From a virus, in IMG/VR virus record IMGVR_UViG_3300025778_000029, positions 1 through 42,416 of that record: 42,416 nucleotides of DNA. The stretch is one strand, 5' to 3'. Within the stretch, counting starts at the first letter, position 1, and every line of letters begins with the position of its first letter. This document shows, piece by piece, positions 1 to 42,416 of this stretch. The notes below the pieces were generated by a model that made no database searches, was not told the DNA's origin, and worked only from the letters and a program-made list of their open reading frames with translations. A program made the translations under genes and the position numbers.

Positions 1-408
1 CAAACTCAAGTTGTGACTTCAGATGTTGCGGTCCAATTTACCCCCTCAACAGGTTCAACAAATTATAATTTGATTGACACTTTACCGGTCCCTGCTTCTC
101 CAACTGCAAATGTTTTTGCAAGTGTAGCAGGATATCAGGATTTGTATACCGTTGCTCCTTTGGCAAATAGTCCTTCAACAGTTTCTTGTGTTCAAATTCG
201 TGTTTGCGCGGCTAAAGATAATTCGGCCACCAAAACTATTGCTCCTGTCATGAAATCGGGTTCTACCACAACAGTTGGAACAACATATGCTGTGACAAAC
301 AGTTATTTGTATTACACAAATATCTATGACCAGAACCCGGCAACATCTTCCGCGTGGACCAAAGATACCGTAAATGCTTTGGAGATTGGTCAAAAGGTTA
401 TTAGCTAA
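1..408 (+). CDS. Virion protein, C-terminal part (gene broken by the window edge)
   Basis: The reading frame is open from base 1 and ends in TAA at 406-408, so no start is visible. The first residues (QTQVVTSDVAVQFTP) match the last residues of the LamG-like gene at 41764-42416, which indicates this is the C-terminal part of that protein or of a close paralogue. The sequence is rich in Ser, Thr, Val and Asn with no charged helices, as expected of a beta-structured surface protein. The next gene starts within the stop codon (TAATG), so the two are probably translationally coupled. The role as an adhesin or tail-associated protein is inferred. Confidence 0.75.
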   Translation, partial: QTQVVTSDVAVQFTPSTGSTNYNLIDTLPVPASPTANVFASVAGYQDLYTVAPLANSPSTVSCVQIRVCAAKDNSATKTIAPVMKSGSTTTVGTTYAVTNSYLYYTNIYDQNPATSSAWTKDTVNALEIGQKVIS

Positions 409-1037
409 TGGCTCATACATATTGGCGAATTCTTAGTGTAACCGATAGTGGAGGTTTGGCTTTAGGTCAAATCAGCATGGCGAATGCTATTGGCGGAGCC
501 AATCAGTGCACAGGCGGAACTGCATCTGCTAATTCCACGTATGGGGGATATGTTGCTGCAAATTGTTTTACAGGAAATCCAAGTGACTTTTGGTCATCAA
601 ATGGAGATTCTTTAAATGTTTGGATTCAATATCAATTCCCTTCTCCGGTAGATGTTATTGAATTAGTCATTTTTCCTCGTCCGGATTATTTGGCAAATAC
701 TCAAGGTTTGAGATTATTTGATTTACAATATTCAGATGATGGAACAAATTTTACAACTGTGGCCAACTGGTATCCGGCGACTTGGAATGCGGGGGTTAGT
801 CAAACATTTGATGTTTCTCCAATAGCCAATATTGTTGTTGATTCGGCAATGGTTGAAAGTTTGACAAATTTGGGTCCGAGTCCCGATGCAGTTGTTTCGG
901 CCACATTTATTGAGGCTTTGACAGCATTGACAAGTGTGGGCAATGCAAGAGTTGCGTGCAATGTTATTGAAGTTTTGACTCCGATATATAGTCCTACTCC
1001 ACAACCAACAGGAGGTTGGGTATGCGTGATACAATAA
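408..1037 (+). CDS. Virion surface protein with discoidin-like (F5/8 type C) carbohydrate-binding fold
   Basis: This 209-aa protein has an N-terminal region of about 140 residues resembling galactose-binding-like/discoidin domains: an early GGxA..NxxD-type segment, then WIQYQFPSPVDVIELVIFPR, then a LQYSDDGTNFTTVANW strand pair. That order (buried Trp strand, 'YSDDGxxW' hairpin) is characteristic of F5/8C-type domains, which bind glycans. The C-terminal 60 residues are Val/Ala/Ser-rich. It starts in the stop codon of the previous gene and lies among adhesin genes, so a host-surface binding role is inferred. The fold assignment comes from motif reading only. Confidence 0.65.
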   Translation: MAHTYWRILSVTDSGGLALGQISMANAIGGANQCTGGTASANSTYGGYVAANCFTGNPSDFWSSNGDSLNVWIQYQFPSPVDVIELVIFPRPDYLANTQGLRLFDLQYSDDGTNFTTVANWYPATWNAGVSQTFDVSPIANIVVDSAMVESLTNLGPSPDAVVSATFIEALTALTSVGNARVACNVIEVLTPIYSPTPQPTGGWVCVIQ

Positions 1038-1204
1038 ATGCGCTTATTGATAAATTACATAAGAGAGAAGAGGTTTGTTGGAGCACAGCAAATTTCTTTA
1101 TTGAGAATAAAGATGCCCACGGTATACACGATATGGGCGTAGAAATTCAAGCATTACAAAGAGCTATTGCGACTTTAGAGGAATTACTTAAAAAATGTCA
1201 ATGA
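1022..1204 (+). CDS. Small helical protein of unknown function
   Basis: The ATG at 1022 is chosen because GGAGG sits at 1011-1015, six bases upstream; a TTG at 1016 is also in frame but poorly placed. The 60-aa product (MRDTINALIDKLHKREEVCW...) is predicted all-helical, with a leucine-spaced C-terminal helix ending IATLEELLKKCQ. It overlaps the 3' end of the preceding gene by 16 nt and its own 3' end overlaps the start of the gp4-like gene, so it sits in a tightly packed late operon. No family was recognised; a small virion or assembly factor is a guess. Confidence 0.7.
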   Translation: MRDTINALIDKLHKREEVCWSTANFFIENKDAHGIHDMGVEIQALQRAIATLEELLKKCQ

Positions 1205-1923
1205 GCAATTCTACAACTTATTCTTTGAATGCTGGTGAAATGATTACCAGAGCGATGCAACTTATTGGTTCATTGAATGGTTATGGAACTGTTCCAGATG
1301 ATGACCAATATAATCGTGCCATTCAATCATTGAATTTGATGTTGAAGGATTGGCAAATGGACGGCACTAATTTGTGGAGAGAAACCCAAATTAGTCTAAA
1401 TGTTGGGTCAAATCAAGGTTATTTTGGTAATCCTATTCCAATTTCTCCGCTTGTTTTGGATGTTTCTGAAGCAAGATGGGTTCAAACTCCTGCTCCAAAC
1501 TTTTATGAGCGTCCTTTAGGTCGTATGACGTATGACCAGTATACAAATTATCCAAATAAACAACAATCTGGCGGTTCTCCGTTCACTTTCATGTTTGATA
1601 GACAAGTTTCGGGTAGTAATTTGTATATTTGGCCGCTTTTGAATGCTGGCGGAACAATTAATTGCACTGTGGCTCGTTCTGTTCAAGATGTTATTTTACC
1701 AACTGACGTTATTGATGTCCCTATTTGGGCACAACAAGCTGTTTTGTATAATTTGGCAGACCGTTTGATGGATGAAAATGGTCTTGGAATGACTGACCCG
1801 GCTACAGCCCAGAGAATTACAGAACGTGCTGTTACATTTTACGATAAACTCAAGAATTTTGACCGTCCTACAAGTCTTTTCTATCTTCCATATGGAAAGC
1901 GTCGGTCAGGATTCTATAAATAA
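1195..1923 (+). CDS. P22 gp4-like tail accessory / head-to-tail adaptor protein
   Basis: The 242-aa product has the typical gp4-family opening: an N-terminal helical region (AGEMITRAMQLIGSLNGYG, then NRAIQSLNLMLKDWQMDG) followed by a beta region, ending in a helix with QQAVLYNLADRLMDENG. In P22 this protein binds under the portal ring after packaging and forms the adaptor for gp10 and the tailspike. The portal (34854) and the gp10-like gene (8626) support the call. Translation could begin at ATG 1195 or ATG 1201; the latter overlaps the upstream stop as ATGA. The 1195 start is kept because a GAGGA lies upstream at 1178-1182. Confidence 0.8.
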   Translation: MSMSNSTTYSLNAGEMITRAMQLIGSLNGYGTVPDDDQYNRAIQSLNLMLKDWQMDGTNLWRETQISLNVGSNQGYFGNPIPISPLVLDVSEARWVQTPAPNFYERPLGRMTYDQYTNYPNKQQSGGSPFTFMFDRQVSGSNLYIWPLLNAGGTINCTVARSVQDVILPTDVIDVPIWAQQAVLYNLADRLMDENGLGMTDPATAQRITERAVTFYDKLKNFDRPTSLFYLPYGKRRSGFYK

Positions 1924-1944
1924 TACAAAATTTAAGGAACCATC

Positions 1945-4047
1945 ATGGCCACATCTAATATCGGACAATTATATCAAGAACGAAATGGTTCTGGCTACTA
2001 TGCTGCCGTTTTCTTGGTAAACACCACCACAGAAGCTCTTCCTCAGAGTCCTCTTAATCCGCCTATTAACACATCTGTTTCGGAAGTTCCGGCTCAGATT
2101 CTTGTTGATGTTCATGGAACACCGGTTGGAACAACTTCAAATCCTATCGTTACAACTGCCACATTTGGCGGTTCTATTACTGTAACTGCTAATGCTATCG
2201 CTAATGCCGCTTCGCAGAATTTTTCAAATGGAACATCAACTCAATTATATACGGACCTTGGCGGAAATCTTAAGGTCAATGTTGTGTCTGGGACCATCAC
2301 CTCCACAACAGCAGCCACCGCAAACGCCGCCCAGCAGAATTTCGCAAATGGAACATCCAATCCCCTTCAAGCAGACCAACATGGAGCTTTAAAGGTCAAT
2401 ATGCAAAATTCATCGTTCACCGTGACTTTGAATTCTGCTCTTCCAACAGGCTCAAATACAATTGGTAATGTCAATTTGGCAAGCCCTCTTCCTACAGGTG
2501 CCAACACAATTGGTTCTGTAAACATTGTAGGAACGCCTTCTGTAAATGCTGCTTTGACAGGCTCAATCCCTGCGGGAACAAATGTCATCGGAGGTATTAC
2601 AAACACATCTTTTGGAATTTCTGGTTCACTTCCTGCTGGTAATAATTTCATTGGTAATGTGGCGATTACAAATCTTCCAATTACTGAAACCGTCGTTGTA
2701 AGTTCTCTTCCAGCGGGTTCAAATGCTATCGGAAGCATTACAAACAGTCAATTCAATGTAACTCAGCCTACGGCTGCAAACTTGCAGATGACTCCTGTTT
2801 CGGATGGTAGTTTCCCAAACAAAGTCCAGATTTCAAATTCTGTTCCTTTGTCGGTAACAAATGGCGGCACTTTTAACGTGCAAGTGACGAACAGTGTCCC
2901 GATTACAGCCACTTTCTCGGGAACATCAATCAATGTCACTCAGTCAAATGCTGCTGCACTTCAATCTCAAGTAACTAATAATGGAACTTTTGCTGTTCAA
3001 GTAACAAATTCTGTTCCAATTCAGGCTACATTCTCAGGCTCAAGTATTCAGACAACTCAATCCAATGCGGCTCTATTGAATTCTACAGTCGTGGGCACAG
3101 GAACTTTTGCGGTTCAAGTTACAAACAGTGTAAGTCATCCTGTAACTCAAAGCAATGCTTTGGCTTTGCAAACAACTGTTTCTCAATCAAATGCTGCTAA
3201 TTTGAATGCGACTGTGGTCGGAACGGGAACATTCCCAGTCCAGATTACCTCGTCTATTCCTTTGACTGCAACTCTTGGAAATTCAGTTTCCTTGGCAAAT
3301 TCTACTGCAAGCATTGGTTCAATTTTGAATACAAGTTTTGGGGCAACACAGTCTAACGCGGCTTTGTTCAATGCTACAGTAGTAAATTCAGGAACATTCG
3401 CAGTTCAAGTTACTAATAGTGTGCCAATTCAAGCAACTTTCTCAGGTTCTTCAATTGCAGTTACTCAGGGAAATGCTGCGGCTCTTCAAGCCACTGTTAC
3501 GGGAGCAGTTTCTGTTTCGCAATCCACTGCTGCAAATTTGAATGCTACGATTGTTCAATCAAATTCGGCATTGTTGAATGTTTCAACTTATTCATCTTCG
3601 GCTCAAGTTCAAGTCAATCCTACAAACACTTCAGGTTCTGCATATACTGCAAACAATGTCGTGGGCGGAAAATTGACATTCTCGGGTATTCTTCGTTCGC
3701 CTACACAGTCTGGTGTTCTACAATCCATTTCAATCGTGTCAAAATCTGTTCAAACCACAGGTTACAAGGTTTATGTTTTCAATAATAACCCTTCAAACAC
3801 AACATGGACTGACAAGAGTGCCCCGGCGATTAATGCCGCCGATTTGCCATATTTGGTTGGAGTATTCACATTAGGGGCCGCAGATAGTGGCCTTGGAACT
3901 ATGACAATCAATGTTTTGGATAATATTGGGCAAACGGTTTATTCTTCAGGCGGAACAAGTTTGTATGCCATTGTGACATGCACAACCGGGCCAACTTATA
4001 CATCAACTTCAGACCTATATGTAACCCTTTCTGTATTGAGAGATTAA
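1945..4047 (+). CDS. Long repetitive fibre-like virion protein
   Basis: This 700-aa protein is built almost wholly of short repeats. Residues about 83-150 hold two copies of an A(N/Q)xxQNF(S/A)NGTS...LKVN unit. Residues about 160-270 hold repeated LPxGxNxIGxVxI units. Residues about 290-540 hold repeats of QSNAAxLxxTVVxxGTFAVQVTNSVPI followed by xATFSGSSI. The last 130 residues are non-repetitive (from about SAYTANNVVGGKLTFSG) and look like a globular beta domain. The composition is Ser/Thr/Asn/Val with few charges, typical of beta-solenoid or trimeric fibre shafts. An AAGGAA Shine-Dalgarno precedes ATG 1945. A shaft with a C-terminal tip domain is inferred. Confidence 0.7.
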   Translation: MATSNIGQLYQERNGSGYYAAVFLVNTTTEALPQSPLNPPINTSVSEVPAQILVDVHGTPVGTTSNPIVTTATFGGSITVTANAIANAASQNFSNGTSTQLYTDLGGNLKVNVVSGTITSTTAATANAAQQNFANGTSNPLQADQHGALKVNMQNSSFTVTLNSALPTGSNTIGNVNLASPLPTGANTIGSVNIVGTPSVNAALTGSIPAGTNVIGGITNTSFGISGSLPAGNNFIGNVAITNLPITETVVVSSLPAGSNAIGSITNSQFNVTQPTAANLQMTPVSDGSFPNKVQISNSVPLSVTNGGTFNVQVTNSVPITATFSGTSINVTQSNAAALQSQVTNNGTFAVQVTNSVPIQATFSGSSIQTTQSNAALLNSTVVGTGTFAVQVTNSVSHPVTQSNALALQTTVSQSNAANLNATVVGTGTFPVQITSSIPLTATLGNSVSLANSTASIGSILNTSFGATQSNAALFNATVVNSGTFAVQVTNSVPIQATFSGSSIAVTQGNAAALQATVTGAVSVSQSTAANLNATIVQSNSALLNVSTYSSSAQVQVNPTNTSGSAYTANNVVGGKLTFSGILRSPTQSGVLQSISIVSKSVQTTGYKVYVFNNNPSNTTWTDKSAPAINAADLPYLVGVFTLGAADSGLGTMTINVLDNIGQTVYSSGGTSLYAIVTCTTGPTYTSTSDLYVTLSVLRD

Positions 4048-4048
4048 T

Positions 4049-6658
4049 ATGAGACTCACGGGAAGCCGTCGTTCGCTTCTTGCGGGAACCTCATTAGCAT
4101 CCTCGGTCCCCAAAGGAAGTTCAGTATACATAGCAAATGCCACGGGATTTTATTCAATAACTTCCCCGGCATTTGCTAATTATGGAACAATTCAATTATG
4201 GGGAAGCGGAGCCGGTTCCGGCGCTGCTAATTCCACTGTGGCCGGTTCGGGAGGCGGGGGCGGAGGTTACCTAATCATTGACAATACTTCGGTTTCGCCA
4301 AATACGACATATAATTATGCTTTGTATCAGCCTTATTATGACCCTTATGCTGCTAATGTCACAATGCTTCTCCCATTTTCGGGAACGGTAGGAAGCGTTC
4401 CTCAAGTTATTGAAGGAAGCATGTCCACCGTGACTTTAACTCACGCAGGAACGGGTTCTGGAACAGACGGTTATTGTGAGAATACTGTTACAAAATGGGG
4501 AACAACTGCTTGTTATACAAATGGCGGTTCAAATTCCGCATCGTGGCAAATTACTCCCGGTTCATCTCTTTCCGGAGATTTTACATTTGAATTGTTCATC
4601 TATCCCATGGCGGGAGCAACAAATCAGTTCATTTTCTCAAATTATCTTGGACCAGTTTGTAATGGAGGCGGAAGCAATCCTGCTCAGTTTCTTTTCTGGT
4701 TGAATAATGGCGTTTTGACAGTTGGAAATCCTGCGGGAAGTTTCCTTGTTGGAGGTTCCGTAACATATAATACTTGGCACCATGTGGCTTGGACTCGTAA
4801 GAGTGGAGTTAGTTCCTTATGGTTGGATGGTGTTTTACAAGCAACTTCATCCGCATATACTGGAACTGCCTTGAGTTGCTATAATATTAATAATCCAGTT
4901 TCTATTAAACTTTGGATTTCAGGCTACGAATATACTGGTTTGTATCAGTTCACAGGATACTATCAGGATATGCGAGTGACAAGTGTTGCTCGCTATACCG
5001 CAAACTTCACTGTCAACACCTCTTCATATTCTCAAATTGCGGGCTATAGCGCATGGTATGGCACCTCAACAAGCGTTTCGGTTGCTCAGGCCAACGCGGG
5101 CGTTCTTCCCGGTGTGGGAGCATCTGGGGGCGCTGGCGGGGGTGTTATTGGCAACGGTATCACTTACAGTGCTGTAGGAAGCAATGGAACATCCTATGCT
5201 GGAACAACTCCGGGTAATGGCGGTAATAGTGGCGGGGGCGCTTTGGGTGGTATTGCCAATGGAACTGCCAATGCGAATGCAGGAGCAAATCCGGGAGGAG
5301 GTTCTTCGGGACAACCTGTCAATGGAAATGCCGTTGTGGGAGGATATCCACAAATTCAAGTCAATTGGTATTCAGACCCGCCTCCATCTTTGACACCATT
5401 TACATCAAATGCAATTGGTTATCAATCCGTTACGGCTCCTGCGGGAGCAAAATATGCCAGCATTGAATTGTGGGGAGCAGGAGGAAACTCTGGCTTTGCA
5501 AATGCTATTTCTAATAGTGCCGGTTCCGGGGGTGGCGGAGGTGGTGTAGTCATCTCAAATATTGCCGTGAATGCTGGTCAAGGATATAATTTTGCATTGT
5601 ATCAGGCACAACAAGACCCTTATTATAACAAAGTAACATGTTTGATTCCTTTCACAGGTCCGCCTATTAATTCAAGAGCAAATCCGCCAAAAGTTATTTG
5701 GGGAGCCATGAATACGGTCACCATCGGTTCTGCCGGGGGCGTGAATGATGGTTATATTCAGAATTCAGTAACAAAGTGGGGAACACAGGCTGGTTATCTT
5801 GCGGGAGCGCAGGGTTCATCTTCTGGATATGGAAACTGGTGGCAGATTAGTCCGGTTGTTCCCATGACCGGAGATTTGACTATTGAATTCTGGGCATGGA
5901 CTGCTTCGGCTTCGGGTCAACAAATCATTATGGGAAGCACGGCGGGTATTGGCCCTGCTGACCCAAACCAAGTTCAGATTGTTAGAAATGGTGGTGGGGT
6001 TGTTTTGACATTAGGTAGTGCAAGCATTACCGGAGCAGCCCTTTCATTTAATACATGGCACCATTATGCATGGGTTAGAAAATCAGGAGTAAACACACTC
6101 TATCTTGATGGTGTGGCTCAAGGGACTGACACAACCTTTGCTTCAAATTCTGTTTTGAGTGCATCTACGCAACTTTGGCTTGGCAACAATCAATTTGGTC
6201 CTGCACTTAATAACATTTATTGTTGGGGCGGATATATGAATGATTTCCGTATCACAAAGGATGTTGCAAGATATACTTCAAACTTTACACCGCCAACTTC
6301 TTCATATGCTGTCTCAGAGGGTTATTCTGCATTCTACGGTAATGTTTTGACAGATACTGCTATATTCCAAGCCAACGCGGGTCAAACTCCTTATGTCGGA
6401 AACGCAGGAGGAGCGGGCGGAACTGTTTCGGGAACATACACTATTGGGGTTGCGGGTTCAAGTGGAACTGCAAATTCAACAACAACTCAAGGCTCGGGTG
6501 GAAATTCTGGCGGGGGAGCATTGGGAGGCATTGGTTCTTCAAATGCAACTGTGGCCAATGCTGGTCAATCTCCCGGAGGCGGAGCATCGGGCCAACCTTA
6601 TGCGGGAAATGCTGTATCGGGAGGCTCCCCACAAATTACAATTACTTGGATTGGATAA
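4049..6658 (+). CDS. Large adhesin with duplicated glycine-rich and LamG-like lectin modules
   Basis: The 869-aa protein is an internal tandem duplication. Each half begins with a beta segment (GTIQLWGSGAG and ASIELWGAGGN), a poly-Gly stretch, a concanavalin A/LamG-like domain (about residues 140-320 and 590-750) with the hallmark NTWHHVAWTRKSG / NTWHHYAWVRKSG and SxLWLDGV / NTLYLDGV strands, and a second glycine-rich region (GGNSGGGALGG in both halves). LamG-like domains commonly bind glycans. The start ATG at 4049 follows the previous stop with one base between. A fibre-tip receptor-binding role is inferred from the domains and from neighbouring adhesin genes. Confidence 0.75.
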   Translation: MRLTGSRRSLLAGTSLASSVPKGSSVYIANATGFYSITSPAFANYGTIQLWGSGAGSGAANSTVAGSGGGGGGYLIIDNTSVSPNTTYNYALYQPYYDPYAANVTMLLPFSGTVGSVPQVIEGSMSTVTLTHAGTGSGTDGYCENTVTKWGTTACYTNGGSNSASWQITPGSSLSGDFTFELFIYPMAGATNQFIFSNYLGPVCNGGGSNPAQFLFWLNNGVLTVGNPAGSFLVGGSVTYNTWHHVAWTRKSGVSSLWLDGVLQATSSAYTGTALSCYNINNPVSIKLWISGYEYTGLYQFTGYYQDMRVTSVARYTANFTVNTSSYSQIAGYSAWYGTSTSVSVAQANAGVLPGVGASGGAGGGVIGNGITYSAVGSNGTSYAGTTPGNGGNSGGGALGGIANGTANANAGANPGGGSSGQPVNGNAVVGGYPQIQVNWYSDPPPSLTPFTSNAIGYQSVTAPAGAKYASIELWGAGGNSGFANAISNSAGSGGGGGGVVISNIAVNAGQGYNFALYQAQQDPYYNKVTCLIPFTGPPINSRANPPKVIWGAMNTVTIGSAGGVNDGYIQNSVTKWGTQAGYLAGAQGSSSGYGNWWQISPVVPMTGDLTIEFWAWTASASGQQIIMGSTAGIGPADPNQVQIVRNGGGVVLTLGSASITGAALSFNTWHHYAWVRKSGVNTLYLDGVAQGTDTTFASNSVLSASTQLWLGNNQFGPALNNIYCWGGYMNDFRITKDVARYTSNFTPPTSSYAVSEGYSAFYGNVLTDTAIFQANAGQTPYVGNAGGAGGTVSGTYTIGVAGSSGTANSTTTQGSGGNSGGGALGGIGSSNATVANAGQSPGGGASGQPYAGNAVSGGSPQITITWIG

Positions 6659-6662
6659 CATC

Positions 6663-7043
6663 ATGACTACTACTGGGCAAAATCATTCCATTGAGACCCA
6701 AATCGCTTTGCTCGGAGTAAAGTTAGACGCTAATCATCAGGAATTAAAAACAGAACTTCAGGCAATGAATACTTTGCAAAATGAGCAGAATATTCATTTG
6801 AGACAAACTTTTGAATCGCATAGAACGCAAAATGAAAAGACTTTTGCAGAAGTGCATACAAATCATGAAGCCTTGAAGTCCCGTGTTGAGGAAATTGAAA
6901 AAAAAAACGCAGAAAATAATGGTGCCAAAATCACGCATCAATATTGGATAACAACACTTTGGGGTGTTGTTGCTGGTGGATTTGTAGTTTTAATGAATTG
7001 GATTATAGCACATTTCAGTGCTGTGTTTCATATACCAAAATAA
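6663..7043 (+). CDS. Coiled-coil protein with a C-terminal membrane segment
   Basis: The start is ATG 6663, just after the adhesin stop; the frame is open further upstream but only as a shadow of that gene. Residues about 10-90 are a long amphipathic, charged helix (LKTELQAMNTLQNEQNIHLRQ ... LKSRVEEIEKKNAENN). Residues about 100-120 (TLWGVVAGGFVVLMNWIIAHF) form one strong transmembrane helix. This layout resembles XhlA-type or other holin-associated proteins, but membrane-anchored virion or ejection components can look the same. Its place among fibre genes is unusual for a lysis protein. Function is open. Confidence 0.7.
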   Translation: MTTTGQNHSIETQIALLGVKLDANHQELKTELQAMNTLQNEQNIHLRQTFESHRTQNEKTFAEVHTNHEALKSRVEEIEKKNAENNGAKITHQYWITTLWGVVAGGFVVLMNWIIAHFSAVFHIPK

Positions 7044-7050
7044 TAGACGC

Positions 7051-7066
7051 TGGGATAAATATCCCA
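7051..7066. promoter_or_regulatory. Perfect 16-bp palindrome upstream of a small virion gene
   Basis: TGGGATA-AA-TATCCCA is a perfect inverted repeat with 7-bp arms and a 2-bp centre, in the short gap between the coiled-coil gene and the gene at 7090. The tiny loop favours a protein-binding palindrome over an RNA hairpin. A GGAGG ribosome binding site follows at 7073-7077. The role is unknown. Confidence 0.35.
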
Positions 7067-7089
7067 TACCTCGGAGGATAATAAACATT

Positions 7090-7377
7090 ATGCAAAATTT
7101 AGACTTGACTGGGAATTCAACCGTCATTGCATTTGACTTGGATACTGTCATTGAAGATAGTATTGTCGGAGCATCGGTTGTATTGCCCGCTATCACAAGC
7201 CCCGACATGATTATGAACATTCGTAACAAGAGTGGTCATACTGTTATGGCAACAACATCAACAGATGAAATCAATTATAGCCAAAGCGAACCGGCCAGCA
7301 TTGCTATTCCTTCGGGAAAAGTATTGAGCTTGCGTTCAATTTGCCTCGGAATGTGGGGAGCATATACTCATGACTAA
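7090..7377 (+). CDS. Small beta-rich virion-type protein, unknown
   Basis: ATG 7090 is preferred over upstream in-frame codons because GGAGG lies at 7073-7077 and the upstream part overlaps the previous gene. The 95-aa product begins MQNLDLTGNSTVIAFDLDTV and continues with alternating hydrophobic strands, as in small head or tail decoration proteins. The gene ends inside the next one, whose ATG is at 7370. No family was recognised. Confidence 0.65.
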   Translation: MQNLDLTGNSTVIAFDLDTVIEDSIVGASVVLPAITSPDMIMNIRNKSGHTVMATTSTDEINYSQSEPASIAIPSGKVLSLRSICLGMWGAYTHD

Positions 7378-7792
7378 TTTTTCTAATCAAAACGGGACTG
7401 GCATCGTCGTAGCCGATGGCTTCGCAACTCCTGCTGGCCCGTTGTCAGTTTCGGCAATTAAAGATATTGCATCCACAGTAGACACTTATACTGCTGTAAA
7501 CTCAGATATTTTGTTTATTGCACAAAGAACTGATACTTTGGATATATATCTACCAAAAATCACGGCTTCTTCTTTAATACAATTGATTTTACCAGTTGAA
7601 CCGGGTGGATTAAATTCTATCATATTGCACGCCAACGGTTCGGACCTGTTTAATAATAGTGGTTCCCCAGTCAGCACCTTTGATATTTCTTCTTTCGCGA
7701 ATCAAGCGTCAATTGTTAATATTTTCGCGGGGTTGATTATGGGAAATCCGGAATGGAGATTAAGTTATTTTGCTGCTGCAAATGTTAACTAA
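7370..7792 (+). CDS. Virion-type protein with the GTGIV-ADGFATP N-terminal module (paralogue 1)
   Basis: The 140-aa product opens MTNFSNQNGTGIVVADGFAT, which is nearly the same as the start of the gene at 7906. The remainder (DTYTAVNSDILFIAQRTD ... NIFAGLIMGN) is predicted beta-rich and does not resemble the second paralogue. A shared N-terminal tag with different bodies suggests that the tag docks both proteins to the same virion site. It overlaps the previous gene by 8 nt. Function is inferred only from context. Confidence 0.65.
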   Translation: MTNFSNQNGTGIVVADGFATPAGPLSVSAIKDIASTVDTYTAVNSDILFIAQRTDTLDIYLPKITASSLIQLILPVEPGGLNSIILHANGSDLFNNSGSPVSTFDISSFANQASIVNIFAGLIMGNPEWRLSYFAAANVN

Positions 7793-7795
7793 TCT

Positions 7796-7909
7796 ATGAA
7801 AAAATCTGACCCTTGTTGGAAAAATTATAAGATGGAGGGGACAAAACAGAAGGACGGTAAAACCGTTCCAAATTGTGTTCCCAAGACCAAAAAGAAGAAT
7901 AAAAAATGA
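7796..7909 (+). CDS. 37-aa basic microprotein with CWKNYKM...VPNCVPK motif
   Basis: ATG 7796 lies three bases after the upstream stop, and the TGA at 7907-7909 overlaps the next ATG (7906) as ATGA. The product starts MKKSDPCWKNYKMEGTK, continues with KTVPNCVPK and ends in a Lys-rich tail. Motifs of this kind (DPCWKxYxMxGxKxKxGKxVPNCVPK) recur as short stand-alone proteins or tails in many phage genomes, from general knowledge of such sequences. The two conserved cysteines and exact coupling to both neighbours argue that it is real. The function is not known to me. Confidence 0.65.
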   Translation: MKKSDPCWKNYKMEGTKQKDGKTVPNCVPKTKKKNKK

Positions 7910-8304
7910 CCAACTTCACGAATGATACTGGCACGGGAATAGTTATTGCTGATGGGTTTGCCACACCAAGTGGACCCATTGGCGGGGGCACTATGCCAAT
8001 TTTGGAGCCTGTAACTGCTACGGCAAGTTCTACAGGTGCTCCAACTATGGTTTTGGGGGCTATTAATCAGATTGTAGGAAACAATTTCTTCAATTCATAT
8101 GTAAATGCTCCTCCTGCAATTTTTGGTCATCAATTTGTTACAGTGATGCCCCAATATAATTATGGGACATTTTTGCATCCTTTCGGAAGCGATACTGTTT
8201 CAGGGGCACCGGGAGATGCATCAATTTCTTATCCAAGTATAACAACTTACTATTGTTTGCAAACCGGTAATTGGAGCGTTGCTCCTGTAACATACTATCC
8301 ATAA
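7906..8304 (+). CDS. Virion-type protein with the GTGIV-ADGFATP N-terminal module (paralogue 2)
   Basis: The 132-aa product begins MTNFTNDTGTGIVIADGFAT followed by PSGPIGGG, matching the opening of the gene at 7370 at most positions. After residue 30 the sequence differs entirely: a Thr/Ala/Ser/Gly-rich segment, then an aromatic-rich region with several Tyr and Pro residues (MPQYNYGTFLHPFG, TTYYCLQTGNW). It is coupled to the 37-aa gene by a 4-nt overlap. A minor virion or fibre-tip protein is plausible, but no catalytic motif or known domain was seen. Confidence 0.65.
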   Translation: MTNFTNDTGTGIVIADGFATPSGPIGGGTMPILEPVTATASSTGAPTMVLGAINQIVGNNFFNSYVNAPPAIFGHQFVTVMPQYNYGTFLHPFGSDTVSGAPGDASISYPSITTYYCLQTGNWSVAPVTYYP

Positions 8305-8335
8305 ATAAATCTGTCTCTTTAAAGGAAACTAAAAA

Positions 8336-8614
8336 ATGAAAATGTCTAAAGTAATGTCAAAGAATCCGATGACAGATATCAAGGGGACTGAAAAAGGTTC
8401 TCTTAAAGCCGTTTCTCAGCACAAGGCAATTGCCATGGGTTATGAAGCTGCTCCATCTGAGCCTCGTTCAATGATGAATCAAAAGCATAAAGGCGAAACT
8501 GGCGAAACGGTTGTTCCGGGATTCACATCCATGGGCAAGACCACTTCAAAGATTGCCATGAAGAATACCAAAGGTGCAAAGGGTTCCGAGTCAACACCTA
8601 TGAAAAAGAAGTAA
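8336..8614 (+). CDS. Small basic, Met/Lys-rich protein, unknown
   Basis: An AAAGGAA Shine-Dalgarno precedes ATG 8336. The 92-aa product is very rich in Lys, Met, Ser and Gly, lacks hydrophobic core segments and ends in a basic tail (TKGAKGSESTPMKKK). It is likely intrinsically disordered or nucleic-acid associated. It sits directly upstream of the gp10-like gene, so it may be a minor head or tail component. No family was recognised. Confidence 0.65.
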   Translation: MKMSKVMSKNPMTDIKGTEKGSLKAVSQHKAIAMGYEAAPSEPRSMMNQKHKGETGETVVPGFTSMGKTTSKIAMKNTKGAKGSESTPMKKK

Positions 8615-8625
8615 TTTAATTCCCG

Positions 8626-10020
8626 ATGGAAATTAAACTTTCTACGGGAAATTATGCAAAACCTTCCCTTCAACTACCTGTTGAAAGGCTTGTAAATGCA
8701 TATGTTGAATCTACTCCTGCTGGTCCATCTGAAGATATAAGAACAGCGCGTCCCGGCTTAACAAAGATTTACAGTTTTGGAACAAGTCCAATCCTTGCAA
8801 TGTATCAAGTCCCCGGTTTATTCAATGGGGACTTGTTTACTATTTGCGGAGAATCCGTTTATAGAAATAATAATCTAATCGGAACAGTGGCCTTTTCTCA
8901 AACCCCTCAAATTGCTGCAATTTCCGGTAAAATGGCAATTGTATCAGGAGGAGGATTGTATATCTATGATGGGACAACCTTTACTCAGCAACAATATTTT
9001 GATGATGGTGTTTCAAGATTGGTTCCCTTTTCTGGCGTAACTGTTCTTTACAATATTTTCATCTATCCTGTTGTGGGTTCCAATCAATTCTTCTTTTCAA
9101 ATGTTGGTGAACCGGGAATAATAAACGCAGCCAATGAATCATTGGTTCAGGTTTCTCCTGATGATATTGTTCAATCTTTTGTTTTGGCAGAAATTGTTTA
9201 TTTCTTTAAAAACAGAACAACTGAATTGTGGCAATTTACGGGTAATTTGACTGCACCATTTCAGGAAATTCAAGGTGCAACATATGCAAGAGGATGTGTG
9301 TCACAGGGTTCCGTAGTCAAAGCAGATAATGCTTTGTTCTGGATTGGAGACGATTTACAAGTTTATCGTTCTTCAACAGTTCCAGAAAGAATTTCAACAT
9401 CTTTTATTGAAGATAGACTCCATTCTGAAACACAACCTCAGAATATTTCAGCATTTACTGTAAATGTTCTCGGACATATTTTTTATGTCATCAATCTTGT
9501 AGGATTGAATGAATCGTGGGCCTATGATTGTCAGACAAAAACTTGGGCACAATGGGGAACTCAACAAAGAGCACAAGAAATTCCGGGTATTTTTCAATGT
9601 TCATTAGCCGTTGGTCAAGGTAATTTTATCTTTGGCGGTTCTTATAATGATGGAAGAGTATTCAAATTTGATACTACAAATCATACAGATGATGGTGTTC
9701 CCGTTCAAGTTATCGTTTCTGGAAATGTTTTGACAAGCGGCGGTTATAACAAGTGCTTCAATGTGTCTTTACATAATGTAAGAGGTGTTGGCACAATTGC
9801 TACTCCAAATCCCGTTATAAAAATGCGTTATAGTGATGACGGAAGAACTTGGACAACATGGTATCCTGCAAGTTATGGAACGATTGCTTCTTATCGTTAT
9901 AAGACAACTTGGAGAAATCTTGGTTTGATTAGACAACCCGGAAGATGGTTTGAATTCAGTATTTCAGATGCTGTGAATATTACAGTTGAAGGGCTTAGTT
10001 TAAATGAGCCTAGAGTTTGA
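8626..10020 (+). CDS. P22 gp10-like packaged-DNA stabilisation / tail hub protein
   Basis: The 464-aa product has the features of the phage stabilisation protein family (P22 gp10): an opening with KPSLQLPVERLVNAYVES and ARPGLTKIYSFG, then repeated beta-blade segments (LFTICGESVYRNNNLIG, GLYIYDGTTF, LFWIGDDLQVYRSS, WAYDCQTKTWAQWGT) suggesting a propeller-like body, and a C-terminal beta domain. Gp10 plugs the portal channel after packaging with gp4 and gp26. The partner gp4-like gene is at 1195, but no obvious gp26 needle was seen. There is no strong Shine-Dalgarno before ATG 8626. Confidence 0.8.
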   Translation: MEIKLSTGNYAKPSLQLPVERLVNAYVESTPAGPSEDIRTARPGLTKIYSFGTSPILAMYQVPGLFNGDLFTICGESVYRNNNLIGTVAFSQTPQIAAISGKMAIVSGGGLYIYDGTTFTQQQYFDDGVSRLVPFSGVTVLYNIFIYPVVGSNQFFFSNVGEPGIINAANESLVQVSPDDIVQSFVLAEIVYFFKNRTTELWQFTGNLTAPFQEIQGATYARGCVSQGSVVKADNALFWIGDDLQVYRSSTVPERISTSFIEDRLHSETQPQNISAFTVNVLGHIFYVINLVGLNESWAYDCQTKTWAQWGTQQRAQEIPGIFQCSLAVGQGNFIFGGSYNDGRVFKFDTTNHTDDGVPVQVIVSGNVLTSGGYNKCFNVSLHNVRGVGTIATPNPVIKMRYSDDGRTWTTWYPASYGTIASYRYKTTWRNLGLIRQPGRWFEFSISDAVNITVEGLSLNEPRV

Positions 10021-10276
10021 TTTTCTTTAAATCAAAGAGGTTTCCGTCAAATTTTTCATTTAATTTTTTAACAACATTCAAACCGGTTCCTTTTGTTGTA
10101 AAGCAAGTTTTTGGATATCTTGTCTTGTCTAATAGTTGGTGAACATAGCGTAAAGAAATGGGTTTGTCTTTATAAGTAACTACATAAACATATTGTTCTG
10201 TATCTAAAATTTGAACTTCGTATGGGTAATTACAAGAACTATTTGTTATTATTATTTTAGGTTTTGGACGAGACAT
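10010..10276 (-). CDS. Unknown 88-aa protein inserted against the late operon
   Basis: The likely start is ATG at 10276 on the minus strand (MSRPKPKIIITNSSCNYPYE); codons further upstream would run into the divergent gene at 10290. The product has a beta-strand N-terminus and a helical, basic C-terminus (HQLLDKTRYPKTCFTTKG, NLFDLKKIKL). It overlaps the 3' end of the gp10-like gene by 11 nt. It is the only minus-strand gene between 1 and 16862, like a small moron inserted between late genes. A minus-strand TATAAATA octamer lies at 10282-10289. No family was recognised. Confidence 0.55.
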   Translation of the reverse strand: MSRPKPKIIITNSSCNYPYEVQILDTEQYVYVVTYKDKPISLRYVHQLLDKTRYPKTCFTTKGTGLNVVKKLNEKFDGNLFDLKKIKL

Positions 10277-10289
10277 AAGGATATTTATA

Positions 10290-10727
10290 ATGGCATCTAA
10301 TTCTATAGTTTTATCCGCAACTTTACCTACAAAAACCACCAAATTGCTTGACCCGCAAGGTTATCCTAACCTGTCTTGGTATCTTTTTTGGAGAGCATTA
10401 GGTAATAATAATTCAACCATTGACCTTACTATTTTGGAAAGTGAAATTGCCACGGCTACGGCTACGGCAAATGAAGCATTATCTGAAGTCAGCACTGCAA
10501 AAACTGATGCTGCGGCTGCTTTGACATTAGCAGAAAGTTTGGAATTTGTTACTCCTTTAATCTATGCAAATGACGAAAATATTGCTCAACCCGTTTTTGC
10601 TACCAACTTTGAAGAAACTTCTGTTACTATTGTGAATAACCTCACAATATACGAAGATACTATAAATACACATAATAATAATAGTTTAATATTTGCTGCT
10701 TTGGACCAAGGTAGCCTTATAAGATAA
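10290..10727 (+). CDS. Probable virion protein with alanine-rich helical centre
   Basis: AAGGA at 10277-10281 supports ATG 10290. The 145-aa product has a short conserved-looking start (LLDPQGYPNLSWYLFWRALGN), an Ala/Thr/Glu-rich helix at residues about 48-85 (ESEIATATATANEALSEVS, AKTDAAAALTLAESL) likely to form a coiled coil, and a polar C-terminus. Short trimeric coiled coils of this kind are common in tail-fibre connectors and head fibres. The assignment to the virion is from context in the late operon. Confidence 0.6.
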   Translation: MASNSIVLSATLPTKTTKLLDPQGYPNLSWYLFWRALGNNNSTIDLTILESEIATATATANEALSEVSTAKTDAAAALTLAESLEFVTPLIYANDENIAQPVFATNFEETSVTIVNNLTIYEDTINTHNNNSLIFAALDQGSLIR

Positions 10728-10735
10728 GGAATGAA

Positions 10736-11071
10736 ATGACAACCAGCGTATCAAATCAAGACACAGTATTGTCCAATACAGCAATTACTGTTTTAACAAA
10801 TTCTTCTCCCTTGAATCAAATCACTGTGACAAAAATGACAGTTTGTAATTTGGACTCTGTGGCTCATGCCGTTTCAGTTTTCAGAGTTCCGGCTGGCGGT
10901 TCTACATCTAATGCTACTACTATGGTTTATCAATATCCAGTTTCTGGTGGAGCAACATTGAGTTTAGTAATGGGTGGTCATACTCTTGTCAATGGTCAAA
11001 CATTTCAAGCACAAACTGACACAACCAATGCAGTTGTTAATTTGAGTGTTTCATATCAAGTGGTTTCATGA
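10736..11071 (+). CDS. Small beta-sandwich virion protein
   Basis: The 111-aa product (TSVSNQDTVLSNTAITVLTN ... TVTKMTVCNLDSVAHAVSVF ... TFQAQTDTTNAVVNLSVSYQ) has regular alternating hydrophobic strands and Ser/Thr/Val-rich composition, like small head decoration or tail proteins. ATG 10736 follows the previous gene by 8 nt with an AAGGAATG context. Its stop overlaps the next start (ATGA at 11068-11071). The exact position in the particle cannot be deduced. Confidence 0.6.
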   Translation: MTTSVSNQDTVLSNTAITVLTNSSPLNQITVTKMTVCNLDSVAHAVSVFRVPAGGSTSNATTMVYQYPVSGGATLSLVMGGHTLVNGQTFQAQTDTTNAVVNLSVSYQVVS

Positions 11072-11814
11072 TTAGAACATTAAATTCAAATATCATCAAC
11101 GAAATTGCCAATCATGAAGATGTAAGATTTTGGCTTGCATATAATGATGAAGTCATTGATTTGGGTCATCTCGTAAGCAATATCAATAATTATTGCTTTT
11201 TGACTGATGAACAAGATGGTGGCTACATTCTCGTTAATCATGGTAAAGGGCATTATGTTGCTCATACTTTGGCTTTGCCTTCAGCGAGAGGTAAACCAAT
11301 GTATCAATTGATGCAAGATGGTTTTAGATTTTTGTTTACGAATACAGATTGTGTTGAAATTTCAACATTGGTTCCTGATGGTAACAAGAAGGCTTTGAAT
11401 TGGGCAAATATTGCCGGTTTCAAACCCACTTTTAGAAGAGAAGAATTCTTCCCTCAGAATAACCAAATGATTGGTGGTCAATTCTTTACAATGACATATC
11501 AAGATTGGGTTTTAAACTGCGAACATCTTTCACAAATTGGTGAAGATTTTCATGAAAAGATTGAAACAGCCTTGGGGCATTTTAATCATCCTTATGATGC
11601 GGTTCACGATAAGTTCGTTGGAGCAACCATTTTGGGATGCAAATCTGGTAATATTACGAAGGCTATTGAGCAGTATAACAAGTGGGCTTTGCTTGCCGGA
11701 TACTTACCGGTCCAAATCCTAAATAATACGCCGCCAACCATTTATATGGGAACGGCAATCATACAAATCGGGCAAGACAATGAATTAGAAATTCTTGCCG
11801 TATCAGGAGAATAA
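11068..11814 (+). CDS. GNAT-fold acetyltransferase-like phage protein
   Basis: The 248-aa product has an N-terminal domain of about 150 residues resembling phage GNAT-like proteins of ejection clusters: GYILVNHGKGHYVAHTLALP (beta4-type strand), PSARGKPMYQLMQDGFRFLF (the acetyl-CoA loop plus helix region) and PDGNKKALNWANIAGFKPTF (the typical GNAT C-terminal 'N..A...Y..GF' segment). The C-terminal 100 residues include a helical region and a beta hairpin. Similar GNAT-like genes commonly precede the ejection proteins in P22-like genomes. The substrate is unknown and the protein could be structural. It overlaps the upstream gene by 4 nt. Confidence 0.6.
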   Translation: MIRTLNSNIINEIANHEDVRFWLAYNDEVIDLGHLVSNINNYCFLTDEQDGGYILVNHGKGHYVAHTLALPSARGKPMYQLMQDGFRFLFTNTDCVEISTLVPDGNKKALNWANIAGFKPTFRREEFFPQNNQMIGGQFFTMTYQDWVLNCEHLSQIGEDFHEKIETALGHFNHPYDAVHDKFVGATILGCKSGNITKAIEQYNKWALLAGYLPVQILNNTPPTIYMGTAIIQIGQDNELEILAVSGE

Positions 11815-11816
11815 TT

Positions 11817-12743
11817 ATGCCGGGGACAGCAGCAGCAGCGATTGGAAGCGTTGTCGGAGGAATCGGTGCCGCCGGTTCAGCAGCAGCAGGATTGGCATCT
11901 GCCGCCGCACCTTTTATTGGACCGGCAGGCACAATTATTAAAGGTATTACGGGTATGGGTGCGGCAGGAAATACTGCCGGGGCCGGTCAACAAGCCGCCG
12001 CCGATGCGAATGCTTTTAATCAACAAGTTTATGGTGCTGCTCAAGGTAATCTAAATCCCTTCATTCTTTCAGGCCAATCTGCCAATAATGAATTAGGCGG
12101 ATTACTTGGTTTGAATGGTAATACAAATGCTCAAAATGCTTTTGATACGTTTCGCAAAAGTTCTCCTTATCAATTTCAATTGAATCAGGGATTGAATGCA
12201 ATTGCTACTCAAAACGCCGGTCAATATGGAAGTGGGGCAACTGCCAAAGCGTTGAATAATTATGCTCAAGGACAAGCTGGTAGTGCTCTTGGAAATTACA
12301 TGGCACAACTTGGGTTTTTAAATAATTCTGGCCAAACTGCCGCTGGGACACTAGCCGGGTTGGGAAATGATGCTTCAAGACAATATGCCAGTAATTTGTA
12401 TAATGGAGCCAATGCTTATGGGGCAGGGCAAGTTAATAGTGCCAATGCTCAAAATAGTATGACAAATGGTTTGACTGGGGCTTTAAGTTCATTTTTGAAT
12501 CCCGCTTCTACATCAAGTTATGGAAATGTAAAATTACCGGATATGAATGCTGTAACACCATATGAGGCACCAACAGGTGTCTTGGCAAACATGCCGAATT
12601 TTAATAATTTGAATTTAAGTAATACATTGCCAAATGTTTTACCAAGAGTATCGGGAGGTGTTCTTGGAGAAGATGGTTCAATGATTCCGTTTACAGATGG
12701 CGGAACACCGGCTGGTGCTGCTCCTCCCACACTTGGTTTGTAA
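11817..12743 (+). CDS. Ejection (internal virion) protein, P22 gp7-like
   Basis: The 308-aa product has an Ala/Gly-rich hydrophobic N-terminus (residues 1-50) able to insert into a membrane, then a helical, Gln/Asn/Ala-rich body with SSPYQFQLNQGLNAI, NAGQYGSGATAKALNNYAQG and NYMAQLGFLNNSGQTAAGTL. The SPxYxFxxxxGxxAI ... G..SGAxxKAL..Y.Q pattern is typical of gp7-type DNA transfer proteins, which leave the capsid with the DNA and help it cross the cell envelope. Two larger ejection-type proteins follow directly. Confidence 0.75.
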   Translation: MPGTAAAAIGSVVGGIGAAGSAAAGLASAAAPFIGPAGTIIKGITGMGAAGNTAGAGQQAAADANAFNQQVYGAAQGNLNPFILSGQSANNELGGLLGLNGNTNAQNAFDTFRKSSPYQFQLNQGLNAIATQNAGQYGSGATAKALNNYAQGQAGSALGNYMAQLGFLNNSGQTAAGTLAGLGNDASRQYASNLYNGANAYGAGQVNSANAQNSMTNGLTGALSSFLNPASTSSYGNVKLPDMNAVTPYEAPTGVLANMPNFNNLNLSNTLPNVLPRVSGGVLGEDGSMIPFTDGGTPAGAAPPTLGL

Positions 12744-12753
12744 GGATTAAAAA

Positions 12754-15162
12754 ATGGCTGATTTTCAATTTGGCGGCGGCACTGCTTTAAATATTGCTCC
12801 GGATGTTCCGACATATACAGCACAAAAGGATGCTTCTGATTCTGCATTAAGTGTTCAACAAAATAATGCAAAGCGTCAAGCACTTGGTGTTTTGGCTAAC
12901 GTGGATGTCAATGACCCTGATTCCATCAATAAGGGCATGAATGCTCTTTTGGCAAGTGGTCAGGCAACACAAGCAGCCGAACTTGCTAACCTTCAATATA
13001 CCCGTTGGCAACGCCAAACCGGTCAACAAATTGTTGGAGCATTATCGCAAACACCCGCCGGTCAAGCATTATTGGGTGGTGCTATGGGTGGACAGGCTCC
13101 GCAGCAACAAGCCCCGCAGCAGCAAGCTCCGCAGCAACAAACTGAACAACAAATGAATCCGCAACAAATGGAGATGGCTCTTCATCAACATTTGATTGGA
13201 GATTTTCAACAAGCCGCGCAAATTACTGACCCAGACAAGTTGGCTGCTTTTAAACAATCCATGCATCAAAAATATGACGGAATTATTGGTCCGGATAGAG
13301 TGGAACAAGAACTTTCTACAGAAAAGAATCCTTCTGACTATCTTGCAAAGGCTGTTGAACACGCTAAAGCGGCTGAAGCCCTTCGTCAACAAATGAGTGG
13401 GGCACAATCGCCCCAGAATGCGTCAGGACAGGCTCCACAGGGTCAAGTGGCATCAACACAGCCGCAAGGCGTCCAAGGGTCTACAGCGGCCCCTGTAAAC
13501 CCTTCTAGCGCCCCTGCCGGGTCTCCGGGTAATTTGGTCGGTCAGGGTCAAATGGCCGTTGAAGCAAACCATGCAATCGCTGGTCAAGCCCCACAGGCTG
13601 ACCCCAATGAAACGTTATGGAATGGTGTAAAACGTGGTCAAGCACAAGTTTTAGCCTCTCCTCAAGCGGCTGCTTTGGCATCTGCTTTAAAAACTACTGT
13701 TGGAATTGATTTGACACCGGTTATTAAGACAGGCCAAGATGCGCTTGACCCCGACAAATCTGCTGCAACAACTCGTGCAACGGGTGTTGCTACAAATGAT
13801 ACACAAGCAGCAAAATCTGTAGCCGATTTGTTCTTGCCAAAAGAAACTTCACTTACCACAAAGAATGGTTCTACAGTTATCTTTAAAAATGATGCAGAAA
13901 AAATTGCTGCACTTTCGGCACCGGATGCTGCTCAAAAATATGGTGAAGATGTTGTTCAAAAAGGTCTTGCACAAGCGGGTCTTAAAGTTTCTATGGAACA
14001 TTTTTATGACCCGACAACTGGTGCAGATTTGGGAGAACGTCCTGTTACTGAATTGCAAAAAATTCAAACTGCAAACAATCAAGGCGGTCAAGGTCAAACT
14101 GTCATAACAGATAGAGCAGATAGAAACAATAATTATGGTAATGTGAAAGCCATCCCCGGTCATCCTTATCCGGGTCAAGTGGCCACAGACGCTCAAGGTT
14201 TTGCAATTTTTAAAGATGTTGCATCTGGAAATGCTGCAATGGATAGAACAATCCTTCAGCGACAAACTTTACACGGTTTGAATACCATTGATGGTATCAT
14301 TGCAGACCCAAAATATGGTTATGACCCAAATAATCATCAATATGCTGCAACTGTCGCGGCTGCTTTAGGCGTAAAACCAACTGATACGGTTGATTTGCAT
14401 GACCCAACTATTCGTCAAAAAATGATGAGTGTTATGCAACCTATTGAAAGAGGAACCGTGCGTTCAAGTCAGGCACCAACTCCTCAAATGGGAACTGCTC
14501 CTGCGGCTCAACAAACTTATAATACAGACCAGAATGCAAATTATAATACTAATTTGAAAACTGCACAGGAAAATATCCAAAGTTATCCTATGAAAGTTAA
14601 TACTGGAATGCAAATCAAAGGGTTGGCTTCGCAAGTCGGAGCAGGGCCTTCTGCACAATTTCAACAAAATCTTGCAAATATTCTTTCTCCTATTTTCCCA
14701 CAAGCAGCAAATCATGCGGCTAATGCACAACAACTTGAAGCGGATTTGGCAACAGGATTTAAAAATGTTATGACTTCTGGGGTTAGAAGCCAGAATGAAT
14801 TTGATGCTGTTACAAAACCTTTGCCTACCTTGTTATCACAACAAGACAGATTGAAATTTTATGGGGCAGGAATTGCCGCTTCAGAACTTTTGAATCAAGC
14901 AAAAGACCAAGCACGTATTCTTTATGATAATACACACTCTGATAAATCCGAAGCAGGGTTTCAAAAATATTGGCAATCCACTCCTCAATATCAAAAAGGA
15001 ATTTTTGGTATTACAGACCCATCCACTGGATTATCTCCTTGGGCCGGTGTGAATCTTGGAACTGCCAATGGTAAACCTGTTCCATTTGTTCAATTGGACC
15101 CTAAAACCGGCAAATATATTGTTGGAGCCGGGTTGGGTCGCGGAAATCACCAAGAATTTTAA
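12754..15162 (+). CDS. Ejection protein with a lytic-transglycosylase-like domain
   Basis: This 802-aa protein has a helical N-terminus, a Gln/Pro/Ala-rich low-complexity linker (about residues 110-290, including three APQQQ units), and at about residues 450-565 a domain containing RNNNYGNVK, QGFAIFKDVASGNAAMDR, GLNTIDGIIADPKYGYDPNN and YAATVAAALGV ... MQPIERG. That order matches the N(P/Y)GN-type muramidase/transglycosylase-like domain found in many virion proteins, which opens peptidoglycan during DNA entry. The remaining C-terminus is helical. RBS: AAGGATTAAAAA before ATG 12754. The enzymatic activity is inferred. Confidence 0.75.
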   Translation: MADFQFGGGTALNIAPDVPTYTAQKDASDSALSVQQNNAKRQALGVLANVDVNDPDSINKGMNALLASGQATQAAELANLQYTRWQRQTGQQIVGALSQTPAGQALLGGAMGGQAPQQQAPQQQAPQQQTEQQMNPQQMEMALHQHLIGDFQQAAQITDPDKLAAFKQSMHQKYDGIIGPDRVEQELSTEKNPSDYLAKAVEHAKAAEALRQQMSGAQSPQNASGQAPQGQVASTQPQGVQGSTAAPVNPSSAPAGSPGNLVGQGQMAVEANHAIAGQAPQADPNETLWNGVKRGQAQVLASPQAAALASALKTTVGIDLTPVIKTGQDALDPDKSAATTRATGVATNDTQAAKSVADLFLPKETSLTTKNGSTVIFKNDAEKIAALSAPDAAQKYGEDVVQKGLAQAGLKVSMEHFYDPTTGADLGERPVTELQKIQTANNQGGQGQTVITDRADRNNNYGNVKAIPGHPYPGQVATDAQGFAIFKDVASGNAAMDRTILQRQTLHGLNTIDGIIADPKYGYDPNNHQYAATVAAALGVKPTDTVDLHDPTIRQKMMSVMQPIERGTVRSSQAPTPQMGTAPAAQQTYNTDQNANYNTNLKTAQENIQSYPMKVNTGMQIKGLASQVGAGPSAQFQQNLANILSPIFPQAANHAANAQQLEADLATGFKNVMTSGVRSQNEFDAVTKPLPTLLSQQDRLKFYGAGIAASELLNQAKDQARILYDNTHSDKSEAGFQKYWQSTPQYQKGIFGITDPSTGLSPWAGVNLGTANGKPVPFVQLDPKTGKYIVGAGLGRGNHQEF
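13096..13140 (+). repeat. Three tandem 15-bp units encoding APQQQ
   Basis: GCTCCGCAGCAACAA occurs three times in a row with two silent changes in the middle copy. It encodes the Gln-rich linker of the 802-aa ejection protein and is a likely site of slippage. Confidence 0.85.
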
Positions 15163-15171
15163 GGACATAAA

Positions 15172-16887
15172 ATGGACAATACCGGAATTGAGGCAACAAA
15201 TGGTGTGGTCTATGGTGATGAACCGCCAGCCAATGCCCCAACTAAAACTACTGCAACTGGAATTGAAGCCCCATCTACAGGAGTAGTGTATGGTGATGAA
15301 ACAGTCGCGCCCGTAATCGTTACTGCACCAAAAGGTGCTTATCAAGGTGAAGATTTAAGTCTCCCTGCTGTTCTTGGTGGAGCAGTTTATAACCTTCCGG
15401 GGTCTGCTGCTAATATGGCCGGTGGTATCTTAAATGCATTGGGTCACCCTATAACAACTCTTAAAACTATGGGTTCCATTGCTGGTGGAGAAGCACAAAA
15501 TTTATCTCAAGCCATGGTTCCGGTTCTACAAGCCGTGGGAGATAAGAATGCGGCTCCTTTATCTTGGAATGGTCATCCTATGTTTGATACAAAAGCAGCC
15601 GATGCTTTGAATAGTCAATTTGGCAATCATTACGGAAGTTGGAATGATTTCTTACATTATGCTAAAACTGACCCGGTTGGCCCGTTGGCAGATGCAAGTA
15701 TTTTGCTATCTGGTGGAGAAACTGCTGCGGCACGTGGTGCTGCGGCATTAGGTGAAGCATCAGATGTTGGTAATATATTGGGAAAAACTGCAAAAGTTTT
15801 AGGTAAAGGTTCAGAATATACTGCACCTATAACCGGTCAATTAAAACTTGCGGGAGATGCCTCTAAAGCGGTGATTCCTAATATGGGAATTGGTGCGAAA
15901 GTTGGAGATACCGTTTCACAAATTATTAGTCATGCAACTGATGTTCCGACTGATTATATTAAAGAAGCATACTCTGCTGGTCGCGAAGGCGGGTTGAAAC
16001 AATCAATTTTTCAAGATGCACAAAATGGTAAATTGGATGCCAATAAAGTCGCAGATACTGTAGAAAATGAAGTGGCTTCAAATCATCCGGCTATTGATGC
16101 ACAACCTATTGTAGATGCTACTAAAGATTATTTGACAAATAATTTCCATAGTAATCCCTCAGAAATGGAGGGTATTGTGCAAGATTTCATGGATAATGGA
16201 GATTTTTCTCCAAAAGGTATTGAAGGATTCCGAAACAGAGTTGGAGAAGTTCGTGATGCATTAGATACAAATGCTCCTGAACTTGAAAATTCTGCCGACA
16301 AATTTAAAAGAATGCAAGATGGTAATTTTTTGAGTCATCTATACGATAATCTTGGAACACAACTTGAAACCCAAGCCCCTGATTATTTAAAAGTCAGAGA
16401 AGCAGCCGATAATGTTCGTAATGGAACAAAAGGTGCAATTGATGATTTGAGCGAGGCTTATCAAAAGTTTAAGCCTAATTCAGATATTGCTGCTACTAAA
16501 GCCGCTGGTGAAGAAACAAGCAGTCTATTCCCAACAAAAAATACACTTGGTCACCAAATCGTAAGCAGTGCTTTGGGTCTTGGTGGAAGTGTGTTAGGAA
16601 TTGGTCATGGTTTGCCTGAAGGTGGCTCTTTATTTGGAGGTGGATTCGGATTAGGAACCGCTTTACAATCACCAAGAATTGCAGGGTCTGCTGCAAATCT
16701 TACGGGTAGACTTGCAAGAGGTTATAGTGCATTGGAAGAATTTGGAGGCAAATATGTTGCCCCTAATACTCTTCCTACTGTTCGTGCAGCAGATGTTTTA
16801 TCTACTAATCAACAACAAACTGCACCGAACCAAGGTGTTCTTCAAACTTATATGCCCTATCTCAAACCTTACGGGTATGAGAAGTAA
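15172..16887 (+). CDS. Large ejection (internal virion) protein, last of the cluster
   Basis: The 571-aa product is helical and Ala/Gly-rich, with an N-terminal duplicated motif (GIEATNGVVYGDE and GIEAPSTGVVYGDE), an amphipathic central part (AVLGGAVYNLPGSAANMAGG, LADASILLSGGETAAARGAA) and a glycine-rich hydrophobic segment near residues 465-505. Its position after the gp7-like and transglycosylase-like proteins matches the third ejection protein (gp16/gp20 position) of P22-like phages. AAGGACATAAA precedes ATG 15172. Its last 26 nt overlap a convergent minus-strand gene. Sequence similarity to a named family was not recognised. Confidence 0.65.
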   Translation: MDNTGIEATNGVVYGDEPPANAPTKTTATGIEAPSTGVVYGDETVAPVIVTAPKGAYQGEDLSLPAVLGGAVYNLPGSAANMAGGILNALGHPITTLKTMGSIAGGEAQNLSQAMVPVLQAVGDKNAAPLSWNGHPMFDTKAADALNSQFGNHYGSWNDFLHYAKTDPVGPLADASILLSGGETAAARGAAALGEASDVGNILGKTAKVLGKGSEYTAPITGQLKLAGDASKAVIPNMGIGAKVGDTVSQIISHATDVPTDYIKEAYSAGREGGLKQSIFQDAQNGKLDANKVADTVENEVASNHPAIDAQPIVDATKDYLTNNFHSNPSEMEGIVQDFMDNGDFSPKGIEGFRNRVGEVRDALDTNAPELENSADKFKRMQDGNFLSHLYDNLGTQLETQAPDYLKVREAADNVRNGTKGAIDDLSEAYQKFKPNSDIAATKAAGEETSSLFPTKNTLGHQIVSSALGLGGSVLGIGHGLPEGGSLFGGGFGLGTALQSPRIAGSAANLTGRLARGYSALEEFGGKYVAPNTLPTVRAADVLSTNQQQTAPNQGVLQTYMPYLKPYGYEK

Positions 16888-17059
16888 GTTTACGTTCGCG
16901 TTCCTTATCCCGAGCCATAGCTTTTGCATATCTGTCGGGGTCACTCGGACGAGTATTATTTCCGGCCAAATATGCAACAATAATGAACGCGGCGTAAAGC
17001 GGAAAAAGCCAATGGCAAAAAATAAGAATAAAAATACCAATAATTAAGATGATACCCAT
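16862..17059 (-). CDS. 65-aa membrane protein with basic cytoplasmic-type tail
   Basis: ATG 17059 (minus) has a GGAG Shine-Dalgarno about eight bases upstream. Residues 1-33 (MGIILIIGIFILIFCHWLFP, LYAAFIIVAYLAG) are hydrophobic and could form one long helix or a short hairpin; residues 34-65 are strongly basic and charged (DRYAKAMARDKERERKL). Small proteins like this may be holin/antiholin or superinfection-exclusion factors, but no signature decides. It overlaps the 3' end of the ejection gene by 26 nt and heads a minus-strand block containing two endonuclease genes upstream. Confidence 0.65.
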   Translation of the reverse strand: MGIILIIGIFILIFCHWLFPLYAAFIIVAYLAGNNTRPSDPDRYAKAMARDKERERKLTSHTRKV

Positions 17060-17082
17060 TTGACTTCTCCTTCGTTGCTACA

Positions 17083-17088
17083 ATTATA
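17083..17088 (-). promoter_or_regulatory. Possible -10 element for the small membrane protein
   Basis: A perfect TATAAT (minus strand) lies 24 nt before the ATG at 17059. A TTGACA is present at 17110-17115, but the spacer is 21 nt, too long for a standard sigma-70 promoter, so this is a weak call. Confidence 0.3.
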
Positions 17089-17111
17089 ATTTAACACCGA
17101 AAAAGAGTTTG

Positions 17112-17459
17112 TCAAGGGGTTCCAAACATTAAAGCCAATTGTATCAACACATCTTCGTTATCAACATTTTCTTCAATGCATTTTTGATAATAACCTATCA
17201 AAATGTTTTTTCTAAAATAGGGATATAAATCTCTCTTGAAAGTCTCAATGAAAAGCCCAGTATCAATTCGTTCGTAATTATCATAACAATAAGTCAAACC
17301 TAAATTGTCAGTTCCAATCCATAATCTGAAATGATACCTTGTAACATCTGCCAACTTATCTTCATCAACAGTTAAAGATAATGCTATCGGAGTATGCCTT
17401 CCGACTTCCTCTGATAGCAGTCTTTCTAAAAATCCGCTTGTATAAAGTTGTTCAATCAT
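17112..17459 (-). CDS. Unknown 115-aa soluble protein
   Basis: The product (MIEQLYTSGFLERLLSEEVG ... TRYHFRLWIGTDNLGLTYCY ... NVDNEDVLIQLALMFGTP) is acidic, of mixed alpha/beta pattern, with no signal or membrane segment. Its ATG overlaps the stop of the upstream HNH endonuclease gene as ATGA, so the two are probably co-translated. It might be cargo carried along with the endonuclease or an older resident gene. No family was recognised. Confidence 0.6.
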   Translation of the reverse strand: MIEQLYTSGFLERLLSEEVGRHTPIALSLTVDEDKLADVTRYHFRLWIGTDNLGLTYCYDNYERIDTGLFIETFKRDLYPYFRKNILIGYYQKCIEENVDNEDVLIQLALMFGTP

Positions 17460-17956
17460 CTGTTCAATTTGTAATAAAAATCACCATGAATAATTTTTGC
17501 TGCATCTTCATAGGCCGCAGAACAAATTAATGGGTCAGCAGACGTTTTTAAATGATGCAATTTTCCGTTTACGCGAATGTGTGAACAATATTTTTTGCTA
17601 CGTTTGTGGTATGAAACACCCTTGTAACCTGAAGTATTATTCCTGTTCTTCCCGCGATTAAATGAATTTTGCTGATTAGTGGCAAGTTTTAGATTTTTAA
17701 TGCGATTATCAGACCTAATCCCGTTAATGTGGTCTATCTGCTTATCAGGCCAAGTTCCATTAACGTAAAGCCATGCTAAATGATGAGCCTTATAAACTTT
17801 GTAGTTTATCATAATGCAAATATAACCCTTTTTATTAATAGTTCCGCAAGGGTTTTTGCTACCATTCCAACCTCTTACAGGTTTGGTTCTATAAAATAAA
17901 CCGGTATCTGGTTCATAACGAAAGTATTCTTGTAGATATTCTTGAGTAGGTTTCAT
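17456..17956 (-). CDS. HNH homing-type endonuclease with AP2 DNA-binding domain
   Basis: The 166-aa protein has an HNH_3-type nuclease core: AHHLAWLYVNG (HH at 58-59), QIDHINGIRSDNRIKNLKLA (DH at 75-76, Asn at 84), followed by an AP2/ERF-like domain at about residues 108-160 (SGYKGVSYHKRSKKYCSHIR). This HNH-AP2 order is the standard form of free-standing phage homing endonucleases, which cut a cognate site and spread by recombination. It starts at ATG 17956 and is coupled to the 115-aa gene below. A minus-strand TATAAATA lies at 17984-17991, 27 nt upstream of the start. Confidence 0.9.
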   Translation of the reverse strand: MKPTQEYLQEYFRYEPDTGLFYRTKPVRGWNGSKNPCGTINKKGYICIMINYKVYKAHHLAWLYVNGTWPDKQIDHINGIRSDNRIKNLKLATNQQNSFNRGKNRNNTSGYKGVSYHKRSKKYCSHIRVNGKLHHLKTSADPLICSAAYEDAAKIIHGDFYYKLNR

Positions 17957-18018
17957 TTGTAAGCCTTATATGAAGTTATCTTCTATTTATACTCTTCGTT
18001 TAACCATATTGCAATAAA

Positions 18019-18531
18019 TTACTGATATTTTCTCTTTCTTTTGTCAACAAGATGTGTAAAATTTTTCCACTTTTTACCTTCGTAAATTCCTTGGATAAGA
18101 CTACGAGATACATTGAATTTTTGTGCTATTTCAGTCTGAGACATTTCAGTAGTATTGAACAAATCAATTATTTTTAATATTTTTTCATCATTTAATTTTG
18201 CTTTGGGATGTGAAGCGCCTCTACATACTCTGTTTCTAAGCATCATATCATTTACATTATCTTGGTCAGTTCCTAATCTTAAATGATTTGGATTTACACA
18301 ACACCTAATATCGCAAGAATGAAGAACATGCATTCCCTTTGTTATAGGGCCTTTAAAAATTTTATATGATGCTCTATGTGCTGTAATCGTTTTTCTATTA
18401 TCATCATATAAATATCCGTAACCGGTATTGTGCATAGCACCTGACCACAACCAACATCCGCCGTTTGTGTCATATTCTATACGAGAACAAATAAAATCTT
18501 TAGTTGACGGTCTACCCTTTGGTCTCGCCAT
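18019..18531 (-). CDS. HNH endonuclease with C-terminal helix-turn-helix
   Basis: ATG 18531 is chosen over an upstream in-frame start because AGGAG lies seven bases upstream; the product is 170 aa. The nuclease core is CWLWSGAMHNTGYGYL (residues 26-41), AHRASYKIFKGPI, then HVLHSCDIRCCVNPNHLRLG with His68, His71, Cys73, Cys77/78 and His83, a zinc-stabilised HNH_3 variant. Residues 131-150 (SQTEIAQKFNVSRSLIQGIY) form a resolvase-like HTH for site recognition. It is unrelated in detail to the adjacent HNH-AP2 enzyme, so two separate homing-type genes lie side by side. Confidence 0.88.
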   Translation of the reverse strand: MARPKGRPSTKDFICSRIEYDTNGGCWLWSGAMHNTGYGYLYDDNRKTITAHRASYKIFKGPITKGMHVLHSCDIRCCVNPNHLRLGTDQDNVNDMMLRNRVCRGASHPKAKLNDEKILKIIDLFNTTEMSQTEIAQKFNVSRSLIQGIYEGKKWKNFTHLVDKRKRKYQ

Positions 18532-18612
18532 GTTTAATCTCCTGTTTTGATGATTTTCATACCAGTTAAAAACGCTACCGGCAATAAATAACATAAAATT
18601 AAAGGATTTCAA

Positions 18613-19776
18613 ATGGCTTCTGGTTACCTTAATATTCCTTATACATTCCCTGCATATCAAGCGCCGGGAGTTCCGGCGGTTGGCGCGGTCTTAACAGTTA
18701 AAAATACGGGGACTTCTGTTTTATCAAACATTTACGCAGACCCTGCTCTTACGATTCCTGTTTCAAATCCGCAAACTTCTGATATTAACGGAATGTTTAC
18801 AAGTCAGACCACACTTTTTTTTGCTAATAGTGCTTTGGCGTATGATGTTACATTAGCACTCCCAAACGGCTCAACCCACACTTTTAGCCAGTTGCCAGTG
18901 ACTTCCTTGCCTGTAGATGTTTCTGGTTTCCTCCAAAATCCTTCAGTTGTATTGACTGGAACGCCAACAACTCCAACTCCTGCGGCTAATGATTCAAGTA
19001 GTCGCATCGCGTCAACACAATTTGTCCAGACAGCATTATCTTCTTTTGTTGTTTTGAATGCTGCTGTGATTCCGGCAAAAGTTTCGGGGTGTGTTGGTTT
19101 GAATTCATCTTCAGCATCGCAAAATTCTTCTTGGTCAGTTACAAGTGCAACTTTAGTTTCAACAACTTCTGGAAACAATCCTATTTCATTGAATAATTTT
19201 ACCGGGACATTGTATTTGACAGGTAGTGTAGGAGTCAATGGACTTGATGCTGGTGGATTAGTTGCCTCAACTTGGTATTGGATTTGGTTGATTTCCAATG
19301 GAACCACACCGGGTTTGTTAGCATCTACTTCAAATTCTGCTCCGACAATGCCAACTGGCTATACATATCAAGCATTGATTGGAATTGTAAAGACAGATGC
19401 AAGCAAGAATACCTATGCGTTCATGCAATCAGGCCAAGATTGGGATTATATTGCTCCTGCACAACAATTGGTAACAAGTGCTTCTACAGGCGGTTCTTGG
19501 ACTCAATATTCTTTGACAAATTGGTTACCACCGGCTTGGGCTACAAGAGTTCGTGGAACTCTATGGAATAATAACAATACTATAAATGGCGCTGTTGCAC
19601 CAATTAATCCGGGTAGTAATGGTAAAGGATATTCGTGGGTTGAAGGTGGTTCAAATGGTGGAGCAGATTATTTTGCCCTGCAATATGATTTGCCTCTCGT
19701 AACTCAATCTATTTGGTATAGTTCAAATAGCGGATATAACGCTTTGTATCTCACTGGTTTTAAATTAAACCTTTGA
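18613..19776 (+). CDS. Tail fibre protein
   Basis: The 387-aa product begins with an N-terminal domain found on many phage fibres (YTFPAYQAPGVPAVGAVLTV ... NIYADPALTIPVSNPQTSD), which resembles head/tail-binding adaptor domains. It is followed by GTPTTPTPAANDSSSRIAST, a motif typical of phage tail fibre repeats, and a beta-rich C-terminal region of about 240 residues with Trp-rich hairpins (ASTWYWIWLIS, QSIWYSSNSGY) that is probably receptor binding. AAAGGATTTCAAA precedes ATG 18613. The gene stands alone between minus-strand genes and overlaps the convergent KTSC gene by 12 nt. Confidence 0.75.
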   Translation: MASGYLNIPYTFPAYQAPGVPAVGAVLTVKNTGTSVLSNIYADPALTIPVSNPQTSDINGMFTSQTTLFFANSALAYDVTLALPNGSTHTFSQLPVTSLPVDVSGFLQNPSVVLTGTPTTPTPAANDSSSRIASTQFVQTALSSFVVLNAAVIPAKVSGCVGLNSSSASQNSSWSVTSATLVSTTSGNNPISLNNFTGTLYLTGSVGVNGLDAGGLVASTWYWIWLISNGTTPGLLASTSNSAPTMPTGYTYQALIGIVKTDASKNTYAFMQSGQDWDYIAPAQQLVTSASTGGSWTQYSLTNWLPPAWATRVRGTLWNNNNTINGAVAPINPGSNGKGYSWVEGGSNGGADYFALQYDLPLVTQSIWYSSNSGYNALYLTGFKLNL

Positions 19777-19980
19777 ATAAGCATACTTTCCACGGAAGTT
19801 GGACCAGATGAAGCGCCCCTTGGAGTCAATAAATGGAAAAGCATTTCCAACATTTGGCGGAACATCATAATATTCATAAGTGGAACCGTCTTTAAAACGA
19901 ACGGTTTGAGTGCGGGTCTTATCATCATAAGCCACTGCGGCTACATTACTTGATTGAACTGGTGTCATTGGGTAGGACAT
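19765..19980 (-). CDS. KTSC domain protein
   Basis: ATG 19980 follows AGGAGAAATTACA; a longer in-frame start lacks such a site. The 71-aa product matches the KTSC domain: SSNVAAVAYDDKTRTQTVRF, then FKDGSTYEYYDVPP, then a C-terminal FRGKYAYSK. KTSC modules occur alone in many phages and at the C-terminus of some lysyl-tRNA synthetases; their biochemical role is unclear, with nucleic-acid binding suggested. It is convergent with the tail fibre gene and divergent from the gene at 20018, sharing a palindromic intergenic region with it. Confidence 0.85.
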   Translation of the reverse strand: MSYPMTPVQSSNVAAVAYDDKTRTQTVRFKDGSTYEYYDVPPNVGNAFPFIDSKGRFIWSNFRGKYAYSKV

Positions 19981-19999
19981 TGTAATTTCTCCTTGTCGT

Positions 20000-20013
20000 G
20001 TATTTATAAATAC
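20000..20013. promoter_or_regulatory. 14-bp palindrome containing TATAAATA on both strands
   Basis: GTATTTATAAATAC is a perfect palindrome in the 37-nt gap between the KTSC gene (start 19980, minus) and the gene at 20018 (plus). It offers a TATAAATA-type -10 element in both directions and may be a shared divergent promoter or operator. A plus-strand transcript from here would begin at or after the annotated 20018 start, so the ATG at 20030 may be the true start of that gene. Confidence 0.35.
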
Positions 20014-20017
20014 GGTC

Positions 20018-20407
20018 ATGAAAAAAGATATGATGATTAGAAACCTTCAATCAGTTTTAACGCATAGTGAGCGTTATGATTGGCAAGTATATGGTGAGAT
20101 ATTTCTGCCTGTCAATAGAGAAGATTGTGAAGGCGGTTATTGGGTAGATAACGATTTTACAGTGTTTAGATATAAGGCTTATTCGGTAGATGAATATTGG
20201 AAGGTTCGTGCCGAAGTTATTCAGAAATGGAATGAATTAAGAGAAAAACATTCGGGATTATTTGTAAGAAGATATCCTATGTTGGATTTCAATGTTACAG
20301 AAAAAACTCCTGAAGAATTCTTACCTGATAAAATTGAATGGATATTTTCATTCAGAGTTTTAGGAAAAGATTTGCAATCCTTCCGTAATGATGATATAAA
20401 TACTTAA
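20018..20407 (+). CDS. Unknown 129-aa soluble protein
   Basis: The product is mixed alpha/beta and rich in aromatics (YDWQVYGEIFLPVNREDCEG, WVDNDFTVFRYKAYSVDEYW, IEWIFSFRVLGKDLQSF), with no membrane segment or recognised motif. The start is uncertain: ATG 20018 has no good ribosome binding site and lies five bases from a palindromic promoter-like element, and ATG 20030 or 20033 are alternatives. It ends at a TATAAATAC and is followed by a strong hairpin, so it appears to be a monocistronic unit. Confidence 0.6.
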   Translation: MKKDMMIRNLQSVLTHSERYDWQVYGEIFLPVNREDCEGGYWVDNDFTVFRYKAYSVDEYWKVRAEVIQKWNELREKHSGLFVRRYPMLDFNVTEKTPEEFLPDKIEWIFSFRVLGKDLQSFRNDDINT

Positions 20408-20461
20408 TGAATGGTGTTTAAGCCGCATCATTTCATATTTCCTGATGAAGTTAATACGTGA

Positions 20462-20492
20462 GGGGGAGAACCGTGAGTATGGGTTCTCCCCC
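20462..20492. terminator. Strong hairpin between convergent transcription units
   Basis: GGGGGAGAACC and GGTTCTCCCCC form a perfect 11-bp stem with a 9-nt loop. It lies between the plus-strand gene ending at 20407 and the minus-strand operon ending at 20500, where a bidirectional terminator is expected. Neither side has a long T-tract, so intrinsic termination is likely but not certain. Confidence 0.6.
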
Positions 20493-20499
20493 GAATTGT

Positions 20500-20862
20500 T
20501 TATAGGATAGTGTTAGAAGTTCTATCAATCAGAATATAGTTAACTTTCACCACATCAAATTGTGCCAAATGGTCCAAAACCACTTGTGGGTCAAATTCCT
20601 TACAACTATAAATGTCAAAATTTATAAATGGTTCGTCTAATTCAGACCATGAATGAAAACTTGCATGTGAGGTTTCTAAACAAACAATGCCCGTAACCCC
20701 TTCATTTCCGAAAGTGTTACATTCAACAGCGTCCGCAGGGATTAATATTTTCATATCAATCAACTCTACTAAATTTTTAAGCCATTTGCGGCCCTTCTTG
20801 GCTGTCATTGGAGGCTTCTTTACGATAGCCTTTCCGAGCATGTGTTTGTGAATTAACTCCAT
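20500..20862 (-). CDS. speD: S-adenosylmethionine decarboxylase (SpeD) homologue, pyruvoyl-type
   Basis: The 120-aa product carries the bacterial SpeD signature: GVTGIVCLETSHASFHSWSE followed by a FDIYSC strand. Aligned to the family, it keeps the serine that becomes the pyruvoyl group (Ser65 in TSH), the processing histidine (His70) and the proton-donor cysteine (Cys87). The residue before the serine is Thr instead of the usual Glu, the usual Pro in HTWPE is Ser73, and there are two extra residues before the cysteine. SpeD makes decarboxylated AdoMet for spermidine synthesis; some homologues decarboxylate arginine or ornithine instead. It is the last gene of the minus operon, abutting the nuclease gene (TAG then ATG). 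No spermidine synthase was seen. Confidence 0.8.
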   Translation of the reverse strand: MELIHKHMLGKAIVKKPPMTAKKGRKWLKNLVELIDMKILIPADAVECNTFGNEGVTGIVCLETSHASFHSWSELDEPFINFDIYSCKEFDPQVVLDHLAQFDVVKVNYILIDRTSNTIL

Positions 20863-21198
20863 CTATTTGTCCTTTATTAATTCTAAGAATGTATTTAAAT
20901 CCAAAATCACCAAAGGCTTTCTTCTATCCGCTTCTATAACTACAACGGCTTCGCCTTTCTTTTGTGCTACGGCTTGGTCATAATGTTTGTATACTGAAAA
21001 TGATTTGTGCTTCTTACATTCAAAAGAGTATGGGATTAATTTTCTTGCGGCTGGACTTAAGATGATGTCTTCACCTGTGCTTCCCATCGGACAACTTCTC
21101 ACGTCTCCATCTTCTAATTCTGGAAATGTTTCTAATAATTTGTCACGAACTTTATTTTGTAATGCACGGCCCTTACTTTTAGCTGATGATGTCTTCAT
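20863..21198 (-). CDS. PD-(D/E)XK-type nuclease (resolvase-like)
   Basis: The 111-aa product begins AKSKGRALQNKVRDKLLETF, then GSTGEDIILSPAARKLIPYS, then FECKKHKSFSVYKHYDQAVA and a strand AVVVIEADRRKPLVIL. The GED...ECK arrangement supplies the acidic residue and ExK of a PD-(D/E)XK core. Small single-domain proteins of this type occur beside phage replication genes and probably resolve branched DNA. GAGGAGGAATAATG gives a strong ribosome binding site. It ends immediately before the SpeD start. Confidence 0.75.
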   Translation of the reverse strand: MKTSSAKSKGRALQNKVRDKLLETFPELEDGDVRSCPMGSTGEDIILSPAARKLIPYSFECKKHKSFSVYKHYDQAVAQKKGEAVVVIEADRRKPLVILDLNTFLELIKDK

Positions 21199-21259
21199 TA
21201 TTCCTCCTCAAGTATATAATCTGAATATTGTAATTTAAACGTAATACGAATATTTTATT

Positions 21260-21475
21260 TTATTCTTGATAATCTATTGCTCCATCCCAAAATAATTTGA
21301 AGAGGGCGGCGGAAGAATCATCTAAAAATTCTATGGCGTTTGTCATATATGTTCCGGGTTTTTTAAGGAGCATGAATTTATAGTTTTGACAGTTTTGTTT
21401 TACCCATAGTTCAAGTTCTCCCAAGTCTTTTTGTTTTGGGACAATTTGATTGTAAGGTTTTAAAACAAAAATCAT
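21260..21475 (-). CDS. Unknown 71-aa protein
   Basis: The product (MIFVLKPYNQIVPKQKDLGE ... KFMLLKKPGTYMTNAIEFLD ... FKLFWDGAIDYQE) is a small alpha/beta protein. AAGGAGGATTGAGACG precedes ATG 21475, with the site lying inside the end of the upstream 57-aa gene. No family was recognised; it belongs to the early minus-strand operon by position. Confidence 0.6.
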   Translation of the reverse strand: MIFVLKPYNQIVPKQKDLGELELWVKQNCQNYKFMLLKKPGTYMTNAIEFLDDSSAALFKLFWDGAIDYQE

Positions 21476-21479
21476 CGTC

Positions 21480-21653
21480 TCAATCCTCCTTGTGCTTGGA
21501 CTGTGGATGAATAAAATCCCGCCATTCTTCTGAAACTTGTTTTATATCAGCAAGAGGGTTTTTAAATTTAAAAATGTATAGTTCCTTCTTGGTCATATCT
21601 TTGCAAACATAACGCCCATATGTGTCCCGATATTGATATGTTTTCTTCTCCAT
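21480..21653 (-). CDS. 57-aa unknown protein
   Basis: This short frame starts at ATG 21653, two bases after the upstream stop, with GAGGGATAATG as ribosome binding site, and ends 4 nt before the next ATG, to which it supplies the AAGGAGG. The product (MEKKTYQYRDTYGRYVCKD ... KNPLADIKQVSEEWRDFIHP) is charged and soluble. The exact fit between neighbours on both sides is the main support. Confidence 0.6.
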   Translation of the reverse strand: MEKKTYQYRDTYGRYVCKDMTKKELYIFKFKNPLADIKQVSEEWRDFIHPQSKHKED

Positions 21654-21655
21654 CA

Positions 21656-21940
21656 TTATCCCTCATTGTCCGGTTTGTTTGACGATTTTACATATTCAGC
21701 AAATCTTTTGGCAAAATCTCTGCTATTTTCACCGAAGATTGGAGCAGGGCCGGTTATAATAAACTCGTCTTTTGATTGTTCATTCAGCTTTTTCGCAAGT
21801 TCGGCGGCGAGTTCTTTGACGCAAAAGTTTCCGTCATAAACCATCATTCTACCGTCCTCATCTTCACTAAAAACTTCTTCGTCAATTTTTTCAAACGATT
21901 CAACAAGCATTTGTTCAAGTTGCTTCGCGGTAATGGTCAT
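21656..21940 (-). CDS. Unknown 94-aa acidic protein
   Basis: The product (MTITAKQLEQMLVESFEKID ... FCVKELAAELAKKLNEQSKD ... NSRDFAKRFAEYVKSSNKPD) is largely helical and acidic, without membrane segments. Its ATG overlaps the stop of the upstream gene as ATGA (21937-21940), indicating co-translation. No motif was recognised. Confidence 0.6.
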   Translation of the reverse strand: MTITAKQLEQMLVESFEKIDEEVFSEDEDGRMMVYDGNFCVKELAAELAKKLNEQSKDEFIITGPAPIFGENSRDFAKRFAEYVKSSNKPDNEG

Positions 21941-22203
21941 TTCAATATTCCTAACAATTTAAGTTTCATTTCCGTATCAGGGTCCAAGGTATCATTTAAA
22001 AGGTCTTGGGCTAATTGTAATTTCTCGGAATTGTTTGTCTGTAAATGCATTTTACCATTTTGGTCAACAATAAATGTAATATTTTCTGAAGAAAAAGCAA
22101 ATCCCGGCTCATCAAAATTTGTTTTATGGGAACCTAACCTTACTTCTCCACATTCAAACCAACTTGTTTTCATGTAAACCTTTTGCATTATCCAATCAAA
22201 CAT
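21937..22203 (-). CDS. Unknown 88-aa protein
   Basis: The product begins MFDWIMQKVYMKTSWFECGE, continues with beta-like segments (ENITFIVDQNGKMHLQTNN) and ends in a helix (LAQDLLNDTLDPDTEMKLKL). GGAGAATGA precedes the start. It overlaps the next gene by 4 nt. It is a soluble early protein of unknown role. Confidence 0.6.
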   Translation of the reverse strand: MFDWIMQKVYMKTSWFECGEVRLGSHKTNFDEPGFAFSSENITFIVDQNGKMHLQTNNSEKLQLAQDLLNDTLDPDTEMKLKLLGILK

Positions 22204-22217
22204 TTCTCATTCTCCAA

Positions 22218-22436
22218 TCAAGTCGGCAATTCCGTGCTCCAAAGAATATTACCCCACCCATCTGAACCATTCATATACATTAGTTGTTCAGAATACCACA
22301 AAGTCCCTTTTCCCCGTCTATCAATTAGCATTTCTTTACCTGAGACTTTTTGAGCGATGATGATGTCATCCGGCTCCAAATGATTGGTTTGCGGATATTG
22401 TCTCCAAAAATGAATGTTAAACATATTGGGATTCAT
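22218..22436 (-). CDS. Unknown 72-aa protein
   Basis: The product (MNPNMFNIHFWRQYPQTNHL ... DDIIIAQKVSGKEMLIDRRG ... NGSDGWGNILWSTELPT) is Trp/Asn-rich and beta-like. The start overlaps the upstream stop by ATGA. No family was recognised. Confidence 0.58.
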   Translation of the reverse strand: MNPNMFNIHFWRQYPQTNHLEPDDIIIAQKVSGKEMLIDRRGKGTLWYSEQLMYMNGSDGWGNILWSTELPT

Positions 22437-22744
22437 TTCACATCCTTTCCGAATGTCATCACATAGTAAAGTAAATCATCATCAGATGCTTCCAGACAGT
22501 TAGCCATAACTTCTCTTTTATTTTCCGGAGCAAGAGCTTTGATGTAACCTTTCAACATTTCAGTTTTTTCATCTTCAGTCAAATGCTGATAAGGATTGTA
22601 TTGTTGTTGGGCATAAATTTGTTGTTGAGCCATTTGCTGAGAATAAGCATTCCCATTCAAACTGTTCTGAGCATTGGCAAGACCATTGTTTTGTTGCAAG
22701 GGACTCATTCCCAAAACTTGGGCGAGATTGTTGTAGAAACTCAT
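22433..22744 (-). CDS. Gln-rich 103-aa protein, unknown
   Basis: The start at ATG 22744 is preferred because its ATGA overlaps the stop of the 41-aa gene upstream and AAGGGA precedes it. The N-terminal half is low-complexity (NAQNSLNGNAYSQQMAQQQ followed by IYAQQQYNPYQ), while the C-terminal half is a helical domain (LTEDEKTEMLKGYIKALAPE ... DDLLYYVMTFGKDVK). A disordered tail on a small helical domain suggests an adaptor or DNA-binding accessory protein near the replication genes, but this is only inference. Confidence 0.6.
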   Translation of the reverse strand: MSFYNNLAQVLGMSPLQQNNGLANAQNSLNGNAYSQQMAQQQIYAQQQYNPYQHLTEDEKTEMLKGYIKALAPENKREVMANCLEASDDDLLYYVMTFGKDVK

Positions 22745-22866
22745 TTGTCTAATTCCCTTCTGAACATTACGAAAATATTTACATTCATCCATCTGGCTTT
22801 TGCCGCATCATCAAGATACAAAAATGCCACAAGCACACGAGGTGTGGTGTTCAATAATTTTCTCAT
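22741..22866 (-). CDS. 41-aa microprotein linked by ATGA overlaps at both ends
   Basis: The frame starts at ATG 22866, overlapping the TGA of the upstream gene (22863-22865), and its own TGA at 22741-22743 overlaps the ATG of the Gln-rich gene. The product starts MRKLLNTTPRVLVAFLYLDD and ends NIFVMFRRELDK; it is basic with two hydrophobic stretches. Double coupling by the same 4-nt overlap seen elsewhere in this operon is strong evidence of translation. Its function is unknown. Confidence 0.6.
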   Translation of the reverse strand: MRKLLNTTPRVLVAFLYLDDAAKARWMNVNIFVMFRRELDK

Positions 22867-23324
22867 ACAAAATCCGATATGTCTATGCTTGAAAAACCCA
22901 TCATCTTATCAACAATAAAACAACAAGCCGGTTTATCTCTTTTTTCCATTGCTGCACACAAAATCACACTTCTTTTTAATTTTGGTGTCAACCACTGATA
23001 ATCCATATCAATATGTTCCATCGTTATAGGAAGATATCTCGGCATAGGGTCCGATAATGGATTAAAAACAAATGCATTGAAATCTCTTCCATTTAATATT
23101 CTGATTGGGAGAAGTTCCATTTCTCCCTCATCAGCAACCACAATATACCAATTCAATGGAACAATTATTTTATATTTTCCAATTTTTAAAGTCGCAGCAG
23201 GAAATTTGTATTTTTCCATATACTTCAATTCTAAAAATTTGTAATCAACATCTTCCGGGTTAGAAAAATCTAAAATACAAAAGTGATTGCCATTCGTCGT
23301 ATTATCCGCATCAAGAAGATTCAT
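22863..23324 (-). CDS. Unknown 153-aa protein
   Basis: The product is beta-rich (FPAATLKIGKYKIIVPLNWY, VVADEGEMELLPIRILNGRD) with a helical C-terminus (PKLKRSVILCAAMEKRDKPA). It has four cysteines but no CxxC. It overlaps the end of the zinc-ribbon gene upstream by 14 nt. Position in the early operon is the only functional hint. Confidence 0.6.
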   Translation of the reverse strand: MNLLDADNTTNGNHFCILDFSNPEDVDYKFLELKYMEKYKFPAATLKIGKYKIIVPLNWYIVVADEGEMELLPIRILNGRDFNAFVFNPLSDPMPRYLPITMEHIDMDYQWLTPKLKRSVILCAAMEKRDKPACCFIVDKMMGFSSIDISDFV

Positions 23325-23640
23325 TTTTCAACTTTCTAAGTTTATCACGATGAATCTTCTGGCGTTCCCTCATGTAAGCATTATAAGCCAAGCGGGCTTC
23401 TTCACTGGCATTTCTCTTGTCACGCATCTGCTTTAAATGTGCAACATATGCTACGGGATTCAAGGAATAATAATTCTTGTTCTTATCATTATATTTTTTT
23501 CTTGAAGCATTATAACAAGTGCGGCAATTATAATGCCCTCGTCTCTTTATATGCTTTGGGAAATTATCATCCGTCAAGATTGCATCACATTTGGTGCAAA
23601 TCTTGACGGGATTATTCTTGTTATTTTTTTGTCTACTCAT
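23311..23640 (-). CDS. Zinc-ribbon protein (CxxC...CxxC)
   Basis: The 109-aa product has ICTKCDAILTDDNFPKHIKR followed by YNCRTCYNASRKKYNDKNK, a four-cysteine zinc site, then a very basic helical region (ERQKIHRDKLRKLKN) consistent with nucleic-acid binding. A second protein with the same layout lies at 31825-32250. Such proteins may be remnants or cofactors of HNH-type recombination endonucleases, but no HNH residues were seen. It lies just downstream of the helicase gene. Confidence 0.65.
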   Translation of the reverse strand: MSRQKNNKNNPVKICTKCDAILTDDNFPKHIKRRGHYNCRTCYNASRKKYNDKNKNYYSLNPVAYVAHLKQMRDKRNASEEARLAYNAYMRERQKIHRDKLRKLKNESS

Positions 23641-23698
23641 ACCAACCCCTCTTTATATACAAAATATATAATAAAGTAGGGTATTTATCAATATTCAA

Positions 23699-25405
23699 TT
23701 ACGAGGGTAATTCAATATGCCAAATATAACGACCCATATCTTTTGTATAATAATTGTTATCATTATCTTTTGGGGTCGCAGAATTGGTAAGACGAAGGGT
23801 ATTCTGTCTATTGATATAAACATCCGCAGATGAATCGCCCCATCTTACTCCGGTTTGAGTGGAGATTGGCAAGCCCTTTTCTCGGATATAATCATCAGCC
23901 ATTTTATAAAAAGTGGTTCTCTTGATACGACTTGAAGGGTCTTCACTTCTATAAAAATCATAAAGAGTTTTACGACGAATATATGTAAACAAATACGGAT
24001 TAGGGACACCGGCCTTATCGTTCAAAAGGCTCGTTCTTTGCTTTTCAGGATAACTCAAATCCTTGGGGATAGCAGCTTTTGGATGGATTCTATCATTAAA
24101 GATATAATCAAAAACTCTTTCAGCCATTGGTTTTTGATTATCTGCAATATATTTGTAATGATGGCCATGAAGAGGAGAAATATCTGGCTCTTCACCGAAG
24201 GTTTCAATCGCCCAATTAATCCACTTACCGCATTCAATCGGGTCTCCAAGAATATGTTGACCGGTTTGTTTTACCCAAAGATTGATGGCTTTTTCATCTT
24301 TTTCATTAAGGTAAGGCTCAATATAATGAGATAATTTCTTTTTTGGACAATGGATGGAATATCTGCGGTCTACACCTCCGCCTGATAAAGCCACGGGGCC
24401 TGAACCCTTGTTATTACCGGAAATCCAATAATTAGCGGTATTATCCACGAACATTGCATCCACGCCTTTGAACTCCACCTTGAATTTTGGAGAACCAAGA
24501 AGCCGCTTCAGCGTATTTGCATGAGCCGGTTCTTGAGAAACCTCATTCAAGAATACAAAAAGTTTGCCAGCCAAGTGGGCATTGAATTTTTCAAGAGATG
24601 CGATATCCACGGAAGGGACAACCAAATCACTTCCGAAAATCGTAGTCAAAACTTTTGATGCAAATAAGGTTTTACCAGTTGAACCTCCATCATCAAAAAC
24701 CTGACAAGGTGTAAGATAACTTTCTTCAGGACGAAGATAGGCTGAAATGATTGTAGAAATCAAATGGTCCTTATTCTCTTGCAAGCCGCCTGATAAGGAA
24801 TCAAGAATAGCATCAAAAATCCAATGATACTGACCTTCTTGTCTCGGTAAAAAGTTTCTTGATAATGCATTCAAAGACGTGGGAGGGACTTCAGCAAAAC
24901 TATAAGTCAATTCCTCAAAAACTCTGCCATCTTCTTCCAGCAATCTTACAAAAGTGGTCCAATAGGGATTATTACTTTTTGTTTCAAGATTTGTGTTATA
25001 GGCATTAAGATTAGCCTTCTTGACCATATAGCGGCAAGAAGGATTAAAAATGACCTTGTTATTGACTTCAGTCCATTCGGACGGTCTATGAAAACAATAG
25101 ACTCCTAATTTTGTGAGAAAATGAATATCATACTTTTTTATGAAAGCACGAACATCTTCATCAAGCCCTCTACGGGCTTCTTCAATTTGAGCATATGAAA
25201 AAGATGAAGCCTCTTCCTCATTCTGCTTTTCAATCTCTTTCTCATAATTCTTGATAAGAGATAATCTTTGCAAAGTTAAACGAAGCTTTGCCTTTTCATT
25301 ACCAGAAGCAGTAGCTTCTTCTAAAAGTTTTTCACAAGATGAAATACCTGACTTGAAACCTTCAAGTTTCTTTTGTCTTTCATCGCTTAGATTTAAAATT
25401 TCCAT
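23699..25405 (-). CDS. SF3-type replicative helicase (primase-helicase C-terminal type)
   Basis: The start at ATG 25405 is favoured by AAGGAAATTTGAAA; a TTG two codons earlier is the alternative. The 568-aa product has a helical N-terminus and, from about residue 230, an SF3 AAA+ core: Walker A CQVFDDGGSTGKTLFASKVL, Walker B LFVFLNEVSQ near 283, and motif C ANYWISGNNKG near 325 followed by an arginine-finger-like VDRRYS. SF3 helicases unwind phage and plasmid origins. The gene overlaps the end of the primase gene by 26 nt, so the two likely act as a pair. The N-terminus lacks primase motifs, which lie in the separate upstream protein. Confidence 0.85.
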   Translation of the reverse strand: MEILNLSDERQKKLEGFKSGISSCEKLLEEATASGNEKAKLRLTLQRLSLIKNYEKEIEKQNEEEASSFSYAQIEEARRGLDEDVRAFIKKYDIHFLTKLGVYCFHRPSEWTEVNNKVIFNPSCRYMVKKANLNAYNTNLETKSNNPYWTTFVRLLEEDGRVFEELTYSFAEVPPTSLNALSRNFLPRQEGQYHWIFDAILDSLSGGLQENKDHLISTIISAYLRPEESYLTPCQVFDDGGSTGKTLFASKVLTTIFGSDLVVPSVDIASLEKFNAHLAGKLFVFLNEVSQEPAHANTLKRLLGSPKFKVEFKGVDAMFVDNTANYWISGNNKGSGPVALSGGGVDRRYSIHCPKKKLSHYIEPYLNEKDEKAINLWVKQTGQHILGDPIECGKWINWAIETFGEEPDISPLHGHHYKYIADNQKPMAERVFDYIFNDRIHPKAAIPKDLSYPEKQRTSLLNDKAGVPNPYLFTYIRRKTLYDFYRSEDPSSRIKRTTFYKMADDYIREKGLPISTQTGVRWGDSSADVYINRQNTLRLTNSATPKDNDNNYYTKDMGRYIWHIELPS

Positions 25406-26444
25406 TTTCAAATTTCCTTAATAAAGTTAGATTTTTGTTCAAATTAGACGATTGATTAGAAGGCAAACTCATAACAGATTTGATTGCCCTATTCCGTTCG
25501 TCTATTCCATATTTCTCTCCTACATAACCACCATAAACTTCATCCAGTTCATTAAAAAGATGAACCATTTCACCAAAAGTGAAATTTGCATTATTCCGTA
25601 ACCAGATGCGTGATAAAGTTCCCATCAAACTTTGAGAATGAGAACCCTCCTTATACCGCATTTGTAAATCAGAAATAAATTTTGCCGGGACCAGATTTGT
25701 ATTCCTGATGGTAACATGAGAAGCAATATCAAAACTGCTACATTGTGTTACTAATTTTTCCCGTTCTTCAGGAGTCAAAACCCTTGAAGTATGAATTTTC
25801 TGATTTCGCAAAATGGGCTTGCCAGTTTTTAAATTATCTGCTACGAGAGGGATTCCCTCAAATCCTGCCATAATTTTAGAATCAAAAGGTATACAAAAAT
25901 TATGGTCACCAGCATCAGTTATAGACAAATCCAATTGCTGGCTGAACAAATCATTGAACCATCTCGTTGCATCATAAACTTCATCATAAGTCATATGCCG
26001 GTCAGGCTGAACAATGATACGATATTTCGGCTGTTCAGCCGTTGAACTGAAACTGCTATAAATGATATAATTTGCATTCAGATTCATTAAAATGAAAGCA
26101 GCATCTTCCATATCAACCATATCATGCTCAGAATTGGCATTATCACAATCCATTACGATAAGAGATAATGTATCATCAGCATGTTCCGCCAATCTCCAAT
26201 GACCCCATACAGGCTCACGACCGTCTTTAGGTCTATTGAAGCCCTTGCTAAAAGATGTGGGGACAAATGAATAAGTTTCAAATTTTGAAGATTGTTCTTT
26301 AGGGTAAGAGTGAGATACAAAATCCTGCAAGAATGAAACCCAATCGGAAAATTCCTTATATTCCGTGATTCGTCCTTGATGCAAAATAGGTAGCCCCTTT
26401 GAACCCATAAAAATATGAGTCAGATACGAAATTTTGATGTTCAT
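25380..26444 (-). CDS. AEP/RepB-like DNA primase
   Basis: The 354-aa product contains LSLIVMDCDNANSE (acidic metal-binding pair near residues 96-101), NANYIIYSSFSSTAEQPKYR (a strand with the 'SSSxx...RxxI' pattern of RepB-type primases), and ITDAGDHNFCIPFDSK near 180, all characteristic of archaeo-eukaryotic-type primases of phages and plasmids. The C-terminal region is helical. It is the first gene of the minus-strand operon, reading away from the putative origin at 26445-26869, and precedes the SF3 helicase. An internal ATG 12 codons in is a possible alternative start. Confidence 0.75.
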   Translation of the reverse strand: MNIKISYLTHIFMGSKGLPILHQGRITEYKEFSDWVSFLQDFVSHSYPKEQSSKFETYSFVPTSFSKGFNRPKDGREPVWGHWRLAEHADDTLSLIVMDCDNANSEHDMVDMEDAAFILMNLNANYIIYSSFSSTAEQPKYRIIVQPDRHMTYDEVYDATRWFNDLFSQQLDLSITDAGDHNFCIPFDSKIMAGFEGIPLVADNLKTGKPILRNQKIHTSRVLTPEEREKLVTQCSSFDIASHVTIRNTNLVPAKFISDLQMRYKEGSHSQSLMGTLSRIWLRNNANFTFGEMVHLFNELDEVYGGYVGEKYGIDERNRAIKSVMSLPSNQSSNLNKNLTLLRKFENGNFKSKR

Positions 26445-26465
26445 TTAAGCCTGATGAAAAAAGTC

Positions 26466-26494
26466 TATATAGCAACTTCGCATAAATAGAGGAA
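26466..26494 (-). promoter_or_regulatory. Candidate promoter of the primase-helicase operon
   Basis: On the minus strand a TGCTATATA extended -10 (TATATA at 26466-26471) follows a weak TTCCTC -35 (26489-26494) at a 17-nt spacing, giving a start about 15 nt before the ATG at 26444. A TTGACA at 26497-26502 is also present but badly spaced. Repeated AACTTC/GAAGTT half-sites cover the spacer and the -35. Confidence 0.45.
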
Positions 26495-26505
26495 GTTGTC
26501 AACTT
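26473..26505. repeat. Interlocking inverted repeats overlapping the early promoter
   Basis: CAACTTC (26473-26479), GAAGTTG (26492-26498) and CAACTT (26500-26505) can pair in two alternative ways; the last two form a 13-bp palindrome AAGTTG-T-CAACTT at 26493-26505. The position suggests an operator for the replication operon. Confidence 0.45.
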
Positions 26506-26519
26506 ATTTATCTTCCGGG

Positions 26520-26790
26520 TGCATAGAGGCAAAAATCTCTATACCTCTTTCCATGCAGTTTCTATGCGGCTCAAACCCTTATTCTATATACCCTTTATAT
26601 CTTTTTGTATAGAAATATAGAAATATATAGAAGTCTTATATAAGAGAGGAATAAACAAGGGTTATAAAAAACATGTGAAAAAAATGATAATATATAAAAG
26701 GACTTATCGTGCAAAAGGCTCATTTTCTATGCAAAACTTATTCTTACATTTCAAGGACTTAACAAAAAGTGCATAGAAACATTCCTATGC
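26520..26790. other. Candidate replication origin with GCATAGA repeats
   Basis: In the only gap over 300 nt (26445-26869), GCATAGA occurs at 26521-26527 and 26771-26777 on the plus strand and at 26561-26567 and 26726-26732 on the minus strand, and a near copy at 26784-26790 forms a hairpin-like pair with 26771 (GCATAG...CTATGC). Between them lies a very AT-rich tract (about 26580-26720) with repeated ATATAGAAATATAGAA-like sequence. Iterons plus an unwinding tract beside a primase and helicase gene fit a replication origin; transcription control is the alternative. Confidence 0.5.
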
Positions 26791-26869
26791 AAGGGCCTTT
26801 TTAGCCCTTTTAAGCGGATGGGGTGACGAAAATATTGCCTTTTTTGCTAGTTTTTGGTAGGGTAAACAG

Positions 26870-27163
26870 ATGACAAAAGATGAAATTCAGGCACTTATTG
26901 ACTCCATAGATTTTGAACAAAAGGTTGAAGTGACGATTTCAACCAAACTGGGAAATGACCTTGGAAAACCCACCTTAAAAGGCGGTAACCGAAAGGTGAG
27001 CGTCACAGGTGTAAAAAATGTCTACCCATTACCAAACGGAAAATACTTTTCATCTTTATTAAAAGATGGTGTGAGACTTCATCTAGGCACTTTTAACACG
27101 ATTGATGAGGCACATCAAGCTTATCTTGCCGCTAAATATAATCAAAAGGAAATATCAAAATGA
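26870..27163 (+). CDS. Stand-alone AP2-like DNA-binding protein
   Basis: The 97-aa product has an N-terminal helix (DEIQALIDSIDFEQKVEV) and, from about residue 45, an AP2/ERF-like domain: VTGVKNVYPLPNGKYFSSLL, GVRLHLGTFNTIDEAHQAYL and AAKYN, the usual three strands and helix. No nuclease motif is present, unlike the HNH-AP2 enzyme at 17456. It could be a transcription or packaging regulator or a decayed homing endonuclease. It starts just right of the putative origin and overlaps the holin gene by 4 nt. Confidence 0.7.
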   Translation: MTKDEIQALIDSIDFEQKVEVTISTKLGNDLGKPTLKGGNRKVSVTGVKNVYPLPNGKYFSSLLKDGVRLHLGTFNTIDEAHQAYLAAKYNQKEISK

Positions 27164-27432
27164 ATAATTTATGGACTTGGGCTTTGGCCCGTTTACAAGA
27201 ACCTTCCACATGGCGCGGCCTAATTGGTATCGCGTCTGCTTGCGGTGTTGTTATTCAACCCCAATTTGCCGCTGCCATTCTTGCAGCCGGAATTGGATTG
27301 GCTGGTTTCATCAACGTTATTACCAAAGACCCTAAAAATGTTGGAGCCATTGCAGAAGCAGCGGTTCAAGACGTTGTAATTCCTGCTGTTGAAGCCGTAA
27401 ATACACCGGTATCCAATGCTGTCACCCATTAA
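27160..27432 (+). CDS. Holin
   Basis: The 90-aa product begins LWTWALARLQEPSTWRGLIG followed by hydrophobic segments IASACGVVIQPQFAAAIL and AAGIGLAGFINVITKD, the pattern of a common holin family with ARLxEPSTWRGL and two transmembrane helices. Holins form inner-membrane holes at lysis. AAGGAAATATCAAA precedes ATG 27160, which overlaps the upstream stop. The C-terminus is Ala/Val-rich. No endolysin gene is next to it. Confidence 0.8.
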   Translation: MNNLWTWALARLQEPSTWRGLIGIASACGVVIQPQFAAAILAAGIGLAGFINVITKDPKNVGAIAEAAVQDVVIPAVEAVNTPVSNAVTH

Positions 27433-27481
27433 ACAATTTTTTTACGAAATATTCGTAATCAACAATAAGGAAAACAAAATT

Positions 27482-27718
27482 ATGACCGGTTTAGAAACCC
27501 TCACACTCAATATTACTGCTTTGACCGAAGTCGTTGCAAACGCAGTATCCACTATCCAAACCTTGGAGGCAACTGTTGCTGACCTTCAAGCCAAGGTTAC
27601 AACCTTTACTCAAGCAAGCGTTGACGCTGATTCGGACGTAGCAAACGCCGCTGCGAATGTCGCAGTGTTGACTTCCACTCTTGCTTCGGCTCTGCCTACT
27701 CCTAATTCAGTAGGATAA
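27482..27718 (+). CDS. Small coiled-coil protein
   Basis: ATG 27482 with AAGGAAAACAAAATT upstream is preferred to an in-frame start inside the holin gene. The 78-aa product is a heptad-rich helix (LETLTLNITALTEVVANAVS, TIQTLEATVADLQAKVTTFT) with an Ala/Pro-rich tail. It lies directly after the holin and before a hairpin terminator. It may be a holin-associated or structural accessory protein; no motif decides. Confidence 0.65.
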   Translation: MTGLETLTLNITALTEVVANAVSTIQTLEATVADLQAKVTTFTQASVDADSDVANAAANVAVLTSTLASALPTPNSVG

Positions 27719-27773
27719 ATATTCTTAAGAAGTTTGTTGCCATGCAAACTCTCTTTTAAACCTTTTTAGAATT

Positions 27774-27816
27774 GTTCTACCCCGCAGGGATGCTCTCCCG
27801 TAAGTCGGGGTAGAAC
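27774..27816. terminator. Bidirectional hairpin terminator
   Basis: GTTCTACCCCG (27774-27784) pairs perfectly with CGGGGTAGAAC (27806-27816); the 21-nt loop has its own short GGGA/TCCC stem. It lies between the plus-strand holin unit and the convergent minus-strand gene ending at 27822. TTTA follows on the plus side. Confidence 0.7.
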
Positions 27817-27821
27817 TTTAT

Positions 27822-28211
27822 TCAAACTTCATACGTGTAGAAAGTTTTACCTTTCCAAAATTTAGCACATTCAAACATGTGCCTTCTCTCATATTTTGCC
27901 AAGTCATCTTCCGACAGAAGTTTCAAAGCCACATCGGAATTTTCGGAATCACGAAAGGATTCATATTGCGACAAATCCATCATTCTGTCAGGATTTTCGG
28001 AATAGAATGTAAGCCGCTCTTGTTCAAGAGCCTTTGCCGCCTCCATATACCTTTTCAAAGTGCTTGAAGACACGAAATACCCTTGTGTCTTCATATACTC
28101 TAAAAAGTGTTTAAAGGTAGGGCGAGATTCCCCAACAGTCCACAATCCTTCACGGTAGTGGTTGAGAACTTCCGGCCCGCGAATGAAAGCCGTTTTAAAT
28201 TCGTTGTGCAT
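27822..28211 (-). CDS. Unknown 129-aa helical protein
   Basis: The product (MHNEFKTAFIRGPEVLNHYR ... TFKHFLEYMKTQGYFVSSST ... LKRYMEAAKALEQERLTFYS) is helical, basic at the N-terminus and acidic at the C-terminus, with a possible HTH at about residues 33-58 (THFLEYMK/VSSSTLKRYMEA-like). A consensus promoter lies just upstream and a terminator downstream, so it is a single-gene early unit. A regulator is possible but not established. Confidence 0.65.
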   Translation of the reverse strand: MHNEFKTAFIRGPEVLNHYREGLWTVGESRPTFKHFLEYMKTQGYFVSSSTLKRYMEAAKALEQERLTFYSENPDRMMDLSQYESFRDSENSDVALKLLSEDDLAKYERRHMFECAKFWKGKTFYTYEV

Positions 28212-28252
28212 GGTTTTATGTGCCTAAACCAAAGATGTGCCAGTGCAAAAGG

Positions 28253-28281
28253 GATATAGTCTTTTTATTTTCTCTTGTCAA
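28253..28281 (-). promoter_or_regulatory. Sigma-70-type promoter
   Basis: TTGACA (28276-28281, minus strand), 17-nt spacer, TATATC (28253-28258), also readable as TTGAC-N17-CTATAT. It points at the gene starting at 28211. Confidence 0.8.
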
Positions 28282-28311
28282 CGGATTTTACGAAAAAAAG
28301 TTGGTCCAAAA

Positions 28312-28339
28312 AATTAATAATTAATTTTCATTATTAATT
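28312..28339. repeat. AT-only inverted repeat
   Basis: AATTAATAA and TTATTAATT form 9-bp perfect arms around a 10-nt centre, just upstream of the promoter at 28253-28281. It could be an UP-type element or a regulator site. Confidence 0.4.
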
Positions 28340-28349
28340 TCAAATTAAC

Positions 28350-28414
28350 GAAAAAATCCCCCGGCAAGTTGGTTACCGGGGGATTAAGTTAAACTACAAG
28401 GAGTCCTCTCGGAC
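28350..28414 (-). ncRNA. Candidate small RNA of about 65 nt
   Basis: A near-consensus promoter (28421-28449) predicts a start at about 28414, and a perfect terminator ends the RNA near 28350. The predicted RNA begins with a GUCC-GAGA-GGAC hairpin capped by a GNRA tetraloop, then a single-stranded linker with CUCCUUG, then the GC-rich terminator hairpin. There is no ORF. CUCCUUG is complementary to the CAAGGAG ribosome binding site at 30186-30192. The boundaries are read from sequence; expression and targets are inference. Confidence 0.5.
28355..28385 (-). terminator. Rho-independent terminator
   Basis: On the minus strand AATCCCCCGG (28385-28376) pairs perfectly with CCGGGGGATT (28364-28355) across an 11-nt loop and is followed by a T-run (28350-28356). 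It can end both the small RNA and the operon at 28446-28873. Confidence 0.9.
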
Positions 28415-28420
28415 AAGACC

Positions 28421-28449
28421 TATATAAGGTCGGAAGAAGGGTTTGTCAA
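28421..28449 (-). promoter_or_regulatory. Near-consensus promoter without a downstream gene
   Basis: TTGACA (28444-28449, minus), 17-nt spacer, TATATA (28421-28426). It overlaps the stop codon of the 54-aa gene and drives only the 65-nt unit before the terminator at 28355. Confidence 0.7.
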
Positions 28450-28610
28450 GAGGCGAAACAACCCGGTGTGAAAGGTTCATAATCTTTTTGATAACGAAAA
28501 ATCACATGGGTCTTATATCTGAAATACGGCTCGTGAAGCCTTATACCACGACGAGTCAATCGTGTCCAGAACCATGGACAGTTTCTTGGGCGTTCAGGTT
28601 TGTATGTCAT
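28446..28610 (-). CDS. 54-aa basic protein
   Basis: ATG 28610 overlaps the TGA of the upstream gene as ATGA, with AAAGGACAACCGAA as ribosome binding site. The product (MTYKPERPRNCPWFWTRLTR followed by RGIRLHEPYFRYK) is strongly basic and aromatic-rich, consistent with nucleic-acid or protein inhibition roles of small early phage proteins. The coupling is the main support. No family was recognised. Confidence 0.6.
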   Translation of the reverse strand: MTYKPERPRNCPWFWTRLTRRGIRLHEPYFRYKTHVIFRYQKDYEPFTPGCFAS

Positions 28611-28873
28611 TTCGGTTGTCCTTTTTCAATCCATTGGACAAAGATATTCTTGATGTCTCTTGTGCCAAGGTCTTGCTTACCAAACCATTTGGCTTTCTTT
28701 TCATAGAAGGCAGAGTTATTGAACTTCTGCCAAGTCTCTTGGTCTGTTTTCAGCATCTCGCAAGCGGACAAATCACCCCACTTTTGCATCTCGTCTTTAT
28801 ATTTTGGGTCACGAGTTTCGTGCCAATTTAAAAAGGCTTCAAAAAGTTTGTTGTCATATTCACTTCTGGCCAT
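28607..28873 (-). CDS. Unknown 88-aa early protein
   Basis: The start is set at ATG 28873 because the longer in-frame codons lie inside or upstream of a good promoter whose -10 is at 28902-28907, and AAAAAGGA sits just upstream of 28873. The product (MARSEYDNKLFEAFLNWHET ... WGDLSACEMLKTDQETWQKF ... GTRDIKNIFVQWIEKGQPK) is helical, charged and Trp-rich. It is the first gene of a two-gene unit ending at the 28355 terminator. No motif was recognised. Confidence 0.65.
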   Translation of the reverse strand: MARSEYDNKLFEAFLNWHETRDPKYKDEMQKWGDLSACEMLKTDQETWQKFNNSAFYEKKAKWFGKQDLGTRDIKNIFVQWIEKGQPK

Positions 28874-28901
28874 CGGTTCAATCCTTTTTCCGATTTGTCC
28901 C

Positions 28902-28930
28902 TTCATAGCTTGGCAAAAAACTTTCGTCAA
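28902..28930 (-). promoter_or_regulatory. Early promoter for the 88-aa gene
   Basis: TTGACG (28925-28930, minus), 17-nt spacer, TATGAA (28902-28907); the start of transcription is expected near 28895, about 22 nt before ATG 28873. Confidence 0.65.
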
Positions 28931-28965
28931 CAAAAAACTTTTTTAAATTTTTTTCGCAAAAGCCA

Positions 28966-28993
28966 TTGACATTATATGTGGGGGTGCTATTTT
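28966..28993 (+). promoter_or_regulatory. Early promoter for the gene at 29024
   Basis: TTGACA at 28966-28971 and TATTTT at 28988-28993 with a 16-nt spacer on the plus strand. It is divergent from the promoter at 28902-28930. Confidence 0.65.
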
Positions 28994-29023
28994 CCATTAT
29001 CGCAATGAGATGGAGAGACGCAA

Positions 29024-29569
29024 ATGACCGGACTTCTTATTCACCCCTTCGGCCACAATCCCAAAATCCGTTCGGGTGGGGTTTATGATGTAGAACTCGT
29101 TTCAGACTACATGTCAGCAGTTGCTGACCAAGCCACCGAATGGCAGAATGAACTGATGTATTCCAATCCGGACGGTTTCGGGGTGGACGATATCACGGCC
29201 CTCATCAAGAAGACTGCCACCAACAAGAACGCAGAAGTCTTTTTCTTCAATGTGAGTGACACCACTCAGCCGGTCACAGGCTTCCATGATTACAAGGATT
29301 CGGACCCCAAGTGTGAAATGAACGCCGCAGTTCTCGTGGTCATCGTCGCCAAGGACCGTTCGTGGAACATTCAAATGGTTGTGTATCTGGAAGCCGTGTT
29401 CGCTCGCGGTTATCGCGACGATGACTCCGAGTATTTCGCGGACAATGTGGATTTCATGTATGTCCAAGTTGGCTACGAATACCAACACGATGAAGCCTTT
29501 AAGGCAATGAAGCGGCACATGAGCGGAGCAACCCGCAAGGTGCTGAAGCCTATGCAAGTAGCAGCATAA
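29024..29569 (+). CDS. Unknown 181-aa early protein
   Basis: The product (IHPFGHNPKIRSGGVYDVEL ... AEVFFFNVSDTTQPVTGFHD ... AAVLVVIVAKDRSWNIQMVV) is acidic, alpha/beta, without membrane or catalytic motifs that I recognise. Codon use here is more GC-rich than in the late genes. GGAGAGACGCAAATG gives the start. Its own promoter lies upstream and a TTCG-tetraloop terminator directly downstream, so it forms an independent cassette. Confidence 0.7.
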   Translation: MTGLLIHPFGHNPKIRSGGVYDVELVSDYMSAVADQATEWQNELMYSNPDGFGVDDITALIKKTATNKNAEVFFFNVSDTTQPVTGFHDYKDSDPKCEMNAAVLVVIVAKDRSWNIQMVVYLEAVFARGYRDDDSEYFADNVDFMYVQVGYEYQHDEAFKAMKRHMSGATRKVLKPMQVAA

Positions 29570-29574
29570 AGAGT

Positions 29575-29590
29575 GGGGGCTTCGGCCCCC
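29575..29590 (+). terminator. TTCG-tetraloop terminator
   Basis: GGGGGC-TTCG-GCCCCC is a perfect 6-bp stem with a very stable tetraloop followed by TTAACTTTTATT, six bases after the gene ending at 29569. Confidence 0.85.
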
Positions 29591-29619
29591 TTAACTTTTA
29601 TTACAACGGAAAGACGCAA

Positions 29620-30021
29620 ATGACCACGAAAGCCAGCATTGATTCTCTGTTAGACACGCTTGTCCAAGATGTTCGTGAAGAGTTGTTTGGAGAAGACCAC
29701 GGATGGGTCGGCGGAAGTGACGATTACAATCCGTTTGATATGTTGGATTTTATTAAAAACAAATTCAAAAAGTTGGGAGCTTCGGTTAGTAATTATCAGG
29801 AAGCAAAGGGTTGGACTGGTAAAATTACCGTAAGTTTTAGAAATAAGTTCCGCCTCAAAATTATATTCGTTTTTGATTGCACTCGTTATACAAACGGTGG
29901 TTTAACACCGTTTTATAATCTACATGACGCGGGAATTGGCTTTTCATATTCTGAAAAAAATCTGGAAGAATTTGAACTCTGGTTGAATAGTGTTGTTATT
30001 CTTGACAAACTTGTAGCATAA
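29620..30021 (+). CDS. Unknown 133-aa early protein
   Basis: The product has a helical N-terminus (IDSLLDTLVQDVREELFGED) and a beta-rich second half (KITVSFRNKFRLKIIFVFDC). The leader GGAAAGACGCAAATGACC nearly repeats that of the gene at 29024, and a similar hairpin follows at 30026, although the proteins themselves are not alike. No family was recognised. Confidence 0.65.
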   Translation: MTTKASIDSLLDTLVQDVREELFGEDHGWVGGSDDYNPFDMLDFIKNKFKKLGASVSNYQEAKGWTGKITVSFRNKFRLKIIFVFDCTRYTNGGLTPFYNLHDAGIGFSYSEKNLEEFELWLNSVVILDKLVA

Positions 30022-30025
30022 AAGA

Positions 30026-30041
30026 GGCGGCTTCGGCCCCC
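30026..30041 (+). terminator. Second TTCG-tetraloop hairpin, imperfect
   Basis: GGCGGC-TTCG-GCCCCC has one mismatch in its stem and is followed by TTAATTTTTCTT. It looks like a diverged copy of the hairpin at 29575-29590. Confidence 0.7.
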
Positions 30042-30057
30042 TTAATTTTTCTTAACA

Positions 30058-30130
30058 AAATTAACCATTAAAATTCATTATGAATTTTTTGAACCTTTTC
30101 GTTAACCAAACAAAAATTCAAATTAACCAT
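30058..30130 (+). repeat. Three phased TTAACCA direct repeats
   Basis: TTAACCA occurs at 30061, 30102 and 30123 (spacings of 41 and 21 nt, close to whole helical turns); the first and third copies extend to AAATTAACCAT. A 19-bp palindrome (AAAATTCAT-T-ATGAATTTT) lies between them at 30070-30088. The array ends 10 nt before a promoter -35, so it is a candidate operator or activator site. Confidence 0.5.
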
Positions 30131-30139
30131 CATTTTTCA

Positions 30140-30167
30140 TTGACAAGACTTTTTGGCATGATATGGT
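30140..30167 (+). promoter_or_regulatory. Extended -10 promoter for the small early operon
   Basis: TTGACA (30140-30145) and TATGGT (30162-30167) with a 16-nt spacer; TG at 30159-30160 makes an extended -10. Transcription would start near 30174, upstream of the gene at 30199. Confidence 0.75.
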
Positions 30168-30198
30168 TCTTCATAACGAAACGAGCAAGGAGGCTCCA

Positions 30199-30504
30199 AT
30201 GCGTCAGATTGATAACATGAAGGTTCGCATCATCCTCAAGGCCATGTTGGCGGGGGAGCATGATATTGAGACCATCGCCAAGAAGGTCGCGGAATACATG
30301 AATGTTGATGAAGGCTTTGGCCACATTCTCGTAAGAAACGAGATTGAAGAACTCATCAACAAGGGCTGGATTGAGCGCAAGACTTTTCTCTATTTCAAGA
30401 AGGATTCTCTTGAACTTACTGAAAAGGGCCAGTATGTTAAAGACGCTAACATTGACCTTGAGGATGAACTCATGGTCCAGATGTATGGTTTGGAGAGCCT
30501 GTGA
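30199..30504 (+). CDS. Winged-helix-like small early protein
   Basis: ATG 30199 with AAGGAGG at 30187-30193 is chosen; a longer frame from 30163 would start inside the promoter. The 101-aa product (KVRIILKAMLAGEHDIETIA ... NVDEGFGHILVRNEIEELIN ... ELTEKGQYVKDANI) has the helix-helix-wing look of winged-helix domains, with WIERKTFLYFKKDSLELTEKG as recognition helix end and wing. A transcriptional role is plausible given the repeat array upstream. It leads a tightly packed operon to 31822. Confidence 0.65.
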   Translation: MRQIDNMKVRIILKAMLAGEHDIETIAKKVAEYMNVDEGFGHILVRNEIEELINKGWIERKTFLYFKKDSLELTEKGQYVKDANIDLEDELMVQMYGLESL

Positions 30505-30764
30505 TGACCGCTGACGAGATTTTCATCTACATCAACAATCTTGAGAAAGAGCGGGATGCTCTTATGACAGCGTATAGAGATATGCAAGTCATGCTGAAAG
30601 AGCAACACACCGAAATCTGCACCCTTCGCGTAGAAAGTGAAGAGTGGAGATGTGAAGCCCATGAACTCTGTGGCCATCTTACCCGGATGGGCATTGAGGT
30701 AGATTCTTGGCAAGATTACCAAGAAGCCCTGTGGCAAGACCATCCTGAATGGAGGACACAATGA
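30504..30764 (+). CDS. Coiled-coil 86-aa protein
   Basis: ATG 30504 overlaps the previous stop (TGATG); a GTG one codon earlier is less likely. The product (FIYINNLEKERDALMTAYRD followed by MQVMLKEQHTEICTLRVESE) is a heptad-rich helix with a Trp-rich C-terminus (VDSWQDYQEALWQDHPEWRT). Its stop overlaps the next start. Unknown function. Confidence 0.65.
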   Translation: MTADEIFIYINNLEKERDALMTAYRDMQVMLKEQHTEICTLRVESEEWRCEAHELCGHLTRMGIEVDSWQDYQEALWQDHPEWRTQ

Positions 30765-30883
30765 GCAATTATCGCAACTATCTTGAAAACCTTCTCTACC
30801 AGTTGCTCTTGACGAAAGCGTCAGAGTATAATATCAATCTCGTAATGCAAATGATGAGGGAATGTGATGACGCGCATATCTGA
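30761..30883 (+). CDS. 40-aa microprotein
   Basis: ATG 30761 overlaps the TGA of the previous gene as ATGA and has GGAGGACACA as a strong ribosome binding site. The product (MSNYRNYLENLLYQLLLTKA ... NLVMQMMRECDDAHI) is helical and amphipathic. Its last 17 nt overlap the next gene. Coupling on both sides supports it. Confidence 0.6.
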   Translation: MSNYRNYLENLLYQLLLTKASEYNINLVMQMMRECDDAHI

Positions 30884-31076
30884 CCTGATTAGGTATCTAG
30901 AACAAGACAAACAACGTTTGGGAGACGCTCCCGTAGCGTATCAGTATTTTCTGAAAGACCACTTTCAGTCTTCCAAGAAAATCACAGACGCTCAATGGAA
31001 TCGTGTTGTTGAAAAATACGACAACGAAAATATGCCCGACCTTTTTAGTCAACTGTTCAAGGATAGGTATCTCTAA
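30867..31076 (+). CDS. 69-aa unknown protein
   Basis: ATG 30867 with GAGGGA upstream is chosen over GTG 30864. The product (MTRISDLIRYLEQDKQRLGD ... YFLKDHFQSSKKITDAQWNR) is helical and soluble. Its stop and the next ATG overlap (TAATG at 31074-31078). Confidence 0.62.
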   Translation: MTRISDLIRYLEQDKQRLGDAPVAYQYFLKDHFQSSKKITDAQWNRVVEKYDNENMPDLFSQLFKDRYL

Positions 31077-31228
31077 TGGACAATGATGAACTCATGCAAC
31101 TGGTCTCCGACCTTCAGCAACAACTGATTGCTGCTTTGGAGAGAATTGAAGACCTTGAGAAAGAGGTTTTCCCTCAAGAGGAAAATCTTCCCGAATGGTT
31201 TGTTCAACAACTGGAAACGAGACACTGA
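31076..31228 (+). CDS. 50-aa acidic coiled-coil microprotein
   Basis: ATG 31076 overlaps the previous TAA; TGA is at 31226-31228. The product (MDNDELMQLVSDLQQQLIAA, LERIEDLEKEVFPQEE) is an acidic heptad helix. It fills exactly the space between its neighbours, and its sequence composition matches the operon. Function unknown. Confidence 0.6.
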   Translation: MDNDELMQLVSDLQQQLIAALERIEDLEKEVFPQEENLPEWFVQQLETRH

Positions 31229-31229
31229 G

Positions 31230-31433
31230 ATGGCCAAGCAAGTTCGTAGACCAGATTTTCCCATGACCAAGAAGCAAGGATATGCCATATTTCTCATGAG
31301 TGGCGTTGACGTGCGTCCCATGCAACTGACTTGTGGTCAGGCTTCAGAAATGATTAAGATGCTGCTGGACAACAAGCAAGCCAAAGCAGACAAGGCCGAT
31401 ATGATTGTTAAGCATATCAAGGAATCGGCATGA
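31230..31433 (+). CDS. 67-aa unknown protein
   Basis: The start is ATG 31230, one base after the previous stop; longer in-frame starts overlap the 50-aa gene. The product (MAKQVRRPDFPMTKKQGYAI ... CGQASEMIKMLLDNKQAKAD) has the look of small phage proteins in which 'T..QG..IFxLTGxDVR...T..QAS..I' forms a helical hairpin next to a beta strand. No named family. It overlaps the next gene by ATGA. Confidence 0.62.
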   Translation: MAKQVRRPDFPMTKKQGYAIFLMSGVDVRPMQLTCGQASEMIKMLLDNKQAKADKADMIVKHIKESA

Positions 31434-31822
31434 TTTTCTTTGCCGATTCCTTGCCTGTTGAAGATGACGATATGTTCCTGTTTCTTCTCGCCTCTCACCT
31501 TGATTGTTACAAATCCAATACAATATTATTAATGGCCAATTGGACCGCAAGAGAAATAATACAGGATAGACTTATTTTTGAGAAATGCGATGGCCGTAGA
31601 TGCCCCGGCTTTACACGAGTCATCTCATGCCTGATAAGATTATATAATTTGAACTGGTTGACAAGATTTGAAAAAAATCAAGAGTATTATTATGTGTTAT
31701 CAGATTCGCTTAAAGAAGCCATTCAAGCAAAAGTAGTCAGAAAAGGTATTGAAGGTATCCAAGACCTCTTCTCAGATGACCCAGTGCAAGTCACAATGCT
31801 TAAACTGTATAACTTACGCTAA
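31430..31822 (+). CDS. Unknown 130-aa protein ending the early plus operon
   Basis: ATG 31430 overlaps the preceding TGA. The product (MIFFADSLPVEDDDMFLFLL ... TILLMANWTAREIIQDRLIF ... LSDSLKEAIQAKVVRKGIEG) is mostly helical with several cysteines in the middle (CDGRRCPGFTRVISC). It could include a winged-helix-like segment (LNWLTRFEKNQEYYYVLSDS). It is convergent with the zinc protein gene at 31825. Confidence 0.62.
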   Translation: MIFFADSLPVEDDDMFLFLLASHLDCYKSNTILLMANWTAREIIQDRLIFEKCDGRRCPGFTRVISCLIRLYNLNWLTRFEKNQEYYYVLSDSLKEAIQAKVVRKGIEGIQDLFSDDPVQVTMLKLYNLR

Positions 31823-31824
31823 AA

Positions 31825-32250
31825 CTATTCTTTAGGCTCCACGCCCTCTCTACGCGCCTTACAGCGGTGATATGAAGTCCTTGCTCGCGCATTATACTGC
31901 TTACGATAATTTTCATCCGTTGCACGACGAAATTTCTGATACTCATTGTGATAAGCCTTATGAGCATCATACTCTTCCTGAGTCATGTTGTCATAATACT
32001 CTTTCCAATTTTTCCTCGTCAAAGCACGATGCCGCTTCTTGAATTCCTCGTTACCATGATACATCTTGCTCTGATAAGCAGCACTGTATTCAATCTGCTT
32101 CTGACGTTTAACAGGGTCTGATGCATAACGCTGCCTAGACCTTTCAGCCTCACATACACGACAATATGTGCTAAAATATCCCTTGGTAACATTGAAATAA
32201 GTGTTCTCCAAAGTCTTCTCAACTTTACAATTTCTACAATCTGTTTTCAT
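31825..32250 (-). CDS. Zinc-ribbon protein with basic repetitive helical tail
   Basis: The product from ATG 32250 (141 aa) has a four-cysteine site CRNCKVEKTLENTYFNVTKG then YCRVCEAERSRQRYASDP, followed by a long basic, Tyr/Lys/Arg/Glu-rich helix (ENYRKQYNARARTSYHRCKA). It shares this layout with the protein at 23311-23640, probably as a paralogue. The four-cysteine head is like those next to HNH_7-type recombination nucleases, but no nuclease motif is present. It lies alone against the flow between early and packaging genes. Confidence 0.65.
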   Translation of the reverse strand: MKTDCRNCKVEKTLENTYFNVTKGYFSTYCRVCEAERSRQRYASDPVKRQKQIEYSAAYQSKMYHGNEEFKKRHRALTRKNWKEYYDNMTQEEYDAHKAYHNEYQKFRRATDENYRKQYNARARTSYHRCKARREGVEPKE

Positions 32251-32317
32251 GATTTTATTTATCAAAATACTACCAACATACTAAATACCCTACACACAAA
32301 AAAATCAAGGTATTTTT

Positions 32318-32851
32318 ATGTCAGATGAAAATGAGGATAAGGTAAAAAAGCCTTATGTTTCAAGAGTTAAGAGAAAACATACGACGTATGTTAACAAAAT
32401 TTATGTCTTGAACGATGAAAAAGCAATTGAGGGAATCTTAAATCCCACTAATCGTCCATTAGAAATTACTCCTGACAAAGATACTTTAGATGATATAGAA
32501 ATGATGTGTAAACTTCATTCTACTGAACAGGAAATCTATAATATTCTTGGGGTTACAGAGAATACTTGGATTACTTTTAAAAACAAATATCCAGAAGTTC
32601 AACATGCAATGGAAAGAGGAAAGTCTGCTGGAAGACTTTCATTGCGTCATAAACAATTTCAAATGGCTATTGAACAAAATTCTGTTCAAATGGCTATCTG
32701 GCTTGGTAAACAATATCTTGGCCAAACTGATAAAACACAAACTGAAAACAATGTTAATCTACAAGTTCTCAAAACCATTATGGATTTGGAAGAAGATACT
32801 CCAATAACTATTTCAAATAATAATTCAAATGGTAATAGTAACGATGAATAA
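32318..32851 (+). CDS. terS: Small terminase subunit
   Basis: The 177-aa product has a basic N-terminus, an HTH-like segment (MCKLHSTEQEIYNILGVTEN followed by WITFKNKYPEVQHAMERGKS), and a helical middle (RLSLRHKQFQMAIEQNSVQM, AIWLGKQYLGQTDKT) that is very typical of small terminases with the 'A..G..MaiWLGKqyLGQ.D' pattern. It recognises phage DNA and regulates packaging. The large subunit is at 33019. It begins the late plus-strand block. Confidence 0.88.
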   Translation: MSDENEDKVKKPYVSRVKRKHTTYVNKIYVLNDEKAIEGILNPTNRPLEITPDKDTLDDIEMMCKLHSTEQEIYNILGVTENTWITFKNKYPEVQHAMERGKSAGRLSLRHKQFQMAIEQNSVQMAIWLGKQYLGQTDKTQTENNVNLQVLKTIMDLEEDTPITISNNNSNGNSNDE

Positions 32852-33035
32852 TAATACTTTGCCCAAAGATATTAAACTTAATGTTTCATCATTGAAACAA
32901 TATGCAATACAACTTCAACGAGAGTTAGCAGAGTATAAGGGACTCTATGGGACTCTACCATCTAAAGTTGCACCAAAGTATTGTTTAAGTAATCAAGAAG
33001 AATTAGCCAAAGTATATAATGAACAATCCTCCTAA
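32844..33035 (+). CDS. 63-aa protein between terminase subunits
   Basis: ATG 32844 overlaps the end of the small terminase gene and the frame overlaps the start of the large terminase gene by 17 nt. The product (MNNNTLPKDIKLNVSSLKQY followed by AIQLQRELAEYKGLYG) is a short helical protein. Overlap with both terminase genes suggests co-translation; the role is unknown. Confidence 0.6.
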   Translation: MNNNTLPKDIKLNVSSLKQYAIQLQRELAEYKGLYGTLPSKVAPKYCLSNQEELAKVYNEQSS

Positions 33036-34626
33036 TCTTGAAATATTAAAGAAACTCAAGTTTGATTTTCCATATTTTGCAAGGAATGCTTTGCAAGTAA
33101 AGGATAAGTCAGGCAAGCTTGTAGCATTTGATTTGAATCGTTCGCAAATGTTTGTGCATGAAAGATTAGAAGCACAAAGAAAAAGAACTGGTAAAGTAAG
33201 AGCCATTATTTTAAAGGCTCGTCAAGTAGGATGTTCAACATACATTCAAGGACGATTCTATCATAAAATTTGTTATGCTTCACAACAATCCTCTCCTCAA
33301 GCATTCATCATGACTCATGCTTCAGATTCTACTAATGCTCTATTCAGCATGACAAAGAATTTTGCAGAGTGTCATTCAGTTATTGGCAAACCAACAATTG
33401 ATACAAGTAATGCTAAAGAATTAAAATTCATGGAGAATAAAGGTTCATACAAAATTGGAACCGCAGGAGCAAAAGAAGTTGGAAGAGGTATGAACAACCA
33501 ATACTTGCATCTATCAGAAGTTGCATTCTGGGAAAATGGTGCAAGCCATGTTTCAGCATTGATGCAAACCGTTGGTGATGACCCCGGCACTGAAATCATT
33601 ATTGAATCAACTGCAAATGGTATGGGTAATCTATTCTATGATTTAACCATGTCGGCAATTGATAATAAGAACAACTTTGAAGTTATCTTTATGCCATGGT
33701 TCTGGTATGAAGGTTATGCAACAGTTCCTCCAAAAGGTTGGCATAATAATATTCCTCATGCTTGGCAAGATTATGGTGCACAATTTCAATTAAACTATGC
33801 TCAACTATACTGGGCATCTGAAAAGAATGCAATCATGGCCGCAAGTATTGGAGCATCATATGATGAACCATGCTGGACATTTAGACAAGAGTATCCATGC
33901 ACATTGGCTGAAGCATTTGTTTCAAGTGGTAATAGTTACATTCCTCCACATTTGGTTGCAAAAGCAAGAAAACCTGAAGAGGAAGTTTTACCTAATGGTC
34001 CGCTCATTATTGGAGTAGACCCTAGTAGAAATAAAGATAAGACAGGCATTATTAGTAGACGCGGTAGAAGAATGGGTAAAGAGATTTGTATAAGACTTGA
34101 CCCAGAAGGTTCTACAGAATATGTGTCACAATATGTTGCACAACTTATAAGAGATTGGAATCCTAAGATGGTTAATATTGACGTAACCGGAGTGGGAGCA
34201 GGAGTATATGATAATCTATTAGCATGGGGCCATGGTCATTGTATCAATGCAGTAAATTTTGCAACCAAAAGTTCTATCAGGAATCCGGATGGTTCTCCCA
34301 AGTATGCTAATAAGAGAGCCGAAATGTATGGTGAAATGCTTGAATGGTTCAATCAGGATATGCCTGTTCAAATACCTGATGATGATACATTGCAAGCAGA
34401 TATTTGTGCACCAGAATGGGGAAATGGCAAGACATCCTTTACAACCAATGGTTCCTTACAATTGGAAAGCAAGGATAAGATACAAGAGAGATTAAAGCGT
34501 TCCCCAGACCTCGGAGACGCTGCTGCATTATGTTTTGCAGTTCCTATTGAAAGTATGATGAGTTTCAATAATTCACCGGTTGCAATCACTAGAGGCAAAC
34601 CTAAGAACAGTATGACAGGATATTGA
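33019..34626 (+). CDS. terL: Large terminase subunit
   Basis: The 535-aa product has both domains: ATPase with Walker A KARQVGCSTYIQG (about residues 65-77), Walker B LHLSEVAFWE (about 164), and coupling motif IIESTANGMG near 195; and an RNase H-like nuclease with GVDPSRNKDKTGI (about 331), VNIDVTGVGAGVYD (about 385) and SPDLGDAAALCFAV (about 497) supplying the metal-binding aspartates. It cuts concatemers and pumps DNA into the procapsid through the portal at 34854. Confidence 0.95.
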   Translation: MNNPPNLEILKKLKFDFPYFARNALQVKDKSGKLVAFDLNRSQMFVHERLEAQRKRTGKVRAIILKARQVGCSTYIQGRFYHKICYASQQSSPQAFIMTHASDSTNALFSMTKNFAECHSVIGKPTIDTSNAKELKFMENKGSYKIGTAGAKEVGRGMNNQYLHLSEVAFWENGASHVSALMQTVGDDPGTEIIIESTANGMGNLFYDLTMSAIDNKNNFEVIFMPWFWYEGYATVPPKGWHNNIPHAWQDYGAQFQLNYAQLYWASEKNAIMAASIGASYDEPCWTFRQEYPCTLAEAFVSSGNSYIPPHLVAKARKPEEEVLPNGPLIIGVDPSRNKDKTGIISRRGRRMGKEICIRLDPEGSTEYVSQYVAQLIRDWNPKMVNIDVTGVGAGVYDNLLAWGHGHCINAVNFATKSSIRNPDGSPKYANKRAEMYGEMLEWFNQDMPVQIPDDDTLQADICAPEWGNGKTSFTTNGSLQLESKDKIQERLKRSPDLGDAAALCFAVPIESMMSFNNSPVAITRGKPKNSMTGY

Positions 34627-34627
34627 T

Positions 34628-34867
34628 ATGAAAGAATCAAATGGATTCATTGTGGGATTGTTTGCTTTGAGCATGATACCGGATAATGAAAAGCAAGTAT
34701 TTGAGCATATTTCAAAGTATTCCACCAAGGATATGAGGGAAGACTATGCTTATTACAAGTTAAATAAGACTGTCATCCCTGAGAATATGCTTCAACAATT
34801 TGAAGTATTTTTGAGTAATACAAAATCATTAATCAAGCATTTGGAAGCCAATTATGACCAAGAATAA
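34628..34867 (+). CDS. 79-aa protein between terminase and portal
   Basis: The product (MKESNGFIVGLFALSMIPDN ... KYSTKDMREDYAYYKLNKTV ... FEVFLSNTKSLIKHLEANYD) is helical and soluble. ATG 34628 is one base after the terminase stop, and its 3' end overlaps the portal start by 14 nt. No family was recognised; a packaging accessory is possible by position. Confidence 0.62.
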   Translation: MKESNGFIVGLFALSMIPDNEKQVFEHISKYSTKDMREDYAYYKLNKTVIPENMLQQFEVFLSNTKSLIKHLEANYDQE

Positions 34868-37118
34868 TAAAGAATTTGTTGTAGTAGATTCTCGTCCTAC
34901 AGTAGGAGCATTGGCTTCCATCCCCGATACCCTTAATAATGATTGGGACAAATGGACTGATAGAATGGGTGATTCAGAACATTCTCAAAAAGAATTACTT
35001 GAATCTGTAAAACAATTACATGAATATATTGATGCCAAGGGTGATATTACTCATCTTATTGAGGATTCTATACTTGATGATATTGGTATGAAGGCTGTCA
35101 GAGAATGGGAACAAGATAAGGGTTCTATTACAAAGTGGAGAACCATGGCAGCGGATGGTTTGAAACTTGCCTCGCAAGATACTGGCAAGGATACTAATGA
35201 TTCTGAATCCAATTTTCCATTTGAAGGTTGTTCAGATGTTCATTTACCATTACTCATTCAGGCTGCTCAACATTTTAATGCAAGAGTATATCCAGAACTC
35301 GTAAGAGATGGTGATACTGTTCAGGTGAAGGTTTTTGAGAAACCTTCAAAGAGTCCTGACCCAATGGATTTGTTAAAATTGACTGAGCCTCCTCAAGACC
35401 CTGCTCAACAACAAATGTTTCAAGCATATATGCAGAATCAAATGCAAGTTATTCAGAAGCAAGAGCAGATGGAAGAATTGCAAGCACAGGCAAAGAATGC
35501 TCGTGGTAAAAGAGTTGCTGATTATTTGAATTGGTATTTGTTTTATAAAACTCAAGGTGAATGGGAAAGTGATACAGATTTATTGTTAAATCAAATTCCT
35601 ATTACTGGAATTGCTTTCAAGAAGGTTTACATGAGTCCGGATGGATTGAGAAGTGAATATATTTCTCCAATGCATTTGACTGTTCATAAAGATACAAAGT
35701 CCATGAATACTTGTCCTCGTATTACTCAGGATTATACAATGTATCCTTATGAAATACTTCAGGCACAATTGACTGATAGATTCCGTTATGTTGAATTACC
35801 TAATATGGGCAATGTCAATCAGGATGAAGAATCTCCAAGAGAGATTATTGAACAGTTTAGAATGATTGATTTGGACAATGATGGATTGTCTGAGCCGTAT
35901 CTTGTTACGGTAGATACACAATCAAAGATTGTTTTAAGAATTGAACCAACATTTACTAAAGAAGATATTATTGTCAACAATAAGTTGAATCGTATTGGTA
36001 TGATTAAAAAATGGAATGCATTTGTTGCTTTTCAATTCATGCCAGACCCTCAAGGTTCATTTTATGGAAGTGGTTATGCCAAATTATTGGCTCCAATGAC
36101 TTCAAGTATTGATACAAGTATTAATCAATTGATTGATGCTGGAACCATGCAAGTGGCCGGTGGAGGCTTTATTGGTGGAGATGTTCGCTTCATGGGCACA
36201 GGACAGGCCGGTGCGTTGACACAGAGACCCGGTGAGTGGCTATTTGCTCAAACCACAGGTGGAACTTCATTAAAGGATGCAATCGTCCCTATGACCGTCC
36301 CTAATGCTTCTGAAGTTACTATGCAATTGACTCAAATGTTAATTGAAAGTGCAAAAGATATTACTGGTATCAAGGATGTCATGACAGGTGATACGGCTAC
36401 GACGGCTCCTGTTGGGACAACTTTTGCTGTTCAACAACAGGCTTTGACACAATTTACTGCAATTTACAAGAGAGTATATCGTGGATTCAAGGAAGAATTC
36501 AAAATGATATATGATTGTTTACAAAAGTGGGCAACAGATAGAGAGCGTCAAGAATACGCTGAATTGACTGGTGGAGACTTTGATGCAGACTTTGCAGATG
36601 ATTCTACAAGCATTGCACCGGTTGCTGACCCAACTGCTGTAACAAGTATGCAAAAGACTGCAAGAATACAGGCTTTGACACAATTTGCAGAGAGTGCTGT
36701 TGGGCAAGCTGCGGGTATGACTCAGCCCGGTCCTGCTGCTGAATTGGCCAAAGAGGCTATGCAAGCATGGGATGTAGACCGTCCTGATAGATTCATTGCA
36801 GATATTCCGCCTAATCCTGCTGCACAGGCAGAAATGCAAGTTAAGGCTCAAGAAGTTCAGGCTCGTGCACAAGATTTACAAGCATCTGCTGCACTTAAAG
36901 TTGCTAAGATAAATGAAGTTAAGGCTGGTGTTATTCTTGACCAAGCAAAGGCTCAAAGAGAGATTGGATTAAGTGCTGTGGACAGTATTGCTTTGCATCG
37001 TGAGGCGGACCATATCAGACATTCTCCTTTAGAGAAATCATTAAATCAGGCTGAGATGATGGACAATAATGACCCATCATTGAATGAAGCTGCTAATCCT
37101 CAAGGTCTTGGTCAATAA
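34854..37118 (+). CDS. Portal protein, P22-like
   Basis: The 754-aa product has the typical large podovirus portal layout: acidic N-terminus, FPFEGCSDVHLPLLIQAAQH with WNxxRPEL-like YPELVRDGD, ADYLNWYLFYKTQGEWESDT with LLLNQIPITGIAFKKVYMSP, and a wing/stem region near RIGMIKKWNAFVAFQFMPDP and GSFYGSGYAKLLAPMTSSID followed by crown helices ending AQAEMQVKAQEVQARAQDLQ. It forms the dodecameric DNA channel and binds the terminase, gp4-like protein and scaffold. It starts with a GGAAG site and overlaps both neighbours. Confidence 0.88.
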   Translation: MTKNNKEFVVVDSRPTVGALASIPDTLNNDWDKWTDRMGDSEHSQKELLESVKQLHEYIDAKGDITHLIEDSILDDIGMKAVREWEQDKGSITKWRTMAADGLKLASQDTGKDTNDSESNFPFEGCSDVHLPLLIQAAQHFNARVYPELVRDGDTVQVKVFEKPSKSPDPMDLLKLTEPPQDPAQQQMFQAYMQNQMQVIQKQEQMEELQAQAKNARGKRVADYLNWYLFYKTQGEWESDTDLLLNQIPITGIAFKKVYMSPDGLRSEYISPMHLTVHKDTKSMNTCPRITQDYTMYPYEILQAQLTDRFRYVELPNMGNVNQDEESPREIIEQFRMIDLDNDGLSEPYLVTVDTQSKIVLRIEPTFTKEDIIVNNKLNRIGMIKKWNAFVAFQFMPDPQGSFYGSGYAKLLAPMTSSIDTSINQLIDAGTMQVAGGGFIGGDVRFMGTGQAGALTQRPGEWLFAQTTGGTSLKDAIVPMTVPNASEVTMQLTQMLIESAKDITGIKDVMTGDTATTAPVGTTFAVQQQALTQFTAIYKRVYRGFKEEFKMIYDCLQKWATDRERQEYAELTGGDFDADFADDSTSIAPVADPTAVTSMQKTARIQALTQFAESAVGQAAGMTQPGPAAELAKEAMQAWDVDRPDRFIADIPPNPAAQAEMQVKAQEVQARAQDLQASAALKVAKINEVKAGVILDQAKAQREIGLSAVDSIALHREADHIRHSPLEKSLNQAEMMDNNDPSLNEAANPQGLGQ

Positions 37119-37429
37119 TGACAGAGGCTGAAGAGTATAAAGAGGCATTACCACTAACCTCTATAAAAGGTGAAGTTCCAATTCCAAGTGATGAGGACTT
37201 TGCATCGTGGACTCGCAATCCTGTTACAATCTTTGTTGCGGCTTATTATAAGATGATGGCTGATGAACAGAGAAAAGAATGGGATAATTATTCATGGAAT
37301 AGTAGCAAGGCTATTGACCATGAACTCTTATACAGAATACTTCAAGAGTTAAGAATTCGCGAAGAGATGTATAGGTTATTTTTACAAACAAAAAAGGAAA
37401 CCTATGAGCACAAACTCAAAAGTAGATAA
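37118..37429 (+). CDS. 103-aa unknown protein
   Basis: ATG 37118 overlaps the portal stop (TAATG). The product is helical and charged (DFASWTRNPVTIFVAAYYKM, HELLYRILQELRIREEMYRL). It overlaps the GroES-like gene by 26 nt. It is located among head-assembly genes, but no function is evident. Confidence 0.62.
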   Translation: MTEAEEYKEALPLTSIKGEVPIPSDEDFASWTRNPVTIFVAAYYKMMADEQRKEWDNYSWNSSKAIDHELLYRILQELRIREEMYRLFLQTKKETYEHKLKSR

Positions 37430-37832
37430 TTATGGACATATTGACGAAGTAGCTTTGTCACAAGTCCCATCATTAGAAGAATGTTATGTGACTTTGAAAC
37501 CCCAAGAATTTAAAATCATCATTGCACCTGCGGTTGCACCAAAAGAATCCAAAGGCGGAATTCTATTGGCAGATTCAACTAAAGAATCAATGGGAGACCG
37601 TTATCAAATTGGACGGTTGGTTGCAAAGGCTCCATTAGCATTTGAAAGTATTTGCATTGAGGGTCAAGAACCCAAGATTGGAGATATTGTAAGATTTGCA
37701 CGTTATGCTGGTGGAGAGCATATTGATATTGATGGTAGAACTTATCGCATCATGTTGGATAAGGATATTATTGGTGTTTATGATATGGAAAAAATTGCAG
37801 CATTTAACAAGCGCGACGGAGGGTTACATTAA
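37404..37832 (+). CDS. GroES-like co-chaperonin
   Basis: The 142-aa product has a Cpn10-like beta barrel: LKPQEFKIIIAPAVAPKESK, then GGILLADSTKESMGDRYQIG as the mobile-loop region, RLVAKAPLAFE, PKIGDIVRFARYAGGEHIDI, and DGRTYRIMLDKDIIGVYD, the usual 'G..V..R.....G.E.......Y......DI.aV' order. An N-terminal extension of about 30 residues is atypical. AAAAAAGGAAACCT precedes ATG. It lies directly before scaffold and capsid genes, so a role helping the host GroEL fold capsid protein is inferred. Confidence 0.8.
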   Translation: MSTNSKVDNYGHIDEVALSQVPSLEECYVTLKPQEFKIIIAPAVAPKESKGGILLADSTKESMGDRYQIGRLVAKAPLAFESICIEGQEPKIGDIVRFARYAGGEHIDIDGRTYRIMLDKDIIGVYDMEKIAAFNKRDGGLH

Positions 37833-38689
37833 TGGCTCGTTCACAAGCAACAAAAGATGCTGAAGAGGCAATGCGTCAGAAGTATCTTGCGAAGATTACT
37901 TTGGAAGACAATTCTTCAACTGATATAAATACGAATAACGATTCTCACAAGGATGAGAATGAAGATTATTATTCCGAGGAGAATGATAATTCAGACCCGG
38001 TTAGCAAAGTTGCAAAACAACTTGGCTGGGTTCCGAAAAATGAATGGTCTCGCGATGAACAGGCTTGGGAGCCAGCGGACAAGTTTCTAGAAAAAATCCC
38101 TACTCGCATCAAATCTTTGGAAGAGCAATCTGAAAAAATGGCACAAGCTGCGGCTGAAGCCATGGAAGAGGCTCATAAGCGAGCCAGAATGGAAGCAGAG
38201 GCAGAAATGCTTGCTGCTATTGAATCTGGTAACAAAGAATTGGCGAAACTTGCTGCAAGTAAAATGACCCGTTCAGATGATGCGGTTCAAGTTATGAAGT
38301 GGCAACAATCAAATCCTTGGTTTACTTCAAAAGAACCAAAATATTTGGCTGCAATAGGTTACGCGAAAGAAATTTCCAACCTTGAAGCAGCGAAGGGGAT
38401 GCCAACACATATTCAATTAGAGCGTGCAGAACAAGCTGTAAAGAAGCAATTTCCTCATTTATTCAAGAGAATAGTTGCAGAACCTACAAGTGCTCCTCCG
38501 GTTGTTCAAGGTGGCAATAGAAATAGTGCACCGAATCCTAAACCAGTTACAGCATGGGCTTCTTTGAAGCCTATTGAAAAGCAAAACTTGACTAACTTGG
38601 CCAATAAGTTCGCGAAGAAGTATAAAATGCCTCTCGCTGAAGCACAAGAAATGTTGGCAAAAAGTTATCAGAAACCAAAGGGACTATAA
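37832..38689 (+). CDS. Scaffolding protein
   Basis: The 285-aa product has a charged, Glu/Asp/Asn-rich disordered N-terminus, a VAKQLGWVPKNEWSRDEQAW / EPADKFLEKIPTRIKSLEEQ module common in phage scaffold proteins, a long charged coiled coil (KMAQAAAEAMEEAHKRARME), and a basic C-terminal helix-turn-helix (NLANKFAKKYKMPLAEAQEM) as used to bind coat protein. It lies between portal and capsid genes as in P22. GGAGGGTTACATT precedes the ATG, which overlaps the previous TAA. Confidence 0.8.
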   Translation: MARSQATKDAEEAMRQKYLAKITLEDNSSTDINTNNDSHKDENEDYYSEENDNSDPVSKVAKQLGWVPKNEWSRDEQAWEPADKFLEKIPTRIKSLEEQSEKMAQAAAEAMEEAHKRARMEAEAEMLAAIESGNKELAKLAASKMTRSDDAVQVMKWQQSNPWFTSKEPKYLAAIGYAKEISNLEAAKGMPTHIQLERAEQAVKKQFPHLFKRIVAEPTSAPPVVQGGNRNSAPNPKPVTAWASLKPIEKQNLTNLANKFAKKYKMPLAEAQEMLAKSYQKPKGL

Positions 38690-38692
38690 AAA

Positions 38693-39238
38693 ATGACGAC
38701 AAAATTAGATGCCGTTAAGGCAAGAACCGCAGAATTGATGGCTCTACGTAAAAATAGAGACCCGCATTCGCTAGACCATTTTGGAACAAAGCGTTTGGAC
38801 AAATATTCGGCTGACCAACTTGATACAGAAAATTATGTTTACTGTTATCAGAATGATGAGAAGAATAATATTCCAAAAGCCTTGGAACGTGGATATGAAT
38901 TCGTAGAAACTTCTGAAATTCATAATTACAAGACTTACGATAATAATGGAGAGAGTTCTTCAAGAGTTCGTGAATATTGTGGTAAAGATGAAGAAAATCA
39001 GAAGCAATACACATACTTGATGAAAATTCCTAAAGCCGTTTGGGACTATGACCAAGCAGTTCAAGTAAAAGAACGTTCAGATAGAATGAAAGGAATTCTA
39101 ACGAATGTAGACCCATCTAGTCTACCTAACGTTGATTCATCATCGGTTGGTGATGGAAAAGGCGTTTATTCAGTAGAGGGTAATCAGGCTACTAAAACTG
39201 AACCCCTCGCAACCCAAACCGTTAAAAGGAGCCGATAA
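38693..39238 (+). CDS. Unknown 181-aa head-region protein
   Basis: The product (MTTKLDAVKARTAELMALRK ... YVYCYQNDEKNNIPKALERG ... KIPKAVWDYDQAVQVKERSD) is charged and helical with a beta segment, and has a Ser/Gly/Thr-rich tail. AAGGGACTATAAAAA precedes ATG. It is placed between scaffold and a beta-rich virion gene, so it is probably a head assembly or inner capsid protein. Proteins like this recur at this locus in podovirus genomes but have no assigned role. Confidence 0.62.
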   Translation: MTTKLDAVKARTAELMALRKNRDPHSLDHFGTKRLDKYSADQLDTENYVYCYQNDEKNNIPKALERGYEFVETSEIHNYKTYDNNGESSSRVREYCGKDEENQKQYTYLMKIPKAVWDYDQAVQVKERSDRMKGILTNVDPSSLPNVDSSSVGDGKGVYSVEGNQATKTEPLATQTVKRSR

Positions 39239-39240
39239 AA

Positions 39241-39855
39241 ATGGCAAATCAAAATACATTGGGCGGGTTGAATCCAATTCAGATGAACGGTGAATCAGTT
39301 TTCCGTGCAAGTTTGGTTCGATTCTATATCCCCGCTTCAGATACTAACGCATATTATGTTGGAGACCCAGTTGTTCGCACAACCAACGTATCCGGTCAAG
39401 GCGTTCAAGGCGTCACTCTAGCAACCGGTGCAGCCGTCACAGGAGCCGTTGTTGGCTTCGTTGGTGCTACTGCTGCAAACTCGGCTGTGACCCCAACTCT
39501 TCGTGGCTTGCCAGTCGGACCAGTTTTCCGTCCTGCTTCCACAACTCAAGATTGGTATGTTCTTGTGTCTTCAGACCCACAGACTCAATATTCAATCCAA
39601 GTTTCTAATACAGACGTTCTTCCGGCTTCGGCTATTGGCAAGTCTGCAACTTTGGTTGCTGCTACTGCTGGTAACCCAATCACTGGTTCTGCTTTCACTT
39701 TGAATGCAAACTCGGTTGCTTCTGGTTCGCAACAAACAGTCACTATCACAGCATTAGACCCTTACGCTGTTAATAATGACCCAACTCAACCATACGCAAA
39801 GTATCTTGTCAAGTTGAATACTTCAACTGAGACATCTGCTTATGTTGGCATTTAA
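39241..39855 (+). CDS. Capsid-associated beta-rich protein (possible decoration)
   Basis: The 204-aa product is hydrophobic/Ser/Thr/Ala-rich and beta-structured (SLVRFYIPASDTNAYYVGDP, VVRTTNVSGQGVQGVTLATG, VGPVFRPASTTQDWYVLVSS), the typical look of the protein next to the coat gene that decorates or stabilises the shell. AAGGAGCCGATAAAA precedes ATG. It lies 19 nt before the major capsid gene. The role is inferred from position and fold. Confidence 0.65.
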   Translation: MANQNTLGGLNPIQMNGESVFRASLVRFYIPASDTNAYYVGDPVVRTTNVSGQGVQGVTLATGAAVTGAVVGFVGATAANSAVTPTLRGLPVGPVFRPASTTQDWYVLVSSDPQTQYSIQVSNTDVLPASAIGKSATLVAATAGNPITGSAFTLNANSVASGSQQTVTITALDPYAVNNDPTQPYAKYLVKLNTSTETSAYVGI

Positions 39856-39874
39856 TAGAAAAGGATAATAACAA

Positions 39875-40795
39875 ATGGCTGCTGTAATTACACGCGCAAA
39901 TCATCCTGATTTCTTGTATCCGGGTATTCTTACATCTTGGGGTTTGTCATATGACAAGTTTCCAGATATCTATACTCAAATCTTTGAAACAGTAGATGGT
40001 TCACTTCAAACTGAATACCTTGTCGCATCGTCTGGCTTCGGCTTGGCTCGCGTTAAAACTGAATCTAGCCCAGTTACTTACGACTCTGACGCGGAAGACT
40101 ATGTAACAAAGGTGACTCCTTCAGTAATCGGTCTTGGTTTCCAAGTAACTCAAGAAGAACTTGAAGATAATCTTTATGAAGAAATTGCAATGTCTCGTGC
40201 CGATTCTTTGGCATTCTCAATGCATACTACCATTGAAATTGAACATGCTAATCTTTTCTTGAATGGTTTCTCCAACACAGTTCTTTATGGTGATAATCAA
40301 CCTTTGTTCAGTGCATCGCACCCAACAAAGTCGGGTCTTCAGTCAAACGTTCCTTTGGTTTATTCAAACCTTTCGGAAGCATCTTTGGAAGATGGTTTGA
40401 TTTCCATCTATCAAACAAAGAACTCACGCGGATTGAACATTTCTTTGCAAGCAAAGAAGTTGATTGTTTCTTCTGCTAACGTTTTCAATGCTAACCGTAT
40501 CTTGGCTTCACAGCTTCGCACTGGTTCTGCAAACAACGATATCAACTCAATCAAAAATTTGAACCTTCTTCCTGAAGGTGCATTGGTCAACCCTTATTTC
40601 GGTATGGGTTCCGCTGCTTGGTATATCCAAACAAATATCCCAGAAGACAAGGGCTTCTTGTCCATCTGGCGTCGTGAGCCTACTTTGGAGCGCGATAATG
40701 AGTTTGATACTCAAAACATGAAGTGCCGTTCAACTGCCCGTTTCGCACCTACCGTTGCTGACTGGCGTGCCGGTTGGGGTAATGCTGGTTCGTAA
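39875..40795 (+). CDS. Major capsid protein (HK97 fold, Mu gpT-like type)
   Basis: The 306-aa product contains TVDGSLQTEYLVASSGFGLA, TPSVIGLGFQVTQEELEDNL, the helix ADSLAFSMHTTIEIEHANLF, and a C-terminal TLERDNEFDTQNMKCRSTAR, WRAGWGN, as in Mu gpT-like and related HK97-fold coat proteins: E-loop, spine helix and P-domain strands. AAAGGATAATAACAA precedes ATG. The codons are more biased than in neighbours (frequent TTC, AAG, GAA), as expected for the most abundant protein. Followed by a hairpin that overlaps the next start. Confidence 0.88.
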   Translation: MAAVITRANHPDFLYPGILTSWGLSYDKFPDIYTQIFETVDGSLQTEYLVASSGFGLARVKTESSPVTYDSDAEDYVTKVTPSVIGLGFQVTQEELEDNLYEEIAMSRADSLAFSMHTTIEIEHANLFLNGFSNTVLYGDNQPLFSASHPTKSGLQSNVPLVYSNLSEASLEDGLISIYQTKNSRGLNISLQAKKLIVSSANVFNANRILASQLRTGSANNDINSIKNLNLLPEGALVNPYFGMGSAAWYIQTNIPEDKGFLSIWRREPTLERDNEFDTQNMKCRSTARFAPTVADWRAGWGNAGS

Positions 40796-40830
40796 GAATC
40801 TGCTTTATTTCATAAATATACTTGTAGAAT

Positions 40831-40869
40831 AGGAGGGATTTATAATGGCTTACAATATGAATCCCTCCT
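40831..40869 (+). promoter_or_regulatory. Hairpin that sequesters the Shine-Dalgarno and start of the next gene
   Basis: AGGAGGGATT (40831-40840), which contains the ribosome binding site, pairs perfectly over 10 bp with AATCCCTCCT (40860-40869) inside codons 6-9 of the next gene, with the ATG at 40845 in the 19-nt loop. A T-run follows the right arm. It could act as a terminator after the capsid gene, as a translation brake, or as both. Confidence 0.65.
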
Positions 40870-41288
40870 TTTTCTCTGACACTTATCAGTCTGGGGATGC
40901 TTATTTTTGTTGTGATATTTGTGCCGGAACATTCCGTAGAAGCAAAATGCTCACAACTTGGAATAATCTTCGTGTAGATAGAAAATGCTACGACCCAAGA
41001 CCTCCTCAAATGTTACCTCTAAATCTTCCACCAGAAGGTGTTCCATTCCCTGATGCAAGACCGCAACAGGATAATGGAGACCGTTTGCAAGATATTACAT
41101 ATCTGGATGGTAAGATTGGAACTATAGGTTTGAATCCAAATAACCAAAGTGAGAATGGGCAAACCATTCCTCCGGGGGGTTTATCTCCTCGTAATATTTT
41201 ACAATCTCCTCAAGAGTATGGGGCTAATATCTTGGAAGATGACATCACATTTATTACGGGTGTTGTTCCTGCTCCAAATAATAATTAA
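40845..41288 (+). CDS. Zinc-knuckle-type late protein
   Basis: The 147-aa product has CDIC (Cys23, Cys26) followed by GTFRRSKMLTTWNNLRVDRK and Cys48 YDPRPPQ, like the common phage head protein with CDxCGx(F/W)..s.l...W.glxVCxxCyxxRhPqd; here the second CxxC has lost its first cysteine (VDRKC). The rest is Pro/Asn-rich and probably extended. AGGAGG at 40831-40836 is a perfect site, but it is trapped in the hairpin described above. It lies directly after the capsid gene. Confidence 0.65.
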   Translation: MAYNMNPSFFSDTYQSGDAYFCCDICAGTFRRSKMLTTWNNLRVDRKCYDPRPPQMLPLNLPPEGVPFPDARPQQDNGDRLQDITYLDGKIGTIGLNPNNQSENGQTIPPGGLSPRNILQSPQEYGANILEDDITFITGVVPAPNNN

Positions 41289-41296
41289 GGAATATT

Positions 41297-41764
41297 ATGG
41301 GAATTTTTACAAGTTACACACCCACCACATATCTTCTTCCAACTGATACTTTCATAATTGAGAGAATTGCAAATGGTGGTCAAACATATTCCATTCAAGC
41401 ACAATACATGAATTTTGGGAATGCCGTGGTCAGCAATACATATGATATTGCAATGGGCTTCACCGGTTTGCTTCCCTCTTCTCAAACACTTTTTGTATTC
41501 AATACCGCAACATCATTTTCTCTGCCATCGGGTCTTCCGGGTTCTCATTTTACCCTTCAAAATGCTCCGAATGCAGATATTACTCTAACTTTGAATAAAA
41601 ATAATACCAACGTTGGCTTTATTGTTTTTGCAAATGGTTCTGTAACGGGTTCTCCGACTTTCCCCTCCACGATTTCTTATACATCCGGAGATGAGTTGAA
41701 AGTCATAACCAATACAGTTTCCAATGCTCAAACCGTGGCCCTAACATTTAAGGGAGCGAAATAA
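41297..41764 (+). CDS. Beta-rich virion protein
   Basis: The 155-aa product (TTYLLPTDTFIIERIANGGQ, SLPSGLPGSHFTLQNAPNAD, ITLTLNKNNTNVGFIVFANG) is Ser/Thr/Asn/Phe-rich and entirely beta-like. AAGGAATATT precedes ATG 41297 after AAT TAA. Its stop overlaps the next ATG (TAATG). It is probably a head-tail or tail surface protein of the adhesin series that continues at the left edge of the window. Confidence 0.6.
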   Translation: MGIFTSYTPTTYLLPTDTFIIERIANGGQTYSIQAQYMNFGNAVVSNTYDIAMGFTGLLPSSQTLFVFNTATSFSLPSGLPGSHFTLQNAPNADITLTLNKNNTNVGFIVFANGSVTGSPTFPSTISYTSGDELKVITNTVSNAQTVALTFKGAK

Positions 41765-42416
41765 TGTCTACTCTATTCATTGATGGATTTGATTGTTATC
41801 CCAACGTTTCTGACAGTTCAAATGGTCTACAAGCCTATTGGTCTGTTTACAACGGTTATGGCAATTTGCAAATTGCAAGCCCCGGAAGATTTGGAGGGCA
41901 ATGTGTCACAGCAAATGGTTATGTGAACGGAAATAACGGATATTTTCAAAAGGGTGTTGCTGCAACTTCAACATACACCATTGGATTTGCCACTCGTATG
42001 AATCAATTCATTACGGGAACAGTTGATTATTCCTTCCAATTTTCTTCTGCCAATATTGGCGTGGGAATGAATTCCAATCAACAATATTACATATATTCTG
42101 GAAGCACAACTTTAGCAACCGCTCCAAACTTTATTTCAGTGGGTTCTTGGCATTATCTTGAACTTGAAGTCAGCATTGGCTCGTCAGGATATGCAAATCT
42201 TTATGTTGATGGATTATTGCAAGCATCATTCACAGGTAACACAGGTTCAGGAACCATTACAAGTATTGGACTTGGATTGTTTGGGGCACAAGATACCAGT
42301 CACTCAACTAATCATTCTTTTGATGATGTTTATGTGTCAAACGTTGCCACGAGATATGGGGAAAGACGTGTTCAAACTCAAGTTGTAACTTCCGACGTTG
42401 CCGTGCAATTTACGCC
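41764..42416 (+). CDS. LamG-like virion adhesin, N-terminal part (runs off the window)
   Basis: ATG 41764 overlaps the upstream stop. The 217 visible codons begin MSTLFIDGFDCYPNVSDSSN and encode a concanavalin A/LamG-like domain (VGSWHYLELEVSIGSSGYAN, LYVDGLLQASFTG, SIGLGLFGAQDT, SFDDVYVSN). The last residues, RVQTQVVTSDVAVQFTP, match the first residues encoded at position 1, so the protein probably continues there in a circular or permuted genome. A host glycan-binding role is inferred from the fold. Confidence 0.75.
   Translation, partial: MSTLFIDGFDCYPNVSDSSNGLQAYWSVYNGYGNLQIASPGRFGGQCVTANGYVNGNNGYFQKGVAATSTYTIGFATRMNQFITGTVDYSFQFSSANIGVGMNSNQQYYIYSGSTTLATAPNFISVGSWHYLELEVSIGSSGYANLYVDGLLQASFTGNTGSGTITSIGLGLFGAQDTSHSTNHSFDDVYVSNVATRYGERRVQTQVVTSDVAVQFT

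Follow-up and report, generated by a model that had tools for sequence, protein, structure and literature searches.

The locus lies on the minus strand of the window, by which we mean the whole 42,416-nt stretch of phage DNA that was analysed, and opens with a two-gene leftward operon (28446..28873), made of genes 28873-28607 and 28610-28446, which are joined by an ATGA overlap and are preceded by their own promoter-like box, TTGACG-N17-TATGAA, at 28930. Where this operon ends, the −35 box of a promoter, P1 (CTTGAC-N17-TTATAT, 28421..28450), overlaps the stop codon of ORF 28610-28446. On the same strand follow the elements of a predicted 65-nt RNA (28349..28413), whose limits were placed from the spacing between promoter and terminator, with a start at about 28413 and an end in a T-run at about 28350: (i) a 5'-terminal hairpin GUCC-GAGA-GGAC with a GNRA loop (28402..28413), identified from sequence and fold; (ii) a linker (28386..28403), predicted to be single-stranded, which opens with CUCCUUG and is then A/U-rich; (iii) an intrinsic terminator with its U-run (28349..28385). 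Further downstream, the minus-strand promoter P2 (GTTGAC-N17-CTATAT, 28253..28282) fronts the orphan gene 28211-27822, 3' of which there is an inverted repeat with convergent genes. A previous reading of this DNA, made from the sequence only, had stated that no gene follows P1; this holds as far as the terminator, but gene 28211-27822 lies beyond it with its own P2: a strong terminator and a separate promoter stand between P1 and the next gene.

The genome belongs to a freshwater phage, is podovirus-like and measures 42.4 kb, with an SU10-type portal and a phage terminase. Since independent contigs cross from the end of the window to its start, the window is circular and nearly complete. The stretch 42249-42416 and positions 1-50 represent the same sequence in two diverged versions, and closure of the circle probably took place across a repeat. 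Sixteen SNPs were counted between the contigs of this phage, all at position 33483 or higher, and therefore the population variation is uninformative about the promoter-RNA-terminator unit; 10 of them fall in the last 168 bases of the window. The terminase and portal genes are on the plus strand and the 65-nt RNA unit on the minus strand. An alphaproteobacterial host is plausible, because portal proteins related to this one are encoded in genomes of Phenylobacterium and Sphingomonas, as well as in phages of Caulobacter, Pelagibacter and Roseobacter. Elsewhere in the window, ORF 20500-20862 (minus strand) matches the phage S-adenosylmethionine decarboxylase family phrog_3125 (E 7e-14), an unusual metabolic gene for a phage.

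Exact and gapped DNA patterns run on viral contigs recovered the unit and its flanks only in two other contigs, which come from the same phage and are 100% identical, and a DNA search of phage records gave no match. The neighbouring proteins (27822-28211, 28607-28933 and 29024-29569), searched in viral and genome contigs and in phages, returned the same phage or nothing. The terminase and portal profiles retrieved many relatives, none of which, the same phage excepted, exceeded about 49% identity; in the nearest other phages the terminases were about 45% and the portals up to 49% identical. In 170 distant loci, 15 early-region and replication proteins gave no tblastn matches, and the genes next to the unit are without homologues there; the RNA was not found in those of the loci that were searched for it.

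P1 is built of TTGACA (28449-28444), a 17-nt spacer and TATATA (28426-28421), exactly the promoter that had been described, and agrees at 11 of 12 positions with the alphaproteobacterial sigma-70 consensus CTTGAC-N17-CTATAT. This consensus has been documented 5' of 101 Sinorhizobium sRNA candidates (PMC2873474) and is reported also in PMC7717549. With at most one mismatch to it, two sites are present in the genome, P1 (28450) and P2 (28282), against 0.1 expected with an N17 spacer and 0.43 with N16-18; moreover, shuffling the local 115 nt gave a box of the grade of P1 in 0.07% of cases. TTGACA-N16-18-TATA occurs three times in the genome, P1 included, with 0.48 expected; of the five boxes of the TTGACA-N16-18-TAT type, four are grouped in front of the early genes, at 28.2-30.2 kb. 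A generic E. coli promoter scan passed over P1 because TATATA does not have the T at position 6. The −10 box of P1 forms the centre of an inverted repeat, GACCT-TATAT-AGGTC (28417-28431, minus strand), possibly an operator or an extra hairpin in read-through RNA; an inspection by eye of the other early promoters revealed no such repeat.

The terminator stem (28385-28355) has a 10-bp GC-rich core, 13 pairs in total and a 5-nt loop, followed by six T, in full agreement with the 10-bp terminator and T-run noted before. Only two structures in the genome passed a strict test (7 or more pairs in the stem, 5 or more of them GC), this one being far the stronger. P1 and this terminator form the sole promoter-terminator unit in the window, and just three others were found in 2.1 Mb of distant relatives. 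The 67-nt stretch has a minimum free energy of −28 kcal/mol (z = −4.2), mostly due to the terminator; the 5' part of the RNA alone is matched in folding by 13% of shuffles. The GUCC-GAGA-GGAC hairpin indeed sits where the RNA is predicted to begin (28413-28402). In 1.8% of shuffles, a 4-bp hairpin rich in GC lies no more than 2 nt from a given start point; by itself, the hairpin is ordinary, not exceptional. CUCCUUG occupies the expected place in the linker (28403-28397), with its first C paired within the hairpin and an unpaired probability of 0.90-1.0 for UCCUUG in the predicted fold. This anti-Shine-Dalgarno stretch is short and occurs a single time in the RNA.

The rarity of near-consensus sites such as P1, together with the strength of the terminator, makes a short terminated transcript from P1 likely. 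Two of the features expected of a bacterial or phage intergenic sRNA gene were found here: by sequence, a promoter of its own, and its own Rho-independent terminator close by with no ORF between them. No ORF was found inside the unit, nor any plus-strand gene with a plausible start over 28349-28413. The plus-strand AAGGAG at 28398 was considered as a ribosome-binding site and rejected, because no start codon follows it at a suitable spacing. Promoter, hairpins, terminator and open anti-Shine-Dalgarno stretch are all read directly from the letters, and the unit can be regarded as a credible sRNA candidate, with a mechanism that we infer below. The proposal of a small-RNA unit is thus well supported, by the anatomy of promoter and terminator, as regards a stand-alone short RNA gene, but not as regards the dedicated target that had been assigned to it.

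That target was the early operon at 30199, of which the RNA was supposed to be an antisense repressor. The complementarity is real: CUCCUUG pairs exactly with CAAGGAG (30186..30192, plus strand), which lies in the leader of a winged-helix-like regulator gene (30199-30504) and is separated by 6 nt from its ATG at 30199. The computed duplex between RNA and leader reached −18.6 kcal/mol, third of 63 leaders by energy, but shuffled cores gave a stronger mean best score (−20.1 kcal/mol). Among shuffled cores, 94% had 7 nt of complementarity to one or more of the 63 leaders, as did 95% of segments taken at random from the genome, so the match is not significant, and two leaders match better, namely 21475 and 19980 (minus strand), over 8 nt (ACAAGGAG). 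A repressor dedicated to the 30199 regulator operon is, on these numbers, very improbable. In this leader the AAGGAG could also occupy the loop of a 4-bp hairpin, GAGC-AAGGAG-GCUC (30183-30196, plus strand), which is present in the centroid fold and absent from the minimum-energy fold. CUCCUU is complementary to the general Shine-Dalgarno core, and matches of at least 5 nt to the RNA core were observed in 45 of the 63 leaders, against a shuffle mean of 17.7 (p ~0.003, for a measure chosen post hoc). The linker looks like a generic anti-Shine-Dalgarno sequence.

We tentatively favour, as an explanation, a stand-alone phage sRNA gene whose product is a trans-acting anti-Shine-Dalgarno RNA. Transcription, its timing and the blocking of targets are inferred as follows: the host sigma-70 polymerase would initiate at P1, presumably early in infection, and would stop about 65 nt further on, at the strong terminator, releasing a stable RNA that has a GNRA hairpin at its 5' end, CUCCUUG exposed in its linker and a 3' stem with a U tail. 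This RNA would most likely cover, in trans, the Shine-Dalgarno sites of several phage and/or host mRNAs, without being dedicated to the 30199 operon, and the terminator would double as the end of the upstream leftward operon. A further step would be to see in the 65-nt RNA of an environmental phage, with its one exposed anti-Shine-Dalgarno stretch, a broad damper of translation that acts on many mRNAs, of host and phage alike, as the counterpart of the alphaproteobacterial anti-Shine-Dalgarno sRNAs; we consider this step speculative and rather unlikely. Few sRNAs are known from phages of environmental alphaproteobacteria. If expressed, the 65-nt unit would represent a compact phage riboregulator, and it raises the wider question of whether phages shift translation with general anti-Shine-Dalgarno RNAs.

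The terminator may have an ordinary job as well, that of ending the leftward operon 28873-28446, because it starts 60 nt past the last stop codon of the latter. Taken further, this distance and the promoter-like box that the operon has at 28930 would make of the hairpins simply its 3' UTR and terminator, P1 being then weak or fortuitous, or giving a by-product RNA with no function of its own. Such a plain operon end would however leave to chance a box that local shuffles hardly ever produce and that exceeds its expected number in the genome, and we regard it as possible but somewhat unlikely. GNRA hairpins and U-rich 3' tails suit protein or Hfq binding, and with such hairpins and a U-run present in the sequence the RNA might act through a bound protein, or sponge a host RNA or chaperone, with no pairing to ribosome-binding sites. 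Nothing specific speaks against this apart from the absence of an Rfam match; this mode of action is in our opinion distinctly unlikely.

P1 could also serve as another promoter for gene 28211-27822, blocked by the terminator until antitermination, as in lambda pR'-tR' and HK022 put, since promoter, nascent hairpins and terminator are in line with a gene on the same strand. In fact, in a distant relative, L042, such a unit is directly 5' of the terminase genes. In the present phage, however, only one small gene is found downstream, for which P2 is better placed, then come the inverted repeat and the convergent genes, and the late genes are on the opposite strand; an attenuator at this position is therefore improbable. 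The opposite orientation of the late genes also led us to reject, as the main reading, a use resembling that of lambda pR'.

The stand-alone anti-Shine-Dalgarno RNA appears to have its best analogues in alphaproteobacterial anti-Shine-Dalgarno RNAs such as NfeR1, and in the general class of phage sRNAs. With the alpha-r14 sRNAs of alphaproteobacteria (NfeR1, BbsR14) it shares a sigma-70 promoter of the CTTGAC-N17-CTATAT type and an anti-Shine-Dalgarno stretch that is left unpaired; the silencing of ntrB by NfeR1 takes place through an interaction of 8 nt (PMC10746234; PMC7717549). The alpha-r14 RNAs, however, have three hairpins, each with CCUCCUCCC, whereas here there are two hairpins and one shorter CUCCUUG, in the linker. 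In the whole window, no match attained the gathering score of an Rfam family, a result which bears on alpha-r14 only if Rfam models that family. Like lambda OOP, PreS, P22 sar and VP882 VpdS, the unit would be a short phage RNA gene in an early or regulatory region. In the case of P22 sar, pairing blocks translation initiation (PMC12197685). OOP and sar are antisense to their targets; by contrast, no gene lies antisense to this unit, which is unrelated to them in sequence. Since the defining features of the alpha-r14 family and of the cis-antisense OOP/sar group were tested and are not those of the unit, its sequence places it outside both.

The arrangement of a terminator close behind a promoter, giving a short RNA, is also that of lambda pR'-tR' (6S RNA). 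Lambda pR', however, stands before the late operon, with Q releasing it, whereas the unit is directed away from the late genes, and the proteins that were scanned include none resembling Q. The L042 unit (5788-5932, plus strand), in a phage whose terminase is 42% identical, consists of a TTGACA-N17-TATAAA promoter, three hairpins (the loop of one contains CUCCUC) and a strong terminator; to judge from this layout, it may be an attenuated late leader similar to lambda pR'-tR'.
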